Source of the DNA: an uncultured Clostridia bacterium
Lineage (GTDB): Bacteria; Bacillota; Clostridia; Lachnospirales; CAG-274
Assembly: GCA_949948985.1 (NCBI GenBank)
Contig: CATLIG010000004.1
Span: 1 to 64,000, forward strand
Reading direction: 5' to 3'
DNA: 64,000 nt
The notes beneath the pieces were generated by a model. The model worked only from the letters and a program-made list of their open reading frames with translations, was not told the DNA's origin and made no database searches. Positions within the stretch are counted from its first letter, which is position 1. The number at the start of each line of letters is the position of its first letter. This document shows, one piece after another, positions 1-64,000 of this stretch. Position numbers and translations under genes: made by a program.

Positions 1-239
1 AATTTTATTTAAGAATATAATAAAAATAATTTTTTATTTAAGTTTTGGAGTTATTATTTAATATAAATAAATAATAACAACCAGCTTTTTTATATGATAT
101 ATAAAATTATAATTCAAATTGAAAAAGTCGATTGTTATTCATCATTAAATAATTTATAAAAATTTTGATAAACTAACATTTTTATTATATACAATTATAT
201 CTTAAGATGTCAATAATTTTTTTCATTTTTTATATTAAA

Positions 240-318
240 ATTGGATTTTTAGATTTGTGAAACTGTGCTACAGCGATTTAGAACAGACCTATTACAAAGC
301 ACTCCAAAAATCCAATTA
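240..318. repeat. Palindromic element with ATTGGATTTTT ends
   Basis: The ends ATTGGATTTTT and AAAAATCCAAT are inverted copies about 75 bases apart. The middle holds GAACAGACCTATTA, the outward end of a family B repeat, so this may be a deleted or composite MITE. It could form a long hairpin if transcribed. There is no flanking gene within 600 bases. Confidence 0.5.
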
Positions 319-506
319 AAAACTAACACTTATGTTAATAAATACCTTAAAAGCATATAAACAATTTAAAATGACTTTTTACTTTATAGTAATTTTATTT
401 TCTGTAATTATTGAAAATTTTATAAAAAAGCAACTGACCACTTTAAAAAAACACATTTTGACCATTTTAAAGATGTCAAATAAGCTTTATAATTCTATAA
501 ACGCAA

Positions 507-672
507 TAGACCTCCTAGGAAACTAGCAAATTGACAGATAAATGCAGATTTTGCTGATAGGCGAATTAAATTTTCGCCGTAATACTCGCAGTGGTATTTC
601 AAGAAAATTTAATAAAGCATATCGGAAAAAGATGTGCTTAGATGGGATTTTCTATGTTTCCAAGGAGGTCTA
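507..672. repeat. Family C palindromic repeat, copy 1
   Basis: An element of about 166 bp with inverted ends TAGACCTCCTAGGAAAC and GTTTCCAAGGAGGTCTA, flanked by TA. A near-identical full copy is at 4027-4193 and a right-end fragment at 58510-58554. There is no coding capacity, consistent with a non-autonomous MITE. Confidence 0.8.
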
Positions 673-676
673 ATAC

Positions 677-830
677 TAAACCTGTTTAGTAACCTAAGTA
701 ATAACGTAGACAAAAGATTTTTTTGACAGACAAAACCTGATTTTTACAGGAATACTTGGAAAGTATTTCAAAAAAACAGGCAAAGTATGGCAGAAAAAGA
801 TTGTCATACGATGTTGCGGATATTATTATA
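677..830. repeat. Family B palindromic repeat
   Basis: Begins AAACCTGTTTAGTAACCT and contains the family B hallmarks: the TTTTTACAGGAATACTTGGAAAGTATTTC core and the GGCAAAGTATGGCAGAAAAAG right arm. Related copies are at 9788, 25128, 34598, 40338, 47386, 56858 and 60683. It is degenerate compared with family A, so probably older. Confidence 0.6.
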
Positions 831-966
831 GCAAAATAATAAACAACATATTTTAATAAAATATAACATTAATTAAGCAGAATTAAGCAGATTATTTTAC
901 TATAAAATTTTCAGTCAAACGGTGTTGCGTTTATTTAAGGAGAAGTCTGATAAGGAGGGTAAATTT

Positions 967-1857
967 ATGACAAATGAAATTATAGAAAGGTATAATCTTA
1001 ATAAAAATCTTGCCCAGATGCTAAAGGGTGGTGTAATAATGGACGTTACAAATCAGGAAGAAGCCACAATAGCAGAAGAAGCAGGAGCAGTTGCCGTAAT
1101 GGCTCTTGAGAGAGTTCCTTCAGATATAAGAAAAAACGGTGGTGTCGCTAGAATGAGTGACCCAAAAATCATAAAAGAAATTCAACATGCCGTATCCATT
1201 CCTGTAATGGCAAAAGCCAGAATAGGTCATATTGCTGAAGCTCAGATATTAGAAGCTCTTGGAATCGACTACATAGATGAAAGCGAGGTCTTAACTCCCG
1301 CGGATGATATGTACCATTTAAATAAGTTCGACTACAAGGTACCTTTTGTATGCGGAGCAAGAAATATAGGCGAAGCGTTAAGGCGAATAGGAGAAGGAGC
1401 TTCAATGATTAGAACAAAAGGAGAAGCCGGAACCGGCAATATTGTAGAGGCTGTAAAACATATGCGGACAATGATGTCATCAATAAGAAAACTTATGAAT
1501 ATGCCAAAAGAGGAACTTATGACTTTCGCAAAAAATAACAATGCGCCTTACGATATTGTTTTGTATGTTGCCGAAAACGGAAAATTGCCCGTTGTAAATT
1601 TTGCTGCGGGAGGAATAGCTACTCCGGCCGATGCTGCACTTATGATGCAGCTTGGAAGCGAAGGTATTTTTGTAGGTTCCGGAATTTTTAAATCCTCTAA
1701 TCCAAAATTAATGGCAAAAGCAATAGTAAAAGCAACCGCTTATTATAACGACCCTAAAATACTTGCTGAAGTAAGCGAAGGATTAGGAAATCCAATGAAA
1801 GGAATTGAGCTTAAAGATATTCCTACGGAAGAACGGCTTGCTGAAAGAGGCTGGTGA
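967..1857 (+). CDS. pdxS: Pyridoxal 5'-phosphate synthase, synthase subunit PdxS
   Basis: PdxS condenses ribose 5-phosphate, glyceraldehyde 3-phosphate and ammonia into PLP, using ammonia channelled from PdxT (DXP-independent pathway). The 296-residue product has the family length. It shows the [10 protein letters not shown] opening, [15 protein letters not shown], the MAKARIGH segment with catalytic Lys, RTKGEAGTG phosphate loop, and [21 protein letters not shown] chose ATG 967 over an upstream in-frame GTG at 922 because GGAGGG lies 7 bases before it and homologues begin near MTNE. pdxT follows 5 bases downstream, so the two are an operon. Very secure. Confidence 0.98.
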
Positions 1858-1862
1858 TAACT

Positions 1863-2459
1863 ATGAATAAAAAAATAAAAGTAGGTGTACTTTCATTTCA
1901 AGGTTCCGTAAAAGAGCATATAAAAATTTTAAAAGAGTTTAATAATGTAGAAACTGTAGAAGTAAAAACCATAAAAAAATTAAATGAAATAGACGGGATA
2001 ATACTCCCTGGCGGAGAAAGCACAACAATATCAAAACTTTTAAAAACTTTCGGTATTTTCGAACCTTTAAAAAAACGCATAGAAAATGGTATGCCAGTAT
2101 GGGGTACCTGTGCCGGCTTAATACTTCTTGCTAAAAAAATACAAGGAGAAACTTCTCATTTAGCCGTTATGGATATTTCAGTAAAAAGAAATGCCTATGG
2201 CACACAGCTTAACAGCTTTGTTATAAAGTCAAAAATAAAAGAAATTTCAGAAAATGAAATACCTCTTGTTTTTATAAGAGCTCCATGGATTGAAAACGCA
2301 AAAAGCAATGTTAAAATTCTTTCAAAAATAAATAATCATATAACTGCCGCAAGGCAAAAAAATATGCTGGCAACTTCTTTTCATCCTGAATTGACAAATA
2401 ATAATGAGTTTCATAAATACTTTATAAATATGATAAAAGAAACGATTTGTACTAAATGA
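1863..2459 (+). CDS. pdxT: Pyridoxal 5'-phosphate synthase, glutaminase subunit PdxT
   Basis: Class I glutamine amidotransferase that releases ammonia from glutamine and passes it to PdxS. The 198-residue product shows VGVLSFQGSVKEH at the N-terminus, the oxyanion-strand LPGGEST (about 47-53), the nucleophile Cys in GTCAGL (about 79) and the His/Glu of the triad in SFHPEL near the C-terminus. ATG 1863 is preferred to GTG 1854, which overlaps the pdxS stop and has no room for a ribosome binding site. Translation is probably coupled to pdxS. A hairpin followed by a T-run closes the operon. Confidence 0.97.
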   Translation: MNKKIKVGVLSFQGSVKEHIKILKEFNNVETVEVKTIKKLNEIDGIILPGGESTTISKLLKTFGIFEPLKKRIENGMPVWGTCAGLILLAKKIQGETSHLAVMDISVKRNAYGTQLNSFVIKSKIKEISENEIPLVFIRAPWIENAKSNVKILSKINNHITAARQKNMLATSFHPELTNNNEFHKYFINMIKETICTK

Positions 2460-2475
2460 CCTTTTCTTGAAAAAA

Positions 2476-2541
2476 TTAAAAACAATAGACCTTGTTGACC
2501 TTGTTTGGTAAACCAAGAAATCTATTGTTTTATTTTTTCAA
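2476..2541 (+). terminator. Terminator-like hairpin after pdxT
   Basis: AAAACAATAGA and TCTATTGTTTT form the outer stem, with an inner TTGG...CCAA hairpin, followed by ATTTTTTC. It lies just after the pdxT stop and would end the pdxST transcript. It may itself be a compact palindromic repeat. Confidence 0.6.
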
Positions 2542-2696
2542 TTTTATTTCTGCATCCAATTTTGCACCAAATAAAATAAGATATTAGACATAAGTAAAAC
2601 AATAAAAAACACTTTTACACATCACATTTTACAGATATTCTAAAGTCAGAAAAAATATTCCTTTCAAAATCTTAGCAAAAGGTATTTTATATTAGA

Positions 2697-2757
2697 GCTG
2701 TTCAATAACTTTGGTAGTATCCGCTTGACAGACCCTTTTTCATCAATAGAAATCTAA
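2697..2757. repeat. Family B half element
   Basis: AGAGCTGTTCAATAAC followed by GCTTGACAGACCCTTTTT matches the left half of family B. No right half is present. The same AGAGCTGTTCAATA end appears in the hairpin at 61800-61879. Confidence 0.5.
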
Positions 2758-2764
2758 TCTTTTA

Positions 2765-3496
2765 TTATTTCAGTGTGGATTCAAAAATTGACTCAAATTC
2801 TTCTTCCGTAAGTTCTCTTACCTCTCCTTCTTTAATATTCTCATCAAGCTTAAACCCTCCAAACTTCACCCTTTTTAAAAATAATACTTCTTTTCCAACA
2901 GAACTGAACATTCTTTTAATCTGATGAAATTTCCCTTCTGAAATTTCAATAAAAACATTTGTTTTGCCGTTTTCAGTATTACAGATTTCAAGTTTAGCGC
3001 TTTTGCATATTTCACCGTTTCCAAGGTCAATTCCTTTAAAAAAAGCATCAACATCATTTTGGTCAATAAATCCCAAAATTGTGGCAAAATACTTTTTCCA
3101 TATATGTTTTTTAGGCGATAAAGTATTATGGGCAAATTTGCCATCATTAGTAAGAATAAGAAGTCCTACTGTATCTTTATCAAGCCGCCCTACAGGAAAT
3201 AATCCAATTTTTTTATACTTATCAGGTAAAATATCAACAACAGTTTGTTCTTTTTTATCCTCTGTCGCTGAGATAACTCCGGCCGGTTTATTCATAACAA
3301 TATAAGTAAATTTTTTATAAATAATCTTTTTGCCGTCTACAAATACAGAATTTTTATCTGTATTAATCTTAACATCGCTTTTATTTATCGTTTTTTCATC
3401 AACTTTAACACTGCCGCGTTTAATATATTCTTTAATCTCTCTTCTGCTTCCAATACCACAGTCTGAAAGCATTTTATCAAGTCTCATAACAGCCAT
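2765..3496 (-). CDS. RsuA/RluB-family rRNA pseudouridine synthase
   Basis: Isomerises a specific uridine in rRNA; family members modify 16S U516 (RsuA) or 23S sites (RluB/F) and I cannot say which. The 243 residues begin with an S4-like RNA-binding domain (LDKMLSDCGIGSRREIKEYI, about 4-60). The catalytic domain follows, with KPAGVISATED and GRLDKDTVGLLILTNDG, whose Asp is the conserved catalytic residue. ATG 3496 was chosen because AGAGGAAG precedes it; an upstream extension would run into the repeat at 3523-3686. The repeat begins only 26 bases upstream, so the promoter lies inside or beyond it. Confidence 0.93.
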   Translation of the reverse strand: MAVMRLDKMLSDCGIGSRREIKEYIKRGSVKVDEKTINKSDVKINTDKNSVFVDGKKIIYKKFTYIVMNKPAGVISATEDKKEQTVVDILPDKYKKIGLFPVGRLDKDTVGLLILTNDGKFAHNTLSPKKHIWKKYFATILGFIDQNDVDAFFKGIDLGNGEICKSAKLEICNTENGKTNVFIEISEGKFHQIKRMFSSVGKEVLFLKRVKFGGFKLDENIKEGEVRELTEEEFESIFESTLK

Positions 3497-3522
3497 AGAC
3501 TTCTTCCTCTTAAATTCAGTTT

Positions 3523-3686
3523 TATAGTCAATCAACTTGAAAATGAGCAAAAGGAAACAAGATAAAAATTATTTTCGCAAGACAGTGGAAGGAGAGCGTA
3601 GCTGTAGCCTATACCGACTGACACTAACAAAGCGAAAAGGATTTTTATCCGATGAACTTGTTCAATTTTTAAGTTGATTGACTATA
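3523..3686. repeat. Family A MITE-like palindromic repeat
   Basis: A 164-bp copy bounded by TATAGTCAATCAACTTGA and AAGTTGATTGACTATA. The core contains the SD-like AAGGAAACAAG and a central hairpin. Its edge is 26 bases from the start codon of the pseudouridine synthase gene. Confidence 0.9.
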
Positions 3687-3766
3687 AATATTTTAAAAAA
3701 TAATATAAATAAAAAATAACTGTTATAAAATAAATTAAAAACTTATTTAATAACAGTCATTAAAAG

Positions 3767-3840
3767 CGTGTATGAAAGGATTCGAACCCTCGACCTTCTG
3801 GTCCGTAGCCAGACGCTCTATCCAGCTGAGCTACATACAC
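3767..3840 (-). tRNA. tRNA-Arg (anticodon ACG)
   Basis: On the minus strand the acceptor stem GTGTATG pairs with CATACAC. The D arm is GCTC...GAGC. The anticodon stem TCTGG/CCAGA frames loop CTACGGA, giving anticodon ACG (inosine-modified, reads CGN). The T loop is GTTCGAATC and the discriminator is G. CCA is not encoded, so it must be added after transcription. A strong sigma-A promoter lies upstream. Confidence 0.97.
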
Positions 3841-3889
3841 ATATTAATATGTAACAGGAAACAGCCTCATTCCCTTAACAACAATTATT

Positions 3890-3918
3890 ATTATACTATA
3901 TGTTTTAAAAATTGTCAA
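3890..3918 (-). promoter_or_regulatory. Promoter of tRNA-Arg
   Basis: On the minus strand: TTGACA, 17-base spacer, TATAAT, a perfect sigma-A consensus. The predicted start near 3883 leaves about 40 bases of 5' leader to be trimmed by RNase P. Confidence 0.9.
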
Positions 3919-4026
3919 GAGTTTTTTTACACCTTTTTTTCAAAAATTTATTTGCATATTACATTATTTATGATATAATATACAAAATATAAAAATTATA
4001 TAAGCAAAACAATAGAATAATTTTAT

Positions 4027-4193
4027 TAGACCTCCTGGGAAACTAGCAAATTGACAGATAAGTGCAGATTTTGCTGATAGGTGAAATTAAATTTTCGCCA
4101 TAATACTCGCAGTGGTATTTCAAGAAAATTTAATAAAACATATCGGAAAAAGATGTGCTTAGACGGCATTTTCTATGTTTCCGAGGATGTCTA
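4027..4193. repeat. Family C palindromic repeat, copy 2
   Basis: Nearly identical to 507-672 over the full length: ends TAGACCTCCTGGGAAAC and GTTTCCGAGGATGTCTA, flanked by TTA. Degenerate family D-like AT-rich sequence (GAATTCTTTTATTGTTTAGCACTAAAAATTTTG) occupies about 4234-4346 between it and the potassium channel gene. Confidence 0.8.
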
Positions 4194-4420
4194 TTAAAAA
4201 CAGTGTAAAACACTCTTCAAAAAATTTGCTGATTATATCGAAATAATAGAAGAATAGAAGAATAAATAGATAATATTTAAAAAAATAGAATTCTTTTATT
4301 GTTTAGCACTAAAAATTTTGCGAATTTTTATAATATAGTTCTATAGATTACTATAGTTTAGTAATTCATAAAAATACTGTTATTTTATTGTTTTGCTGTT
4401 AAAGAAGGGAAATTTTTCAA

Positions 4421-5812
4421 ATGATAAGAAAAATTTTTATAAAATTAAGTCCTACTCAAATAATAGTTATAGGATTTTTAATTTTAAATTTAATCGGTAC
4501 ATTACTTCTGTTAATGCCATTTTCTTGTGCCGATGGCGCAAACACAAGTTTTACAGACGCTTTATTCACCTCAACATCTGCGTTGTGTGTTACAGGTTTA
4601 TCAGTTGTAAATACCCTTGAACACTGGTCTTTATTTGGAAAATATGTTATCTTGTTTTTAATCCAAATAGGCGGTATAGGATTTATGACAATCGTAACAA
4701 GTATACTTGTTGTACTAGGGAAAAAAATAACTTTGAAAGAACGAATTGTTATGCAAGAATCTTTCAATCTTGGTACTTTTCAGGGAATGGTTTCATTCAC
4801 TAAAAAAATAGTTATCGGTACATTACTTTTTGAGGGAAGCGGTGCGATTTTACTTTCAATAAAATTTATACCTGAATTTGGATTTGCATCAGGTGTATTT
4901 AAAGGAATTTTTCATTCAATTTCCGCATTTTGTAACGCAGGCTTTGATTTAATAGGAAAAAATAGTATTGAGCCATACGTAAATGATTTATATGTAAATA
5001 TTATTCTTTCATTCCTTATTATAGTCGGAGGACTTGGATTTATAGTATGGGTTGACTTGCTGAGGATATTCAGAGATGAAAAAATAAAAAAATTCTCATT
5101 AAAAAACAAGTTTCAAAATCTTTCATTACATAGTAAACTTGTTTTAACAATAACTTTAGGTTTACTTTTATTAGGATGGATATACATTTTTTTCAGTGAG
5201 TATGATAACCCTGCGACCCTTGGAAATATGAGTATCTTTGAAAAACTTATAGCATCATTTTTTCAGTCAGTAACATTCAGAACAGCTGGTTTTGCGGCGT
5301 TAAGTCAAGATTCCTTAACATACGGGACAAAGTTTTTTGGAATTATACTTATGCTGGTAGGCGGTTCATCAGGGAGTACCGCGGGAGGAATAAAAACCGT
5401 TACGATAGGTGCTGTATTTGTAGCCGTAATATCTGTTATACAAGGAAAAAACTCTCTTTCCGTATTTAAAAAAAGTATTTCTTTTGACACAGTTCAAAAA
5501 GCCCTTACTGTAATAATAATGATGATAGGCTTTCTTATAGTCCTTTCAATAGCATTATCTTTTACCGAAAAAGGAACCAGCTATGAATATGAGTTTTTGG
5601 ATTTATTTTTTGAAGCATCTTCAGCCCTTGGTACCGTAGGTCTTTCAACAGGAATAACGCCTTATCTTTCTGTACTCGGAAAAATATTTATATGCGCCGG
5701 TATGTTTATAGGTAGATTAGGTCCTGTGACAATAGCTGTTGCTCTTTCTTCAAGAAATACTTCAGGAAAAAACCTCTTATACTATCCTGAGGAAAAACTT
5801 TTCGTTGGATAA
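4421..5812 (+). CDS. ktrB: Potassium uptake channel subunit, TrkH/KtrB family
   Basis: Integral membrane K+ (or K+/Na+) translocation subunit. The 463 residues hold four M1-P-M2 repeats whose selectivity-filter loops are visible: TSALCVTGLSV (about 51-61), SAFCNAGFD (about 168-176), TFRTAGFAAL (about 285-294) and SALGTVGLST. Length fits KtrB (about 450) rather than the longer TrkH. GAAGGGA precedes ATG 4421. The partner nucleotide-binding subunit follows 37 bases downstream, forming a two-gene transport operon. Confidence in family is very high; KtrB versus TrkH naming is by length. Confidence 0.95.
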   Translation: MIRKIFIKLSPTQIIVIGFLILNLIGTLLLLMPFSCADGANTSFTDALFTSTSALCVTGLSVVNTLEHWSLFGKYVILFLIQIGGIGFMTIVTSILVVLGKKITLKERIVMQESFNLGTFQGMVSFTKKIVIGTLLFEGSGAILLSIKFIPEFGFASGVFKGIFHSISAFCNAGFDLIGKNSIEPYVNDLYVNIILSFLIIVGGLGFIVWVDLLRIFRDEKIKKFSLKNKFQNLSLHSKLVLTITLGLLLLGWIYIFFSEYDNPATLGNMSIFEKLIASFFQSVTFRTAGFAALSQDSLTYGTKFFGIILMLVGGSSGSTAGGIKTVTIGAVFVAVISVIQGKNSLSVFKKSISFDTVQKALTVIIMMIGFLIVLSIALSFTEKGTSYEYEFLDLFFEASSALGTVGLSTGITPYLSVLGKIFICAGMFIGRLGPVTIAVALSSRNTSGKNLLYYPEEKLFVG

Positions 5813-5849
5813 AAATCTGTTATCTTAATTAGTGTTTGGAGGTATTTGT

Positions 5850-6500
5850 ATGATAAAAAACAAACAATTTGCCGTTTTAGGTTTGGGACGATTTGGACAA
5901 AGTATAGCGCGTACCCTTGTTGACAACAACTGCGATGTTTTGTGTGTTGATAAAAGCATAGAAGCCGTAAATGAGATGAGTAAATACGCAAGCAACGTAA
6001 CTAGAGCAGATGTTGCTGATGTTCACGCAATGGCGGCTTTAGGGTTAAACAATTTTGACGTTGTAATAATAGCTATCGGAGAAAATATGGAAGCCGGAAT
6101 TATGGCAACCCTTATAGCAAAAGATATGGGAGTACAAACTGTAATAACAAAAGCGAAAAATGAAATTCAGAAATCAATACTTCAAAAAGTTGGAGCGGAT
6201 AAAGTTGTTCTTCCGGAAAAAGATATGGGAATAAGAATTGCGACAAATCTTATAACAACAAATATAATAGATTTTATAGCTCTTTCAGAACAATTTACTA
6301 TAGCTGAAGTTGAACCGCGCAAAGAATGGATAGGTGTTTCGCTGAAAAAATCAAATATACGTGCTGAACATAGACTTAATATTGTTGCCATAAAAAGAAA
6401 CGATGACATAATTGTTTCTCCCAAAGCTGAAGAAATAATAGACAAAGACGATATTCTTGTAATAATAGGCGCAATAAACGATATACAAAAAGTAAAATAA
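5850..6500 (+). CDS. ktrA: Potassium channel regulatory subunit, TrkA/KtrA (RCK) family
   Basis: Cytoplasmic ring-forming regulator that binds ATP/ADP or NAD(H) and gates the KtrB-type channel. The 216 residues contain an N-terminal Rossmann RCK_N domain (AVLGLGRFGQSIARTL, GxGxxG at about 9-14, acidic ligand residue in CVDKS) and a C-terminal RCK_C domain ending in DDILVIIGAINDIQKV. ATG 5850 is correct because GGAGG sits 7 bases upstream; an upstream GTG at 5832 overlaps that site. It is followed 11 bases later by a methyltransferase gene, perhaps cotranscribed. Confidence 0.95.
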   Translation: MIKNKQFAVLGLGRFGQSIARTLVDNNCDVLCVDKSIEAVNEMSKYASNVTRADVADVHAMAALGLNNFDVVIIAIGENMEAGIMATLIAKDMGVQTVITKAKNEIQKSILQKVGADKVVLPEKDMGIRIATNLITTNIIDFIALSEQFTIAEVEPRKEWIGVSLKKSNIRAEHRLNIVAIKRNDDIIVSPKAEEIIDKDDILVIIGAINDIQKVK

Positions 6501-6511
6501 GGAATTTAAAA

Positions 6512-7321
6512 ATGATAACTACTATAAACATAACAAGTTTGCAAAATAAATATATTAAACAGGTTAATTTATTAAAACAAAAAAAAGAACGTGATAAAAC
6601 AAAACTTTTTATCGCTGAAGGAGAACGTCTTGTAAATGAAATCCCTCAGGACTGGAAAATTGAGTATATAATTTTATCTGAAAATTATCTTTCAGATGTA
6701 AATACACAAAAAATATGTAATATTTTATCAAAATTTCCTCAAATTAAAGCTTTTACAGTATCTCAAAAATACTTTGAAAAAATTTCAGATACCGTTACAC
6801 CTCAGGGAATTTTAGCTGTTTGCAGACAAAAAATATATAATGAAAATAAATTCATTAATAAAAAAAATCCTTTTTTTATATTGCTTGAAAGAATTTCTGA
6901 CCCCGGAAATCTAGGCACTTTAATCCGAACCGCTGATGCCGCCGGAGCAGATTGTGTTTTTCTTTCAAAAGGATGTGTTGATTTATATAACAGCAAGGTT
7001 ATACGTTCATCAATGGGGTCAATATTTCATTTGCCTGTTGTCATAAATTCTGAATTTGATGTTTTGATTGAAAATTTAAAGTCAAAAAATATAAATATTT
7101 TAGCGGCACATTTGAAAGGTAAAAAAACTCTTTATGATATAAATCTTACAAATGGCATAGGTATACTTATAGGAAATGAAGCAAACGGTCTTTCCGATGA
7201 AATTTCTGAAAAATCAACAGAACTTATAAAAATACCTATGCCTGGAAACGCTGAATCAATGAATGTTTCCGTAGCCGGGAGTATTTTTATTTACGAGGCT
7301 GTAAGACAACGTATAAAATAA
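6512..7321 (+). CDS. TrmH/SpoU-family RNA 2'-O-ribose methyltransferase
   Basis: Uses S-adenosylmethionine to methylate a ribose 2'-OH in rRNA or tRNA through a trefoil-knot SPOUT fold. The 269 residues have an N-terminal substrate-binding domain (ITSLQNKYIKQ...LFIAEGERLV) and the three SpoU motifs: ISDPGNLGTLIRTADAAG (about 130-147), ILIGNEANGLS (about 219-229) and IPMPGNAESMNVSVAGSI. This is the arrangement of the YsgA/RlmB-like group; the exact target cannot be read from sequence. Only 11 bases follow ktrA, and an AAGGA ribosome site precedes the ATG. Confidence 0.92.
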   Translation: MITTINITSLQNKYIKQVNLLKQKKERDKTKLFIAEGERLVNEIPQDWKIEYIILSENYLSDVNTQKICNILSKFPQIKAFTVSQKYFEKISDTVTPQGILAVCRQKIYNENKFINKKNPFFILLERISDPGNLGTLIRTADAAGADCVFLSKGCVDLYNSKVIRSSMGSIFHLPVVINSEFDVLIENLKSKNINILAAHLKGKKTLYDINLTNGIGILIGNEANGLSDEISEKSTELIKIPMPGNAESMNVSVAGSIFIYEAVRQRIK

Positions 7322-7374
7322 AATTTTAAATATGCTTTTTTAAATTTAAAAATTTTTTAAAAGGGGCGTTTAAT

Positions 7375-7824
7375 ATGAGCAGAATAAGCTGGGATGAATA
7401 TTTTATGTCAATGGCAGAGCTTGCCAGCAAGCGCTCAACTTGTTTAAGACGTAAAGTCGGCGCTGTAATTATAAAAGATAATCAGATTTTGGCGACCGGA
7501 TATAATGGTGCTCCAAAAGGACTTCCTAATTGTTGTGACTTAGGCGAATGCATCCGACAAAAAATGAATATTCCAAGCGGAGAACGGCATGAGCTTTGCC
7601 GCGCCGTTCATGCCGAAAATAATGCCATAACTCAATGCGCTGTAAATGGCGTATCATGTAAAGGCGGTACAATTTATGTAACATCAAGTCCTTGTATAAT
7701 GTGTTTAAAACAAATTATAAATGCAGGAATTAAAAAAATAATAGCATTAGAAATATATCCCGATAAAATGAGCAAAGAAATGCTTGAAATGTGTAATATA
7801 GAATTTATACAATATATACGATAA
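7375..7824 (+). CDS. Deoxycytidylate (dCMP) deaminase family, ComEB-like
   Basis: Zinc enzyme predicted to deaminate dCMP to dUMP for thymidylate synthesis. The 149 residues show the zinc site and catalytic Glu in CRAVHAENNA (about 81-90) and the PCIMC pair (about 105-109), plus RKVGAVIIKDNQILATGYNGAP typical of the family and CCDLGEC cysteines. AAAAGGGG precedes ATG 7375. It stands about 50 bases after the methyltransferase and may be the last gene of the potassium operon. B. subtilis ComEB is the closest remembered relative. Confidence 0.93.
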   Translation: MSRISWDEYFMSMAELASKRSTCLRRKVGAVIIKDNQILATGYNGAPKGLPNCCDLGECIRQKMNIPSGERHELCRAVHAENNAITQCAVNGVSCKGGTIYVTSSPCIMCLKQIINAGIKKIIALEIYPDKMSKEMLEMCNIEFIQYIR

Positions 7825-7892
7825 ATTTAATAGAAAAATAATAAAATAATAACAACAAACTTTTAAAAATAATATATTCAATAATTTATTTT

Positions 7893-8045
7893 ATTAGACC
7901 TGTATAAACCATCGTGAATGATTAGCAAAATATCTTTCGTCATACAGGTCTAGTCTAGTTTTCACAGGAATTCTTGGAAAGTATTTAAAAAATTAACTTC
8001 GATAGGCATAAAAATATTTGTTAAGCCATATTACAAAGGTTTTAT
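7893..8045. repeat. Degenerate family B repeat
   Basis: TTAGACCTGTATAAACCATC at the left, an internal CATACAGGTCTAG, and GGAATTCTTGGAAAGTATTT as in other family B cores. It appears rearranged: one end and its inverse lie only 50 bases apart. It fills the gap between the deaminase and the small minus-strand gene. Confidence 0.45.
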
Positions 8046-8123
8046 AAAATATGTATTATTTTGCTCTGAAAGTTCTGTAAATTAATCATCCGAACAATAA
8101 ACCTTATTTAATAAATTATTTTA

Positions 8124-8312
8124 TTATTCGGACATATTGGTTTTATGTACTTCTTTAATACCTTTATAACCTAAAACATTCAAATATTTTTTTTGATTTT
8201 TAAGCCTTATTTTTTCTATTTCCTCATATGTAAATTCAGATTCTTTTTTTACCTCTCTATCTCCATTTTCAATTCTGACATACTCACGTTCAATAGTATA
8301 TTCAATGGCCAT
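8124..8312 (-). CDS. Small hypothetical protein (62 aa)
   Basis: I do not recognise this gene. It encodes 62 highly charged residues (many Glu, Lys, Arg) with no membrane segment or Cys pair; the middle EEIEKIRLKNQKKYLNVLGYKG looks helical. The ribosome binding site AGAGGTGAT 7 bases before ATG supports it as real. It is divergently oriented to the TolC-like gene, sharing a 219-base intergenic region, and nothing follows it but a repeat. Confidence 0.65.
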   Translation of the reverse strand: MAIEYTIEREYVRIENGDREVKKESEFTYEEIEKIRLKNQKKYLNVLGYKGIKEVHKTNMSE

Positions 8313-8531
8313 AATATCACCTCTGTAAATTTTATTTTAGGAATAATTTGTCCTATTCGATATTTTATCCATAAAAAAAGTCAATATTTACAGAATGCAT
8401 ATTTACTGCAATAGACTTCGCTGTATTATTTTTATAAATTAAAAAATTTTAATCTTATTTTAATTTGTATAAAAACTTTATAGTGTAACATAAAAATATA
8501 CAAAATATTTTATAAAACAGGAGGTTTTAAT

Positions 8532-9602
8532 ATGAAATTAAAAAAAATAGCGGCTTTTGCAATTACCTCTTTTTTGTGTTTAAATTCGCTTAATATCTCA
8601 TTTGGTGAAGAAATAGAAATTTTAACTGTCGAAAAAGCTGTCGAAAAAGCTATAAAATATAGTAAAACATTAAAAGGATATGAAGAGGAGAATTTAGTTA
8701 ACAATGATAAGCTAAGCCGTGTTAAACTTAATTTTTCAACATCAGGAGAAGTTGAGCAAATCTCAAATTTAGCTATTCAGCTTAAAGAGCTTTACGCTCA
8801 GTTAGAAAAAAACAAATTATCCGCAAGCGATGAAAAAGAATTAATAGAATATTCTGTATTCAGCTTTTTTATTAATGTTATAAAAGCTGAAAATAATTTA
8901 AAATTATATAATGAGGAACTTCAGCTTAAAAGTAAAAAACTTGAAATTTCAGAAGTTAAATTAAAATACGGAAGAATAAGCAAAAATGACTACGAAAATG
9001 AACAGCTTGAATATAGTAACCTTTTAAAACAAAAAGGAGAGCTTGAAAACTCAATCACAGACGCCTATATTTCTTTAAACAAAGTTCTTGGAACAGATTT
9101 AAACACAAAATATATTCTTGATTTAGGAGAAGAAATATCATATAATTACATAGGCGATGTAGACCTTAACTCAAAAATAGCAATCGCTATAGATACGGAT
9201 AGTACTATAAAATCACAAAAAAATACTGTTGACATAGCTAAATACTCATTAAATTTATTTACCTCAGAAACCCAAAACAATACACATTCAGCGAAACTTG
9301 CTGAATATAACCAAAATTTGCGTACACTTGAGGATGAGAAAACATCGTTAAAAGAAAATATAATAAAAAATTACAATGAAATAATAAAAAATGAAAATGA
9401 ATATAAGTCTAATTCGGCCGAACTTGAAAATATGAAAAATCAACTTAAAATAAAAGAATTAAATTTAAAGCTCGGCAAAACAACAGAAATAGAAGTAGAA
9501 GAATATAAATATGAAATATCAAAACTTGAAAATACTGTAAAAGAACAAGTTTATGACCACGAACTTTTAGTTCGAAAATTTGAAAATCCAACATTATTAT
9601 AA
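8532..9602 (+). CDS. TolC-like (outer membrane efflux protein fold) secreted coiled-coil protein
   Basis: The 356 residues start with a signal peptide (KLKKIAAFAITSFLCLNSLNISFGEE, cleavage near 25) and continue with LTVEKAVEKAIKYSKTLKGYEE, the classic TolC/OEP opening. Long coiled coils follow (about 75-190 and 250-345), with LKLGKTTEIEVEEYKYEISKLEN resembling the second structural repeat. TolC proteins normally form outer-membrane channels, yet this genome looks monoderm, so the protein is probably a periplasm-like or cell-wall-anchored relative of unknown role. AGGAGG lies 8 bases before ATG. No transporter partner is adjacent. Confidence 0.75.
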   Translation: MKLKKIAAFAITSFLCLNSLNISFGEEIEILTVEKAVEKAIKYSKTLKGYEEENLVNNDKLSRVKLNFSTSGEVEQISNLAIQLKELYAQLEKNKLSASDEKELIEYSVFSFFINVIKAENNLKLYNEELQLKSKKLEISEVKLKYGRISKNDYENEQLEYSNLLKQKGELENSITDAYISLNKVLGTDLNTKYILDLGEEISYNYIGDVDLNSKIAIAIDTDSTIKSQKNTVDIAKYSLNLFTSETQNNTHSAKLAEYNQNLRTLEDEKTSLKENIIKNYNEIIKNENEYKSNSAELENMKNQLKIKELNLKLGKTTEIEVEEYKYEISKLENTVKEQVYDHELLVRKFENPTLL

Positions 9603-9612
9603 TAAATATATT

Positions 9613-9775
9613 TATAGTCAATCAACTTAAAAATAAGTAAGTTCGGCGGCTAAAAATCCTTTTTGCCGCGTTGCTGTCAGTCGGCATAGGCAGTCGGCTA
9701 TGCTTTCCCTCCGCCGTCTTGCAAAAATAATTTTTAACTCGCCTCCTTTTCTCATTTTCAAGTTGATTGACTATA
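9613..9775. repeat. Family A MITE-like palindromic repeat
   Basis: A 163-bp full copy, in the opposite orientation to the 3523 copy (AACTTAAAAATAAGTAAG end first). It begins 10 bases after the TolC-like stop codon, so it could serve as a 3' hairpin of that transcript. Confidence 0.9.
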
Positions 9776-9787
9776 AAACTCCCATAA

Positions 9788-9924
9788 TAATGATTGTCAA
9801 AAAATTTTTTCGTCAGCCGTAGTTTGATTTTCGCAGGAACCTTCCAAGGATTTCAAAAAAATCAGACAAAGATAAACGGAAAAGGATTTGTCAAAAGGTG
9901 TTCCATTTGTTTGTAACAGGTCTA
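9788..9924. repeat. Family B palindromic repeat
   Basis: Contains CTTCCAAGGATTTCAAAAAAATC and GTCAAAAGGTG...TAACAGGTCTA. It lies directly beside a family A copy. Confidence 0.55.
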
Positions 9925-10006
9925 ATGTATAAAACATCTTTAAAACTATATTTTAAAAAAAGAATAAATTGTAAATTAAGCGTAAATTTATTTTTATAAA
10001 TTTCTG

Positions 10007-10015
10007 TGCTATAAT
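10007..10015 (+). promoter_or_regulatory. Extended -10 promoter of the AraC-type regulator
   Basis: TGCTATAAT fits an extended -10 (TGnTATAAT) with no good -35. Transcription would begin near 10022, only a few bases before the ribosome binding site AAGAGGTGA, giving a very short leader. Confidence 0.5.
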
Positions 10016-10033
10016 AATTTAAGAGGTGAATTT

Positions 10034-10828
10034 ATGACTCCATTTTATGAAATACAGCCCGATAGATTGAATATTATACATAATCACAGAGAACTCACAT
10101 TTAGACCCCATATACACGAAAGTATTGAAATTCTATATATATATGAGGGTGTTCAACATCTATCAATAAATAATGTAAAATATAAAATATACGCAGGCGA
10201 TATGGCTGTAATTTTTCCTAATACCCTTCATGAATATTATAAAGATGAAAATAAACACGCAGATGGTTTGTTAATAATATGTGACCCAAAAATCTTTTTA
10301 AATATGTTTCCTGATTTTACAAACTCAACACCACAAAATCCTGTTATTAAAAAAAGTTCTTTTGATAATGAAGCAGTATTCGCGTTAAATTCCGTAAATC
10401 CAGAAAAACCATTTCCTATAAATCTTGGATTTGTATATATTATTATGTCACATATAATTGATATCATAGAAATAAATATAAAATCTGAAGCTTATTCTGA
10501 AAATATAACTAAAAAAATAATAGAATATATAGCTAAAAATTTTACAAATCCTTTAACACTTGATATAATAGCAAAAGACCTCTGTGTAAGTAAATATTAT
10601 ATATCGCATGTATTTTCAGATAAAATAAAAATGAATTTTCGAAGTTATATTGGTCTGATACGGTCAGAGTACGCCTCAAAGTTAATACGTATGACAAACA
10701 ATTCTCTTACCGATATATGTAATAATTCCGGCTTTGAGAGCCAACGAACATTTAACCGCACTTTTCGAGCTGTATATGGCTGTTCTCCAAGAGAATATAA
10801 ATATTCTATTACATCAAAAGAAAAATAA
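10034..10828 (+). CDS. AraC-family transcriptional regulator
   Basis: Cupin-type sensor fused to an AraC DNA-binding domain, 264 residues. The N-terminal cupin shows FRPHIHESIEILYIYEG with metal/ligand-type histidines (about 25-45) and YAGDMAVIFPNTLHEY. The C-terminal domain (about 160-260) carries two helix-turn-helices: LDIIAKDLCVSKYYISHVF and LTDICNNSGFESQRTFNRTF, followed by the signature YGCSPREY. Such proteins usually control carbohydrate or small-molecule genes, but no obvious target lies beside it. RBS AAGAGGTGA is well placed. Confidence 0.93.
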   Translation: MTPFYEIQPDRLNIIHNHRELTFRPHIHESIEILYIYEGVQHLSINNVKYKIYAGDMAVIFPNTLHEYYKDENKHADGLLIICDPKIFLNMFPDFTNSTPQNPVIKKSSFDNEAVFALNSVNPEKPFPINLGFVYIIMSHIIDIIEINIKSEAYSENITKKIIEYIAKNFTNPLTLDIIAKDLCVSKYYISHVFSDKIKMNFRSYIGLIRSEYASKLIRMTNNSLTDICNNSGFESQRTFNRTFRAVYGCSPREYKYSITSKEK

Positions 10829-11085
10829 TTTATAAGACCTGTTCAATATACAGATTTTTTAGCGAAAAACAATAAGATAATTATTAAAATATATTAAAGA
10901 AATTCCTGTAAAGTAAACATAAAATATTTTTTCTTTCAGGAGTTATTCTAAAATTTCTGTAAAGTCAGTCAGTTCATTATTTTATTATTTTGCTATAAGT
11001 GAATTTTTATAAATATATTTATTGTTTGCTATGATATAAAATATAAACTTTTCCTTTAAAATTATATAATTTTTTTATATGAGTG
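10829..11085. other. Non-coding gap with repeat remnants
   Basis: Starts with a family B end (AAGACCTGTTCAATA at about 10833), then AT-rich sequence with AAAGAAATTCCTGTAAAG and CTTTCAGGAGTTATTC resembling family E arms. No gene seen. Confidence 0.5.
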
Positions 11086-11114
11086 TTGACAAACCCCTCA
11101 ATAAATAGTATTAT
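11086..11114 (+). promoter_or_regulatory. Strong sigma-A promoter of the small DUF6465-like gene
   Basis: TTGACA, 17-base spacer, TATTAT. Predicted start near 11121 leaves a 130-base leader containing an AACAAC/GTTGTT hairpin at about 11163-11191 before the ATG. Confidence 0.8.
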
Positions 11115-11250
11115 TAGTAGTATATTAAGGTTTTAACGCTGATTTCAAGTTATATAAGTGAAACAACAAAACAATTTATCGAATGTTGTTAACTTTTATT
11201 TTAAATTAGCATAAATTTTATATATATTTATTTTATGGAGGTAAAGTAAA

Positions 11251-11469
11251 ATGGCTTTAATAAAAGAAACTATGTTTGTTGAATATCAAGGTATCCAGTT
11301 TAATCAAAAAGATATTTTCAACAAAGCGAGATTAATTTGGAAAGACAGCGGAAACAGAGTTAAAGATTTAAAATATGTTAATGTGTATTTTAAACCTGAA
11401 GAAAATACTTGCTATTATGTTATGAATAAAGATATGGAAAATGAAATGTCTGGTTCTTTTGACGCTTAA
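11251..11469 (+). CDS. Small DUF6465-like protein (72 aa)
   Basis: Seventy-two residues of the type annotated as DUF6465 in Clostridia: a short N-terminal strand (FVEYQGIQFNQKDIFNKA), a helix, then YVNVYFKPEENTCYYVMNKD, whose VYxKPEE...YYVxN pattern is what I recognise. No function is known to me. A near-consensus promoter, GGAGG ribosome site and two following hairpins suggest a highly expressed single-gene unit. Assignment to the family is from memory of the motif and not checked. Confidence 0.75.
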   Translation: MALIKETMFVEYQGIQFNQKDIFNKARLIWKDSGNRVKDLKYVNVYFKPEENTCYYVMNKDMENEMSGSFDA

Positions 11470-11473
11470 TATT

Positions 11474-11513
11474 AAAAAAATGTTGTCTTAAAAAGTATAG
11501 ACAGCATTTTTTG
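11474..11513 (+). terminator. Intrinsic terminator of the small DUF6465-like gene
   Basis: Stem AAAATGTTGTCT/AGACAGCATTTT (one G-U pair) followed by TTTTTTGT, 5 bases after the stop codon. Confidence 0.85.
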
Positions 11514-11518
11514 TATAA

Positions 11519-11553
11519 AGATACGTCGGTAAACAAAACTTACCGACGTATTA
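11519..11553. terminator. Perfect 12-bp hairpin between convergent genes
   Basis: ATACGTCGGTAA and TTACCGACGTAT flank a 7-base loop. No strong T-run on either side. It lies between the ends of two convergent genes and probably helps terminate the aminotransferase transcript coming from the right. Confidence 0.5.
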
Positions 11554-11595
11554 TAATTCAATTAATTTTAAAAATAACTTTATATTAATCATCAA

Positions 11596-12759
11596 TTATA
11601 AAATTATCCCACTAGTGTCTATTTTTTCAACAGCCTTTTTAATTGTATCAACAGACTGTACAAGAGCCATTCTTACATATCCCTCACCAAGAGAACCAAA
11701 ACTTTCTCCAGGTACACATACAACGCCTGTTTCTTCAAGAAGCTTAAAAGCAAACTCTTTTGAGGAACTGAATTTTTCAGGTATAGGAAACCAAGTAAAC
11801 ATTGTCCCCTTTGAAAAAGGAACTTTCCATCCAATTTCATTAAGACCAATACATAAAGCGTTTCTACGTTCCTTATACATTTTTCTGTTTCTATCTAGAA
11901 TGTCCTGAGGTCCATTCAGTGCGGCAACAGCAACATTTTGTATAGCCTTGCATATACCATAATCAATTTGAGAACGAAACGCTTTAAATCTTTTTATAAT
12001 TTCCTTATTTCCAATAGCAAATGACAACCTTAACCCTGTAAGATTATATGATTTTGAAAGAGAATTAAACTCTATACCAACATCCATAGCACGCGGAACA
12101 CTTAAAAAAGAAATTCCCGGTTCACTATCATATACAAGTTCTGAATAAGCGTTATCATGAACAACAATTATATCATACTTTTTTGCAAAATAAACGAGTT
12201 TCTCATAAAAAGCATAATCCGCCGTTGCCGTAACAGGATTGTTAGGATAAGAAACAACTATCATTTTAGCCTTTCTTGCCGTATCCTCATCAATATCATT
12301 AAAGTCAATAAGATAATCATTTTCTTCTTTCATTGGATATGTAACAAGTTCCGCTCCCGCCATAAATGGTCCAAAAGAAAATACCTGATATCCCGGATTT
12401 GGAACAAGAACAACATCTCCCCTGTCACATATGGGAAAAGCAATATGCGCCATACCCTCCTGAGACCCGTTTATAGTAGTTATATTCTCAGCTGATATGT
12501 CCGTTTTATAACGCCTTTTATACCACGCAATAACAGCCAAAATAAGTTCTTCACTGTCATATAAGCCATATTTAATAAGCTCAGGATTTTCTATGGCGTC
12601 TTTTAATACTTCCAAAGCATGTATGTCTGGCTTAAAATCAGGAGTTCCTATAGAAAAATTTATAACATCCCTACCTTCTTTTTCAAGACGTAATTTCATA
12701 TTGTCAAGCTCTGTCAAAATATTGGTTTTTATTTCACCGAAAGAAGTTGAAAATCTCAT
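11596..12759 (-). CDS. Class I/II PLP-dependent aminotransferase (DapL-like group)
   Basis: Fold-type I aminotransferase, 387 residues. Visible motifs: FSIGTPDFKPD at about 39, NGSQEGMAHIAFPICDRGD, the cofactor region VVSYPNNPVTATA (Asn, about 175-187), HDNAYSELVYD (Asp/Tyr) and the Schiff-base lysine in SLSKSYNLTGLRLSFAIGN (about 235). The segment order resembles LL-diaminopimelate/aspartate-type aminotransferases of Clostridia, but the amino donor cannot be decided by eye. GAAAGG precedes the ATG. It follows the tagO-like gene on the same strand after 91 bases. Confidence 0.85.
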   Translation of the reverse strand: MRFSTSFGEIKTNILTELDNMKLRLEKEGRDVINFSIGTPDFKPDIHALEVLKDAIENPELIKYGLYDSEELILAVIAWYKRRYKTDISAENITTINGSQEGMAHIAFPICDRGDVVLVPNPGYQVFSFGPFMAGAELVTYPMKEENDYLIDFNDIDEDTARKAKMIVVSYPNNPVTATADYAFYEKLVYFAKKYDIIVVHDNAYSELVYDSEPGISFLSVPRAMDVGIEFNSLSKSYNLTGLRLSFAIGNKEIIKRFKAFRSQIDYGICKAIQNVAVAALNGPQDILDRNRKMYKERRNALCIGLNEIGWKVPFSKGTMFTWFPIPEKFSSSKEFAFKLLEETGVVCVPGESFGSLGEGYVRMALVQSVDTIKKAVEKIDTSGIIL

Positions 12760-12850
12760 AAAAACTCACGTACCTTTCAAAAAACATATTTACAGTAAAA
12801 CAAAAAATAAATCGTTGACTTTTAATTGTTTGTAAAATATCCACACATTA

Positions 12851-13879
12851 TCACTTATGAGTCCTTGATCTGTATACATACAACATAAGTATAAGAACAA
12901 GAAAAAACACAAGTACAACTACTGTTGCCTGAAAATTACGAACAGCGATTAGAATGGCAATAATAGCGCTTATAGCGCTTAATCCGTATAAAATCATAAC
13001 AGCCTGCCTATGAGAATAACCGCTGTCAATAAGCCTATGGTGCAAATGACCCCTGTCCGGACTCATTATAGGTCTATGATTAACCGCCCGCCTTATCATA
13101 GCGAAAAGCGTATCAATTATAGGAAGAGCCATAGCAAGCACTGAAATAAAAACAGATAAAATGGCATAGCTTTTATATACACCTATACATGATGAAACAG
13201 CTAAGACATAGCCTAAAAAAGTTGAACCTGTATCACCCATATATACCTCCGCCGGACTGAAATTTCTCGGTAAAAATCCAAGACAAGCACCCGCCAAAGT
13301 AGATGTGAGAACAACCGCCGTTGTTGTTCCGGAAATTATACATAATATAGTAAGGCAAAGAGCAGCGATAGAAGTAACACCTGCGGCAAGTCCATCGACA
13401 CCGTCAATAAGATTTACGGCATTTATAACTCCTATTATCCATATAACTGTAATAGGTCCGTTAAAACTTTTTAAATATTCCCAGTAAGGCCACATTATAA
13501 CGTCTATTCTTGTACCTGTTTTTACTATTATAATAGCAACAATAAGCTGTACCAAAAACTTAAACTTTGCGCTGAGTTCATATATGTCATCAAGCATACC
13601 AAGTATTACAATTATAATACCTCCCGCCATAAATCCAACAAACTGTGTTGTAATAAAATCAGTAACAAAAAAGCTCATCAGCATAACCGTTATCATAAAC
13701 CCAAGTACAATAGCAAGACCTCCCATACGAGGCATAGGCTCTGAATTAAGTCCTCTTGATTTAGGATAATCAATCGCTTTTAATTTATAGGACATTTTTT
13801 TAGCGAAAGGTGTTGTTAAAAGAGAAATGGCAAAAGAAGTAGCAAAGGCCGCCATATAAAGTAACCAATCATGATTCAA
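12851..13879 (-). CDS. Undecaprenyl-phosphate N-acetylglucosaminyl 1-phosphate transferase (TagO/WecA type)
   Basis: Membrane enzyme that moves GlcNAc-1-phosphate from UDP-GlcNAc to undecaprenyl phosphate, starting teichoic acid or polysaccharide assembly. The 342 residues have about 10 membrane helices. Family motifs seen: PMPRMGGLAIVLG, the Asp pair in GMLDDIYEL, NLIDGVDGLAAG, GDTGSTFLGYVLA and the sugar-binding RGHLHHRLIDSGYSHRQA. The start is TTG 13879 (MNHDWLLYM); the ribosome site is weak, and an in-frame ATG eight codons later is an alternative. It sits 18 bases after upp. Confidence 0.93.
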   Translation of the reverse strand: MNHDWLLYMAAFATSFAISLLTTPFAKKMSYKLKAIDYPKSRGLNSEPMPRMGGLAIVLGFMITVMLMSFFVTDFITTQFVGFMAGGIIIVILGMLDDIYELSAKFKFLVQLIVAIIIVKTGTRIDVIMWPYWEYLKSFNGPITVIWIIGVINAVNLIDGVDGLAAGVTSIAALCLTILCIISGTTTAVVLTSTLAGACLGFLPRNFSPAEVYMGDTGSTFLGYVLAVSSCIGVYKSYAILSVFISVLAMALPIIDTLFAMIRRAVNHRPIMSPDRGHLHHRLIDSGYSHRQAVMILYGLSAISAIIAILIAVRNFQATVVVLVFFLVLILMLYVYRSRTHK

Positions 13880-13897
13880 AATAAGTACACCGTCCTT

Positions 13898-14524
13898 TTA
13901 TCTTGTGCCGTAAAGCCTGCTTCCTACATCTCCAAGACCCGGGAATATATATCCGTTTTCTGTAAGATATTCGTCAAGAGCGGCTGTGTATATATCAACA
14001 TCCGGATGGTCTGCCTGAACACGCTTTACACCATCAGGAGCGGCAATAAGACAAAGATATTTTATTTTTCCAATTCCTCTTTCTTTTATAAATTGTATAG
14101 CGGCAGACGCAGTACCTCCTGTAGCGAGCATAGGGTCAAGTACAAATATCTCACAATTTTCATTATTTTCCGGAACTTTGCAAAAATACTCAATAGGCAT
14201 AAGTGTATTTGGATCACGATATAAACCTATGTGACCAAGTTTTGCGTTAGGTATAAGTGAAAGTATTCCGTCTGCCATACTTATTCCTGTTCTCAAAATA
14301 GCTACAACACCTATTTTATTTTCAAGAACTTTTCCTTTAGCTTCGCCTAAAGGCGTATTGACCGTTGTACAGTCAAGAATAAGATTTCTTGATGCCTCAT
14401 AGCATATTAACAATGATATTTCAGAAACAAGCTCCCTAAATTCTTTATTTGAGGTTTCCTTATTTCTAAGCATTGTCAGTTTGCTTTGAATAAGAGGATG
14501 GTCTAAAATATATAAATTACTCAT
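13898..14524 (-). CDS. upp: Uracil phosphoribosyltransferase
   Basis: Salvages uracil to UMP using PRPP. The 208 residues match family length. Motifs: [20 protein letters not shown] at the N-terminus, the PRPP-binding [18 protein letters not shown]-type loop (here [17 protein letters not shown], about 126-142) and the C-terminal [15 protein letters not shown] precedes ATG. The upp-rpiB-phosphatase-Sua5 neighbourhood is the familiar ywl-like order of Firmicutes. Confidence 0.97.
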
Positions 14525-14568
14525 AAGAATTTTCCTCCTTTGTTTTAATACCTTTTTAACGGCAAAAA

Positions 14569-14997
14569 TTACTGCTCTATCATATTGACTCTTCTTATAT
14601 GTCTTTCCTCATTTGAAAATTCCGTATTTAAAAACGCGTCTGTTATTTCAAGAGCAAGTCCCGTTCCAATAACTCCGCCACCCATAGCAAGAATATTAGC
14701 GTTATTGTGAAGTCTTGTTGACTTAGCCGAAAAAACATCATGACATAAAGCCGCGCGAATTCCTTTTACCTTATTAGCGGTTATTGATATACCTATACCT
14801 GTAGTACAAATAAGTATACCTTTCTCGCATTCTCCGGAAGCCACAGACTCCGCAACCTTTTTTCCATAAATAGGATAATCTGTAGATTCTGTTGAGTATG
14901 TTCCAAAATCCTTATAATCAATATTGTTCTTTTCCAAATATTCTATTATTTTATTTTTTAATTCAAATCCACCATGGTCACAACCTATAGCTATCAA
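14569..14997 (-). CDS. rpiB: Ribose 5-phosphate isomerase B
   Basis: Interconverts ribose 5-phosphate and ribulose 5-phosphate in the pentose phosphate pathway. The 142 residues show [13 protein letters not shown], the catalytic Cys in [21 protein letters not shown] (about 65-85), and [12 protein letters not shown]. It starts with TTG at 14997, which overlaps the stop of the upstream phosphatase (TTGA), with TAGGAGG about 10 bases before; this indicates translational coupling. Confidence 0.97.
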
Positions 14998-15473
14998 TTC
15001 AAAAAACCTCCTATTAATTTTTTAACACATTTGTAAATTTCATTAAGACAATTTTCATATACAGAAAGACTTCCGCCAAAAGGATCCAATATATCTTTTG
15101 TTTCATCAAAGGCAAATTCATACAAAGTATACGCCTTATTTTTATATTCCGGAAAAGCTGATAAAACAGCAAACTTATGTTCTTCCGACATAGTAAGTAT
15201 CAAATCAGTTTTTCTGACTTCCTCAAAAGTAAGTCCTTTAGCCCTATGTATTGATAAATCAATATCATATTTCTTAATTGCTTTAATAGAATTTTCGCTT
15301 GCCCCTGAATTTTCAAAAACAGAAATTCCTCTTGAAAATACAGTAATATCTGATATATTATTCTCTTTCAATAATTTTTTCATCAACGCTTCTGCCATAG
15401 GACTTCTGCAAGTATTTCCAGTACAAACAAATACAATACTTTTAATATCATCATACAATATTTTATTACTCAT
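14994..15473 (-). CDS. Low-molecular-weight protein-tyrosine/arginine phosphatase
   Basis: Dephosphorylates phosphotyrosine or, as in B. subtilis YwlE, phosphoarginine. The 159-residue product has the P-loop VCTGNTCRSPMAEA near the N-terminus (CX5R, with Thr at the second loop position as in the arginine-phosphatase subgroup) and the general-acid Asp in ILDPFGGS (DPF). Start is uncertain: ATG 15473 fits homologues (MSNKILYDDIKSIVFVC); ATG 15488 and GTG 15509 are also in frame, the last overlapping an AGGTGAG site. Neighbours support the ywlE-like identity. Confidence 0.9.
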   Translation of the reverse strand: MSNKILYDDIKSIVFVCTGNTCRSPMAEALMKKLLKENNISDITVFSRGISVFENSGASENSIKAIKKYDIDLSIHRAKGLTFEEVRKTDLILTMSEEHKFAVLSAFPEYKNKAYTLYEFAFDETKDILDPFGGSLSVYENCLNEIYKCVKKLIGGFLN

Positions 15474-15701
15474 AAAACACACCGCCATAAATATTTTTAA
15501 GTCACTCACCTATATTGAAATAACAAAATAATAATATAGCAATCCACAAGCAAAACAATAAAAGAATTACTTGATACATCATAATTACTAAAGTTCAATT
15601 ATCCTTTCTTTTTATAGTCTGGTTATAATATAAAATATAAATATATCAATAATTCAGATTATAATATCATACTGTTTTATAAAATAATTTCAATAAATAA
15701 C
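15474..15701. other. Non-coding gap with a family D fragment
   Basis: Contains TATAGCAATCCACAAG...CAAAACAATAAAAGAATTACTTGATACATC (about 15536-15583), a family D-like fragment, and a plausible minus-strand promoter TTGATA-16-TATAAC at about 15625-15652 for the phosphatase operon. Confidence 0.4.
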
Positions 15702-16760
15702 TTAAACATCAATAATATTATAACCCGCTGCCTTTTTCAGTCTATTCATTATTGCCATACCAACATCATTTTCATCAAAAGCCTCAATATATACCTCCTC
15801 AATTTCAAGATAATCACATTTTCTCAGAACATCAAAGAGATTTGCCGCTATTTCATTTGGATTGTTTCTGTCGCCGATAACAATAATATTTTCACAGATA
15901 TACATACTTTTTGTTTGTTTTGTAGCGATAACACCTATTTTCATATTCTTATCAGAATTTTTTTCTGTCATATAATTTATTTTTTTTATAACATTTTCAG
16001 CGTTTCCCCGTATTATTATAACATTAGCGCAAGGGGAGTAATGTGTATACTTCATTCCTGGCGCTTTAGGTCTTTCGTCCACATCAAGCTTTCCAAAAAC
16101 AGCTTTGTCAACTTCTATCTTTCCAATAACATCTTCAATCATAGCTTTTGTAATTGAACCGGGACGCAAAAGACAAGGAATATTTCCCGAAACATCAATA
16201 ATAGTTGACTCAAGACCAAATTCAGAATGCCCTCCGTCAATTATCATATCAATTTTAGAATTCAAGTCAAATTTAACATGAGAAGCCCTTGTCGGACTTG
16301 GCTTTCCTGAGGAATTAGCGCTTGGAGCTGCTATCGGAGTCCCGCATTTTTTTATAAAATACCTTGCCGTCTTATTTTTAGGAAAACGTATAGCTACAGT
16401 AGAAAGGCCGCCTGATGTTTCCATAGGAATTAAATCCTTTTTTTTAAAAATCATAGTAATCGGTCCCGGCCAAAAAAAATTAATAAGCTTTTTAGCCTTT
16501 TCCGACACACAATCAACAAGTCCATAAAGCTCATCTTTTTCTGATATATGAACAATTAAAGGATTATCAGATGGCCGTCCCTTTGCTTTATAAATTTTTT
16601 TAACGGCAATAGGGTCGAGAGCATTAGCTCCCAACCCATAAACTGTTTCAGTTGGAAATGCAACAAGTCCACCATTTTGTATAATAGAAGCCGCTTTCAC
16701 GAAAACTTCATCGTTGACCTCCGGATTATTATAATTAACTTTCGCGATATAAGTATCCAT
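15702..16760 (-). CDS. L-threonylcarbamoyladenylate synthase, Sua5 type
   Basis: Makes the threonylcarbamoyl-AMP intermediate for the t6A modification at tRNA position 37. The 352 residues comprise an N-terminal YrdC domain (GGLVAFPTETVYGLGANA, KAKGRPSDNPLIVHI with the conserved K/R, SANSSGKPSPT) and the C-terminal Sua5 domain (about 240-352), after the linker RPKAPGMKYTHYSP typical of Sua5. It starts 3 bases after the SEC-C protein stop, so the two are cotranscribed. Confidence 0.95.
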   Translation of the reverse strand: MDTYIAKVNYNNPEVNDEVFVKAASIIQNGGLVAFPTETVYGLGANALDPIAVKKIYKAKGRPSDNPLIVHISEKDELYGLVDCVSEKAKKLINFFWPGPITMIFKKKDLIPMETSGGLSTVAIRFPKNKTARYFIKKCGTPIAAPSANSSGKPSPTRASHVKFDLNSKIDMIIDGGHSEFGLESTIIDVSGNIPCLLRPGSITKAMIEDVIGKIEVDKAVFGKLDVDERPKAPGMKYTHYSPCANVIIIRGNAENVIKKINYMTEKNSDKNMKIGVIATKQTKSMYICENIIVIGDRNNPNEIAANLFDVLRKCDYLEIEEVYIEAFDENDVGMAIMNRLKKAAGYNIIDV

Positions 16761-16763
16761 AAC

Positions 16764-17261
16764 CTAATTAGCACCGCAGCATTTCTTATATTTTTTACCG
16801 CTGCCGCAAGGACATGGGTCATTACGTCCGATTTTTTCTTCTCTAACATAAGTTTTAGAACTTTTCTGCCCTTTATAAAGAACCTTCATATGGTCTTCTG
16901 TAAATATATTTTTCCACTGAGGAAGATTATATAAGTGGTCTGCTTTATATTCAACCATTTTTTTATAGAGAACCTCAAAATCTATTTTCAAAGAAATATG
17001 AGAATCTTCTGAAAGGTCCTCAAGGTTAACCTTTTCTGTCTGAGTATCATTTATACCGTCAATAAATCCGGCAAAATATTCAGGAGACACAGAAAATTTC
17101 TCACTTAGTTCTTTAACTGTTCCTGAAAGCTCTGTTACTTTTTCTTCAAGAATATATTCATAAATTTTTTGTTCTTTAGGAATATAATCATCCCAAAGCT
17201 GACTATTTGTTTTACCATCACGAGTATATGCCTTTTTAAACCAATCTTCATATAAACCCAT
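16764..17261 (-). CDS. SEC-C metal-binding-motif protein
   Basis: 165 residues ending in the SEC-C zinc motif [19 protein letters not shown] (C-x-C...CC). The N-terminal 130 residues are acidic and helical without a recognised domain. SEC-C tails occur on SecA, where they bind SecB and ribosomes, and on many proteins of unknown role. In clostridial genomes such a gene commonly sits beside the Sua5 gene, as here. The RBS AGGAGG precedes ATG. Confidence 0.85.
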
Positions 17262-17382
17262 TTTAAAATCCTCCTAAAAACATTTAATATAAAGTTAATT
17301 TAATATATTATTAAGGTTTTATTATATCATATTTTTTCAAGTTTTACAATTAATATGTCAAAAAGTTTTTATTTCAATAAAA

Positions 17383-18750
17383 TTACATAATAACAACGTC
17401 AAGAAGCTCTGAAACTGTCGAAACACCAATAACTTTAATTCCCTTTATATTCTGAACTTCTTTAAGATTTTCTTTAGGCACAACACAATTTTTAAAACCA
17501 AGCTTAGCCGCTTCCATAACTCTTTTTTCACTCATAACAACTGCTCTCATTTCCCCTGTCAGACCAATCTCGCCAAAAACAAGGGTATATGGATCAATAC
17601 TTTTATTTTTATAACTTGACGCAATAGCGCAGACAACAGAAGCGTCAAGAGATGGTTCCGCTATTTTTATTCCTCCTGTTAAATTCACATAACTGTCATA
17701 ATTTCCAAGATTAAGTCCGACACGCTTTTCAAGCACTGCAATAAGAAGATTAACTCTGTTATAATCCACGCCGGCAACCATTCTCCTTGGCATTCCAAAA
17801 TTAGTATAAGTAATAAGTGACTGAACCTCAACAAGTATAGGTCTTGTCCCTTCAATACTGCATGTAACAGCAGACCCCGAAACATCAAGAGGTCTGCCTA
17901 AAAGCATATATTCCGATGGGTTTTCTATTTCAACCAACCCCTCTTTTTTCATTTCAAAAACACCTATTTCGTTGGTAGAACCAAAACGATTTTTAACAGA
18001 ACGAAGAATACGATAGCTGGCTTTTCTTTCTCCCTCAAAATAAAGTACAGTATCAACAATATGCTCCAATACTCTTGGACCTGCGATAGCGCCGTCTTTT
18101 GTAACGTGACCGACAATAAAAACAGAAATATTTTCACCTTTTCCAAGATGCATAAGCTTTGACGTACATTCTCTGACCTGTGAAACACTTCCGGGAGCGC
18201 TTGCTATTTCATCAAGAAACATAGTCTGAATAGAATCAATTATTAGTAAATCAGGAGAAACATTCTTAATTGTATTTTCAATTATATTCATATTTGTTTC
18301 TGATAAAAGCAAAAGATTTTTAGTAGTTATATTAAGGCGCGATGCTCTGAGTTTAATCTGCTGAACCGATTCCTCTCCGGAAACATATAAAATCTGTTTT
18401 CCTTGTTCTCCAACATACTGGCAAATTTGAATAAGCAGAGTTGACTTCCCTATACCCGGGTCACCTCCCACAAGAGTAAGAGAACCTTGTACAATTCCTC
18501 CGCTTAAAACTCTGTCAAGCTCGCCTATATTTGTTTTTATGCGATTAGAGCTTATAGGCTGTATATTTTCAAGTCTTAGAGGTTTTCCCAATATAGAAGA
18601 ATCGGATTTGTAAGAAGATCCGAACGATATTTTTACATCCGCTTCCTCATTCATAGTGTTAAACATTCCGCAGGATGGACATTTTCCAAACCATCTTCCT
18701 GTTTCATAACCACATTCACCGCAGACATATTTTGTTTTCATTTTAGCCAC
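17383..18750 (-). CDS. radA: DNA repair protein RadA/Sms
   Basis: RecA-related ATPase that helps process recombination intermediates and branch migration. The 455 residues have the N-terminal zinc finger CGECGYETGRWFGKCPSCG, Walker A GGDPGIGKST (about 95-104), Walker B LLIIDSIQ, the RadA-specific KNRFG motif (about 252), and a Lon-protease-like C-terminal domain. GTG 18750 is chosen since GGGTGAT lies 3-4 bases before; ATG three codons later is too far from it. Terminates before the SEC-C gene after 120 bases. Confidence 0.96.
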   Translation of the reverse strand: MAKMKTKYVCGECGYETGRWFGKCPSCGMFNTMNEEADVKISFGSSYKSDSSILGKPLRLENIQPISSNRIKTNIGELDRVLSGGIVQGSLTLVGGDPGIGKSTLLIQICQYVGEQGKQILYVSGEESVQQIKLRASRLNITTKNLLLLSETNMNIIENTIKNVSPDLLIIDSIQTMFLDEIASAPGSVSQVRECTSKLMHLGKGENISVFIVGHVTKDGAIAGPRVLEHIVDTVLYFEGERKASYRILRSVKNRFGSTNEIGVFEMKKEGLVEIENPSEYMLLGRPLDVSGSAVTCSIEGTRPILVEVQSLITYTNFGMPRRMVAGVDYNRVNLLIAVLEKRVGLNLGNYDSYVNLTGGIKIAEPSLDASVVCAIASSYKNKSIDPYTLVFGEIGLTGEMRAVVMSEKRVMEAAKLGFKNCVVPKENLKEVQNIKGIKVIGVSTVSELLDVVIM

Positions 18751-18763
18751 ATAATCACCCGCT

Positions 18764-18858
18764 TATAGCAATTCACAAAATTTTTAGTATAAAACAATTC
18801 ATTGATATATTAGGTTTTATTAAAGCTTGTATATTCATTCTTTTATTATTTTGCATAA
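18764..18858. repeat. Family D AT-rich repeat
   Basis: TATAGCAATTCACAAAATTTTTAG at the left and TTCATTCTTTTATTATTTTGCATA at the right. Similar copies are at 52547-52644 (inverse), 56768-56856 and 58391-58493. About 95 bp, TA-flanked, non-coding. Confidence 0.6.
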
Positions 18859-18893
18859 ATTACAAAAATATCTGAATAAATACACAAATTTTC

Positions 18894-18939
18894 AAATTCT
18901 ATATATTTGACAATTAAAACTGCCAAATATATAGAATTT
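18894..18939. terminator. 16-bp perfect hairpin downstream of the 136-aa gene
   Basis: AAATTCTATATATTTG and CAAATATATAGAATTT flank a 14-base loop. AT-rich with no clear T-run; may end the minus-strand transcript from 19038-19448. Confidence 0.45.
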
Positions 18940-19037
18940 ACGGCAAATACACATTCCAATAAACGTATGCGATAATGAAAACAACACTCCCGACATACAA
19001 CAGTAATGCTTAATGAACCTTTTTATTACTTAAAATA

Positions 19038-19448
19038 TTATATTTTCTCAATACGAATTGATTTAGGCACAGTGCTTAAATCAACACTAAAACTTATCTT
19101 TCCTGAAAGATTTGCTTTCATTTTACCAATATTTACATCATCAACATAAATTTTATAACTTACATCAGAAGCCAGTTCAAGAGTAACCTGAGTATCATCA
19201 TAACCCTCAGCGGAAAAAATAATATTTTTTTCAGAAACTTTAAGATTGTGAACTGTAGCTCCCGGAACTGTTTCAATTAAAAGTTTTCCGTTTTTTTCAA
19301 GTCTTGTAATTTCATTGTGGGTTTTTACTTTATAAACATCGCCAAGCGCCTCAAATTCATTAACTTTTTGTTTTTGAGAAACCGAATAATTCCCAAAACT
19401 TAAACTGTTATCTCCCTCAACACGGATAACTTCATCTATTACAGCCAT
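19038..19448 (-). CDS. Conserved hypothetical protein (136 aa), clostridial type
   Basis: Small soluble protein rich in beta strands. It begins MAVIDEVIRVEGDNSLSFGNYSVSQKQKV and continues YKVKTHNEITRLEKNGKLLIETVPGA, GYDDTQVTLELASD, and NLSGKISFSVDLS. I recall very similar 136-residue proteins in Lachnospiraceae carrying the label endosialidase, which I do not think is supported by any catalytic motif here. TAGGAGG precedes ATG 8 bases away. It appears monocistronic. Confidence 0.75.
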   Translation of the reverse strand: MAVIDEVIRVEGDNSLSFGNYSVSQKQKVNEFEALGDVYKVKTHNEITRLEKNGKLLIETVPGATVHNLKVSEKNIIFSAEGYDDTQVTLELASDVSYKIYVDDVNIGKMKANLSGKISFSVDLSTVPKSIRIEKI

Positions 19449-20032
19449 TTTTAATTCCTCCTAAATGTTATAGTTTTACAGATAAACTGACTGAACATAA
19501 ACCACAAATATGAACCAATCAATAAATCTTTAAGGAAACTTGATTTAACAACAGTATAAAATGTAAAACCATTTAATTTATAATAATCTACAGGCTTTAT
19601 ATCTGTATTTACTCTTTAAATTTAGAATAATAACGTTAAAATCACTTTTTACTATTAAGAAAATAGCTATTTACCTAATTTTTACCGTTATAATAATATA
19701 GTTTCCTTTATATGATTATAACAAACTTTATTTAATTTGTATATAAAAAAATCAAAAAACAAAATATTTTTATTTATCTGTGGTAAAACAATAAAAAATA
19801 ATAATATTTTAATTAGCATCAATAAAACAAAAATATTAAAAAATGGCATAGACTTATTTTCAGCCCATGCCTTTTTATATTTTACTAAAAAATCGTAAAA
19901 AGAATGATTTAAGAAATTGTGATAATGAATGATTAAAAAAATTTGCTGTTTCATTTTCCGCTCACTATCCATCGGCATCAACCTATAAATTTTCTTTGAG
20001 CCTTGTGTATATAAATCATTTTTAAAATAAAA
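19449..20032. other. Non-coding region between tsf and the 136-aa gene
   Basis: Nearly 600 bases with one terminator-like hairpin (19838-19880). A 97-codon minus frame (19688-19981) is Phe/Ile/Asn-rich, has no ribosome site and includes that hairpin, so I do not call it. Nothing else seen. Confidence 0.6.
19838..19880 (-). terminator. Candidate terminator of rpsB-tsf
   Basis: On the minus strand AAAAAGGCATGGGCT pairs with AGTCTATGCCATTTTT and is followed by T-rich sequence. It is about 155 bases past the tsf stop; T-runs on both sides would also allow plus-strand use. Confidence 0.55.
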
Positions 20033-20971
20033 TTATACACCCATTGCTTTGTTTACTTCTTCAGCAAAATTTTCTTCTTTCTTTTCAATACCTTCACCTG
20101 TTTCAAAACGAACAAACGCTTTAACAGAAACATTTCCGCCTATTTCTTTAGCGATAGAAGCAATATATTGTTTAACTGTTTCTTTATCTTCAGCTTTTAC
20201 ATATTCTTGTTCAATAAGACATTTTTCTTTTAATTCTTTGTTAAGACGACCTGTAATCATTTTTTCAATCACATTATCAGGCTTTTTAGCGTTAGCAGGG
20301 TCATTTTTAGCCTGCTGAGTAAGAATTTCAGTTTCTTTTTGAATATAATCTGAAGGAACTGAGTCTTTATCAACAAATTCGGGATTCATAGCGGCAATCT
20401 GCATAGCGATATTTTTACCCGCCTCATTTAAAACATCTGATTTAACATCTGTTGCAAACTGGAGTAAAACCGCAACCTTTCCTCCCGCATGTAAATAAGA
20501 CACAAGATATCCATTTTCATCATTAACAAATTTTTTGAAACGTCTGATATTAAGATTTTCACCTATAACAGAAATTTTTTGAGTTAAAGCCTCTTTAACT
20601 GTAATACTTTCATCATCAATCCATTTTTCATCAAAAAGCTCGTCTATATTTTTAGCATCTGATTTAACAATCTGCTTTGCCACAGTATCGACAAACTTCT
20701 GAAATTCAGCATTTTTAGCGACAAAATCAGTTTCACTGTTTATCTCAACAATAACACCTGTTTTATTGTCATCTGTAATATAAGCATAGCTAAGACCCTC
20801 TGCGGCAATACGTCCTGCCTTTTTAGCAGCAGCCGCAAGCCCCTTTTCTCTAAGGATTTCAACTGCCTTATCTATATTTCCGTCAGCCTCAACCAAAGCT
20901 TCTTTACAAGTGCTCATACCAACACCTGTCATTTCTCTGAGTTCTTTAATCATAGCAGCAGTAACAGCCAT
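20033..20971 (-). CDS. tsf: Translation elongation factor Ts
   Basis: Guanine-nucleotide exchange factor for EF-Tu. The 312 residues have the N-terminal UBA-like domain (MAVTAAMIKELREMTGVGMSTCKEAL, with TGVGMSTCKEAL signature), then VEINSETDFVAKNAEF and the dimer/core domains LHAGGKVAVLLQF. Length is typical for Firmicutes. GGAGGTAAACAAA precedes ATG. It is the second gene of rpsB-tsf, separated by 52 bases. Confidence 0.98.
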   Translation of the reverse strand: MAVTAAMIKELREMTGVGMSTCKEALVEADGNIDKAVEILREKGLAAAAKKAGRIAAEGLSYAYITDDNKTGVIVEINSETDFVAKNAEFQKFVDTVAKQIVKSDAKNIDELFDEKWIDDESITVKEALTQKISVIGENLNIRRFKKFVNDENGYLVSYLHAGGKVAVLLQFATDVKSDVLNEAGKNIAMQIAAMNPEFVDKDSVPSDYIQKETEILTQQAKNDPANAKKPDNVIEKMITGRLNKELKEKCLIEQEYVKAEDKETVKQYIASIAKEIGGNVSVKAFVRFETGEGIEKKEENFAEEVNKAMGV

Positions 20972-21023
20972 TTTGTTTACCTCCGTAACAATATTTCAAA
21001 AAAAATATAAAAATCATCAAAAA

Positions 21024-21749
21024 TTATTCAGAAACAGCTTCCGGTCCTTCTTCTGAAACTTCCATCTCGCCCTGTCTTGATTCAATAACAGCATCAGCTA
21101 CCTTTCCGGCTATAAGCTTAACCGCACGGATAGCATCGTCATTACCCGGAATTACATAATCAATTTCCTCAGGATCACAGTTTGTGTCAACAATAGCAAC
21201 AATAGGAATATTAAGGTTATGAGCTTCTTTTACAGCTATTCTTTCTTTTCTTGGATCAACTATAAACATAACGTCCGGTATTCTTGTCATATTTTTGATA
21301 CCGCCGATATTTCTCTCAAGTTTTTCTTTCTCATGCATAAGGTTAGCGACTTCTTTTTTAGGAAGCAATTCCATAGTACCGTCTTCAACCATCGCCTCAA
21401 GTTCTTTAAGTCTTTGAATTCTTGTTTTAATTGTTTCAAAGTTTGTAAGCATACCGCCGAGCCATCTTTCATTAATGTAGTACATACCACATCTTAATGC
21501 CTCTTCTTTTATAGAATCCTGAGCTTGTTTTTTAGTACCTACAAAAAGAATTTCCCCGCCGTCATTAATAATTTCGGAAACAGCTTTATATGCCTCTTCA
21601 ACCTTTTTAACTGTTTTCTGAAGGTCAATAATATAAATACCGTTTCTTTCAGCAAAGATATATTCAGCCATTTTAGGATTCCATCTTCTTGTCTGATGTC
21701 CGAAATGAACACCCGCTTCCAATAATTGTTTCATAGAAATAACACTCAT
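21024..21749 (-). CDS. rpsB: 30S ribosomal protein S2
   Basis: Small-subunit protein S2, 241 residues. Begins [32 protein letters not shown]; contains [27 protein letters not shown] and the [25 protein letters not shown] segment. The frame stays open upstream to 21872 but that extension is the mRNA leader: AGGAGGT sits 6 bases before ATG 21749 and all homologues start here. Promoter and a roughly 100-base leader with a hairpin next to the ribosome site are visible. Confidence 0.98.
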
Positions 21750-21849
21750 TTTTAGTACCTCCTGTGGTTTTAATCCTCCACAAGTCAAAAGCCAAGAACC
21801 ATATAACGGCACCGCCTGACAATATAACTTGTGTGTGTTTTCCAATTCG
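21750..21849 (-). promoter_or_regulatory. Candidate rpsB leader RNA
   Basis: Between the predicted start and ATG, the leader has a small GGC...GCC hairpin (about 21806-21814) and a TTGTGG/CCACAG stem (about 21763-21782) that ends exactly at the AGGAGG ribosome site. S2 autoregulates its own mRNA in several bacteria; whether this leader is an S2 target is inference. Confidence 0.4.
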
Positions 21850-21855
21850 TCTGCT

Positions 21856-21884
21856 ATTATAACACAATACATAAACTATTGCAA
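21856..21884 (-). promoter_or_regulatory. Promoter of rpsB-tsf
   Basis: TTGCAA, 17-base spacer, TATAAT on the minus strand; predicted start near 21849. Confidence 0.8.
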
Positions 21885-21901
21885 GCATTTTTTTACAATA
21901 A

Positions 21902-21993
21902 TATAGTCAATCAACTTGAAAAGGAGAAAAAGGAAACGAGCAAAAAGAATTTTTTGTAGCCGAACTTACTTATTTTTAAATTGATTAACTATA
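21902..21993. repeat. Family A repeat, internally deleted (92 bp)
   Basis: Both ends are present (TATAGTCAATCAACTTGAAAAGGAG; CTTATTTTTAAATTGATTAACTATA) but the central 70 bases, including the apex hairpin, are missing. It abuts the rpsB promoter upstream side. Confidence 0.8.
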
Positions 21994-22040
21994 ACACTGG
22001 TGTTATAAAATTGCCACTATCTTGCTGTTTTCATACAGCC

Positions 22041-22084
22041 AAAACAGGCGGGGACTGAAAAAAACAGTATCCCGCCTGTTTTAA
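22041..22084 (-). terminator. Strong terminator of the Cys-rich protein gene
   Basis: AAAACAGGCGGG and CCCGCCTGTTTT with an inner CTG...CAG, loop AAAAAAA. On the minus strand it follows the stop codon by about 30 bases. Confidence 0.8.
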
Positions 22085-22110
22085 ATATTATCTGCAAAAA
22101 CACAGATATT

Positions 22111-22449
22111 TTAAATTGCGTTGTGAGTAAAGCTTGCGATAGCGCAGGTTGGAATAATTGTAACAGAACCCAAAGGATTATTTCGGCAGCAGCAGCCATT
22201 GTTTCCAAATCCGTTAAATCCGCTGTTATTAATACCGCATGGAGACAAACCTCTTATACAGTTGCTTCCGATAGGGCAGGAAGGAGCCCAGCCTATACTG
22301 CACAGCAGTTTTACATTATTGCAGTCAGCGGCAATTAAAACGCCTGTAAATCCTGAACCTGAGAGTCCTCCGCTTGTTGTAAATACAGTAACCGTCTGAC
22401 CAATGTATCTTCGCATTTCATCAACAATAGAATTATTAAAAGTTTCCAT
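22111..22449 (-). CDS. Small Cys/Gly/Asn-rich protein (112 aa), possible spore-coat type
   Basis: Encodes METFNNSIVDEMRRYIGQTVTVFTT then GGLSGSGFTGVLIAADCNNVKLLC, followed by a Gly-Asn-Cys-rich tail with CPIGSNC, SPCGINN and a CCC run, 112 residues in all. The first half looks like a small Sm-like beta domain; Cys clusters are typical of coat or exosporium morphogenetic proteins, but this is only a guess. Two ATGs lie two codons apart; the second (22449) has proper spacing from AAGGAGG. Single gene with its own terminator. Confidence 0.7.
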   Translation of the reverse strand: METFNNSIVDEMRRYIGQTVTVFTTSGGLSGSGFTGVLIAADCNNVKLLCSIGWAPSCPIGSNCIRGLSPCGINNSGFNGFGNNGCCCRNNPLGSVTIIPTCAIASFTHNAI

Positions 22450-22783
22450 AACCATAACCTCCTTAATATATTAAATTTATTTAAGAATTTTGGTTTCCAC
22501 AGTTATATAAAAATAATTTATATTGTTTTTATAAATTTGAGAATTTCTTCTCACTACATACTATGACAAGCGTATTAAAATTGACACAGCTCTTATTTTA
22601 AAAATTTTTATTATAACCGGAATAATAGAATAATGAACAAATAAATTTTAATAAAAGAAGTACAATAATATTTTCCAAGAATACGCTTCGTTAAATTTTT
22701 TTAATAATCAGCGTTTTTAAGTACAGGCACAACCCAACTGATATAATTATATATTAAAAATATACGTTATTGAGGTGTATTAG
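22450..22783. other. Divergent intergenic region, Cys-rich gene / feoA
   Basis: Holds promoters for both directions. On plus, TGATATAAT at 22739 is the best candidate. TTGACA at 22581 has no matching -10 at proper distance. No gene, no repeat recognised, no clear Fur box. Confidence 0.5.
22739..22747 (+). promoter_or_regulatory. Extended -10 promoter of feoAB
   Basis: TGATATAAT matches TGnTATAAT; 36 bases before feoA ATG. The following AT-rich palindrome-like stretch might bind a metal regulator, but no consensus is readable. Confidence 0.45.
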
Positions 22784-23026
22784 ATGGATTTGCTCATTAC
22801 GCTTGACAAAGTTCCTTTAAATGTTCCTGTAAAAATTGTATCAATAAAATCTGAGTTTTCAAATAAAAAGCGCCTTACAGAACTTGGATTTACAGAAAAC
22901 TGTGAGATAATTCCTGTTCATATAAGTCCTCTTGGCGACCCGACCGCTTATTGCATAAGAGGTACAATAATAGCTTTGCGAAAAGAAGACGCTGAAAATA
23001 TTATTATAATGCCAAAGGAGGTCTGA
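22784..23026 (+). CDS. feoA: Ferrous iron transport protein A
   Basis: Eighty-residue SH3-like cytosolic protein that supports FeoB. It shows LNVPVKIVSIKSE, RLTELGFTENCEIIPVHISPLGDPTAYCIRGT and IALRKEDAENI, the standard FeoA pattern. GAGGTG precedes ATG. The stop is 2 bases before feoB, so translation is coupled. Confidence 0.93.
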   Translation: MDLLITLDKVPLNVPVKIVSIKSEFSNKKRLTELGFTENCEIIPVHISPLGDPTAYCIRGTIIALRKEDAENIIIMPKEV

Positions 23027-23028
23027 AA

Positions 23029-24894
23029 ATGGATAAAAAAATTTTCACCGTTGCCCTTGTCGGAAATCCGAATACAGGTAAAAGCACCGTTTTTAACGCT
23101 CTCACAGGATTAAAACAACATACCGGAAACTGGACTGGCAAGACCGTAGGAAATGCCATCGGCAATTTCAAATATAAAGATACTGCTTTTGACATAGTCG
23201 ATCTTCCGGGAATTTATTCAATAAACCCAACATCTCCGGATGAAAAAGAAGCGACTGATTATCTAAAAGAAAACAAACCCGATGTTGTTGTAATTGTCGC
23301 TGACGCCACCTGTCTTGAGAGAAATCTTATTTTAATATTGCAAATAACAGAGCTTTGCCATAATGTAGTTTTATGCGTAAATCTTATTGACGAAGCAAAA
23401 AGAAAAAATATTTATATTGACACAAAAAAACTGTCTTACGAGTTAGGGATAGACGTAATAAGCACAAACGCAAGAAATAAAAAAGGTCTTGAAAAATTAA
23501 AAGAAACCATTTATAAAAACACTGTAAAAATTTTTACAAAAATAAATAGCTCAGAAAACAAAATTTTTAAAAATAAGAAAGATAATTATGAAAAAAACTT
23601 AAACAGCACAATATCCAATGCTGAAAAAATATACCGTTTGTCAGTAAAAACCGATTGTTGTTATACATGTGGAATAGACAGAAAAATTGACAATATTGTA
23701 TTAAGCAGAAAAGCAGGCATTCCATTAATGCTTTTAATGCTTTCTATAATATTGTGGATTACAATATTTGGAGCTAATTATCCATCACATGCTTTAAGTA
23801 CCTTTTTTACATTTGCCGAAAAAAAACTTGCCGATTTTTTCACTTATATAAATATGCCTGCATTTATACACGGAATATTTGTTGACGGAATATTCAGAAC
23901 TCTTGCGTGGATAGTCGCTGTAATGCTTCCGCCAATGGCGATTTTCTTTCCCCTTTTTACTTTTTTTGAAGACTTAGGTCTTCTTCCCCGAATAGCTTTT
24001 AATCTGGATAAATTTTTTAAAAACGCAAAAACCCATGGAAAACAAGTATTGACTATGTGTATGGGACTTGGATGCAATGCCGCCGGAGTAACCGCCTGTC
24101 GGATAATAGACTCTCCAAGAGAACGCCTTATAGCGATAATAACAAACAATTTTATACCATGTAACGGCCGTTTTCCCGGAATAATAGCTATTTCCTCAAT
24201 ATTTATTGCCGGTACAGGAGTTTTAGCGTCATTAAAAGTTTCTATAGTTGTATTGGCATCAATAATATTCGCTATTTTTATAACACTAATAGTATCAAAA
24301 ATATTGTCATCAACAATATTGAAAGGAATGCCGTCATCTTTTATTCTTGAACTTCCGCCTTACAGAAAACCCGAATTAAAAAAAATAATAGTAAGAAGCA
24401 TATTTGACCGTACATTATTTGTACTTGGCAGAGCTGTTGCCGTTGCCGCGCCGATAGGTGCCGTTATCTGGATACTTCAAAATACATTTATCGGAGGAAA
24501 CAGCGTTCTGTCTTATCTTTCAGATTTTTTAGACCCATTCGCCCATATAATGGGGCTTGACGGAGTAATACTCGCGGCGTTTATAATAGGCATACCGGCA
24601 AATGAAATAGTAATTCCTTTAATAATAATGTTTTATTTAAAAAATCCATCACTTGTTCCATTTGAAGACACAAAAGAGCTGAGCGAACTATTAATCGCAA
24701 ACAACTGGACAATAAAAACAGCGGTTTGCACAATTTTATTTTCACTAAATCATTTTCCCTGCAGTACAACATTATTAACCATAAAAAAAGAAACCGGCGG
24801 ACTTAAATGGCCTGCCATAACATTTTTAATTCATACATCAGTAGGAATTTTTATATGTATCACGGCAAATTTATTTATGTCGATATTTATATAG
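23029..24894 (+). CDS. feoB: Ferrous iron transport protein B
   Basis: GTP-gated Fe(II) transporter of the cytoplasmic membrane. The 621 residues start with a G domain: G1 GNPNTGKST (about 11-19), switch HTGNWTGKTV, G3 DLPGIYS, G4 NLIDEAKR, G5-like STNARN. The membrane domain (about 230-620) has both gates: CMGLGCNAAGVTACRIIDS...NNFIPCNGRFPG and the second with IPANEIVIPLIIMF. It is shorter than the 700-770 residues of E. coli-type FeoB, a length common in Clostridia. AGGAGG is embedded in the end of feoA. Confidence 0.96.
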   Translation: MDKKIFTVALVGNPNTGKSTVFNALTGLKQHTGNWTGKTVGNAIGNFKYKDTAFDIVDLPGIYSINPTSPDEKEATDYLKENKPDVVVIVADATCLERNLILILQITELCHNVVLCVNLIDEAKRKNIYIDTKKLSYELGIDVISTNARNKKGLEKLKETIYKNTVKIFTKINSSENKIFKNKKDNYEKNLNSTISNAEKIYRLSVKTDCCYTCGIDRKIDNIVLSRKAGIPLMLLMLSIILWITIFGANYPSHALSTFFTFAEKKLADFFTYINMPAFIHGIFVDGIFRTLAWIVAVMLPPMAIFFPLFTFFEDLGLLPRIAFNLDKFFKNAKTHGKQVLTMCMGLGCNAAGVTACRIIDSPRERLIAIITNNFIPCNGRFPGIIAISSIFIAGTGVLASLKVSIVVLASIIFAIFITLIVSKILSSTILKGMPSSFILELPPYRKPELKKIIVRSIFDRTLFVLGRAVAVAAPIGAVIWILQNTFIGGNSVLSYLSDFLDPFAHIMGLDGVILAAFIIGIPANEIVIPLIIMFYLKNPSLVPFEDTKELSELLIANNWTIKTAVCTILFSLNHFPCSTTLLTIKKETGGLKWPAITFLIHTSVGIFICITANLFMSIFI

Positions 24895-24933
24895 AGCAAA
24901 CAAAATAATTTAAAAAAATCAATAGACTTCTTT

Positions 24934-25097
24934 TATAGTCAATCAACTTAAAAATAAGTAAGTTCGGCAGTTAAAAATCATTTTTGCCGCATTGCCGTCG
25001 GTCGGCATAGGCAGTCGGCTATGCTCTCCCTCCGCCGCCTTGCAAAAATAATTTTTAGCTTGCCTCATTTTTCTCATTTTCAAGTTGATTGACTATA
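24934..25097. repeat. Family A MITE-like palindromic repeat
   Basis: Full 164-bp copy, same orientation as the 9613 copy. It starts 40 bases past feoB and could stabilise its 3' end. Confidence 0.9.
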
Positions 25098-25127
25098 AAA
25101 CTTCACGCTTTTACAAATATAACCTGA

Positions 25128-25243
25128 TGTTGAATTGATGTAATTTTGTAGTTTCAAAAAAATTTAATGAAAAGAAAATTAAACTTCTATTGCCGAAAAA
25201 ATCTTTCGTCAATCATTATCACGGTAGTTTTAAATGGGTCTAA
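25128..25243. repeat. Family B repeat (degenerate)
   Basis: Recognised by AAACTTCTATTGCCGAAAAAATC and CTTTCGTCAATCATTATCACGG...GGGTCTAATA, matching the right half of other family B copies. Confidence 0.5.
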
Positions 25244-25373
25244 TAAAAAAAACAAAAATATTTCTGTCTTTTTTCACAAATATATGATAAAATAATCTTA
25301 TATAAAATATTTTAAACTTTTTAAAATATAAATTACAGAAAGGATACCGCATAAATTGCGAAAGGTGATTTTT

Positions 25374-25994
25374 ATGGATAATAAATTTATAATTACAATA
25401 GGGCGCCAATTTGGGAGCGGAGGACATGACATAGGCAAAAAAATTGCTGACTCATTTGGAATAGATTTTTATGATAAAGAACTTATTTCTCTTGCGTCAA
25501 AAGAAAGTGGATTTTCTGAAAACGTTTTTGAAAAAGCTGATGAAGCTCCATCAAACAGCTTTTTATATTCCCTTGTAATCGGTTCGAATCCAATGAGTTC
25601 ATTATTTTTCAGAAATGACGATTTACTTACAAATGATAAACTTTTTTCAATTCAGTCCAAGGTAATAAAAAACATAGCAAGGAAAAATTCGTGCGTAATT
25701 GTGGGTAGATGCTCCGACTATATACTTCGAGATGAGGAAAACTTAACGCGAATATATTTCCACGCTGATAACGACTTCAGGGTAAAACGAATAATGGAAT
25801 TGTATAATCTGTCTGAAAAAGAAGCGCAAAATTCGATCACAAAAGCTGATAAAAAAAGAAATAATTATTATAATTACTATACAGGAAATGAGTGGACAGA
25901 TTTAAAAAATTATGACATAATAATAAACACAAGTAAAATAGGAATTGATAAATCTGTAAAAATAGTAACAGATTATATAAAAATGAAAAACTAA
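25374..25994 (+). CDS. Cytidylate kinase-like family protein
   Basis: 206 residues starting FIITIGRQFGSGGHDIGKKIADSFGI, a P-loop variant (GRQFGSGGHDIG) typical of the cytidylate-kinase-2 family in Clostridia, followed by FYDKELISLASKESGFSE, CVIVGRCSDYIL and the lid-like ADKKRNNYYNYYTGNEWTD. The P-loop lacks the usual GK[ST] ending in place; the substrate is unknown. ATG 25374 has AAAGGTGATT upstream; the in-frame TTG at 25356 does not. Monocistronic with an excellent terminator. Confidence 0.85.
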   Translation: MDNKFIITIGRQFGSGGHDIGKKIADSFGIDFYDKELISLASKESGFSENVFEKADEAPSNSFLYSLVIGSNPMSSLFFRNDDLLTNDKLFSIQSKVIKNIARKNSCVIVGRCSDYILRDEENLTRIYFHADNDFRVKRIMELYNLSEKEAQNSITKADKKRNNYYNYYTGNEWTDLKNYDIIINTSKIGIDKSVKIVTDYIKMKN

Positions 25995-26042
25995 AAAAAC
26001 GGATATGAAATAATTAGAGGTTATTTCATATCCGTTTTTTTA
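25994..26042 (+). terminator. Terminator of the cytidylate kinase-like gene
   Basis: AAAAAACGGATATGAAATAA pairs with TTATTTCATATCCGTTTTTT across a 6-7-base loop, ending in a T-run; it overlaps the stop codon region. Confidence 0.92.
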
Positions 26043-26117
26043 TATGCGGCGCATAAAAATCAAAAAATCCGCAAACAAAACTTACTTATAGTCAATACGT
26101 TAAAAACACTAAAAAGT

Positions 26118-26280
26118 TATAGTCAATCAACTTGAAAATGAGAAAAAGGAGGCGAGCTAAAAATTATTTTTTCAAGACAAGGTCGGAAGAGCATAACCAA
26201 ATGCTATGCCGACCGACGGCAACGCAGCAAAAAGGATTTTTAGCCGCCGAACTTACTTATTTTTAAGTTGATTGACTATA
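26118..26280. repeat. Family A MITE-like palindromic repeat
   Basis: Full 163-bp copy. A short TATAGTCAATACGTTAAAAA fragment at 26091-26110 just before it looks like a broken left end of another copy. It lies between the convergent kinase-like and spoIIQ genes. Confidence 0.9.
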
Positions 26281-26293
26281 TTATATTCTTAAT

Positions 26294-27121
26294 TTATTCT
26301 TCCTGTGATAAAACCATTTTCGGGTCAGTACATCCATCATTATGCATAACTTTAAATTCAAGATGAGGTCCGAGTAAAGAACTTTTGTAAGATGGCTCAG
26401 ATAAATTGCCTATTACAGCGCCTTCGTCCACAATATCCCCTTCTTTTACAAGAACATTGTTCTGAAGCTGACTGTATGTAGACAACCAGCCGTTACCATG
26501 TTCAATGACAACAGACGTAAGATTTTCTTTATCCTGTGAAACCGATTTAACTTTTCCTTCCGCAGAAGCGGTAATATCATCTCCGACATTTCCCGATATA
26601 CATACAGAATCATTTGTTCTGTATTGGTCAAGCGTTTTATCATAAATTGCAGTTTCCATACTATAGTCCATAACAATCTGTCCGGCAAGAGGCCAGCTCA
26701 TTTCTTTTGAGTCATCAAAAAAAACATATTCATTTTTTGATTGTTTGTCATTTTCAGAAGATTTTTCTGATGTTTCATTATCATTTGAGTTCTTTTCATT
26801 TTCTTTTTTTGCCGATGTTTTAGTTTCAGATGTTTGTTCTGGTTTCTTTTTTTCCTGACTATCTTCTTTGGCTATAATACTTGGACTCTCTGTTTCAAGA
26901 GCTCCGCTTCCCGTAATCAAATTTTCACGATAACTTTTAACATCGCTTTGATTCGCCTGCTCAACTTTTGCCTGTTTTTCCTCATCTTTAGGTAACCTGC
27001 TATCATCTGTGTTGTTTGACGCTATTATTCCGGTCATTGTAATCACAATAGCGGCACAGGAATAAAGCGCAATCATAAAGCCCTTTTTATTGGTTAATTC
27101 CTTTAATTTATTTTTTTTCAA
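26294..27121 (-). CDS. spoIIQ: Stage II sporulation protein Q (LytM/M23-fold)
   Basis: Forespore membrane protein that forms the channel with SpoIIIAH during engulfment. The 275 residues have an N-terminal membrane helix (FMIALYSCAAIVITMTGIIAS, about 15-36), a long Ser/Lys/Glu-rich linker, and a C-terminal LytM domain (about 140-265; DITASAEGKVKSV, VVIEHGNGWLSTYSQL, VDEGAVIGNLSE, GPHLEFKV). The zinc ligands are degenerate: TNDSV replaces the first His-x-x-x-Asp and HLEF replaces HxHF, so it is probably non-catalytic. TTG 27121 is best placed after GGAGG; GTG 27130 overlaps it. Confidence 0.88.
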   Translation of the reverse strand: MKKNKLKELTNKKGFMIALYSCAAIVITMTGIIASNNTDDSRLPKDEEKQAKVEQANQSDVKSYRENLITGSGALETESPSIIAKEDSQEKKKPEQTSETKTSAKKENEKNSNDNETSEKSSENDKQSKNEYVFFDDSKEMSWPLAGQIVMDYSMETAIYDKTLDQYRTNDSVCISGNVGDDITASAEGKVKSVSQDKENLTSVVIEHGNGWLSTYSQLQNNVLVKEGDIVDEGAVIGNLSEPSYKSSLLGPHLEFKVMHNDGCTDPKMVLSQEE

Positions 27122-27196
27122 TAATAACACCTCCGTTAATTATTATTGTCTGTATTCGGTGTTATTATTCACTTGTTATAAAAAATAAAAAATTTT

Positions 27197-27928
27197 TCAG
27201 AGCATTTTTATAAATTCTTTTTTCAGTCTTACAATAATCTTTTTTTCAAGTCTTGATATATAAGATTGAGATATTCCAAGCATATCGGCAACCTCTTTTT
27301 GTGTTTTTTCATCACCGTTTCCATCAAGTCCAAATCTTAGTGTAACAATCTTTTTTTCTCTTTTTGAAAGTTTTTCAATGGCTTTCCCCAGTAAATCTCT
27401 GTCAACTTCTTCCTCAATATTTTTAGATATAACATCAACGTCTGTTCCAAGAATATCTGAAAGTAAAAGTTCATTTCCTTCCCAGTCAACATTAAGAGGT
27501 TCATCTATAGAAACCTCTGTTTTTATTTTTGTTGTTCTTCTAAGATGCATAAGAATTTCATTTTCAATACACCTTGAGGCATACGTTGCAAGTTTAATAT
27601 TTTTATCCGTTTTAAAAGTATTTATCGCTTTTATAAGACCTATAGTTCCTATAGAAATCAAGTCTTCAACATTAACCCCTGTATTTTCAAATTTTCTCGC
27701 TATATAAACAACCAGCCGTAGATTTCTCTCAATAAGAATAGATTTTGCCTCTTCCTCATCTTCCCCGCCAAGTTTCATAAGTATCTCATTTTCTTCTTCA
27801 TGAGTAAGTGGCGGAGGAAGCACATCTGTACCGCCTATGTAATAAATAGTGCCTTCATGAAAAATATCAGATGACTCATAGTATTTAATTTTTTTTATAA
27901 CATTATTAATAATATCAATAATCCTCAA
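27197..27928 (-). CDS. sigE: RNA polymerase sporulation sigma factor SigE
   Basis: Mother-cell sigma factor made as pro-SigE and activated by SpoIIGA cleavage. The 243 residues include a hydrophobic amphipathic pro-sequence ([16 protein letters not shown]), [10 protein letters not shown] (region 1.2 start), region 2 ([34 protein letters not shown]...[17 protein letters not shown]) and region 4 ([35 protein letters not shown]). TTG 27928 is preferred because GGAGGG is 7 bases before it; TTG 27943 overlaps that site. A family A repeat separates it from spoIIGA. Confidence 0.95.
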
Positions 27929-27992
27929 AATAATTCCCTCCAAAAATATAAAATAATTAAAATCAAGACAATATTTTCAAACATATTTATCA

Positions 27993-28154
27993 TATAGTCA
28001 ATCAACTTAAAAATAAACAAGCTCGGCATATGAAAATTATTTTTACTGTGTTATCATCACCCGGTGCAGGACCATGCCTATGCCGGCCAACGGCAACGCA
28101 ACAAAAAGGATTTTTAGCCGCCGAACTTACTTATTTTTAAATTGATTAACTATA
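27993..28154. repeat. Family A repeat between spoIIGA and sigE
   Basis: 162-bp copy with TATAGTCAATCAACTTAAAA and AAATTGATTAACTATA ends, GCAGGACCATGCCTATGCC apex. It sits in a normally tight bicistronic junction, 65 bases before the sigE start. Confidence 0.9.
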
Positions 28155-28201
28155 CTATAGTAATTCGTAAATTTTTAATACAAAACATTAAATATCTTTG
28201 T

Positions 28202-29140
28202 TCATTCTTTTATTGTTTCTCTATGGGTATACTCAATATTCTCAATCATTTTTGGATTTAACAACGCATTATAATCGTTTTTTTCGGATAATTTAAAATT
28301 ATATATCCCAATAACCGGTGTTTCAAAACAAAGATTTTTTTCAGAATATATAACAGCCTTATCGGTCAATAACCCAACAATCGCCCCTTTTCTTTTTCCA
28401 AGACTTGAAAAAGGTATAATTCTTATTCTACGTGAAAAATCATCAAAACTAAAATACTCATATATTTTTTCCCCATCGCCATTTTTATCATTCTCAAAAA
28501 ACTCTTTAAAATTATCAGGAATAATTTCTTTAACCGCATTAAACTCAGAAATAATAACCGGTTTTCCACTAATAGGCTCATATAATGAATTTCCTGTATC
28601 GACAAGTGCTTTAAGCTTAATTTTTTTATCTTCAAAAAAAATCATTACGTCATAAAACACCTGCTTTTTTACTGTAATTTTTTTATACCATATAGTAATA
28701 AATTTTATCAGTATATAAAAACCTGAAATCGAAAAAATCAAAAATTTCAACGAAAAATTATGTATATATATATTTACAAAATCTCCTATAAAATCAGATA
28801 TATTTATAAAATAAAACATAGCTGACGCAAAGCCTCCAAGGGCAAAAGAAATTATAGCGGCAATAATGGTGGTTTTTAAAAGTTCTTTTACACTATCCGC
28901 CCCAAAAGTAATAAAAACTGATAAAAAAAATATAACAATAACACCAACAGGGTTATATAAATATTCCGATAAAACAGTAAAAACCAGTAAGCAGTATAAA
29001 ACAGCCGCTGTAAATGCTCCAAAAATCAATCTTTTTTTAGATATTTTTTTTGAAATAAACTTTTGAGTTATATAAAATATAAAAAGGTCCATAAAAAAAT
29101 TAATAAAAAAAACAATATCCGCATATACTTCCAGAAACAT
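28202..29140 (-). CDS. spoIIGA: Sigma-E processing peptidase SpoIIGA
   Basis: Membrane aspartic protease that cleaves pro-SigE at the septum. About 312 residues with five N-terminal membrane helices (FFINFFMDLFIFYITQ first) and a C-terminal protease domain carrying the catalytic LVDTGNSLYEPISGKPVII (DTGN, about 182-200). The start is uncertain. ATG 29140 is used here, but it touches the ribosome site GAGGTG. A CTG at 29134 is better spaced and aligns with Met1 of the B. subtilis protein as I remember it. sigE follows downstream beyond the repeat. Confidence 0.92.
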   Translation of the reverse strand: MFLEVYADIVFFINFFMDLFIFYITQKFISKKISKKRLIFGAFTAAVLYCLLVFTVLSEYLYNPVGVIVIFFLSVFITFGADSVKELLKTTIIAAIISFALGGFASAMFYFINISDFIGDFVNIYIHNFSLKFLIFSISGFYILIKFITIWYKKITVKKQVFYDVMIFFEDKKIKLKALVDTGNSLYEPISGKPVIISEFNAVKEIIPDNFKEFFENDKNGDGEKIYEYFSFDDFSRRIRIIPFSSLGKRKGAIVGLLTDKAVIYSEKNLCFETPVIGIYNFKLSEKNDYNALLNPKMIENIEYTHRETIKE

Positions 29141-29385
29141 CACCTCAGATTTACAACCATACAAAATAATTTTTTAATACAGTTATTATTTATTGACTTA
29201 TAAAAAAATTATAATAAACATCATTCAAATATTTTGTAGTATTTATTAACGTTAAAAAAAAAATAAAACGACACTTACGCACAATTTTTTTGCCATTTTA
29301 CAAAAATAATAAAATAATTTATTATATCCGGTTATATAACCGTTAAAATATCAGGTATTGTCATTTTTATCCATATTAAATTTTT

Positions 29386-29530
29386 TATAGGCAATTCCAG
29401 AATAGTGTAAGAAAATAAAAACTATTTTATTCAATATTTCTTAATACTTTCGGTATTTAAAAAACAAAACATCTTTTGCTAAAATATAAAATAAAATATT
29501 TTTTATACCTATACTAGAATTGCTGTTATA
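29386..29530. repeat. Family E palindromic repeat, copy 1
   Basis: Ends TATAGGCAATTCCAGAATAG and ATACTAGAATTGCTGTTATA; interior AACTATTTTATTCAATATTTC and CAAAACATCTTTTGCTAAAAT shared with 34173-34322. Its right end adjoins the next family A copy. Confidence 0.6.
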
Positions 29531-29850
29531 GTCAATCAGCTTGAAAATGAGAAAAAGGAGGCGAGCTAAAAATTATTTTTATAAGGCGGCGTAGAGGGCA
29601 TAGCCGATTGCCTACGCCGACCGACGGCAATGCGGCAAAAAGGATTTTTAACCGCTGAACTTACTTATTTTTATAGCAATCCAATTTAAAAATGAACAAA
29701 AGGAGATGAGATAAAATTTATTTTCGCAAGGCACCGGAAGGAGAGCATAGTCGAATGCCTATGCCGACTGACGGCAACGCAGCGAAAATAAATTTTAGCC
29801 ATCGAACTTGTTTATTTTTAGGTTGGATTGCTATAAGTTGATTGACTATA
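29527..29850. repeat. Family A repeat interrupted by a related repeat
   Basis: The outer family A copy begins TATAGTCAATCAGCTTGAAAATG and ends AAGTTGATTGACTATA, but its right arm is split after CTTACTTATTTTTA by an inserted element (29672-29835). Removing the insert and one TA restores a normal family A arm. Confidence 0.9.
29672..29835. repeat. Family A' repeat (TAGCAATCCAA ends) inserted in family A
   Basis: 164 bp including flanking TA on both sides. Ends TAGCAATCCAATTTAAAAATG and TTTTTAGGTTGGATTGCTA; interior resembles family A (GGCACCGGAAGGAGAGCATAG; GCCTATGCCGACTGACGGC). A sister family with different tips, with TA duplicated at the target. Confidence 0.9.
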
Positions 29851-30099
29851 AATCCCTTTATTTACATTTCATTTAAAATTTAACTTCTACAGCTATTCAC
29901 AAAATTTTTACAAATAAATTTAATTTTTTCTCATATGTAATTTTAAGTGTTTGTACAAAAAAATATATATTTTTTATACAAATTTTTAATTTTAAAATTT
30001 TATTATTCAAAGAACACTTGACATTATTCTCACAATATATTATATTCAAACTATGGAATTTTTATCTTTATCAATTAAACAATGCATTGGAGAGATTTT

Positions 30100-31164
30100 A
30101 TGAAATATAAACCCTTAATTATAGGCGATTTAATCGCACCTGTCCCTATCGTACAAGGAGGTATGGGCGTTGGAATCAGCCTTTCAGGTTTGGCATCTGC
30201 CGTTGCTTCTTGCGGAGGAATAGGTGTTATTTCCGCCGCACAGCCTGGTTTTAGGGAGTCTGACTTTTTAACAAATACTATTGAGGCAAATATGCGTGCT
30301 CTTGCGCGTGAAATAAAAACAGCAAAGAAAAACTCAAACAACGGAATAATAGGCGTAAATATAATGGTGGCGCTTAATAATTACGATGATTATGTAAAAT
30401 GCTGTATAGAAAACAATGCCGATATAATAATTTCCGGAGCTGGACTTCCTATGAAATTACCGGAGCTTACAAACGGCTCAGATATAAAAATAGCACCAAT
30501 AGTGTCATCATTAAAAGCGGCTAAAGTTATATTACAGAGATGGGATAAACGTTATTCTAAAACTGCTGATTTAATTGTTATTGAAGGACCAAAAGCCGGT
30601 GGTCATCTTGGATTTCATTCAGATGAAGCTGAACACTTAGAAAACATAGATAACGAAATAAAATTAATAATAGAATATAAAAAAGAATTTGAGGACAAAT
30701 ATAATAAACATATTCCTGTCGTTTTCGGCGGCGGTGTTTTTTCAAGTTCTGATATGTCGCATTATATATATGATATAGGAACAGATGGTGTACAAGTCGC
30801 AACAAGATTTGTCGCCACAAAAGAGTGTGACGCTGACGATGCTTTTAAAAACGCTTATATAAACTCAAAAAAAGAAGATATAGGCATTATAAAAAGTCCT
30901 GTTGGTATGCCTGGCCGCGCTATTTTAAATTCTTATATTAAAAAAACCGCTCTTTCACGTGACCCTGTGACTAATTGTTTTAGATGTATTCATAAATGTA
31001 ATCCCGCCGAAACACCTTATTGTTTATCCAAGGCACTTTTTAATGCCGCAAACGGTGATTTGGATAACGCTCTTATATTCTGTGGTGAAAATGCTTATAA
31101 AATCAATGAAATTACAACAGTAAAAGATGTCATTGAAAATCTTTTAAATTATAGCATTTCTTAA
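30100..31164 (+). CDS. Nitronate monooxygenase / FabK-like FMN enzyme
   Basis: FMN-dependent TIM-barrel protein of the 2-nitropropane dioxygenase family, 354 residues. Motifs: PIVQGGMGVGISLSGLASAVA (about 14-34), GIIGVNIMVALNNY, IIISGAGLPMKLPEL, the VIEGPKAGGHLGFHS loop with the family His, and PVVFGGGVFSSSDM followed by VQVATRFVATKECDAD. A C-terminal Cys cluster (CFRCIHKCNPAETPYC) is usual for the clostridial branch. It may oxidise nitronates or reduce enoyl-ACP; I cannot decide. ATG 30100 follows GGAGA; single gene with a terminator. Confidence 0.88.
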   Translation: MKYKPLIIGDLIAPVPIVQGGMGVGISLSGLASAVASCGGIGVISAAQPGFRESDFLTNTIEANMRALAREIKTAKKNSNNGIIGVNIMVALNNYDDYVKCCIENNADIIISGAGLPMKLPELTNGSDIKIAPIVSSLKAAKVILQRWDKRYSKTADLIVIEGPKAGGHLGFHSDEAEHLENIDNEIKLIIEYKKEFEDKYNKHIPVVFGGGVFSSSDMSHYIYDIGTDGVQVATRFVATKECDADDAFKNAYINSKKEDIGIIKSPVGMPGRAILNSYIKKTALSRDPVTNCFRCIHKCNPAETPYCLSKALFNAANGDLDNALIFCGENAYKINEITTVKDVIENLLNYSIS

Positions 31165-31174
31165 AATTAATAAT

Positions 31175-31216
31175 AAAACCGGATTATCGTAAAAATACGA
31201 TGATTCGGTTTTTATT
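31175..31216 (+). terminator. Terminator of the nitronate monooxygenase-like gene
   Basis: 17-bp stem AAAACCGGATTATCGTA / TACGATGATTCGGTTTT (two G-U pairs), tetraloop AAAA, T-run after. Confidence 0.9.
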
Positions 31217-31244
31217 ATATTTAATTTTTATATTTTACTACAGC

Positions 31245-31261
31245 TATAGTCAATCAGCTTA
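31245..31261. repeat. Family A left-end fragment
   Basis: TATAGTCAATCAGCTTA alone, with no matching right half; a decayed or truncated copy. The rest of the gap to 31516 is AT-rich with no gene. Confidence 0.55.
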
Positions 31262-31516
31262 ATATAGTTTTTATTACCTTATAATATATGTATAATCACT
31301 GTATATTTATATGTCATAACCCTATATTATAAAAAAATACTTTTTTTTATAAAAAACTCTTCCCATACATAGTATTTTATGCTATAATATAAATTAAAGA
31401 TTATAATTTGAAAATCATTTCAAATTATCTTTAAAAAATAAATGATAAAAATTCCATAATTACCATAAAAAAAGTAACATTTAAAATATTAATGACTATA
31501 TAAAAGAGGTGTAATT

Positions 31517-32068
31517 GTGAATATTAATGAATTTAAAAATGCTATTGATGAAATTTCATCTTTAGAAATAATAGAAATGTCACAAATTCCCGATATACCA
31601 TTATATATGGATCAAATAACAACTTTTTTCGAGGATAAACTTAAATCGACAAAAAGAAATGACGAAGATAAAATTTTGACAAAAACTATGATAAATAATT
31701 ATACAAAATCTGAGCTTCTTAATCCGCCAATAAAAAAGAAATATTCTAAAGAACATATACTTTCATTAATTTTAATATATCATCTAAAATCAATACTTTC
31801 TATAAATGATATAAAAAAAATTCTTGAAAATTTTAAAAACTCCACAGAATTATTATATTCAAATTTTATTGAAATACAAAAGAATAATAACTCCGAATTA
31901 AATAATGAATTATCAAATCATATAGAAAAAATAACAAATATTTGTTCTGATGAAAAATCAGCTGTTTGTTCAATAATATTAATGCTTATACATCAGGCAA
32001 ATATTAGAAAACAGCTTGCTGAAAAACTTATAGACAATTATTTTTCGGAGAGTGATTCAGAGTGTTAA
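31517..32068 (+). CDS. DUF1836 domain protein
   Basis: 183 residues matching the DUF1836 pattern: IPDIPLYMDQITTFFEDKL (about 24-42), LTKTMINNYTKSELLNPPIKKKYSKEHILSLILIYHLKSILSINDIKKIL. The first half looks like a MerR-like winged helix, suggesting nucleic acid binding; function is unknown. Start codon is GTG 31517 after AAAGAGGTG. The last codons overlap the start of the next gene by 7 bases, indicating an operon with the NusG-II and Gx transporter genes. Confidence 0.88.
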   Translation: MNINEFKNAIDEISSLEIIEMSQIPDIPLYMDQITTFFEDKLKSTKRNDEDKILTKTMINNYTKSELLNPPIKKKYSKEHILSLILIYHLKSILSINDIKKILENFKNSTELLYSNFIEIQKNNNSELNNELSNHIEKITNICSDEKSAVCSIILMLIHQANIRKQLAEKLIDNYFSESDSEC

Positions 32069-32445
32069 AATTAAAAAAAACAGATTTATTAATAATACTA
32101 ATACTAATTCTGTCTGCCCTATTAATTTATTTTATATTTTATATAAATAATAGTAATTCGGATAAAAACACAGCAGCTGAAATTTTAATAAACGGAAAAT
32201 CAGAGAAAATAATATCTCTTTTAGAAGATAAAACTTTTTCAATAGAAACCATTCCAAATATAAAATTTGAAATAAAAGATAAAAAAATAAGATTTATGGA
32301 ATCTGATTGTCCCGATAAAATTTGTGTAAATACAGGTTTTATAGGAACTTCCGGACAAACCGCGGTTTGTCTTCCAAATACTGTATCTGTCAAAATTATT
32401 CCTTTAAATAATGATAAAAATAATCTTGATATAATAGCGCAATAA
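32062..32445 (+). CDS. NusG domain II-containing membrane-anchored protein
   Basis: 127 residues: one N-terminal membrane helix (LLIILILILSALLIYFIFYI, about 9-28) followed by an extracytoplasmic NusG_II-like beta domain with the signature FMESDCPDKICVNTGFIGTSGQTAVCLPN, in which Cys residues are paired. Such proteins accompany Gx transporters and Rnf/FMN-binding systems in Clostridia; the role is unknown. GTG 32062 overlaps the DUF1836 gene, with GGAGA upstream. Confidence 0.9.
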   Translation: MLKLKKTDLLIILILILSALLIYFIFYINNSNSDKNTAAEILINGKSEKIISLLEDKTFSIETIPNIKFEIKDKKIRFMESDCPDKICVNTGFIGTSGQTAVCLPNTVSVKIIPLNNDKNNLDIIAQ

Positions 32446-32560
32446 ATATTTATGCCATAGCAATATTTTATAATTTCATTTTGGTTTTTTCACTTTTATT
32501 AATTATAAACCAAATGCATAGCATACAGTATTGACAATATTTTTCAGCAGGTGATAAATA

Positions 32561-33064
32561 ATGAGAACAAAAAATATAGCATTAAGCGGACTTATGCTTT
32601 CTTTAATTATCGTACTTTCAATAATTGAAAGCCTTTTTCCTGCCCTCCCCTTTCTTCCGATAGGTGTAAAACTTGGACTTTCGAATATAGTTATAATGTA
32701 TTCCATATTTTTTATAAATAAAAAAAATTCATTTTTTTTAGCTTTTTTTAAATCTTTTTTCGTTTTTTTAACAAGAGGTTTAATAGCATCATTATTAAGT
32801 TTTGGAGGAGGAATACTGTCAATATTAATAATAATATTATTTCTCTCTATTTTTAAAAATAAAATATCCTACCTGACATTAAGCATACTTGGCGCTGTTT
32901 TTCATAATATAGGTCAAATATCAGTTCTTGGAATCATAACAAATAATGTATATATTTTTTATTATTTACCTGTTTTAATAGTATCAGGAATTTTTATGGG
33001 AATAATAACAGGAGTACTTTTGCAAGCGATTATGCCGGCGTTTAAAAAAATTTTCAAAAAATAA
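32561..33064 (+). CDS. Gx transporter family membrane protein
   Basis: 167 residues with five or six membrane helices: ALSGLMLSLIIVLSIIESLFP, PIGVKLGLSNIVIMYSIFFI, RGLIASLLSFGGGILSILI, HNIGQISVLGIIT and VSGIFMGIITGVLLQAIM. This is the family formerly called heptaprenyl diphosphate synthase component I, now Gx transporter (ECF-S-like). The substrate is unknown; pairing with a NusG-II protein is standard. CAGGTGA precedes ATG, and a bidirectional terminator follows. Confidence 0.88.
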   Translation: MRTKNIALSGLMLSLIIVLSIIESLFPALPFLPIGVKLGLSNIVIMYSIFFINKKNSFFLAFFKSFFVFLTRGLIASLLSFGGGILSILIIILFLSIFKNKISYLTLSILGAVFHNIGQISVLGIITNNVYIFYYLPVLIVSGIFMGIITGVLLQAIMPAFKKIFKK

Positions 33065-33090
33065 GGGTATTCTTTTGCAATACCCTTATT
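33060..33090. terminator. Bidirectional terminator, Gx transporter / argF
   Basis: Perfect 12-bp stem AATAAGGGTATT/AATACCCTTATT with 7-base loop. On the minus strand it is followed by a T-rich run; on plus it covers the stop of the Gx gene. Confidence 0.8.
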
Positions 33091-33101
33091 AGGTCTGTTT
33101 T

Positions 33102-34046
33102 CTATCCTCTTATACTTCCAACCATAACAGCTTTAATTGTATGCATACGATTTTCGGCTTCATCAAACACAACAGATTGTCTGCTTTCAAATACTTCTTC
33201 CGTAACCTCTTTTTCTTTAACAGCCGGAAGACAATGCATAAAAATAGTACTATCTTTTCCTGTCATATTCATAACCTTACTGTTTACCTGATAAGGTGAC
33301 AACAATTTTATTCTTTCCGTAGCTTTATCTTCCTCACCCATAGAACACCATACATCTGTATAAATTACATCTGCGTCTTTAACCGCTTCTTCAATGTTAT
33401 CTGTAATTTTAACGCTTCCGCCGCTTATTTTTGAAAATTCACAGCATTCCTCAACAAGCTTTTCGTCAGGAAATAATTCTTTAGGTGAAGCAACAACAAA
33501 ATTAACACCAACCTTAGAAGAGCCAATCATTAAAGCATTAGACATATTGTTTCTTCCATCACCTATATAAACAAATTTAGTTCCCTCAATTCTTCCAAGA
33601 TGTTCTCTCATTGTAAGAAAATCCGCAAGAACTTGTGTAGGATGGTCCTCATCCGTAAGACCATTCCATACAGGAATACCACTATATTCAGCAAGTTTTT
33701 CAACAACCTCCTGAGAAAATCCCCTGAATTCAATTCCATCAAACATTCTTCCAAGAACTCTCGCCGTATCTTCAACAGATTCCTTATGACCAAGCTGAAT
33801 ATCATTTTTTCCAAGATATTCAGGATGAGCCCCCTCATCTATACAAGCCACTGTAAATGAACATCTGGTTCTTGTAGACGGCTTTTCAAAAATAAGCGCA
33901 ATGTTTTTATTAAGCATATTTTTTTCAAAAATTCCGTTTTTCTTTTTCTTTTTCAAATCTTCCGCAAGGTCAATAAGATATATAATTTCCTCCTTTGAAA
34001 AATCTTTCAAAGTAAGCAAACTTCTTCCTTTTAAGTTAATCGACAT
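33102..34046 (-). CDS. argF: Ornithine carbamoyltransferase
   Basis: Transfers carbamoyl from carbamoyl phosphate to ornithine (citrulline synthesis) or the reverse in arginine fermentation. The 314 residues have the carbamoyl-phosphate loop [12 protein letters not shown] (about 55-66), [12 protein letters not shown], the ornithine loop DVWCSMGEE and the Cys in MHCLPA (about 272). ATG 34046 follows GGAGG; upstream frame belongs to leader. No arcA, arcC or other arg genes are adjacent, so anabolic versus catabolic (arcB) use stays open. Confidence 0.95.
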
Positions 34047-34172
34047 TTTAAATTCCTCCAAAAATAAATTACTATAGCAAAACAAAAAAAATTCATTACT
34101 ACATTTAGACTTATTAAAAACTTGTTATTTGTTATTTTATTATTTTACTATAAATTAAACAAAATATTGTCT

Positions 34173-34322
34173 TATAAACAATTCCTGAAAAATTTCGGAA
34201 AGAAAAAAGTATTTTATTCAATATTTCCTTATGCTTTCAATGCTTAAAAACAAAACACCTTTTGCTGAAATTTTGAATAAAATATCTTTTTCTTAACTTA
34301 CCGGAATTGCTACAACTTTATA
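34173..34322. repeat. Family E palindromic repeat, copy 2
   Basis: TATAAACAATTCCTGAAAAA...AAAGTATTTTATTCAATATTTCC...AAAACACCTTTTGCTGAAATTTTGAATAAAATA...ACCGGAATTGC. Aligned with 29386-29530. Confidence 0.6.
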
Positions 34323-34385
34323 TTTTTTTATTATAGCAAAAAGAGTAAATTAAGTCAAGTATAGCATTTTCATTAAAATAAAAAG

Positions 34386-34564
34386 TATAATCAATCAACT
34401 TAAAAATTGAACAAGTTCAGCGGATAAAAATCCTTTTCGCTTTGCTACTCGCCTATGCGTTCCAGTCAGTCGGCATAGGCTACGGCTGCGCTCTCCTTCC
34501 ACTGCCTTGCGAAAATAATTTTTATCTCGCTTCCTTTTGCTCATTTTCAAGTTGATTGACTATA
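34386..34564. repeat. Family A repeat, divergent 179-bp copy
   Basis: Left tip TATAATCAATC has one change. The interior carries an extra segment (GCTACTCGCCTATGCGTTCCAG) so the apex is longer than in other copies. Confidence 0.85.
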
Positions 34565-34597
34565 ATAAAATTTTAAAATCAGCCAATAATATAATAA

Positions 34598-34750
34598 AAC
34601 CTGTTCAATAACCTGAGTAATAAGAATTGACACAAGTTTTTTACTATAATATAAATTTTATAGAAATTTTCTAAATATTTTAAAAAATCAGGCAAAGTAT
34701 GGCATAAAAAAATTTATAAAATTGTATTACATAGGTTATTGAATAGGTCA
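34598..34750. repeat. Family B palindromic repeat
   Basis: Ends AAACCTGTTCAATAACCT and AGGTTATTGAATAGGTC are clear inverted copies, with AAAAAATCAGGCAAAGTATGGC inside: the best-preserved uninterrupted family B copy. Confidence 0.75.
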
Positions 34751-34774
34751 GCAATTTGTAAAATTTTTAGTGAT

Positions 34775-34817
34775 AAAAAAAGTCCTGTAAAATATAATTC
34801 TTTACAAGACTTTTTTA
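34775..34817 (-). terminator. Terminator of the rnf operon
   Basis: On the minus strand AAAAAAGTCTTGTAAAG pairs with TTTACAGGACTTTTTT (one G-U), followed by a T-run, 24 bases after the rnfB stop. Confidence 0.85.
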
Positions 34818-34840
34818 TTACTTAATATAAAATTATCAAT

Positions 34841-35701
34841 TTATACTACCTTAGCTTCTTCTTCATTAGTAGAATTTACAGCAACAGGTTTAGCTCCCTC
34901 TTTACTTATAGCCTTAGTAGGACATTTCTGAGTACAAAGACCACAGCTTACACATTTTTCATAATCAACTTTAGCAAGGAAATTTTCAATATGAACCGCA
35001 TCAAACTTACAATTCTTCTCACATAAAGTACATCCAATACAGCCTACAGAACAATTTGCACGGACATTTTTACCGTTATCTTTTGAATTACAGAAAACAT
35101 GTACCTTACTTTTATACGGAATAATTTCAATAAGCTGTTTAGGACAGGCAGCAACGCATTGACCGCACGCTGTACATTTTTCTTTATCAACAACAGCAAC
35201 GCCGTTTACAACGGATATAGCTCCGAAATTACAAGCTTTTACGCAATTTCCGTCACCAAGACATCCATAAGAACATCCTTTAGCTCCGCCTGCGAGTGCG
35301 CTTTCCATAGAACAATCAGACATTCCATAATAGTCATATTTAGAGCTGCTGACTTCACAATTACCATTACATTTTACAAACGCAACCATTTTTTCAGAAT
35401 CAGATGCCTCGACTCCCATAACTTTAGCGACTTTAGCCCCAACAGCCGCTCCTCCTACAGGGCAACCGTTAGTTTTTGCTTTTCCTGTAACGACCGCCTC
35501 TGCAAAAGCGTCACATCCTGCAAAACCACATCCGCCGCAGTTAGCTCCAGGAAGACATTCTCTTACAAGAGGGATACGCTCATCTTGCTCGACTTTAAAT
35601 TTAACACCGGCGAAACCAAGACCTACTCCAAAAAGAACACCAATCCCGCCTATACTTAAAACAGGGTAAAGAATACTTTCCAATACACTTAATTCATTCA
35701 T
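34841..35701 (-). CDS. rnfB: Rnf complex subunit RnfB (iron-sulfur)
   Basis: Takes electrons from ferredoxin into the Rnf ion pump. The 286 residues have an N-terminal membrane anchor (about 8-30) and the Fe4S domain LPGANCGGCGFAGCDAFAEAVV...CPVGG. Four ferredoxin-like Cys clusters follow: CSYGCLGDGNCVKAC, CTACGQCVAACP, CSVGCIGCTLCEKNC and CVSCGLCTQKCP. This multi-cluster form is the clostridial/acetogen type. GAGGAGGGG precedes ATG. Last gene of rnfCDGEAB, 16 bases after rnfA. Confidence 0.97.
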   Translation of the reverse strand: MNELSVLESILYPVLSIGGIGVLFGVGLGFAGVKFKVEQDERIPLVRECLPGANCGGCGFAGCDAFAEAVVTGKAKTNGCPVGGAAVGAKVAKVMGVEASDSEKMVAFVKCNGNCEVSSSKYDYYGMSDCSMESALAGGAKGCSYGCLGDGNCVKACNFGAISVVNGVAVVDKEKCTACGQCVAACPKQLIEIIPYKSKVHVFCNSKDNGKNVRANCSVGCIGCTLCEKNCKFDAVHIENFLAKVDYEKCVSCGLCTQKCPTKAISKEGAKPVAVNSTNEEEAKVV

Positions 35702-35717
35702 CTACTGTCCCCTCCTC

Positions 35718-36326
35718 TTATAAAAGGCCCGAAAAGCCTAAAAATGAAATTGACATAAGTCCTGCCGTAATCAAAGCAATAGGAAAGCCTTTTACTACAG
35801 GAAGAAGATTATTTCTTTCAAGTCTTTCTCTTATACCGGCAAAAAGAACAATAGCAAGTGTAAAACCTAGCGCGGCGCCAACGCCGTAAACAAGAGAATA
35901 AGCAAATTTCATTCCTATAGAAACTCCCTCAATTGCGGAGAGATCCTGCATACTTGAAACAGTAACGCCCAAAACAGCACAGTTTGTAGTAATAAGCGGC
36001 AAATAAACACCTAATGCCTGGTAAAGCGTAGGCGAAGATTTTTTAATAAACATTTCAATAAACTGAACAAGAGAAGCGATTATCAAAATAAAAGCAATAT
36101 TATATAAATATTCTATTTGAAGCGGTTCTAACACATAATTATAAACAAGACAAGTCGCCGCCGACGCTATAGTCATTACAAAAGTAACGGCAACACCCAT
36201 ACCAACAGCTGTTTCAACCTTTTTAGAAACACCGAGGAAAGGGCATATACCTAAAAATTTAGATAATACAAAGTTATTTACAAAAATCGCGCCTAAAAAC
36301 AGCGTAATAAGATTTATTTCTTCCAT
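35718..36326 (-). CDS. rnfA: Rnf complex subunit RnfA
   Basis: Membrane subunit, 202 residues, six helices. Starts MEEINLITLFLGAIFVNNFVLSKFLGICPFLGVSKKVE and contains YLPLITTNCAVLGVTV with the Cys that, with its counterpart in RnfE, can hold a membrane [2Fe-2S] cluster. Paralogue of RnfE; 14 bases separate the two genes. GGAGG before ATG. Confidence 0.97.
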   Translation of the reverse strand: MEEINLITLFLGAIFVNNFVLSKFLGICPFLGVSKKVETAVGMGVAVTFVMTIASAATCLVYNYVLEPLQIEYLYNIAFILIIASLVQFIEMFIKKSSPTLYQALGVYLPLITTNCAVLGVTVSSMQDLSAIEGVSIGMKFAYSLVYGVGAALGFTLAIVLFAGIRERLERNNLLPVVKGFPIALITAGLMSISFLGFSGLL

Positions 36327-36340
36327 GTCCTTAACCTCCT

Positions 36341-36931
36341 TTATTTGTTACCTTTTATTTTATTAATAAGCATCATAAGAAAAGCAAGAGTAAAAAACGC
36401 GCCCGGTGCGAGAATCATAATAATAGTATGAGGGAAAGCCTCAGGAAGAATAGTCTGCCCAAAAACAGAACCGCTTCCCAATAATTCTCTTACAACACCA
36501 ATTATGCCTAACGCTATAGTAAAGCCAAGACCCATACCTATACCGTCAAACATAGACGCTATTATGCCGTTTTTAGAAGCAAAAGCCTCCGCACGTGCAA
36601 GAATAATACAGTTTACAACAATAAGAGGTATAAACAGACCCAAAGACGCATTAAGGTCTGGCAAAAACGCCTGCAAAAGCATTTGAACAATAGTAACAAA
36701 ACTTGCAATAACAACAATATATGCCGGTATTCTTACCTGGTCTGGTACAAATTTTCTTATCAGTGAAATCGCCATATTTGAACACATAAGAACAACCAAT
36801 GTAGAAAGTCCCATGCCTATACCGTTTATTGCGCTTGTTGTAACAGCCAAAGTAGGACACATACCAATAACCTGAACAAAGGTAGGGTTATCGTCAAGTA
36901 TGCCATTTTTTAATATTTTTACCGGATTCAT
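36341..36931 (-). CDS. rnfE: Rnf complex subunit RnfE
   Basis: Membrane subunit, 196 residues, six helices, inverted-topology partner of RnfA. Motifs: NPTFVQVIGMCPTLAVTTSAINGIGMG, LGLFIPLIVVNCIILARAEAFASKN and FDGIGMGLGFTIAL. The Met codon overlaps the rnfG stop by one base (TAATG), so translation is coupled. Confidence 0.97.
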   Translation of the reverse strand: MNPVKILKNGILDDNPTFVQVIGMCPTLAVTTSAINGIGMGLSTLVVLMCSNMAISLIRKFVPDQVRIPAYIVVIASFVTIVQMLLQAFLPDLNASLGLFIPLIVVNCIILARAEAFASKNGIIASMFDGIGMGLGFTIALGIIGVVRELLGSGSVFGQTILPEAFPHTIIMILAPGAFFTLAFLMMLINKIKGNK

Positions 36932-37575
36932 TATTCAGCCCCTCCTTTGTTTTCAGAATCTGATACTGAAGATGCGCTTAAATTGACATCTGTTTTATCA
37001 CTTGAAAAATTATTTTTAATAACACTTTCATAGAAATCAGACGCTGTATTTACAGCTTGAGTTACAGCATTAGACGTTATAGTAGCTCCTGTAATTGCCT
37101 GAATTTGGTTTTCAGACACCGAATCCGTTTTAGTAACTTCAAGCTTTCCAGATTTGTCTGTAAACTGACCTATCCATTTAGGCTGATCCGCATTAGCTCC
37201 AAGACCCGGAGTTTCTCCATGAGATAATACATCTACTCCACTTATCACTCCATCTTTTGTAATACCAACCATAAGATTTAATCCTGTGCTGAAACCTTTT
37301 GTGGAAATATTAAAAGTATATCCTACTGTATTTCCACTGTCATCAAGACCTTCAGAATATTTTTTTATAATTCCATAATTTTTATCATCATTTGTTATCT
37401 CATCATTAAAACTTTTAGCGTCAGGCAATACTTCTTTCATAGAAGTTTCTGTAGCTTTTTTCTCAACTTCCGCAATAGTGTCCTTTGTAGCTATATTAAC
37501 AGCGCCCAAAAGACCCGCCGCGACAATAGTAATTATAAGAAGAACAATACCTGGTTTTATAATTTCTTTGCTCAT
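36931..37575 (-). CDS. rnfG: Rnf complex subunit RnfG (FMN-binding)
   Basis: 214 residues: one N-terminal membrane helix (GIVLLIITIVAAGLLGAVNIA) and an extracytoplasmic FMN_bind domain. GETPGLGANADQPKWIGQF is typical, and AITGATITSNAVT contains the Thr that carries covalent FMN. ApbE-type flavin transfer is needed, but no apbE lies in this window. The tail is Ser/Asp-rich. Ends one base into rnfE. Confidence 0.97.
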   Translation of the reverse strand: MSKEIIKPGIVLLIITIVAAGLLGAVNIATKDTIAEVEKKATETSMKEVLPDAKSFNDEITNDDKNYGIIKKYSEGLDDSGNTVGYTFNISTKGFSTGLNLMVGITKDGVISGVDVLSHGETPGLGANADQPKWIGQFTDKSGKLEVTKTDSVSENQIQAITGATITSNAVTQAVNTASDFYESVIKNNFSSDKTDVNLSASSVSDSENKGGAE

Positions 37576-37577
37576 TT

Positions 37578-38570
37578 CTACTTACCTCCTCCAAATATTC
37601 TTGGTTTGGTATATCTGTCAATCAAAGGCACAGCAAGATTCATAATAAGTATTGAATATGAAACGCCTTCGGGATACCCTCCATAAACACGAATAAGAGA
37701 GGTAAGAATACCACAGCCTATACCCATAATAATCTGACCTACGGGAGTAACAGGAGAAGAACTGTAATCCGTAGCCATAAAGAAAGCTCCGAGCATAAGA
37801 CCGCCTATAAATATTTCATAATATGGAACACGACCGAATGCCCAAGTTAAAATAAATACAGTAGCAATATATGTAACCGGAATTCTCCATGAAATAACCT
37901 TGCGTACCAAAAGATAAATTCCGCCAATAATAAGAGCAATAGCGCAAGTTTCACCGATACATCCGCCAACGTTACCGAAAATAGCGTTTAAAAAGTCACC
38001 CGATTGCGGAGAGAAAGAATTTCCTGCGGCCGATGCGCTTTTCACAACAGCAAGGGGAGTAGCGTAAGACGTTGTGTCAACAATAGGAGTACTTACACCA
38101 AATATACTGCTCATAAAAGAATTCATTCCCTCTGGCTGAGTAAAAGCAGTCATATCAGTAGGATAAGATGCGAGTAAGAAAGCTCTTGCCGCCAAAGCCG
38201 GATTAATAAAGTTCTGACCAATTCCCCCAAAAAGCTGTTTTGCGACAACAATAGCGAAAAATCCGCCTACTATCGGAAGCCACCAAGGAGAAGATGCCGG
38301 AAGATTCATAGCGAGCAAAAGTCCGGTTACAACCGCTGAAAGGTCACATACAGTAATTTTTTGTTTAGTAATTTTCTGAAACAAAGCTTCAAAACAAATA
38401 CAAGAAGCTATAGAAATAGCGATAATTAAAAGCGCTTTTAAACCAAATGCCCAAATTCCCATAAGCGCCGCAGGAGTCAAGGCTATAATAACATCTCTCA
38501 TAATCGTGCTTGTGGAATCTTTTGAGCGAATATGAGGAGTTGACGAAACTATAAATTTAGAATTATCCAT
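37578..38570 (-). CDS. rnfD: Rnf complex subunit RnfD
   Basis: Membrane subunit, 330 residues with about nine helices, related to NqrB. STPHIRSKDSTSTIMRDVIIAL at the start, LLLAMNLPASSPWWLPIVGGFFAIVVAKQLFGGIGQNFINPALAARAFL, and a covalent-flavin region TTSYATPLAVVKS (Thr of SxATPL). FMATDYSSSPVTPVGQIIMG follows. The stop is 2 bases before rnfG. Confidence 0.97.
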   Translation of the reverse strand: MDNSKFIVSSTPHIRSKDSTSTIMRDVIIALTPAALMGIWAFGLKALLIIAISIASCICFEALFQKITKQKITVCDLSAVVTGLLLAMNLPASSPWWLPIVGGFFAIVVAKQLFGGIGQNFINPALAARAFLLASYPTDMTAFTQPEGMNSFMSSIFGVSTPIVDTTSYATPLAVVKSASAAGNSFSPQSGDFLNAIFGNVGGCIGETCAIALIIGGIYLLVRKVISWRIPVTYIATVFILTWAFGRVPYYEIFIGGLMLGAFFMATDYSSSPVTPVGQIIMGIGCGILTSLIRVYGGYPEGVSYSILIMNLAVPLIDRYTKPRIFGGGK

Positions 38571-38585
38571 TATTCAATCCTCCGT

Positions 38586-39914
38586 TTACTTCTTTTTTTT
38601 CATAGCCATAACAGCTCTTTTGGTTACTCTTATAGATTGGGCAAGATGTCTTTTAGCGGGACAGACATAAGAACACGAACCGCATTCAATACAATCAAGA
38701 CCATGATTTTTATCAAACGCCTCATAATCGTTTGCGAGTACATCGCCATTAAGCTCAAGAGGCATAAGACCCATAGGACAAACACCAACACATTTCCCAC
38801 AGCGAATACAGTTACTTTCCTCCGGAAGTTCAGCCTCTTCTTTTGTAAGACATAAAATAGCCGAAGATGTCTTTATTAAAGGCACGTCAAGAGAATATAA
38901 AGCCACACCCATCATAGGTCCGCCTGAAATAACCTTTGCTGGTTCTTCTTTAAATCCGCCTGTCATTTCAATAAGTTCTCTGAAACTCATACCAAGACGA
39001 ACCTGATAATTTCCCGGATTTTTAACAGCTCCTCCTGTAAGGGTAATAATTCTTCTCATAAGAGGTCTATCTTTTACAACAGCTCTTTCAATAGCAAGAA
39101 TTGTATCTACATTGTCAACAATACATCCAACATCTGCGGGAAGCTTTCCTGACGGAACTTCTCTCTTTGTAACAGCGTAAATTAATTGTTTTTCAGAACC
39201 CTGGGGATACTTTTTCTGTAAAGTAACAACAGAGATATTTGATATGCCGTTAGCCGCACGTGTAAGAGCCTCAATGGCGTCAGGTTTATTGTTTTCAATA
39301 GCTATATACCCATGTGCGTTGGGATGTATTTTAAGTACTATTTCAAGTCCTTTAACAACTCTGTCAGTTTTTTCAAGAAGAACACGATGGTCGGTTGTAA
39401 GATAAGGCTCGCATTCAGCGGCATTTACAATTATCGAATCAATTTTCTTATCAGGCCCGGGATTTAATTTTATATGAGTCGGAAATCCTGCGCCTCCAAG
39501 ACCAACAATACCAGCGTTATGAACTTTTTCAATAATTTTTTCCTTTGAAAAATTCTTATAGTCAGTATCTTTTCCAAGAGAAGGATCTTCTTCATATTTT
39601 CCGTCATTAGTAATTATAATCGCGTTTGACATAGCACCGCCTGGTGTAAGCACCTGTTTTATTTCTTTGACCACACCAGAAACCGAGGAATGAATAGGTG
39701 CTGATACAAACGCTTGGCTTTCAGCAATTTTCTGACCAAGAAGAACTCTGTCGCCTTTTGAAACAATAGGTTCACATGGAGCACCTATATGCTGACTCAT
39801 AGGCACAACAATATCAGCGCCTTCTTTCGGCATTAAAATTTCAATAGGCTTTTTGTTTGTAAGCTCTTTTGAATCAGGTGGATGAACGCCGCGTTTAAAA
39901 GTTAATGCTTTCAT
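38586..39914 (-). CDS. rnfC: Rnf complex subunit RnfC (iron-sulfur)
   Basis: Soluble NAD-reducing subunit, 442 residues. N-terminal barrel (FKRGVHPPDSKELT), NADH/FMN-binding core (VGLGGAGFPTHIKL, IIVNAAECEPYLTTDHRVLLE, SGGPMMGVAL), and two [4Fe-4S] clusters CIRCGKCVGVCPMGL and CIECGSCSYVCPAKR near the C-terminus. First gene of rnfCDGEAB, the usual clostridial order; GGAGG precedes ATG. The complex couples ferredoxin oxidation to NAD+ reduction and Na+/H+ export. Confidence 0.97.
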   Translation of the reverse strand: MKALTFKRGVHPPDSKELTNKKPIEILMPKEGADIVVPMSQHIGAPCEPIVSKGDRVLLGQKIAESQAFVSAPIHSSVSGVVKEIKQVLTPGGAMSNAIIITNDGKYEEDPSLGKDTDYKNFSKEKIIEKVHNAGIVGLGGAGFPTHIKLNPGPDKKIDSIIVNAAECEPYLTTDHRVLLEKTDRVVKGLEIVLKIHPNAHGYIAIENNKPDAIEALTRAANGISNISVVTLQKKYPQGSEKQLIYAVTKREVPSGKLPADVGCIVDNVDTILAIERAVVKDRPLMRRIITLTGGAVKNPGNYQVRLGMSFRELIEMTGGFKEEPAKVISGGPMMGVALYSLDVPLIKTSSAILCLTKEEAELPEESNCIRCGKCVGVCPMGLMPLELNGDVLANDYEAFDKNHGLDCIECGSCSYVCPAKRHLAQSIRVTKRAVMAMKKKK

Positions 39915-39949
39915 TTTTTCTACCTCCTTAAAAACACTTTCATATATAT

Positions 39950-39978
39950 ATAATAATATATATTAAAAAAAAGTACAA
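39950..39978 (-). promoter_or_regulatory. Candidate promoter of the rnf operon
   Basis: TTGTAC, 17-base spacer (T8 then AATATATAT), TATTAT on the minus strand; about 30 bases of leader before rnfC. The AT-rich context makes this less certain. Confidence 0.5.
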
Positions 39979-40337
39979 GATTTGATAAAAATTAAACAAA
40001 TAAATAAAAACTTAATATTTAGATTAAAACAATAAAGTTATTTATGATATCTTTTATGTAAAATATAAATATATTCATTAAAATTCATTAAAATTCTCAA
40101 ATTTATTATACTTATTTATCGTAATATATTTTTTAATAAAACATTATTTCATATAAGATCACAGGTTGTGACAAAAAACAAAATAATACAAACTTTTTTA
40201 CATTTTGTTTAAATTTTCATAAAATTTTATATTATTTTGTCTAATTTATAACAATCTCATAATTTATTATAAATTTTCTGTATTTTATAGTATATCTATG
40301 ATTAATATCAAAAAAATAGTTTTATTTTTATTGCGTC

Positions 40338-40661
40338 AGACCTGTTTAATAACCTCTGCAATGATGCTTGACAGAGCTTTTTCCGCCATACTTTATTTAA
40401 TTTTTTTGAAATACTTTTCAAGTATTAACTCAAAAATTAAGTTTCGTCTGACGAAAAAATCTCTTGTCAATCATCATCACTTAGGTTGTTATAGTCAATC
40501 AACTTGAAAAGGAGAAAAATGAAACGAGATAAAAATTATTTTTGCAAGGCGGCGGAGGGAGAGCATAGCCGACTTCATATGCCGACCGACGGCAACACGG
40601 CAAAAAGGATTTTTATCTGCCGAACTTACTTATTTTTAAGTTGATTGACTATAAACAGGTC
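40338..40661. repeat. Family B repeat interrupted by a family A repeat
   Basis: Family B ends AGACCTGTTTAATAACCT and (after the insert) AAACAGGTC are recovered when 40490-40651 is removed, leaving GGTTGT-TA-AACAGGTC. So family A jumped into an existing family B copy at a TA. Confidence 0.85.
40490..40653. repeat. Family A repeat inserted in family B
   Basis: Full 164-bp copy with consensus ends, TA on each side. Interior GCGGCGGAGGGAGAGCATAGCCGAC is close to consensus. Confidence 0.9.
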
Positions 40662-40704
40662 ATTTTGTATATTTAATAAATCGTTTAATTTTTAAGCAGA
40701 CTCT

Positions 40705-40743
40705 AAAAAACAGGACTGCCTTTTTATGACAGTCCTGTTTTTT
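40705..40743 (-). terminator. Terminator of rny
   Basis: AAAAACAGGACTG/CAGTCCTGTTTTT stem, overlapping the rny stop codon region, T-run on the minus strand. Confidence 0.88.
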
Positions 40744-42262
40744 ATTTAGCATAGTCTACTGCTCTGATTTCTCTGATAAGGTTAACCTTAATCTGACCTG
40801 GATATTCAAGTTCAGATTCAATTTTATTGGCAATATCTCTGGCAAGTAAAGTCATTTCCGAATCATCAACCTCGTCAGGTATTATAATAATTCGCAATTC
40901 TCGACCGGCTTGAATTGCGAAAGATTTTTCAACTCCGTTAAATGTATCCGCAATATTTTCCAAATTCTGAAGACGTTTGATATAAGATTCTAATGTTTCA
41001 CGTCTAGCGCCTGGTCTTGCGGCGGATATAGCGTCAGCCGCCTGAACTAAAACGGCAATAATATTAGTTGGCTCAACATCACCGTGGTGAGCCTCTACAG
41101 CATTAATAATAATATCATTTTCACGGTATTTTCTGCATAAGGCGGCTCCAAGACTAACGTGCGAACCCTCAACATCGTGATTTACAGATTTGCCTATATC
41201 GTGCAATAATCCCGCACGTTTTGCGAGCGTAACATCAACACCCAGTTCTCCCGCCATAATTCCACATAAATGTGATACTTCAACAGAATGTTTCAAAATA
41301 TTCTGACCATAGCTTGTTCTAAATTTCATTTTACCAAGCAAACGTATCAACTCAGGGTGTAATCCATGAACACCTGTTTCAAAAGAAGCAGCCTCTCCTT
41401 CTTCTTTTATCATAACCTCAACTTCTTTTTTAGCCTTTTCAACCATTTCCTCAATTCTTGCAGGATGAATACGACCGTCAATAATAAGTTTTTCAAGAGC
41501 AATTCTTGCGATTTCACGTTTCATAGGGTCAAAACATGATAAAATAACCGCTTCCGGAGTATCATCAATAATAAGCTCAATTCCAGTAAGAGATTCAAGA
41601 GTTCTTATATTTCTTCCTTCTCGTCCAATAATTCTGCCTTTCATTTCATCATTAGGAAGCGGAACAACCGAAACCGTTGTTTCCGTAACATGGTCAACAG
41701 CACACCTTTGAATTGCTGATGCGATTATATCCTTAGCTTTTTTATCAGCCTCTTGTTTAGCTTTATCTTTAATTTCCCTGACCATAACAGCTGCTTCATG
41801 TTTAACTTCCGATTCAACTGTTGATAATAAATATTGTTTTGCCTGTTCAGAAGTAAATCCTGATATTCGTTCAAGCTCAATAGTTTGTTTTTCTTTGAGT
41901 TTATTTACCTCAGTTTTAGCAATTTCAATTTCTTCAACTTTAATTTGATATTGTTCTTCTTTTTTCTCGAGAGAATTACTTTTTTTATCCAGTGACTCTT
42001 CCTTTTGGAGCAATCTTTTTTCAAATCTTTGAAGTTCTGATTTTCGTTCTTTATATTCTTTTTCGGCTTCATTTTTTACTCTTATATTTTCTTCTTTGGC
42101 TTCAAGCAGTATTTCTTTTTTCTTTGCCTCTGCCTCGGTTTTCGCTTTAGCTACAATATTATCAGCCTCTTTTTCAGCTGAACCTATTTTTGCCTCTGCA
42201 ATCTTTTTTCGTACAAAAAAACCAGCCGCCGCGCCAATAAATATAGATAAAATTGAAAACAA
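40742..42262 (-). CDS. rny: Ribonuclease Y
   Basis: Membrane-anchored endoribonuclease that starts mRNA decay. From TTG 42262: 506 residues with N-terminal membrane helix ([20 protein letters not shown]), a long coiled coil (about 20-190), a KH domain ([30 protein letters not shown]) and an HD domain ([23 protein letters not shown]). An in-frame CTG at 42292 lies 9 bases after GGAGG and would add ten residues that complete the membrane helix, so the true start may be CTG. Secure as RNase Y. Confidence 0.96.
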
Positions 42263-42292
42263 AGCCGTAACAATTATCTCTGTTGTTTCCAG

Positions 42293-43140
42293 AACAGAAC
42301 ACCTCCTTTATTAAATTTTCAAAGTTCGGTAATATAAATCTAAAATATAAAATTTACACTAAAATAATCTATAGTAAAATAATAAATTAATAACATATTA
42401 AATAAAAACTATAAAATAAATTTTATATTTCGCTGTCATTAATTTTTCGGATTACTATAAATACCTAGAGGAAACAGACATAAATATACGTCAGCTTATA
42501 ATCAGTTATACTGTTCATTGAAATTTTCCGCTGATTTGTTGTTATTATATAAAAATCAAAGTAGTAACAATCTATAAGTATTAAAATTATCAACAGATAT
42601 TGTTGTTTTCTATCATTAATTTTATAAATTACTATTAATCAGCATAGCTTTTTCATATATGTCACTTTAAAGAAATACTGATTCAATATATAAAAAATAA
42701 TTTAACTCTTTGCTGCCTCATGCCAAAACCATTTTTTATTTTGAATTGATAAAAATTTCTTTAATTACTCCTGCTCTCATCAGAAAATTTATATTCATAC
42801 AGTTTCACTAAAAATAAACGTATAGGTACACTTCAGATAAAATCTAAATATATTTATAATTATATATTCAAAAATACTACCATTCTTATTTTATAACCAT
42901 TTAACAATAATGTCAAGAGATTGTATTTTTTAGTTTTAATATTTTTTTATAATATACACAATTATAAGAAATAATTTTAATTTAAAACTTTATTTTTATA
43001 AGCAGATTTTATATTTCAAAAATTTTTATTTTATTAGACCTGTTTAATAAAAGATTTTTTTAACATATTATAGAAATTCGCAAAATTTTCAGTGCTAAAG
43101 AATAAAAAAATTCCCTTATATATCAGTTTTGATTAAATAT
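42293..43140. other. Gene-free stretch upstream of rny
   Basis: About 850 bases, highly AT-rich. A family B half end (TTAGACCTGTTTAATAAAAG at 43037) and family D-like fragments (TATAGAAATTCGCAAAATTTTCAG at 43068) are present near the right. Two short stretches near 42440 and 42610 share TCATTAATTTT...ATTACTAT. No gene, RNA or promoter recognised. Confidence 0.5.
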
Positions 43141-43304
43141 TATAGTCAATCAACTTGAAAATGAGAAAAAGGAGGCGAGCTAAAAATTATGTTTGCAAGG
43201 AGGCTGAGGGAGAGCATATCCGACTGCCTATGCCGACCAACGGCAACACATCAAAAAGGATTTTTAGCCGCCGAACTTACTTATTTTTAAGTTGATTGAC
43301 TATA
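43141..43304. repeat. Family A MITE-like palindromic repeat
   Basis: Full 164-bp copy, consensus tips, apex AGCATATCCGACTGCCTATGCC. Lies 80 bases past the M16C protease gene. Confidence 0.9.
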
Positions 43305-43384
43305 TCTGTTCATTCTCCTATTGTTTTCACTATAAGTCTATAAGAACTTACTTATTGTATTATTTCGCCATAAAACTATAAAAA

Positions 43385-46174
43385 TCAAATAACATATATT
43401 TTTTTAAACTTTATATTTGATTTTTTTATTTCGTCTTTACTTCCAAATGAACAAATATATCCTGAATCAACCGCCATACGAAACACATCAGAAAATTCTG
43501 TAACATCATTTTTAGTTATGCTCAATATTTCATCTCTTTCTATCTGTCTTTTTTCATCAGAAATTCCAGATAATGTTCTTTGGAGCATTTTATCCATAAT
43601 TCCGCTTATTAAAACAGGTCTGTCAATAATATTTATTGTTCCGATTATATATTTACAAAGCTCCCTTTCCGAAAGTTCAATATTTTTTAAATAATCCGCG
43701 ATTTCTTTATATTTATCAAATGTTCTTTCAACATTTGGATCACGGTAAGAATATAAATATAACAAACCTCCCCTTAAAAAACTACAGCCTCCCCCATACG
43801 CTCCACCGTCAACTCTTATTTTGTTCCAGATATAATCTGATTCAATTATTTTTTCAATAACACGCATTTTCCCGTTAAATTCTTTGCCAAACTGTTTGTA
43901 GTTAGCAGCAATCACATTATATTGAACCTCTGATTCAATCAGAAAAGCTTCATTTACATAATTTTTTTCCAAACGGGAAATTTTTTGAGTAAAATTAGAC
44001 TTATTAAGTTCTCCGTAAAAATTTTGAAGAAGTTTAAAAACATTATTATAATTTTTATCACTGCATACAAGTCCCGCCATAAAATTATTGGCGTTAAAAA
44101 TAACCGACATAATTTTTATTATTTTTTCACAAATAACATCAGCCATTTCATCAAAATTATCCGCCGCATTTTTTATAAAATCATAAAAATCCATACCGTT
44201 AATTTTTTGAGAATATTTGTTTCTGTCTGATAAATATGACAAACATCTTGATATAGCATAAATATGACCACTTCTAACAAAATTCTTTTCAAAAAGAATT
44301 TTATATTCATATATAAGTTCTTTAAGCCTGTTTTTATCTATTACCGAATTAAAGATAACTTCCCTTGCAAGCTTAAAAGCGTTTTCTGTATTTTCACTCA
44401 AAAACTTCATTTCAATCGTAAGAACAGGCAAAAAATCATCTTTTTGGTCATAACTGTCAAAACCAGCCAAAAATTTACCAAAATAAAAATTAAGTTCATT
44501 AGCAAGTTTTCCATATCCAAATTTTTTAGTATCCGTTTTTCCAAAGATATATTTAAAAAGAGAAAAATATTTTAAATCTTCAACATCAAGTATTCTTGTA
44601 TCAAAAAGCAAGTTTACATATATAATATCATCATTATCTGTTTTTGAGTAAATCAGCTTTCTCCCGCATATACTTTCCTTATTAATATTGATATTTTGTG
44701 ACTTTTTGTCAATATCATCAATACTTAGCACAGGAATTTTTATAATATCTTTTTCAGAGTCGGTAATCTTTTTATATTTTTCAAATTCCTCATCAGGTTC
44801 TAAGATTATACTTTTGTTTGTTTGCTTGATTTTTGGCTTCATAATAGAAAAAACATAGTTTTTATTGTTTATAAGATATTTTTTTATAAGCTCTTCAAAT
44901 TTTAAATTTTTTGTATAGTTAAAAAGCTCTTCAAATTTTATCTCATCAAAATTTCCGTCGCCATATATAAAACTTTTCATTATTAATATATTAAAAACAA
45001 GCCCTCTCGGTTTATATCCGTAATTTTCCTCCTTAAAATAAAATTTATATCTGTTTATACAGCTTTCAATAAGTCTTTTATCAAGGCCGTTTTCAACAAT
45101 ATCATTAAGAGTATCAAAATAAACTTTTTTAAATTTTTCAAGACTGTCGCATTTTGTTTTTTCAACTGAAACTGAAAAAACCGTTTGAAACATTTCATTA
45201 TCAAATCTTCCATAAACATTATTGCCTACTTCATTTTTTATAAAAGCTTTTTTTAACGGAGACCCATCTGTTTCCAAAAGTATGTCTGTAAGTATTTCAA
45301 AAGCAAAGGACAGCTTAGTATCTAATCCGTTTCCTATAATTGCTCCGCATTCAAAATAATTTTTATCCTCATGTGTATATTCAGAAACATCATAAGTAAA
45401 CTCAGCATCTTTTATTTCTGAAAAACCACCTTGTGTTATATAATCAATTTTTTGATTTTTATATTCAAAACGTGATAAATATTCTCTATCGATAATTTCA
45501 AGATATTTATCAATATCTATATCACCATAAAGATATAAAATACTGTTTGACGGATGATAATATTTTTTATGAAAATCAAGAAATTCCTCATAAGATAATT
45601 CAGATATATATTCAGGTACTCCTCCTGAATAAAATCTATATTTTGTATCCTCAAGCAATTTCTCATTAAGTTTAAAATCAATTATTCTGTCGTGAGAAGA
45701 AAACACTCCTTTCATTTCATTATATACAACACCATTTATACTATCTTTTTCATTATGATGTCCCTCCTGTAGAAAAATACCTTTTCTCTTATAAATAAGC
45801 GGAAAAAACACAGCGTCAAGATATACATTCATAAGATTAATAAAATCTTTCTCATTTGTACTTGCGACAGGATACATTGTTTTATCCTCAAATGTCATCG
45901 CATTAAGATATGTATTAAGAGAACCTTTTTCAAGTTCATTAAAAGGGTCCTTTACAGGATATTTTTCCGACCCGCATAAAACACTGTGCTCCATAATATG
46001 AGCCGTTCCTTTATTATTTTCCGGCAATGTCTTAAATGTAATAGAAAAAACCTTATTATTATCGTTATTTTTAATAAAAACAAGTTTTGCTCCGGATGTA
46101 TGCCGATATATAAAACCATGACTTAAAATATCTTTTATATATTCATTTTTTAAAAGTTTAAAATTAAATTTCAT
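43385..46174 (-). CDS. M16C-family zinc metalloprotease (insulinase/PreP-like)
   Basis: 929 residues of the presequence-protease type. Inverted zinc motif HIMEH (about 60-64) in GTAHIMEHSVLCGSEKYPVKDPF, then GSLNTYLNAMTFEDKTMYPVAS and the downstream Glu region VVYNEMKGVFSSHD. A linker with the M16C-associated domain joins the catalytically inactive C-terminal half (about 500-929). Such enzymes degrade peptides in a closed chamber, cytosolic in bacteria. AGGAGG 7 bases before ATG. It seems monocistronic. Confidence 0.93.
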   Translation of the reverse strand: MKFNFKLLKNEYIKDILSHGFIYRHTSGAKLVFIKNNDNNKVFSITFKTLPENNKGTAHIMEHSVLCGSEKYPVKDPFNELEKGSLNTYLNAMTFEDKTMYPVASTNEKDFINLMNVYLDAVFFPLIYKRKGIFLQEGHHNEKDSINGVVYNEMKGVFSSHDRIIDFKLNEKLLEDTKYRFYSGGVPEYISELSYEEFLDFHKKYYHPSNSILYLYGDIDIDKYLEIIDREYLSRFEYKNQKIDYITQGGFSEIKDAEFTYDVSEYTHEDKNYFECGAIIGNGLDTKLSFAFEILTDILLETDGSPLKKAFIKNEVGNNVYGRFDNEMFQTVFSVSVEKTKCDSLEKFKKVYFDTLNDIVENGLDKRLIESCINRYKFYFKEENYGYKPRGLVFNILIMKSFIYGDGNFDEIKFEELFNYTKNLKFEELIKKYLINNKNYVFSIMKPKIKQTNKSIILEPDEEFEKYKKITDSEKDIIKIPVLSIDDIDKKSQNININKESICGRKLIYSKTDNDDIIYVNLLFDTRILDVEDLKYFSLFKYIFGKTDTKKFGYGKLANELNFYFGKFLAGFDSYDQKDDFLPVLTIEMKFLSENTENAFKLAREVIFNSVIDKNRLKELIYEYKILFEKNFVRSGHIYAISRCLSYLSDRNKYSQKINGMDFYDFIKNAADNFDEMADVICEKIIKIMSVIFNANNFMAGLVCSDKNYNNVFKLLQNFYGELNKSNFTQKISRLEKNYVNEAFLIESEVQYNVIAANYKQFGKEFNGKMRVIEKIIESDYIWNKIRVDGGAYGGGCSFLRGGLLYLYSYRDPNVERTFDKYKEIADYLKNIELSERELCKYIIGTINIIDRPVLISGIMDKMLQRTLSGISDEKRQIERDEILSITKNDVTEFSDVFRMAVDSGYICSFGSKDEIKKSNIKFKKIYVI

Positions 46175-46242
46175 TAAAATCCTCCTGTTCTTTCAGAACA
46201 ATATCATAAAACAAAAAATAAATAAAAAAATATTACATAAGA

Positions 46243-46280
46243 AAACGCTGATTTAACAAATAAAAAAATAATCAGCGTCT
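46243..46280 (-). terminator. Terminator of the DUF4870 gene
   Basis: ACGCTGATT/AATCAGCGT stem followed by TTTTCTT on the minus strand, 31 bases past the stop codon. Confidence 0.6.
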
Positions 46281-46310
46281 TCCATTTCTTTATATTCAAA
46301 AATTTCCTAT

Positions 46311-46664
46311 TCACTGTTTGTTGCTTATTTTCCACGCAAATTCTCCAATATATGGAATTTTAACAATTTTTCCACAATAAGCCATAATAACCATAATTAT
46401 GTATGAAATAAATGAAACAATACCAATAAATCCGCACACTATAATTTTAAAAAATCCGAAAAAAGGAAAAAAGAAAATTACAGATACAAAAATATTAAGA
46501 CATGTTATAAATATAAAAAACATAATAGACTGAAGAGAGTGAAATTTAACAAATTGATTATTTCTTTCAATAATAAGAAAAAACAATCCGCTGAAAATAC
46601 CGAAAATATAAGCCAAAGCAGCTTCTGTGTTTTCCGGCAGTCCAAGCTTTGTATTATTATTCAA
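46311..46664 (-). CDS. DUF4870-type small membrane protein
   Basis: 117 residues: NTEAALAYIFGIFSGLFFLIIERNNQFVKFHSLQSIMFF with the family's RxxxxVRFHAxQ-like segment (here NNQFVKFHSLQS), then three more membrane helices and IPYIGEFAWKI. Function unknown. Start is TTG 46664, 8 bases after AAGAGG. It lies 132 bases downstream of an unrelated 136-residue gene. Confidence 0.85.
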   Translation of the reverse strand: MNNNTKLGLPENTEAALAYIFGIFSGLFFLIIERNNQFVKFHSLQSIMFFIFITCLNIFVSVIFFFPFFGFFKIIVCGFIGIVSFISYIIMVIMAYCGKIVKIPYIGEFAWKISNKQ

Positions 46665-46796
46665 TGATAAAACCTCTTTTCTGAAAATTAAACAATTATA
46701 ATAATAACTTGCTTATTATTACAATTATGTAAATAAATTATTCTATTCTCTCGCCAAAATAATTTTATACATCAATAAATACAATTCTTATAAAAT

Positions 46797-47207
46797 TTAA
46801 TCTCTGTAAAAAATATATTCTCTGGCATTTTCCGAACGAATAGATTTATAGATTTCATCATTTTTATATACTTCGTTAAATATATGAACCGCCTTTACAC
46901 AAGCTTCAATACATTCATAATTTCTGACAAATTTTTCAGCAGCAAACCAATTTTTATCTTTTGAATTATCATTTGTATACTCATAAATTTTATAAGAAAT
47001 ATTTCTTATAAACTCTTTGTATCCAACATCATCTTTATCTTTAGAGATAATATTTATAAAATTTTCTTTTGTCCTTATATCATTTTCAGATAAAAAACAT
47101 ACAATGTCCTCAGCACAGCACCATAAGCTTAATACATTGTCATACTTAGTATATTCCCATAAGAAATATGATAAAACTTTTATACTGTTAAAAAATTCTT
47201 CTTTCAT
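46797..47207 (-). CDS. Hypothetical protein (136 aa)
   Basis: I do not recognise it. Soluble, acidic, helical: MKEEFFNSIKVLSYFLWEYTKYDN, VLSLWCCAEDIVCFL, FAAEKFVRNYECIEACVKAVHIFNEVYK. Several Cys and aromatic residues recall the DUF-type proteins that accompany immunity or regulatory functions, but no match is claimed. AAAGGAG precedes ATG. No clear operon partner. Confidence 0.7.
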   Translation of the reverse strand: MKEEFFNSIKVLSYFLWEYTKYDNVLSLWCCAEDIVCFLSENDIRTKENFINIISKDKDDVGYKEFIRNISYKIYEYTNDNSKDKNWFAAEKFVRNYECIEACVKAVHIFNEVYKNDEIYKSIRSENAREYIFYRD

Positions 47208-47385
47208 AAATCAATTTCACTCCTTTCATAATAATGCTGAACACCTTTTATCCTGGTTCACATAAGCCATATAACAGAAAAAATAAATTATCTTTAAAAA
47301 CAATATAGCAAAACAATAAAATAATATATTATCATCGTTGTCTGCACAGTTTTTAAAATTCAAGTAAATTTATAAATTAATTTAT

Positions 47386-47548
47386 TAGCCTTGTTCTAAA
47401 TCGCCGTGACACTGCTTGACAAAAATTTTTCTATCACAGTTTGCCTGATTTTTTTTGAAAAACCCTACAACTATTACTGTAAAAATCAGATTTCATCTAA
47501 CAAAAAACTTTTATCAATCGATGTCACGAGAGTTTAAAACAAGTTTAT
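47386..47548. repeat. Family B palindromic repeat
   Basis: TAGCCTTGTTCTAAATCGCCG...GCTTGACAAAAATTTTTCTATC on the left and CTTTTATCAATCGATGTCACG...TTTAAAACAAGTTTA on the right: clear inverted halves with a shared CAGTTTGCCTG core. Confidence 0.65.
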
Positions 47549-47642
47549 TATTTTATTATCTTGCTGTAACCGGTATTTATAAAATAAATTTTAATTGCCA
47601 AATTTTTGTTTAAACAAAAACTATAAAACATACGTTAAAGCC

Positions 47643-49043
47643 TTATAGTGAGTTAAGCTCATTTTTAGCCCAGTTTTTAAAATTATGTCTTCGCTGAGAA
47701 AAATTATAATTTTCTGCCACCTGAGAAAAATACTCCTTAGCTTTTACGGTATCACCAAGTTCTTTTAACGCTTTTCCAAGATAATACATTACTTCAAGTT
47801 TTGTCTTTTCATCATATACAGCATATAAAAGAGCTTTGTCAAGAATTTCTTTAGCTTCCTGATACTTTTTTGAAGTTACAAGCTTTGTTCCCTCTTTAAG
47901 TAAATTTGAGGATTCTTCTTTATATACTTTTTCTTTTAATTGGTTGTATTCATCTAACTTTTCACCGCTTAGATTATTTACGTTAATTGTATCAATTATA
48001 GCTACTGCTTCACTGTAGCTTTTCTTTTCTGACAGAGCCGAAGCGCTTATAAGTTGGTCTTCCGTACTTCTTATCTCTGTTTGTTTTTGATAGTTCGCTA
48101 TTTCAAGTCTTAAACTCTCATTTTCTTTCGCAACCTCTTCAAAATTATTTTCATTATTTTTAGCTTTTTCTTCTTCATATTTATTCTGTAAAATCATCAT
48201 ATCAGAATTTATTTTATCAATTTCCTCTTGTTTTTCATTGGCGACTCCGGGAAATATTAAAATAAACATAGCTGCCGCCGTACAAATACAACCGGCAAGA
48301 AAAATAATCATTTCCATAATTTTAGATCTTCTTGAATCTCTTACTTTTCTGCTTATTTTAGGTTCAAATTTAACAGGCTCGTCATAAGCCTTATTTGTTT
48401 TAACAATTTTAATACTTTCAACAAGCCTTGTTCCGTCAGGACATAATTCTTTAAAATAAGAAAGCGCTTGTGGATTTGTCGCGTCAATAGAAAGAACTTT
48501 TTTAATAATATCAAGAGCCTTTTCATTGTCATTCTCTCTCATATAGCAAAAACTCAAAAGATTAAGTGCCAAAATAAATTTAGGATTTAAGTCAACAGCT
48601 TTTTTTAACTGAATAATTGCCATATCCTCACTTTTTTGCTTAGCTGACCTGACAGACTGATTATAAATTTTCAAAGACTCATTCATATTTTGAAGTTCTT
48701 TTGAGTTTCTTTGAAAGTATTCCACATATTCAATAGCGGGATTATTTTCCTTGCTTATATTTGAGCTTATTACCCATTGTTTAAGAGAAAGACTTATCAT
48801 TCCTGTTTCATAATAAACAAGTCCCAGCACGTTTCTTGCGTTTACATTGTTTTTATTAAATAAAATACTTTTTTCCAATACTTCCTGCGCCCTGGTAAAA
48901 TCATTTGCCATAGCATAAGAAAGACCTTTGTTATATAGTTTATCAGAAATATCATAAATTTTTGAAAACTCGCTTATATCACTTCCACATTCAGAACATC
49001 TATTTTTGTTATTACTGAAAGAACCGCAAATAGGACATATCAC
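47643..49043 (-). CDS. Membrane protein with zinc-ribbon and two TPR regions
   Basis: 466 residues. N-terminal zinc ribbon CPICGSFSNNKNRCSECG (about 3-20); cytosolic TPRs (about 36-210: ANDFTRAQEVLEKSILFNKNNVNARNVLG and MAIIQLKKAVDLNPKFILALNLL); one membrane helix (IIFLAGCICTAAAMFILIF, about 250); coiled coil (about 275-325); and a second TPR set outside (about 330-466, YQEAKEILDKALLYAV). It probably scaffolds an envelope complex; no partner is evident. GTG 49043 follows AAGGAGAG, one base after the stop of a 53-codon gene. Confidence 0.85.
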   Translation of the reverse strand: MICPICGSFSNNKNRCSECGSDISEFSKIYDISDKLYNKGLSYAMANDFTRAQEVLEKSILFNKNNVNARNVLGLVYYETGMISLSLKQWVISSNISKENNPAIEYVEYFQRNSKELQNMNESLKIYNQSVRSAKQKSEDMAIIQLKKAVDLNPKFILALNLLSFCYMRENDNEKALDIIKKVLSIDATNPQALSYFKELCPDGTRLVESIKIVKTNKAYDEPVKFEPKISRKVRDSRRSKIMEMIIFLAGCICTAAAMFILIFPGVANEKQEEIDKINSDMMILQNKYEEEKAKNNENNFEEVAKENESLRLEIANYQKQTEIRSTEDQLISASALSEKKSYSEAVAIIDTINVNNLSGEKLDEYNQLKEKVYKEESSNLLKEGTKLVTSKKYQEAKEILDKALLYAVYDEKTKLEVMYYLGKALKELGDTVKAKEYFSQVAENYNFSQRRHNFKNWAKNELNSL

Positions 49044-49044
49044 A

Positions 49045-49206
49045 TTAAATCTCTCCTTGCACTTTATTTATATTGTAAGATTTATCAGAAAATTTTTTCA
49101 AAACATCAATTAAATCCTCAATCTCATCTGAATTAATTGACGTTTCAATTTCCTCAACCTCCAAAATAGGTTTATATTTTAAAATTTCCTTTCTAAAATC
49201 AATCAT
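49045..49206 (-). CDS. Small protein (53 aa) upstream of the TPR gene
   Basis: A short frame starting ATG 49206 with TTTGGAGGT 8 bases before it. The product begins MIDFRKEILKYKPILEVEEIE, contains EDLIDVLKKFSDKSYNIN and ends VQGEI. It is acidic and helical, without Cys or membrane segment. Its stop lies one base before the TPR gene GTG, and the TPR ribosome site (AAGGAGAG) is within its last codons, so translation is coupled. Unknown function. It is the only explanation for this otherwise empty 320-base gap. Confidence 0.75.
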   Translation of the reverse strand: MIDFRKEILKYKPILEVEEIETSINSDEIEDLIDVLKKFSDKSYNINKVQGEI

Positions 49207-49366
49207 AGTAAAACCTCCAAAAAAATAAAATAAATTTATAACCTTCTCTTTTCAAAAATCGTAGTTTTACAAATATATTTACAGCAAAACATAAAAATAA
49301 TTTATTTTTTAAGCTTTATTGACTGTACACAGATGCCAATTTATAAAAAATTATTATTTTACCATA

Positions 49367-50674
49367 TCAGATGTTTTTTAACCTATTAATATATTTTAAA
49401 ACATCCCCGACAAGATAGAGTGATCCTGTGCAGATAATACAGTCATTTGTGTCTGAAATTTCTAAAGCGGCATTTACAGCATTTCTAAAATCATCTTCAA
49501 TAAAAATATTTTTATTTTTAAAAATACCTGCTTCAAAAAGTTCTTTTGACTTGACAGCTCTTTTGTTATCAGCCTCTGTAAAAATTATATTATCACAAAA
49601 CCGAGTTATTTTTAAAAGCATTTCAGCGTAATTTTTATCCTTTAAAATTCCTATGATAATTGTTATTTTTTTATTATTTTCCTTTTTAAGTTTTTTCAAA
49701 AACAATTCAAGATACTCAATACCGCCGACATTATGAGCTCCATCAAGAATAAACAAAGGCTCTTTCATAACAATATCCATGCGTCCTTTTATATATGCTT
49801 TTTTTATCCCATTAATAACCGCTTTTTCCGAAATAAACACACCTTGTTTTTTTAGGGCCTCGACTGTCATAAAAGCGTTGCATGCGTTAAAAACCTGATA
49901 ATCTCCGCAAAGACCAATAAAAATATTTTTATAAGAAAAATATTTATTTTTTACACTAAAAACCGTTCCGTCTAAATTTTGTTTTGTAATATTTACGCCG
50001 TAACTTTCAGTATACATAAGCTCCGAGTTTTTTTCGGAACAAATTTCCTTGATAATATTATACACTTTTTTATGTCCAAAATACAATACCGTATATGAAT
50101 TTTTTTTAATAATTCCGCCCTTTTCTTTAGCTATTTCAGAAATTGTGTTTCCAAGATATTCAGTATGGTCAAAACTTATTGATGTAATTACAGATACAAG
50201 TGGATTTTCAATAATATTTGTAGAATCAAGCCTTCCTCCCAGACCTACCTCCAAAACAATAAAATCGGGACTTTTTTCCTTAAAATAATTAAAAGCCGCC
50301 GCCGTAATAATCTCAAAAAAAGAAAAAAACTCGTTTGTATTTCCAAAAAGTTCAAAAACCTTGTTTTTTATAATATCAATATGCCTCGTAAAATCATAAT
50401 CGCTTATATTTTCTCCGCATACACTTATACGTTCGTTATATTTATTAAGGTGAGGAGATGTAAACATACCAACTCTGTACCCCTGTTCCGACAATATTGA
50501 AAAAATCATTGAACAGGTTGAACCTTTGCCGTTTGTTCCTGCGACATGAATAACTTTAAGATTTTCATGAGGGTTTCCAAGCAAGGCCATGAGATTTTTA
50601 AAATTCTCATGACCTTGTTTGGAACCAAATCTATGACAATTCTCAAGATATAAAACAGCCTCGTCATAATTCAT
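49367..50674 (-). CDS. folC: Folylpolyglutamate synthase / dihydrofolate synthase
   Basis: ATP-dependent ligase adding glutamate to folates. The 435 residues have the P-loop HVAGTNGKGSTCSMI (about 43-57), MFTSPHLNKYNERIS, VLEVGLGGRLDSTNII, SFDHTEYLGNT and the C-terminal domain DGAHNVGGIEYL...IIGILKDKNYAEML. Ten bases separate it from aspS upstream, so it is the third gene of a hisS-aspS-folC strand group. Confidence 0.96.
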   Translation of the reverse strand: MNYDEAVLYLENCHRFGSKQGHENFKNLMALLGNPHENLKVIHVAGTNGKGSTCSMIFSILSEQGYRVGMFTSPHLNKYNERISVCGENISDYDFTRHIDIIKNKVFELFGNTNEFFSFFEIITAAAFNYFKEKSPDFIVLEVGLGGRLDSTNIIENPLVSVITSISFDHTEYLGNTISEIAKEKGGIIKKNSYTVLYFGHKKVYNIIKEICSEKNSELMYTESYGVNITKQNLDGTVFSVKNKYFSYKNIFIGLCGDYQVFNACNAFMTVEALKKQGVFISEKAVINGIKKAYIKGRMDIVMKEPLFILDGAHNVGGIEYLELFLKKLKKENNKKITIIIGILKDKNYAEMLLKITRFCDNIIFTEADNKRAVKSKELFEAGIFKNKNIFIEDDFRNAVNAALEISDTNDCIICTGSLYLVGDVLKYINRLKNI

Positions 50675-50684
50675 AATAAATCAC

Positions 50685-52484
50685 TCAATTTTCGTTAATT
50701 TCAATATTTTTAATATCAATAGCAAGCTCGTCAAGCTGTTTTTTATCAACAACATCAGGAGCTTCCGTCAAAAGGCATGAAGCGTCCTTGACTTTAGGAA
50801 ACGCGATAACATCTCTGATACTTTCCGCGCCTGTAATAAGCATAATAAGCCTGTCAAAACCAAAAGCAAGTCCGCCGTGAGGAGGAGCGCCAAATTTAAA
50901 AGCTTCAAGAAGAAATCCAAATCTTTCTTGCGCATCCTCCTCACTAAATCCAAGTGCCTTGAACATCTTTTTTTGAATTTCCTGCTGATAAATACGTATA
51001 CTTCCGCCCCCAAGCTCACAGCCGTTAAGTATCATATCATATGCTTTAGCCCTGGCATTTTCAGGGCTGCTTTCAATAATGTCCAAATCCTCGTCCATAG
51101 GAGAAGTAAAAGGATGATGTTTAGCGACAAATCGGTTTTCTTCTTCACTGTATTCAAAAAGAGGGAATTCCGTAACCCAAAGGAATTTAAAGTCATTATC
51201 ATTTAAAATATCAAGTTTTTTAGCTATATCAATACGCAAAGCACCAAGGGCATCAAATACAATACTATTTTTATCGGCGCAAATAAGAATAAGATCTCCG
51301 CTTTCACCGTCAAGCATTTTTACAATTTCCGTAATTTTGTCATCGTCAAAAAACTTAGATATAGTTGTCTTAAATCCTTCGTCAAGTACGTTTATCCACG
51401 CAAGTCCTTTTGCTCCGTATGTTTTCGCCACATCTACCAAAGCGTCTATTTTTTTTCTTGGAAAAGAACCGCATCCTTTTGCGTTAATGGCTCTTACAGA
51501 ACCACCGTTGTCAATAGCGTCCTGAAAAACCTTAAAATCGCTTCCACTTACAATTTCAGTAATATTTTTAAGTTCCATTCCAAACCTGACATCAGGCTTG
51601 TCAGAACCAAATCTTTCCATAGCCTCTTTATACGGCATTCTTTCAAAAGGTGTTTTTATATCAATTCCTTTAATTTCTTTAAATACTTTTTTTATAAGTC
51701 TTTCATTGATATCAATTACATCATCAATGTCAATAAAAGACAGTTCCATATCTATTTGAGTAAATTCAGGCTGTCTGTCAGCGCGTAAATCCTCATCTCT
51801 GAAACATTTTACAATCTGAAAATATCTGTCAAATCCCGACACCATAAGAAGCTGTTTAAAAAGCTGGGGAGATTGAGGAAGAGCGTAAAAATTTCCCGGA
51901 TGCACACGGCTTGGAACAAGATAATCTCTCGCTCCCTCTGGAGTGCTTTTTGTAAGCATAGGAGTTTCAATTTCAATAAAGCCCTCATCGCTTAGAAATT
52001 GTCTTACAATCTGCGCTGTTTTATGCCTTATAACAATATTTGACGCCACATTGGGACGTCTTAAATCCAAATACCTGTATTTAAGTCTAAGCTCTGTATT
52101 TATATTGACAGATTCCTCAATAGGAAAAGGAGTTGTTTCAGATTCAGATAAAATTCTAAGTTCAGCAACAGATATTTCAACCTTTCCTGTTTTCATAGAA
52201 GGATTGATATTTGACTCTTCTCTTGCCTGAACAATACCTCTTACGGCGACAACATATTCACTTCTTATACTTTTTTCTTTTTCGATAATATCATCAGACG
52301 CACCGTTCTCATCAACGACTACCTGAACAATACCCGTTTTGTCTCTCAAAAGTAAAAAAGTAAGATGACTTAAAACACGTCGTCTTCCGACCCAACCCAT
52401 AAGTACAACTTCTTTTCCTATCATACTCTCATTAACTTCACCACACATACAGCTTCTTTTAAGCCCTTGCATAAATTCACTCAT
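50685..52484 (-). CDS. aspS: Aspartyl-tRNA synthetase
   Basis: Class II synthetase, 599 residues. OB-fold anticodon-binding domain (VVLMGWVGRRRVLSHLTFLLLRDKTGIVQ, about 25-53), motif 2 FRDEDLRADRQPEFTQIDME, the bacterial GAD insertion (about 290-400), and motif 3 GLAFGFDRLIM near the end. RBS AAGGAGATATAGTA before ATG. Discrimination between tRNA-Asp and tRNA-Asn was not assessed. Confidence 0.97.
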   Translation of the reverse strand: MSEFMQGLKRSCMCGEVNESMIGKEVVLMGWVGRRRVLSHLTFLLLRDKTGIVQVVVDENGASDDIIEKEKSIRSEYVVAVRGIVQAREESNINPSMKTGKVEISVAELRILSESETTPFPIEESVNINTELRLKYRYLDLRRPNVASNIVIRHKTAQIVRQFLSDEGFIEIETPMLTKSTPEGARDYLVPSRVHPGNFYALPQSPQLFKQLLMVSGFDRYFQIVKCFRDEDLRADRQPEFTQIDMELSFIDIDDVIDINERLIKKVFKEIKGIDIKTPFERMPYKEAMERFGSDKPDVRFGMELKNITEIVSGSDFKVFQDAIDNGGSVRAINAKGCGSFPRKKIDALVDVAKTYGAKGLAWINVLDEGFKTTISKFFDDDKITEIVKMLDGESGDLILICADKNSIVFDALGALRIDIAKKLDILNDNDFKFLWVTEFPLFEYSEEENRFVAKHHPFTSPMDEDLDIIESSPENARAKAYDMILNGCELGGGSIRIYQQEIQKKMFKALGFSEEDAQERFGFLLEAFKFGAPPHGGLAFGFDRLIMLITGAESIRDVIAFPKVKDASCLLTEAPDVVDKKQLDELAIDIKNIEINEN

Positions 52485-52546
52485 TACTATATCTCCTTAT
52501 CATTTTTCATACTACCGTTAAAAATAAATTTATAAAAATATTCATT

Positions 52547-52644
52547 TATAGTGAAACAATAAAAGAATAAACAATTAAATTTTAATAAACCTGATATATA
52601 AAATTTTTTATTGTTTAGCACTAAAAATTTTGTAAATCGCTATA
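52547..52644. repeat. Family D AT-rich repeat (inverse)
   Basis: TATAGTGAAACAATAAAAGAATAAACA...TTTATTGTTTAGCACTAAAAATTTTG...CGCTATA, between hisS and aspS. Same family as 18764-18858. Confidence 0.6.
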
Positions 52645-52706
52645 GATATATAAATAATTTCGAAAAACCTGCTAAAATCTATATTCAAAAATCAATATTT
52701 CCTTTT

Positions 52707-53966
52707 TTAAATTCTTTTGAGTAATTCCTCTTTAATGTCAGATAATTTAATTTCCTCCTGACTGCTTTCTTTCATATTTTTAAGATTAATGCTATCATTT
52801 AAAACCTCGTTTTCGCCGATAACAACCGAGTATTTAGCGTTAATTTTGTTAGCATATTTAAGCTGAGCTTTTACACTTCTTTTAAGAGTATCATATTCGG
52901 CGCAAATACCGGATTTTCTGAGTTCATATCCAATACTCTGCGCTTTTAAAAAACCTTTTTCCCCGATGGAGCCGATATAAATATCAATGTTTTTTCCAAT
53001 AAACTCAATAAGCTTTTGAGACTTTACAAGCATCATAATCCGCTCAAGACCCATAGCAAATCCTACAGCTCCTGTTTGTGGTCCTCCGCACTCGCCAATC
53101 AGATTATCATATCTTCCTCCACCGCATACAGTTCCTTGAGAACCTATTTCATTTGACACAAACTCAAAAACAGTTTTTGTATAATAATCAAGACCTCTTA
53201 CAATTTTAGGATCAACAGTATAAGGAATCCCCATATTGTCAAGATTTGTTTTAAGTGCCTCAAAATGCGCCTTACACTCTTCACCAAGACAATCAAGTAC
53301 AGATGGAGCATTTTCAAGAATATTTCCGCATTTTTCATTTTTGCAGTCAAGTACACGAAGAGGATTTTTCTCAAATCTTTCACGACAATCGCCGCATAAA
53401 TCAGAAATATTGTTTTTAATAAAATCTTTCAACACTTCATTATACCGCTTACGGCACTCATTACCGCCAAGACTGTTTATTTTAAGCTCAATATTTTTTA
53501 CTCCGATTTTATTTAGAGCTTCATATGCTATAGAAATGGCTTCCGCGTCACATGCCGCATCGCAAGAACCAAAAATCTCAACTCCAAACTGATGAAATTG
53601 TCTTTGCCTCCCTGCCTGTGGTCTTTCATATCTAAAAGCCGGAGTTATATAATACATTTTAGTAGGCTGAGGGTCGGCATACATGCTGTTTTCAACAAAA
53701 GCTCTCGCTGCTCCCGCTGTTCCCTCAGGTTTTAATGTAACACTCTCACTTCCTTTTTTTTCAAGAGTATACATTTCCTTTGTGACAATATCCGATGTTT
53801 CCCCAACACCTCTTTGAAAAAGTTCTGTTTGTTCAAAAACCGGAGTTCTTATTTCAGATACGCAGAACCTTTCACAAATCTCTCTTAAAATCCCCTCAAC
53901 TTTCTGCCAAATGAAAATATCCTCTCCATAAATATCTTTTGTACCTCTCGGAGCTTTAAAACTCAT
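52707..53966 (-). CDS. hisS: Histidyl-tRNA synthetase
   Basis: Class II synthetase, 419 residues. PRGTKDIYGED near the start, motif 1 region EIRTPVFEQTELF, LKPEGTAGAARAF, motif 2 FRYERPQAGRQRQFHQFGVE, the HisA motif VRGLDYYTKTVFEF (about 258) and motif 3 GAVGFAMGLERIMML; C-terminal anticodon domain IDIYIGSIGEKGF. GGAGG precedes ATG. Confidence 0.97.
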   Translation of the reverse strand: MSFKAPRGTKDIYGEDIFIWQKVEGILREICERFCVSEIRTPVFEQTELFQRGVGETSDIVTKEMYTLEKKGSESVTLKPEGTAGAARAFVENSMYADPQPTKMYYITPAFRYERPQAGRQRQFHQFGVEIFGSCDAACDAEAISIAYEALNKIGVKNIELKINSLGGNECRKRYNEVLKDFIKNNISDLCGDCRERFEKNPLRVLDCKNEKCGNILENAPSVLDCLGEECKAHFEALKTNLDNMGIPYTVDPKIVRGLDYYTKTVFEFVSNEIGSQGTVCGGGRYDNLIGECGGPQTGAVGFAMGLERIMMLVKSQKLIEFIGKNIDIYIGSIGEKGFLKAQSIGYELRKSGICAEYDTLKRSVKAQLKYANKINAKYSVVIGENEVLNDSINLKNMKESSQEEIKLSDIKEELLKRI

Positions 53967-54122
53967 TTTATATTAATCCTCCTTTTTCTCTCAATCATAT
54001 AATAAACAGTGTTGACATAAATAATCATCTTTTATAGATAACAATAAAAGAATAGACAGATAAAATGAAATCTGATATATCAAATAATTCTTTTATTATA
54101 GTTTTCAACTAGATAATTCTTA

Positions 54123-54299
54123 TTAATGCCGCTTATCATTATCAATAAGTTTAATAATACCTTCTTGCATCACTTGTGTAACGGTCTTGTTTGAGGACTC
54201 GGCATATCTTTTTACTTTTGCATAGTCCTCTGGCTTCATTCTTACGCTTACTACTTTTTCTTTTTTAGTTTCCGCCTTTGGACGACCTGATTTTGACAT
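54123..54299 (-). CDS. Ribbon-helix-helix (CopG-like) DNA-binding protein (58 aa)
   Basis: A short frame with ATG 54299 after GGAGGAATTAGT. It begins MSKSGRPKAETKKEKVVSVR and continues MKPEDYAKVKRYAESSNKTV, then TQVMQEGIIKLID. VVSVRM is the beta strand, and the two following helices with TVTQVMQEGI fit the RHH fold. The basic N-terminal arm (GRPK) suits DNA minor-groove contact. No toxin or partner gene is adjacent; it stands alone behind hisS. It may autoregulate or be an orphan antitoxin-like regulator. Confidence 0.8.
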   Translation of the reverse strand: MSKSGRPKAETKKEKVVSVRMKPEDYAKVKRYAESSNKTVTQVMQEGIIKLIDNDKRH

Positions 54300-54388
54300 A
54301 CTAATTCCTCCTTAAGAACTATTATATTTTTGTATGACAAAAAAGTCAATAGAAAATAACAGATGTTTACACTTAAAAAATATATATA

Positions 54389-54437
54389 AGACCTGTTCTA
54401 AACCACCTCAGTATCGCTTGACAGACCTTTTTCTGTA
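54389..54437. repeat. Family B half element
   Basis: AAGACCTGTTCTAAACCACCTCAGTATCGCTTGACAGACCTTTTTC, left half only. The rest of 54300-54638 is AT-rich spacer before the antiporter gene. Confidence 0.5.
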
Positions 54438-54638
54438 TGTCTATTAAAAAACGCCAATACGATTCTGTAAATAAGTATGGTATTTTTATTTTTATCGTAT
54501 TAATTTAAAAAATTTCTATAAAATATATATAAATATATTTTTAAATAACTTTTAAAACAATATAACAAATCATATAAATATATCACGCAAAAATATAAAC
54601 AAATAAATTCTTACAAATAAAATTGGAGGAATAAATTT

Positions 54639-55676
54639 ATGAACTTTTTTGCAAATATTCAAAATATATACTTTTTAGGACTTTCATATATAATCTTAGC
54701 TGTAATAGTTGTAGTTACCTCTATTTACCTTTCAAAATATGTAGATGCCCTTGATAAAAAGACAAAACTTTCAGGTGCTTTTATAGGAGGTGTAATACTA
54801 GCCGCTATAACATCTCTTCCTGAACTTTTTACAAGCTTAACAGCCATATGTGTATTAAATCAGCCAGAACTTGTTCAGGGTAATGTATATGGAAGTAATA
54901 TATTTAATCTAACAATAATAGCCATATGCGTATTACTGGCTGTAAAAACATTTCGTAACTCAAAAATTTCAAAATCACATATAAATACGTTAATATTTAC
55001 TATAATAATGTTTATATGTTGTCTTATTGGAATATATATTTCAGATAAATATTCTTTTTCAATCGTAGTTTCAAGATTGAGTATAATTTCAATTATAATT
55101 ATAATTTTATATATCATAAATATTGTGCTTGTAAAAAATGATAACTTATCAGCAGGAAATGAAAATGACAATATTACACTTACAGTAAAGCAAATTATTA
55201 TACGTTTTATATTATTGGCGATACTTTTGGTAACTGTAAGTATACTTTTAACCCAAGTAACAGATATTTTATCATCAAGACTGGAATTGGGCAAAACTGT
55301 TTCAGGAGCTATATTTTTAGGAATTGCTACGTCCCTGCCCGAGTTTACGGCATCAATAAACCTTGTACGTCTTAAAAATTTCAATACTTCTGTAGGAAAT
55401 ATAACAGGAAGCAATCTCTTTAATTTTATAATACTTTGTTTCGGTGACTTTCTTTATAATAAGGGAAGTATTTATAGTGTACAACAAAAAGAACTTGCTG
55501 ATTTTACAGCAATAACAAATATAAACATAGGCTCAATAGTACTAATTATATTTTCGATAATATCGACAATACTTTCAATATTTATACTAAAATTTAAAAA
55601 AAGTATGTTTATTTCAATAACTCTCTCTTTTGCTCTAATATCGTCATATATTTTAAGCATAATATTTTCAATGTAA
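54639..55676 (+). CDS. Sodium/calcium exchanger family protein (CaCA, YrbG-like)
   Basis: 345 residues, about ten membrane helices in two inverted halves. Each half carries an alpha repeat: GVILAAITSLPELFTSLTAI...GNVYGSNIFNLTI (about 50-95) and IFLGIATSLPEFTASINLV...GNITGSNLFNFII (about 225-270), with the key Glu and Asn/Ser cation ligands present. It exchanges Na+ or H+ for Ca2+. TTGGAGG precedes ATG; single gene ending in a hairpin. Confidence 0.93.
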   Translation: MNFFANIQNIYFLGLSYIILAVIVVVTSIYLSKYVDALDKKTKLSGAFIGGVILAAITSLPELFTSLTAICVLNQPELVQGNVYGSNIFNLTIIAICVLLAVKTFRNSKISKSHINTLIFTIIMFICCLIGIYISDKYSFSIVVSRLSIISIIIIILYIINIVLVKNDNLSAGNENDNITLTVKQIIIRFILLAILLVTVSILLTQVTDILSSRLELGKTVSGAIFLGIATSLPEFTASINLVRLKNFNTSVGNITGSNLFNFIILCFGDFLYNKGSIYSVQQKELADFTAITNINIGSIVLIIFSIISTILSIFILKFKKSMFISITLSFALISSYILSIIFSM

Positions 55677-55746
55677 AATTCTAAAACTTTTATTCATCTA
55701 TAGGAAAACAATAAACATGATATTTTAACAAAATCGGATATACAAA

Positions 55747-55781
55747 ACAGGCAGAGATTAAAAATATTAATCTCTGCCTGT
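55747..55781. terminator. Terminator between the antiporter gene and mntP
   Basis: Perfect 14-bp stem ACAGGCAGAGATTA/TAATCTCTGCCTGT with 7-base loop; convergent genes on both sides. Confidence 0.75.
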
Positions 55782-55890
55782 TCTGTTATATTTATTTTTA
55801 CTTTATTACACTTTCAAATCAAAATATAAACCTGTTTAATAAAATAATCCTTTAATACATTAAAACAACTCCATAAAAATAAATATAACT

Positions 55891-56475
55891 TTATGCTTCC
55901 AATAAATGCTCAGCAAGAATTTTAATTCCAATGGCGATAAGAATAATACCTCCAACTCTTTCAGCGTTTTTCTGAATAATATCTCCTATTTTTCTTCCCA
56001 AATAAACACCTGTATAAGAAATAACAAATGCCACAATCCCAATAACCGATGATGCTCCCCATATATTAAGACCACTTTCCGCATTATCCAAAAAAGCAAA
56101 ACTTACACCTACCGCCAAAGCGTCAATACTTGTCGCGACAGCAAGAATAATCATATTATAAAATGAGAGTATATTTTTTTCACTCACAACATTTTCATTT
56201 TCATTTTTAAACGATTCTAAAAACATTTTTCCACCAATAATAAATAAAAGAATAAACGCAATCCAATGGTCAAAATTTTCTATATATTCTTTAAAATTTT
56301 TTGCGCAAAACCAGCCAATAACAGGCATAATAAATTGAAAAATACCAAAAAACAAACCAAACTTTAAAGCGTGCTGAAATTTTATATTTTTAATAATTAT
56401 ACCATTAGAGATAGAAACCGCAAACGCGTCCATTGCAAGACCTACAGCAATAAGAAATACCTCAGCTAAATTCAT
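55891..56475 (-). CDS. mntP: Putative manganese efflux pump MntP
   Basis: 194 residues, six membrane helices, two repeats each with an Asp motif: VGLAMDAFAVSISNGI and AVATSIDALAVGVSFAF. It exports Mn2+. ATG 56475 was chosen, since GGAGG lies 9 bases before; the ATG five codons upstream precedes that site. In many bacteria mntP is controlled by a yybP-ykoY riboswitch, but none is visible in the short upstream gap. Confidence 0.94.
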   Translation of the reverse strand: MNLAEVFLIAVGLAMDAFAVSISNGIIIKNIKFQHALKFGLFFGIFQFIMPVIGWFCAKNFKEYIENFDHWIAFILLFIIGGKMFLESFKNENENVVSEKNILSFYNMIILAVATSIDALAVGVSFAFLDNAESGLNIWGASSVIGIVAFVISYTGVYLGRKIGDIIQKNAERVGGIILIAIGIKILAEHLLEA

Positions 56476-56565
56476 TTTATTTTCCTCCATATAATATACA
56501 AAAATTTTACAGTAATTACGGAATGCTATAAAATTTATTTTTTTATAATAATTTGTAAAAACCTC

Positions 56566-56594
56566 TTGAAAAACTATAAAATATATGATATACT
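56566..56594 (+). promoter_or_regulatory. Promoter of tRNA-Thr
   Basis: TTGAAA, 17-base spacer, TATACT, with start predicted within a few bases of the mature tRNA 5' end. Confidence 0.8.
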
Positions 56595-56605
56595 AATTTT
56601 ATTAA

Positions 56606-56678
56606 GCCAGAATAACTCATCCGGTAGAGTACTTCACTCGTAATGAAGAAGCGGAGGGTTCGAGTCCCTTTTCTGGCT
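56606..56678 (+). tRNA. tRNA-Thr (anticodon CGT)
   Basis: Acceptor GCCAGAA/TTCTGGC, D arm ACTC...GAGT, anticodon stem CTTCA/TGAAG with loop CTCGTAA (anticodon CGT, reads ACG), T arm GAGGG-TTCGAGT-CCCTT, discriminator T. CCA not encoded. A T-run starts right after the gene and could act as terminator with the acceptor/T arms. Confidence 0.96.
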
Positions 56679-56767
56679 TTTTTTGTATATATTTAAATTT
56701 ATAGCAATTCCCAACAATATAATAATTAGTAAATTATATTATTATTAATAATATTTATTCTTTGTAT

Positions 56768-56856
56768 TATATCAATTCACAAAACTTTTAGTTGGAAACA
56801 ATAAAAGAATTTTTTAATATATTAGATTCATTGAAATTTAATTGTTCATTCTTTCA
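56768..56856. repeat. Family D AT-rich repeat
   Basis: TATATCAATTCACAAAACTTTTAG ... AACAATAAAAGAATTTTTTAATATATTAGATTCATTG ... TTGTTCATTCTTTCATTA. It runs directly into the next repeat. Confidence 0.6.
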
Positions 56857-56857
56857 T

Positions 56858-57020
56858 TAGGCTTGTTCAATAACCTCTGCAACACTGATTGACAAATCTT
56901 TTTTAGCCATATTCGCCTAATTTTTTTGAAAGACCTTTCAAATATTTCTCCAAAAATCAAAATTAATCTAACAAAAAAATCTCTTGTCAATCATTACTGC
57001 TTAGATTATTGAACAGTTCC
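56858..57020. repeat. Family B palindromic repeat
   Basis: Ends AGGCTTGTTCAATAACCTCTG and CTTAGATTATTGAACAGTTCC; the halves pair through AATTTTTTTGAAAGACC and CTTGTCAATCATTAC. A well-preserved copy. Confidence 0.75.
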
Positions 57021-57036
57021 ATTGTTTCATTATAAG

Positions 57037-57309
57037 TTATTGAAACTTCTCCCAGTATTTTTTTTCATTTTTTTGTTCAACTGCATTATAATATTCATCA
57101 ACAATATCAAATATTTGACTTTCATCTTTAATAAGATAATATTTTTTACCGGAAATTTCTTTTATATTTTTCTTTTTTATTTCAGAATTTTCAAGCCAAT
57201 TCATAAAATCTTTTTCCCAATCTGACGCTTTTTTTTCACCAAGTTCCTCATAGCTTAAAATTTCTTCTTTTATCTCATAAATGAAATCCTCAATAATCAT
57301 CTTTATCAT
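57037..57309 (-). CDS. Small hypothetical protein (90 aa) downstream of ruvB
   Basis: Not recognised. It encodes 90 acidic, helical residues (MIKMIIEDFIYEIKEEILSY..., KASDWEKDFMNWLENSEI, ISGKKYYLIKDESQIFDIVDEYYNAVEQ). AAAGGAG lies 7 bases before ATG 57309, which is 12 bases after the ruvB stop, so it is likely translated from the ruvB message. Confidence 0.7.
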   Translation of the reverse strand: MIKMIIEDFIYEIKEEILSYEELGEKKASDWEKDFMNWLENSEIKKKNIKEISGKKYYLIKDESQIFDIVDEYYNAVEQKNEKKYWEKFQ

Positions 57310-57321
57310 AAAAAAACTCCT

Positions 57322-58344
57322 TTAAAATAATTTCATATTTTCAGCTTCAATATTTGGTTTAAGACCAAAATGTCTGTATCCAAGTTCAGTAACAGTACGC
57401 CCTCTCGGTGTTCTTTGGATATATCCCAGCTGTATAAGATATGGCTCATATACATCCTCAATAGTATCCGGTTCTTCTCCTATAGAAACAGCAAGAGTAT
57501 CCAATCCTACAGGTCCTCCTCCAAATTTTTCTATCATAGTCATAATCATTTTTCTATCCACCACATCAAGCCCAACTTTGTCAACATCTAATATATTGAG
57601 AGTTTCTTTCGCAACCATTTCCGTAATTATTCCTTCGTATTTAACTTCTGCGAAATCCCTTACTCTCTTTAATAATCTGTTAGCGATTCTAGGAGTTCCT
57701 CTTGAGCGTCTGGCTATTTCCTCAGCTCCCTTTTTATCAGTTTTTATTCCAAGAACGTCAGAAGAACGCAAAACAATAACCGTAAGCTCTTCCTCATTGT
57801 ACAATTCAAGTCTGTTTATAACTCCAAATCTATCTCTTAAAGGAGCTGTCAAAAGACCTATTCTTGTAGTCGCTCCAATAAGAGTAAATTTAGGCAAATC
57901 AATTCTTATACTTTTTGCCGCTGGTCCTTTTCCGATAACAATATCAAGAACAAAATCCTCCATAGCCGGATATAAAACTTCCTCAATAAGCCTGTTAAGC
58001 CTGTGAATTTCATCAATAAATAAAACATCGCCTTCATTAAGATTATTTAATATTGCCGCCATATCTCCCGGATGCTCAATAGCGGGTCCAGATGTAGTTT
58101 TTATTCCCACTCCCATTTCATTAGCGATAATATTTGAAAGTGTAGTTTTTCCAAGCCCCGGAGGTCCATACAGCAAAACATGGTCAAGAGTCTCATTTCT
58201 TTTTTTTGCCGCCTCAATATATATTTTCATATTGCTTTTTACTTTTTCCTGACCTATATATGTTTCAAGAGATTGAGGGCGTAACTTAGGTTCAATCTCA
58301 ACATCTTCATTTTTTAAACTTGTTTCAATAATTCGTCTGCTTAT
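57322..58344 (-). CDS. ruvB: Holliday junction branch migration ATPase RuvB
   Basis: AAA+ motor of RuvABC. The full-length 340-residue product reads [18 protein letters not shown] then [15 protein letters not shown] before the Walker A GPPGLGKT (about 60), Walker [11 protein letters not shown], sensor [18 protein letters not shown] and C-terminal winged helix ([26 protein letters not shown]). The only possible full-length start is an ATA codon at 58344, 6 bases after GAGGTGA. The first standard start, ATG 58230, would delete 38 conserved residues. ruvA lies upstream across a repeat-filled gap. Confidence 0.93.
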
Positions 58345-58390
58345 TTTAATTCACCTCTATAATAAATAATAAATATAACTGCGTTAAATC

Positions 58391-58493
58391 TATAATAATT
58401 CACAAAATTTTTAGTACGAAACAATAAAAAAATTCATTAATATATCAGTTCTTATTAAAGCTTTTCTGTTCATTATTTTATTCTCTCGTTATA
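58391..58493. repeat. Family D AT-rich repeat between ruvA and ruvB
   Basis: TATAATAATTCACAAAATTTTTAG...ACAATAAAAAAATTCATTAATATATCAG...TGTTCATTATTTTATTCTCTCGTTATA. Confidence 0.6.
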
Positions 58494-58509
58494 ATTTTCT
58501 TAATAAGTA

Positions 58510-58554
58510 AAAGATGTGCTTAGATGGCATTTTCTACGTTTCCGGGGAGGTCTA
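58510..58554. repeat. Family C right-end fragment
   Basis: AAAGATGTGCTTAGATGGCATTTTCTACGTTTCC then GGGGAGGTCTA matches the right 45 bases of the full copies at 507 and 4027. The left part is missing, possibly lost when the neighbouring family D copy arrived. Confidence 0.75.
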
Positions 58555-58612
58555 TTATTTAGCCGCAAAAAAGTTAAACTATTCCCAACAGCAAATAACA
58601 AACAAAACTGTT

Positions 58613-59230
58613 TTATTTTGAAGATAATTTTTTAAGCGCCGACTTTATAATCTCAGCAGAAGTAAGATTTTCACCTTCACTTTCCATAACAGCTTTTACC
58701 GTCTGACTTTTTTCAAACCCAAGTGCAAGGAGTCCATTAATAGCGTCTTGTTTTTCAGAATCCATATTATTAATTGATGATGCTGTTATGCTACTATCAA
58801 TACTTGACTTATTAGTATATCCAAAAGAGTCAACCTTATCTTTAAGTTCAAGAACAATTCTTTGCGCCGTTTTTTTACCTATTCCCTGCCCTTTTGAAAA
58901 AGCGTTAATATCCTCTGTTATAACTGCTAAAACAATATCATTTGGCGTCATAACAGAAAGGATAGACAATGCTCCTTTAGGTCCTATACCTGAAACAGAA
59001 ATAATTTTATTAAAAATTTCAAGCTCGTCCATAGATAAAAAGCCGAATAAACTTATTCCATCTTCTTTAACATTCATATATGTATAAATTTTAATAATCT
59101 TTTCCGAATCAATAGAAAGCCTACTTCTTGTATTTTGTGAAACCTGAATATTATAGCCTATTCCATTATTTTCCACAATAATATAACTTTCATTTATATA
59201 AGAAATTATACCCTTAATATAGCTTATCAA
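58613..59230 (-). CDS. ruvA: Holliday junction branch migration subunit RuvA
   Basis: DNA-binding tetramer that holds the junction for RuvB. 205 residues: OB domain (MISYIKGIISYINESYIIVENNGIGYNI), the two helix-hairpin-helix motifs ISVSGIGPKGALSIL and FSKGQGIGKKTAQRIVLELKDKV (about 75-130), a flexible linker and the C-terminal RuvB-contacting domain (INGLLALGFEKSQTVKAV). Start is TTG 59230, after AAAGGAGAA. ruvB is 268 bases downstream instead of adjacent. Confidence 0.97.
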   Translation of the reverse strand: MISYIKGIISYINESYIIVENNGIGYNIQVSQNTRSRLSIDSEKIIKIYTYMNVKEDGISLFGFLSMDELEIFNKIISVSGIGPKGALSILSVMTPNDIVLAVITEDINAFSKGQGIGKKTAQRIVLELKDKVDSFGYTNKSSIDSSITASSINNMDSEKQDAINGLLALGFEKSQTVKAVMESEGENLTSAEIIKSALKKLSSK

Positions 59231-59454
59231 TCTATAGTTCTCCTTTACAAAATTAAATTATTCTTTGATAATTATACTACAAACGCAGATAAATTAAAAG
59301 TTATAAATAATTTTTTTACATATAATTTATAATAACAAATAAAACCGATTTACCTATAGCGAAACAATAAAATAGTGGAAAGTAATATTTGATAAATATT
59401 ACTTCGTACTAAAAATTCTGAAAATCACTGTAAACAATTAAAAATAATTACAAA

Positions 59455-59484
59455 ACCCCCTCAGACAAACTTTTCTGAGGGGGG
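59455..59484 (-). terminator. Terminator of rseC
   Basis: CCCCCTCAG/CTGAGGGGG perfect 9-bp stem, 10-base loop, followed by TTTTG on the minus strand. Confidence 0.85.
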
Positions 59485-59502
59485 ACATTGTAAAAAATAT
59501 TT

Positions 59503-59925
59503 TTATTGTTCGGCTTTTTTAATTGCTTTAGGAACAAAATTCTTACTTTTCCAGTAGCTTTCTTTACTCTTTATCCACATATAAGTAATAATTACACATA
59601 AAATTCCAAAAATAAATCCAACAAGCTCATTATATCCGATATTAATTAATTTTGTAACAAATATGCCTATAACAGTTCCTATAATCAAAGATAAGAACGG
59701 CAGACCGTACATAATCAATACGGCAGTAATAAAATTTGCTTCCTCAAGCACAATTTCAACAGTATCACCAACAGTAGCGTCACATTGATTATAAGCCTTT
59801 ATAATCATTTCTTCTGACCGCATACCCACACTGCAAGCCCTGCACTTTGCGCAGGCCTCTTTCCTTTGAAGTTTAACAACAACTTTGTTATTATCAATAT
59901 CTATAACACAACCTGTTTCAGCCAT
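59503..59925 (-). CDS. RseC/SoxR-reducing-system-type membrane protein
   Basis: 140 residues of the RseC_MucC family: MAETGCVIDIDNNKVVVKLQRKEACAKCRACSVG (Cys motif CxxCxxC), VGDTVEIVLEEANFITAVLIMYGLPFLSLIIGTVIG and a second membrane helix, then a basic tail. Members accompany Rnf/Rsx systems and may keep their iron-sulfur parts or SoxR reduced. Here it is 20 kb from rnfCDGEAB. It lies just downstream of the RNA candidate at 59958-60141 and may share its promoter. Confidence 0.9.
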   Translation of the reverse strand: MAETGCVIDIDNNKVVVKLQRKEACAKCRACSVGMRSEEMIIKAYNQCDATVGDTVEIVLEEANFITAVLIMYGLPFLSLIIGTVIGIFVTKLINIGYNELVGFIFGILCVIITYMWIKSKESYWKSKNFVPKAIKKAEQ

Positions 59926-59957
59926 AATATACTCCTTTTCACAAAAGTTACAAAATT

Positions 59958-60141
59958 AAAAGGACTCTGCCGAGCCGGCTATCAATAAGGCTTAAAACCT
60001 TAAAACAAGGTGGTTGTAGCACTTTACGCTTCCTTGTTTTGCATACAATGTGCAACCTACAAATCCACATAAAGAAAACTATTATCCCGTAGAAATCGTG
60101 TTGGTTATAAACAATCAAAGATTCGTACTCGGAAGAGTTAC
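59958..60141 (-). ncRNA. Candidate structured non-coding RNA (about 180 nt) with H-type pseudoknot
   Basis: Minus-strand RNA expected to begin near 60140 from a near-consensus promoter. Its ends pair: ACTCTTCCGAG (60138-60128) with CTCGGCAGAGT (59974-59964), one mismatch. Inside, GCAC, TGTA and GTGG (60050-60068) pair with CCAC, TACA and GTGC (60010-60022) in one helix. Loop bases AAAACAAG (60040-60033) pair with CTTGTTTT (60009-60002) just 3' of it, making a pseudoknot. A small AAGG/CCTT hairpin follows (59987-60001). G+C is clearly higher than the surroundings. The 68-codon frame across it has no ribosome site. Size and style fit 6S RNA or the clostridial raiA-motif RNA; I cannot decide. 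Confidence 0.65.
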
Positions 60142-60145
60142 TATT

Positions 60146-60174
60146 ATTATACATAATAATTAAAAAAAAAGCAA
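60146..60174 (-). promoter_or_regulatory. Promoter of the structured RNA
   Basis: TTGCTT, 17-base spacer, TATAAT on the minus strand, 5-7 bases before the first base of the closing helix. Confidence 0.75.
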
Positions 60175-60207
60175 TAGGTAAAATTTAATAAATATAATTT
60201 ACAAAAT

Positions 60208-60483
60208 TCAACACGCAGAATATCTTTCAAATTCCTCAAAATCTTGTCTTTTCACAATATTTCTTTTATTTTCAATAATATATTTTTTTACTGGGAGAAA
60301 ATCCTCAATAATACAAACAGCGCAGTAACAGCCAAATGTAATTAAAATAAAAGGCATGGTACATACAATCATAATATTAAAATCTGTCTGTAATATCCAG
60401 CAAATAATAAAATTAATAAAAAATATTATAATACCAAAAAAACTTATTTTCTTCAATAATAAAAATAAAGAATAAACTTTCAT
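60208..60483 (-). CDS. Small membrane protein (91 aa), hypothetical
   Basis: Two membrane helices (ISFFGIIIFFINFIICWIL and MIVCTMPFILITFGCYCAVCII) followed by a basic/acidic cytosolic tail ending ERYSAC. Not recognised. GGGGGAGG lies just before ATG. It directs towards the RNA candidate on the same strand, 67 bases ahead. Confidence 0.65.
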   Translation of the reverse strand: MKVYSLFLLLKKISFFGIIIFFINFIICWILQTDFNIMIVCTMPFILITFGCYCAVCIIEDFLPVKKYIIENKRNIVKRQDFEEFERYSAC

Positions 60484-60898
60484 AAACCTCCCCCTTTATC
60501 GAATTTTAGTTTGTTAATACAAATTATAACATTAAATTAATTGTAATACAAGTTATTTTTTTGTTTTTTCGAATTATTTTTCGTTTTTTTATCAAAAAAT
60601 ATGTATATATACTATATTATAAATATATTTTAAACATATTTACGATAATAACTTTCTTTGCGAAAAAAAATTCTTTAATAAACTTATTCTAAACCAACCG
60701 TAGAAGCTATTGGCAAGAGATTTTTTCCAAATAAAACTTAATTTTTACAGTAATACTTGAAAAGTCTTTTAAAAAAATCAGGCGTTGATTGACTATAATA
60801 ATTTACCTTAAAATTTTATGGATAAATCCAATAAAATATGCTATACTTATTAAAACAAATGAATTTTTTATAAATTATATTTAGGAGTGAATATTAAA
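60484..60898. other. Non-coding gap with family B and family A remnants
   Basis: AT-rich spacer, then a degenerate family B copy (about 60683-60783: TTCTAAACCAACCGTAG; TTTTTACAGTAATACTTGAAAAG; AAATCAGGC) joined directly to a 14-base family A tip, GTTGATTGACTATA (60784-60797), a truncated insertion scar. The FAH-gene promoter lies within about 60800-60880. Confidence 0.5.
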
Positions 60899-61777
60899 TT
60901 GAAATTTATAACTTACAAAAATAAAAATAAACACACCAAACATTTAGGCGTTCTTTTAGAAACAGGCATAATTTCTTTAGAAAAAATAGGCATAATGTAT
61001 AATGATATGAATGAATTAATAGAAAAAATATCTTCTGAGGAAATGAAAAAAATATCTTCCATTTCAAAAGATACAGCTTTAATACCGCTGGAAAATATTA
61101 ATATTCTTTCTCCGATTCCCTGTCCAAAACAAGATATAATATGTTTAGGAATAAATTATCACGCTCATGCCATTGAAGCTGAAAGATATAAAGAAGAAGC
61201 ATTCGGAGGTGAGCGCAGGCTTCCAATTTATTTTTCAAAAAGAGTCTCAAACACTGTTTCACCAGGAGAATACATAGACGGACATTTTGATATAGTTGAC
61301 AGTCTTGATTATGAATGTGAACTTGCAATAGTAATAAAAAAAGACGCTAAAAATGTTTCTGAAGAAAAAGCGTTTGAATACATATTCGGATATACCATAA
61401 TAAATGACATAAGTGCCAGAAACTTGCAAACTCAGCACAAACAGTGGTATTTTGGAAAAAGTCTTGACGACTTCACTCCAATAGGTCCATGCATAGCAAC
61501 TGTTGATGAATTTGTAAATCCGCCCAAATTAAAAATAATGTCAAAAGTAAACGATGAACTCCGTCAAAATAGCACAACAGATCTTCTTATATTTGATATA
61601 CCATATATAATAAGTGACTTAACAAAAGGAATGACTTTAAAATCAGGTACAATAATTGCGACAGGAACTCCATCTGGTGTAGGAATGGGTTTTATTCCGC
61701 CTAAATTTTTAAAAAGCGGAGATACTGTGGAATGTGAGATAGAAGGTATAGGAATATTAAAAAACACTGTAAAATAA
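60899..61777 (+). CDS. Fumarylacetoacetate hydrolase (FAH) family protein
   Basis: 292 residues; catalytic domain from about 75: DIICLGINYHAHAIEAE, PIYFSKRVSNTVSPGEYI, the metal site DYECELAIVI (Glu-x-Glu) with Asp in NDISARNLQ, FGKSLDDFTPIGPCI, and GTIIATGTPSGVGMGFIPPKFL. Members include acylpyruvases, oxaloacetate decarboxylases and hydroxymuconate isomerases; the substrate is unknown. TTG 60899 is preferred to GTG 60887, which overlaps AGGAG. Single gene, followed by a very long hairpin. Confidence 0.88.
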   Translation: MKFITYKNKNKHTKHLGVLLETGIISLEKIGIMYNDMNELIEKISSEEMKKISSISKDTALIPLENINILSPIPCPKQDIICLGINYHAHAIEAERYKEEAFGGERRLPIYFSKRVSNTVSPGEYIDGHFDIVDSLDYECELAIVIKKDAKNVSEEKAFEYIFGYTIINDISARNLQTQHKQWYFGKSLDDFTPIGPCIATVDEFVNPPKLKIMSKVNDELRQNSTTDLLIFDIPYIISDLTKGMTLKSGTIIATGTPSGVGMGFIPPKFLKSGDTVECEIEGIGILKNTVK

Positions 61778-61799
61778 ACTAGGAAGTCTATACTAAAAA

Positions 61800-61879
61800 A
61801 ATAGAGCTGTTCAATACTAAGTGATAACAATTACAAACCTTTTTGTAATTATTATCACTTAGTATTGAACAGCTCTATT
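61800..61879. repeat. 80-nt near-perfect palindrome (38-bp stem)
   Basis: Arms 61800-61837 and 61842-61879 differ at a single position; loop CCTT. The tips AATAGAGCTGTTCAATA match a family B end variant, so this looks like a family B element reduced to its ends. It lies 22 bases after the FAH stop and would terminate or stabilise that message and the converging HAD gene's. Confidence 0.85.
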
Positions 61880-61978
61880 AAGATAATCCTTGAATATACC
61901 ATATTTTATAAAAGTTTATTATGATAGTTATTTTATTGTTTAAGTATAAATAAGACTTTTTAAAAATTATGTTTTTTG

Positions 61979-62632
61979 CTATTTTAACAATTTGAGTAAA
62001 TCCATAGGCTTATCAATAATAAAATCTGCGTTATTATCTATTAGCTCTTGTATATCACGAAAACCCCATGTTACCCCAACAGTATACATTCCGGCTGACT
62101 TTCCCGTTTTCATATCTGTATTAGTATCTCCAAGATATATACACTCTGACGGATATATACTAAATTTTTCAGCAATAATCAAAGCTCCCTGAGGAGAAGG
62201 TTTTCTTTCATAATCATCGCTTTGCCCTAAAATAATATCAAAATAATTTTCGCCGAACAATTCCGTAACAACGTCAATAGCTCTGTTATGCGGTTTATTT
62301 GTAAGAACCGCTATTTTTATTCCATTCTTTTTAAGCTGTTCAAGTAGTTCTTTTATTCCATCAAAAACTTCAACATTATACATACTAAATTTTTCATAAG
62401 TTTTTTTATGAATATTTATAGCTTTATCAAAAAACTCAAGATTTTTATCACCGGCGGCAATAAGACTTCTCTGAACCATAGCCTTTGCTCCATCCCCCGC
62501 AAATTTTTTATACATATAAACAGGATTAGGCTTAAGTCCAACCGCTTTCAATGCCAAATTAGTACAATAAGCAAGAGATTCAAGTGAATCCGCCAAAGTT
62601 CCGTCTAAATCAAAAATACACGCTTTATACAT
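61979..62632 (-). CDS. HAD-family phosphatase, phosphoglycolate phosphatase-like
   Basis: 217 residues. HAD motif I CIFDLDGTLADS (about 5-16), cap domain of C1 type (about 18-80), motif II AVLTNKP (about 111), motif III Lys in ERKPSPQGAL, motif IV YLGDTNTDMKTGKSAG. Closest by pattern to Gph/PGP enzymes, but substrates of this group vary. ATG 62632 is preferred over ATG 62641, which overlaps the EAL gene stop (ATGA) and is too close to AAAGG. Coupled to the EAL gene. Confidence 0.9.
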   Translation of the reverse strand: MYKACIFDLDGTLADSLESLAYCTNLALKAVGLKPNPVYMYKKFAGDGAKAMVQRSLIAAGDKNLEFFDKAINIHKKTYEKFSMYNVEVFDGIKELLEQLKKNGIKIAVLTNKPHNRAIDVVTELFGENYFDIILGQSDDYERKPSPQGALIIAEKFSIYPSECIYLGDTNTDMKTGKSAGMYTVGVTWGFRDIQELIDNNADFIIDKPMDLLKLLK

Positions 62633-62637
62633 AATAA

Positions 62638-64000
62638 TCATCCTTTAACATTATAAAAAGTTTTATACTCAAACTCATCAATAGAGAGAGGTTTTGAAAA
62701 ATAAAATCCCTGAGCAATATCACAGCCCGCCTCAATAAGAAATTTTATTTGCTCCTCATTTTCAACGCCCTCCGCAATAACTTTGAGATTAAGCTCCTTT
62801 GCCATAATTATAGTGTGTTTAAGAACAACTCTCCCTTTTTTACTAACAGTTTCGTCAAGAAATTCTTTATCTATTTTTATAATGTCAACATTTATATTTT
62901 TAAGCATTTTAAGAGAAGAGTAGCCTTCACCAAAATCGTCCATTTCAAGAATAAACCCATTCTCTTTAACTTTTTCCAGTATTTTGTAAACAGCCTCACT
63001 GTTATTTATAAATACACTTTCCGGAAGTTCAATACCAATAAGATTATGAGGGAGATTATATTTTTTTGTAAGCCATAAAAGCATTTCCAAAAAATTAGGA
63101 TTAAAAATCTGCCGTCTGGAAACATTTACAGATACCGGAACAGGAGTAAATCCCAAATCAATCCATTTTCTTAATATTCTACAAGCCTCTTCCCATATAT
63201 ATTCATCAAGCTTAATTATAAATCCATTCTTTTCAAAAAGAGGAAGAAACTCGTCAGGCAAAAGAAAATTATTTTTATTTCTGTTCCATCTGACGAGAGC
63301 CTCAGCGCCTATAATATTTTTGTTTTTAAGGTTATATTTGGGCTGAAGATACATAAAAAAACGTCTTTTATCGAGAGCGTCATACATTTCAGCCTCAAGA
63401 GCCGTTTCTCTAAGAATTTGTTTTCTAAAATCCGTGTCATAAAAAACATAAGTTTTCTTATCATTAGAGTTATAATTTTTTTTAGCCATATTTGCTCTGT
63501 CGCACATAATCTCAATGGGAGCTTTCTTATCATCAACAATATATACTCCAAAAAGAGGAGATATATCGATTATAAATTTAGAAAGAGAAATCTCTTTGCT
63601 TATCTTTTCAAGCAGTCTTGCTATATCAGACTCATCTTGATATTTCATACTTATACAAAAATTGTCAGCGTATCTTCTTGCGAACACAATATCACTTGAA
63701 AGAATTCGCTGTAAAATTATAGAAATCTGTCTTAACGTATTTTCACCTGTATTTATCCCATATACATCGTTAATAATTTTAAACTTATCAAAATCCATAG
63801 CAATAATAGCGAATTTACTTTTTAAGTATTTTTCAAACATATTATTTGTATCAACAGCAAATTTAGCAAAATTTCTTATTTCCGTCACCTTGTCAAACTC
63901 AGCCCTTTTTTTAAGCTCGTTAAAAGTTTTAATTTCTTTATCAATAACCTGAATTATTCCAAAAAAACTTTCAATTATATTTCCCTTTTCAAAATCACAA
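62638..64000 (-). CDS. Cyclic-di-GMP phosphodiesterase: degenerate GGDEF plus EAL (partial)
   Basis: Runs off the right edge; the visible 453 codons are open throughout, and residues upstream of GTG 63888 (FFGIIQVIDKEIKTFNELKKRAEFDKVTEI) look like a PAS-to-GGDEF linker, so the true start is outside the window. The GGDEF-like domain (about 50-200) has RYADNF in place of GGDEF and is likely inactive. The EAL domain keeps GAEALVRW, SVNVSRRQ, IELPESVF, MDDFGEGYSS, KIDKEF, AEGVENEEQ and QGFYFSKP, so phosphodiesterase activity is expected. Confidence 0.92.
   Translation of the reverse strand, partial: CDFEKGNIIESFFGIIQVIDKEIKTFNELKKRAEFDKVTEIRNFAKFAVDTNNMFEKYLKSKFAIIAMDFDKFKIINDVYGINTGENTLRQISIILQRILSSDIVFARRYADNFCISMKYQDESDIARLLEKISKEISLSKFIIDISPLFGVYIVDDKKAPIEIMCDRANMAKKNYNSNDKKTYVFYDTDFRKQILRETALEAEMYDALDKRRFFMYLQPKYNLKNKNIIGAEALVRWNRNKNNFLLPDEFLPLFEKNGFIIKLDEYIWEEACRILRKWIDLGFTPVPVSVNVSRRQIFNPNFLEMLLWLTKKYNLPHNLIGIELPESVFINNSEAVYKILEKVKENGFILEMDDFGEGYSSLKMLKNINVDIIKIDKEFLDETVSKKGRVVLKHTIIMAKELNLKVIAEGVENEEQIKFLIEAGCDIAQGFYFSKPLSIDEFEYKTFYNVKG

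Follow-up and report, generated by a model that had tools for sequence, protein, structure and literature searches.

The repeat families A and A' are very probably MITEs that are moved in trans by tip-recognising transposases of the IS630 family, through cut-and-paste insertion into TA dinucleotides with duplication of the TA. Both would be non-coding, hairpin-forming elements of about 160 bp, with tips recognised by IS630/Tc1/mariner (DDE_3) transposases. The evidence consists of the duplication of TA at insertion sites, the copy number of the repeats and the identity of their tips with the ends of IS630 elements. The cut-and-paste chemistry, established for ISY100, probably applies here as well.

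A Nested Insertion with Duplicated TA

A copy of family A at 29527-29850 of the window (the whole 64-kb stretch of DNA that was analysed) has its right arm interrupted by an A' element of 160 bp (29674-29833, + strand, TAGCAATCC...GGATTGCTA), and direct reading confirmed a TA on either side of the insert. The junctions run ...CTTATTTT-TA-[TAGCAATCCAATTT...GGTTGGATTGCTA]-TA-AGTTGATTGACTATA. By reading, tip search and consensus alignment, the left portion of the split copy, through the first TA, covers 29527-29673 and the right portion 29834-29850, both on the + strand, and the two copies of the duplicated TA were read directly at 29672-29673 and 29834-29835. The split copy retains both A tips (29527-29542 and 29835-29850) and matches the 164-bp A consensus on both sides of the insert. 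A' was taken as the inserted element; the A copy would be the older of the two, with A' entering its right arm at a TA.

Deletion of the insert plus one TA yields the arm TTTTTAAG, the modal sequence of full-length A copies (48/66); the runner-up at this place, TTTTCAAG, occurs in 6/66. Since TTTTTAAG is modal in the A arm, one TA was present before the insertion and two are present now. The earlier note had claimed that an A copy is split at a TA found on both sides and that removal of the insert and one TA restores the consensus arm; this is correct, the restored arm being the one carried by those 48 copies. Chance is excluded by the 10 paired-tip A copies in the window and by the genome-wide abundance of the tip TATAGTCAATCAACTT, which gave 222 forward and 222 reverse matches with up to two mismatches in the 3.29-Mb, 235-contig genome, against 2 and 1 matches for the reversed-pattern control under the same conditions.

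A draft of 235 contigs from a repeat-rich genome might join two repeats wrongly, and the nested structure would then be an assembly artefact. This has a negligible probability, because the consensus arm is recovered exactly to the left and right of the insert, one extra TA is left, and a second nesting, of A in A, follows the same pattern.

Copy Number and Shape of Family A

By paired-tip search, 164-bp copies were located in the window at 3523-3686 (+), 24934-25097 (-) and 43141-43304 (+), 163-bp copies at 9613-9775 (-) and 26118-26280 (+), and a short 92-bp copy without the centre at 21902-21993 (+). Tip search and consensus alignment gave a 179-bp copy with a longer centre at 34386-34564 (-). 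The 164-bp copy at 40490-40653 (+) served as the reference for orientation and folding. Both arms of the 162-bp copy at 27993-28154, between spoIIGA and sigE, resemble the right arm, so no strand was assigned to it.

In the 1.254 Mb (38%) of the genome that was covered, 125 paired-tip copies were found (132 tip pairs minus the nested outer copies). A length of 160-168 bp is shared by 66/125, with a consensus of 164 bp (TAs counted) and a mean identity of 90.7%. Shorter copies reach down to 42 bp, the most frequent short length being 77 bp, and a 208-bp size class has a longer centre. The flanking by TA that the earlier note expected was observed at both outer ends in 119/125 copies, with a search pattern that itself contains TA, but 6/125 lack it on one side.

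The 164-bp element folds into a single long hairpin (-58.2 kcal/mol, z -8.0; z -8.8 for the opposite strand), in which the terminal arms pair over about 24 bases and enclose a longer internal hairpin. None of the 125 copies lies wholly within an ORF of at least 120 aa, and 12/125 overlap one partially. Neither A nor A' encodes a transposase. Family A is thus short, non-coding, multi-copy and mostly intergenic, as is expected of an IS630-derived MITE.

The 22-base A tip (up to one mismatch) was detected in 4/48 genomes of the bacterial family, all in one genus. A 16-base tip search also found a lone 164-bp A copy in another genus of the same family (G005:C14:50849-51012; L081 1350-1513), with one mismatch in each tip; horizontal transfer is possible in this case. 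Other intergenic repeat families serve as targets for A in the window (480-675 and 4000-4196) and at many places in its genome, among them GGCGAAAATTTAATTTCGCCTATCAGCAAAATCTGCAC... and ...TTTTATTGTTTCGCACTAAAAATTTTGCGAATTGCTATA, the second of which has an end resembling TATAGCAATTC. At G000:C7:31635-31970, in the genome of the window, an A copy is interrupted by a different repeat (AGACTTCTTTCGAAAC...GTTTCTAAAGAAGTTT) that has AAT next to each end; this suggests another mobile family, one that duplicates 3 bp.

Target-Site Duplication

Insertions into other repeats were used as paralogous empty sites in the genome of the window. The strict test took 30-base flanks, required at least 75% identity on each side and left the gap free from 0 to 12; the BLAST query held one TA in this genome and was used without TA in the congener G001. 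Strict empty sites were obtained for 4/125 copies, all four with a 2-bp duplication, and TA was present in 13/16 empty-site hits. These comprised 8/8 hits with TA for C1:182437, one of one for each of C11:28467 and C15:35701, and three TA, two TG and one A for C1:192995. The last of these copies, 42 bp long (C1:192995-193036) and barely more than two tips, therefore also has an empty site with TA duplication. In G001, strict sites were found for 2/10 copies, one of which is an A copy with TA in 5/5 hits. The other is a 140-bp copy (L208:160-299) from a related family with TATAGTGAAAGAACTT tips, where TA duplication was seen in 7/8 hits.

A looser search gave sites for 20/125 copies in the genome of the window. 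In 13 of these the most frequent gap measured 2 bp, and in 7 it was TA; otherwise different dinucleotides or lengths were seen (a length other than 2 in 7/20). This search included the A copy inserted in A at C17:12328-12492, with TA in 8/9 hits. When all boundaries were shifted by seven bases as a control, 14 apparent sites appeared, TA was the commonest gap in one, and the signal was lost. Once joined, the target sites favour T to the left of the TA and, symmetrically, A to its right (0.56 vs. a background of 0.39).

None of the 21 A' copies in G001 had a strict empty site, and a single loose site read CA; the evidence for duplication by A' is therefore the nested case in the window. Insertion into TA with a 2-bp TA duplication is accordingly found for A at the four strict sites of this genome and at one in G001, and for A' at 29527-29850. 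The earlier note had also looked to empty sites in related strains. The paralogous sites agree with its expectation, but three congeners yielded no clean orthologous empty site for A, their intergenic stretches being unaligned up to the copy boundaries. The congeners are too diverged for this purpose, with flanking genes at about 68-89% identity.

The repeats could instead be functional RNA or DNA hairpins (regulatory elements, terminators or processing sites) spread by recombination and not by transposition. Their strong folding on both strands and their exclusion from the interior of ORFs would fit such a role, as would the 47 double changes at inner pairs, compared with 15.8 on average and at most 25 in shuffles, although this count takes no account of the relatedness of the copies. 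The precise ends and the TA duplication argue against it, not least at the 42-bp copy, where little but the tips is left. The TA-duplicated empty sites refute recombination as the way of spreading, and the explanation as a whole is very improbable, while acquired roles of single A copies are possible. The excess of inner-stem double changes over shuffles, seen among the full-length A copies of this genome, is confined to one strand, and the copies are related by descent; the covariation could reflect either structure kept by selection or merely the relatedness of the copies.

IS630 Elements with Matching Tips

Duplication of TA is not unique to IS630, as some IS5-group elements duplicate TA too. 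This duplication alone being insufficient, the assignment to the IS630 family was settled by the matching tips.

For A', the partner is in the congener G001. The element G001:C479 (L059 1400-2579 with outer TAs) is 1,180 bp long, has TA outside both ends and carries a frameshifted DDE_3 transposase flanked by the exact A' ends TATAGCAATCC and GGATTGCTATA. The A' tip (up to one mismatch) is abundant in G001 (65 forward and 73 reverse matches), scarcer in G002 (21 and 12), and near background in the genome of the window (17 and 8, vs. 1 and 8 for the reversed control). The A' element of the window has 94-95% identity to its best matches in these two congeners. The sole DDE_3 gene in the genome of the window (C68, 116.7 bits) is cut by a contig end; its right tip, GGATTGTTATA, is A'-like with one mismatch, and 34 residues separate D and E in its translation, counted by eye (D34E spacing).

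To find a partner for A, 84,980 species genomes were scanned for the C-terminal motif of an IS630 with the A tip after it; the seven contigs hit all belong to the MAG Lactobacillales bacterium Gsp477_bin117. The matches sit at contig ends, where multi-copy IS elements typically fall in short-read assemblies. The left ends read TATAGTCAATCAACTTGAAAATCAAAAGAGG... up to an ATG and the right ends, in reverse complement, TATAGTCAATCAACTTAAAAATCAAACTA..., and on either side 22 bp are identical to A, even in the base-17 difference between left and right. The 22-mers occur in the correct orientation in 43/66 (left) and 41/66 (right) A copies, and swapped in 2 and 0. The A-tipped partner is known from its C-terminal part, which is DDE_3, and plasmid relatives of this transposase are mostly annotated as IS630 family transposase. 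A full-length DDE_3 gene in G061 (L201) proved to belong to a different IS630 without A tips. The Gsp477 sample probably came from the lower termite Glyptotermes, to judge from a sister bin in the part of PMC11707648 that was available.

Both repeats thus share their tips with IS630-family elements, A' through G001:C479 and A through the Lactobacillales MAG, and the DDE_3 hits identify the partners as DDE transposases of IS630 type. The proposal that a TA-duplicating, IS630-type system is at work is supported by these elements and by the recurrence of the duplication in independent A insertions. The transposases that actually move the copies are probably of these kinds.

Searches by family, protein and IS-end DNA found no exactly A-tipped transposase in this draft assembly or in three congeners, and neither the IS pattern nor the A tip was found in viral contigs. 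Within the genus these searches yielded short tip matches (about 43 bases at most), A'-type IS630, and IS630 remnants whose tips resemble those of A; the congener remnants have tips two to three mismatches off (AAGTTGTTTAACTATA and AAGTTCTTTAACTATA). Possibly the A transposase dropped out of the 235-contig draft through collapse, was lost, or was only ever a short-term resident. The earlier note had inferred that A and A' are non-autonomous elements mobilised by such transposases elsewhere in the same genome, and had suggested a search for a transposase gene bounded by the same tips. The IS630 elements with matching tips agree with the first part; the location is uncertain, as the assembled draft contains one DDE_3 gene, with the A'-like tip one mismatch off, but none with exact A tips.

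The lack of an exactly A-tipped IS630 in this genome would also suit mobilisation by another TA-duplicating family, such as an IS5-group transposase, with the likeness to IS630 tips due to convergence on TATAG... ends; further TA-duplicating families do exist. Such convergence would have to reproduce 22 matching bp at both ends of the Lactobacillales IS630, base-17 asymmetry included, and also the exact A' tips of the congener IS630, and is considered very unlikely.

A Possible Single Hairpin Body with Several Tip Sets

The tip sets are TAGTCAATCAACTT in A and TAGCAATCCAATTT in A', with a third, TAGTCAAAC(T/A)ACTT, in congeners, and the tip types pair with their own kind in nearly all clean copies. 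The A and A' tips differ at 5/14 positions, counted by eye. The A' element of the window can be aligned to the A consensus with no indels, and its region shares 76% identity with the A copy at 40489.

A single hairpin body could travel with different tip sets, each of them the same as or similar to the ends of a different IS630, a tentative reading to which somewhat less than even weight is given. If true, the body would persist as a parasite by adapting its ends to each IS630 that comes along, among them the one now seen in a termite-gut Lactobacillales. Given the extent of the tip differences and the 76% identity, the two tip types are accounted for equally well by gradual co-divergence and by a swap, and their origin may lie in either. 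A body common to elements whose tips belong to different IS630s is unusual, as is the degree to which A copies outnumber any visible cognate transposase.

Host Context and Significance

The genes adjoining A copies include spoIIGA, sigE and an M23 peptidase, which point to a spore-forming member of the Bacillota as the host. The copy at 27993-28154 occupies the spoIIGA-sigE gap, a control point of sporulation. This gap is about 30 bp without insert in G001, contains another sequence in G002, and in G003 is occupied by an A-like copy that is oriented the other way and bears other tips, apparently an independent insertion. Elsewhere in the window, a 6S RNA (RF00013) was detected at 59960-60141 on the minus strand, barely over the gathering score.

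With over 200 copies, several size classes, nested events and two tip systems, the repeats form a natural set for two questions: by what means a MITE in a bacterium stays mobile although no transposase to match it is seen in its own genome as assembled, and whether such elements exchange their tips or diverge together with the specificity of the transposase.

Comparison with Known Systems

No published description of the A family was recognised in a literature search of partial coverage. ISY100 inserts into TA with TA duplication, and 34/39 of its in vitro products were normal, according to the portion of PMC2170065 consulted. A and A' resemble IS630 and ISY100 in TA insertion and duplication, and the tip-matching elements described here do so in having a single transposase gene with a DDE_3-type domain. 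However, IS630 and ISY100 are autonomous, whereas A and A' have no transposase, and autonomous ISs with A or A' tips were seen only outside this genome.

The Correia (NEMIS) elements of Neisseria also have TIRs with TA termini, target duplication and size classes with or without an internal stretch, as given in the available part of PMC2229807. They differ from A in sequence and host, and the same part of that source names no IS partner for them, whereas A and A' have IS630 partners by tip.

The repeat unit of pneumococcus (RUP), for which IS630-Spn1 is the proposed mobiliser, is like A short, intergenic, present in about 100 or more copies, targeted to TA and equipped with IS630-like tips, in the sections of PMC2229807 that treat it. 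RUP is 107 bp long with 9-bp TIRs in that account, in contrast to the 164 bp, pairing arms of about 24 bases and longer internal hairpin of A. The two also differ in sequence, and A has a sister, A', with another tip set. By analogy, A is classed as a RUP-like repeat, short, with IS630 tips and a TA target, and RUP is its closest known kind; the modest novelty here is that two IS630 tip systems serve one hairpin body.

What the first reader, a model, noticed from the sequence alone, without database searches (positions are those of the whole stretch)
59958..60141. Promoter-driven structured RNA with closed terminal helix and H-type pseudoknot
Seen: TTGCTT-17-TATAAT ends 5-7 bases before an 11-position closing helix (60138-60128 with 59974-59964, one mismatch). 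Inside, a three-segment helix (60050-60068 with 60010-60022) and an 8-bp helix between its loop (60033-60040) and the bases just 3' of it (60002-60009) form an H-type pseudoknot. The region is richer in G+C than its AT-rich setting and codes for nothing. Known: 6S RNA and the clostridial raiA-motif RNA have about this size; I cannot tell by eye whether this is either or something new. It reads toward rseC.
Basis: partly seen in the sequence, partly recalled or inferred. Interest (0 to 1): 0.72.

Follow-up and report, generated by a model that had tools for sequence, protein, structure and literature searches.

The report
Second 6S RNA beside rseC
The structured RNA is a 6S RNA, the well-known bacterial RNA that imitates an open promoter and ties up RNA polymerase; it is the less common of two kinds in this genome, sits just before the gene rseC, and contains no pseudoknot.

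Summary
Window 59960-60141 (-) matches Rfam RF00013 (6S/SsrS) end to end above the curated cut-off (49.5 v. 46.4 bits). The genome has one other, better-scoring 6S gene (67.8 bits). The H-type pseudoknot and three-segment helix are not supported: across 28 homologues they pair no better than shuffled columns (34% and 56% of cells), while the 6S rod pairs in 93% with 29 of 35 pairs doubly changed. The pseudoknot's strands belong to an apical stem and to the 3' central-bubble hairpin. A pRNA template is present (predicted pRNA 5'-GUUGGUUAUAAACAA). This copy belongs to a 6S clade (support 99) found in 11 of 392 genomes sampled from the order, with rseC just downstream or nearby in 8, and related to the aspS/tcdA/rarA-linked 6S genes of other Bacillota; the order's common 6S forms another clade (support 100). 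Three clade members escape the Rfam genome search. New member of a known kind; the rseC linkage and the two 6S lineages are modestly interesting.

The parts
59960..60141 (-). 6S RNA (RF00013), whole match
   Evidence: 49.5 bits, gathering 46.4, model 1-187
60146..60174 (-). promoter TTGCTT-17-TATAAT; alternative TTTACC-18-TATTAT at 60182-60153
   Evidence: sequence; scan; conserved in ten relatives
60124..60138 (-). closing stem, 5' strand (pairs with 59964-59977)
   Evidence: 91.6-94.2% of cells paired, compensated changes
59964..59977 (-). closing stem, 3' strand
60103..60112 (-). helix P2, 5' strand (pairs with 59990-59999)
   Evidence: 93.9% of cells paired
59990..59999 (-). helix P2, 3' strand
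60100..60114 (-). predicted pRNA template UUGUUUAUAACCAAC, start at 60100
   Evidence: alignment to other 6S RNAs; published hallmarks; inferred
59997..60011 (-). 3' central-bubble hairpin ACCUU-GUUUU-AAGGU, shares bases with P2
   Evidence: 95.7% of cells paired
60012..60088 (-). apical arm: stems 60074-60067/60029-60022, 60062-60059/60037-60034, 60055-60051/60043-60039
   Evidence: nearly every pair doubly changed across homologues
59503..59925 (-). rseC, 34 bases downstream of the RNA
   Evidence: PF04246, 101 bits
59456..59483 (-). intrinsic terminator after rseC
   Evidence: 10-bp stem, then T-rich tail

Best explanation
The element is a 6S RNA gene. [quoted passage not shown] When nucleotides return, polymerase copies the 5' central bubble and the 5' strand of P2 into a short pRNA (predicted 5'-GUUGGUUAUAAACAA). 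This opens P2 and frees its 3' strand to complete the hairpin ACCUU-GUUUU-AAGGU, and the RNA is released. The copy belongs to a 6S clade distinct from the order's common 6S; it now mostly lies before rseC, which probably depends at least partly on read-through from the 6S promoter. Shown here: family match, structure by covariation, a second 6S gene in the genome, the clade and its neighbours. Inferred: transcription, polymerase binding, pRNA synthesis, release switch, read-through.
For: Full-length RF00013 match over the gathering score; rod supported by covariation in a model-fitted alignment and a sequence-only one, P2 and bubble hairpin; template and pRNA hallmarks with mechanism from PMC8876501; clade and synteny; no promoter found between RNA and rseC and a terminator only after rseC.
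Against: The Rfam score is only 3 bits over the cut-off and the -35 is weak. No expression data. Alignment A3 was fitted to the model. P2 and the bubble hairpin are nearly invariant, so covariation speaks less for them. Relatives carry a U tract at the RNA's 3' end, which argues against strong read-through. A rseC promoter of non-sigma-A type was not looked for.
Confidence: 0.95

Rival explanations
1. A new structured RNA built round an H-type pseudoknot, not a 6S RNA.
For: The 8-bp complement is present in the window, and G011 keeps six of its pairs with one double change.
Against: Full-length 6S match; pseudoknot paired in 34.0% of cells against 34.4% in shuffles and in 50.6% against 46.0% among the 11 nearest; its strands are used by covarying stems.
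Confidence: 0.02
2. A decaying 6S copy that is no longer made or no longer binds polymerase.
For: Lower score than the genome's other 6S; frayed outer end of the closing stem and weak -35; not found in the three other genomes of the genus.
Against: All stems, bubble and template are intact, and changes against the nearest relatives are compensated.
Confidence: 0.06
3. A cis-acting leader of rseC (riboswitch-like or attenuator) that has only borrowed the 6S fold.
For: It lies 34 bases before rseC, in 8 of 11 clade members rseC is near, and the U tract could end transcription.
Against: The conserved parts are those of 6S RNA, template included; L068 and L070 have other genes downstream and L072 has tcdA in between.
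Confidence: 0.04

Closest known systems
6S / SsrS RNA (Rfam RF00013), including B. subtilis 6S-1 and E. coli ssrS
   Same: Length, rod with central bubble, template region, P2, 3' bubble hairpin; two copies per genome as in B. subtilis and some clostridia (PMC8414754).
   Different: Low Rfam score; CUACAACCACCU in place of the usual ACCCACCU; lies before rseC; the hairpin shares bases with P2, as in the E. coli type rather than the B. subtilis 6S-1 type described in PMC8876501.
ssrS-ygfA operon of gamma-proteobacteria
   Same: 6S RNA followed closely by a protein gene on the same strand, co-transcribed in E. coli (PMC2848244).
   Different: The partner here is rseC, and co-transcription is only inferred.
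raiA-motif RNA
   Same: Similar size and occurrence in clostridia (recalled, not tested).
   Different: No Rfam match at E up to 1.

Membership tests
6S RNA (RF00013) | Match to the curated covariance model over the gathering score | tested here: met
   49.5 bits against 46.4, model 1-187
6S RNA (RF00013) | Closing stem and apical arm flanking a central bubble | tested here: met
   Covariation on 28 and on 11 homologues
6S RNA (RF00013) | Template for pRNA with GG at 4/5 or 5/6 and an A beside the start | tested here: met
   Predicted GUUGGUUAUAAACAA, next template base A; hallmarks from PMC8414754
6S RNA (RF00013) | Binding to housekeeping RNA polymerase and pRNA synthesis | not testable with these tools
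   Needs in vitro binding and transcription
6S RNA (RF00013) | Expression as a stable RNA of about 190 nt | not testable with these tools
   No RNA data at hand; conserved promoter only
raiA-motif RNA | Match to its Rfam model | tested here: not met
   Only RF00013 matches at E up to 1
H-type pseudoknot RNA | Both helices kept by compensating changes | tested here: not met

The most novel reading that the evidence does not exclude
The order keeps two long-separated 6S RNAs: a common one, and a rarer one that forms a dicistronic unit with rseC, so that a polymerase regulator and the regulator of the RNF energy complex (an rnfC gene lies 20 kb away in the same window) are made together.
Probability: 0.3. 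Interest if true: 0.45.

Novelty: new member of a known kind. Interest (0 to 1): 0.27.

Why it matters
It settles what the RNA is, shows that an eye-found pseudoknot is spurious, and points to a divergent 6S clade of which 3 of 11 members escape the Rfam genome search. If the 6S-rseC unit is real, it parallels the unexplained ssrS-ygfA operon with another partner gene and could link polymerase control to ferredoxin-driven energy conservation, since deleting rseC in Clostridium ljungdahlii lowers rnf transcription (PMC9124969).

Tried and rejected
Pseudoknot and three-segment helix. raiA motif. Phage records: no match. Single-sequence fold energy as evidence: uninformative. Three weak R1 matches (L073-L075) were set aside because they carry the AACCTACA template of the common clade. 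Opposite-strand matches in L063, L064 and L122 were left out as reflections of the rod's self-complementarity. A first tree run failed on a thread setting and was repeated.

Full report
Identity. A scan of the whole window with all Rfam models gives three matches: two tRNAs, and RF00013 (6S/SsrS) at 59960-60141 on the minus strand, 49.5 bits against a gathering score of 46.4, covering the model from end to end. A permissive scan of 501 bases gives this single match, E 5.4e-9. The genome holds one more 6S gene, on another contig, at 67.8 bits, and no third at E up to 1.

Observation. Closing helix, promoter hexamers, G+C contrast and direction toward rseC are as described. The -35 is weak and an overlapping hexamer pair lies 7 bases further upstream. 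In ten clade relatives a promoter with 9-12 of 12 matches ends 10-15 bases before the corresponding position, so the start in the window is uncertain by about 7 bases.

Structure. The copies just before rseC in the window, G005 and G011 were aligned (A1). A rod drawn by hand pairs in 96.6% of cells with 10 doubly changed pairs. A model built from these three (R1) found homologues elsewhere, joined by those of a pattern scan. On 28 homologues the rod pairs in 92.8% of cells and 29 of 35 pairs are doubly changed. That alignment was fitted to the model, so the test was repeated on a sequence-only alignment of the 11 nearest: 87.6% and 19 doubly changed pairs, reached by no shuffle. P2 pairs in 93.9% of cells and the 3' bubble hairpin in 95.7%; the two share bases, as in a switch. 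The three-segment helix gives 56.0% against 54.5% and 64.8% against 64.2%. About one fifth of shuffled versions of this RNA contain a perfect 8-bp complement.

Mechanism. Published work describes promoter mimicry, pRNA synthesis from the 5' bubble and P2, opening of P2, and in E. coli a hairpin formed by the 3' bubble with the freed 3' strand of P2 (PMC8876501). The window RNA has each element: template UUGUUUAUAACCAAC giving pRNA 5'-GUUGGUUAUAAACAA, with GG at 4/5 and an A beside the start, hallmarks listed in PMC8414754; and the hairpin ACCUU-GUUUU-AAGGU sharing three bases with P2. The genome's other 6S would give 5'-GUAGGUUCAAAAUA. Function is inferred from these matches, not shown.

Clade and neighbours. 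R1 finds 14 of 392 genomes sampled from the order; 11 carry the AACCAACA template and the other three are weak matches of the common type. A tree of 57 6S sequences separates the 11 (support 99) from the order's common 6S (support 100) and places them among 6S genes next to aspS, tcdA and rarA in other Bacillota. The tree rests on about 190 columns, and the members were found with a model of their own type, so the grouping should be taken with care. PMC8414754 reports rarA close to B. subtilis 6S-1, which suggests, but does not show, that this clade descends from that locus. In G030 the order is aspS, a membrane protein, 6S, tcdA, rseC, a plausible intermediate. rseC lies downstream within the fetched stretch in 8 of 11; in L068 and L070 it does not, and L067 is cut by the contig end. 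Six of the 11 genomes have both kinds of 6S and in five only the rare kind was found (G035, G065, G151, G165, G231), some of them incomplete. In G035, G082 and G151 the RF00013 genome search missed the rare copy. Contig names of clade members (Defluviitaleaceae, Lachnospiraceae, uncultured Eubacteriaceae) suggest the order Lachnospirales; this is inference.

Link to rseC. The RNA ends 34 bases before rseC. The scan shows no usable promoter between them (the one match overlaps the start codon) and a strong terminator only after rseC, so read-through from the 6S promoter is the simplest source of rseC mRNA. This is not shown, and relatives have U tracts at the RNA's 3' end. E. coli 6S is co-transcribed with ygfA (PMC2848244). 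Deleting rseC represses rnf genes in C. ljungdahlii (PMC9124969), and an RnfC domain lies at 39597-39902 of this window.

Verdict. A 6S RNA: a new member, ordinary in kind. The interest lies in the second lineage and its partner gene.

Noticed in passing
window 39597-39902 (-): RnfC N-terminal domain (PF13375, 133 bits), the only one in the genome, about 20 kb from rseC.
   Followed up: partly
L118 1184-4005; also L117: aspS, 6S RNA, 5-formyltetrahydrofolate cyclo-ligase in this order in Bacillota: the same 6S-ygfA neighbourhood known from gamma-proteobacteria.
   Followed up: partly
L065, L066, L069: 6S RNAs scoring 103-131 bits with model R1 that the RF00013 genome search does not report.
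   Followed up: partly
L066, between the 6S RNA and rseC: A 312-codon frame resembling a PD-(D/E)XK transposase-family protein (by eye) lies between 6S and rseC.
   Followed up: no
window 60208-60483 (-): A 91-aa hydrophobic protein upstream of the 6S gene has no Pfam match.
   Followed up: no
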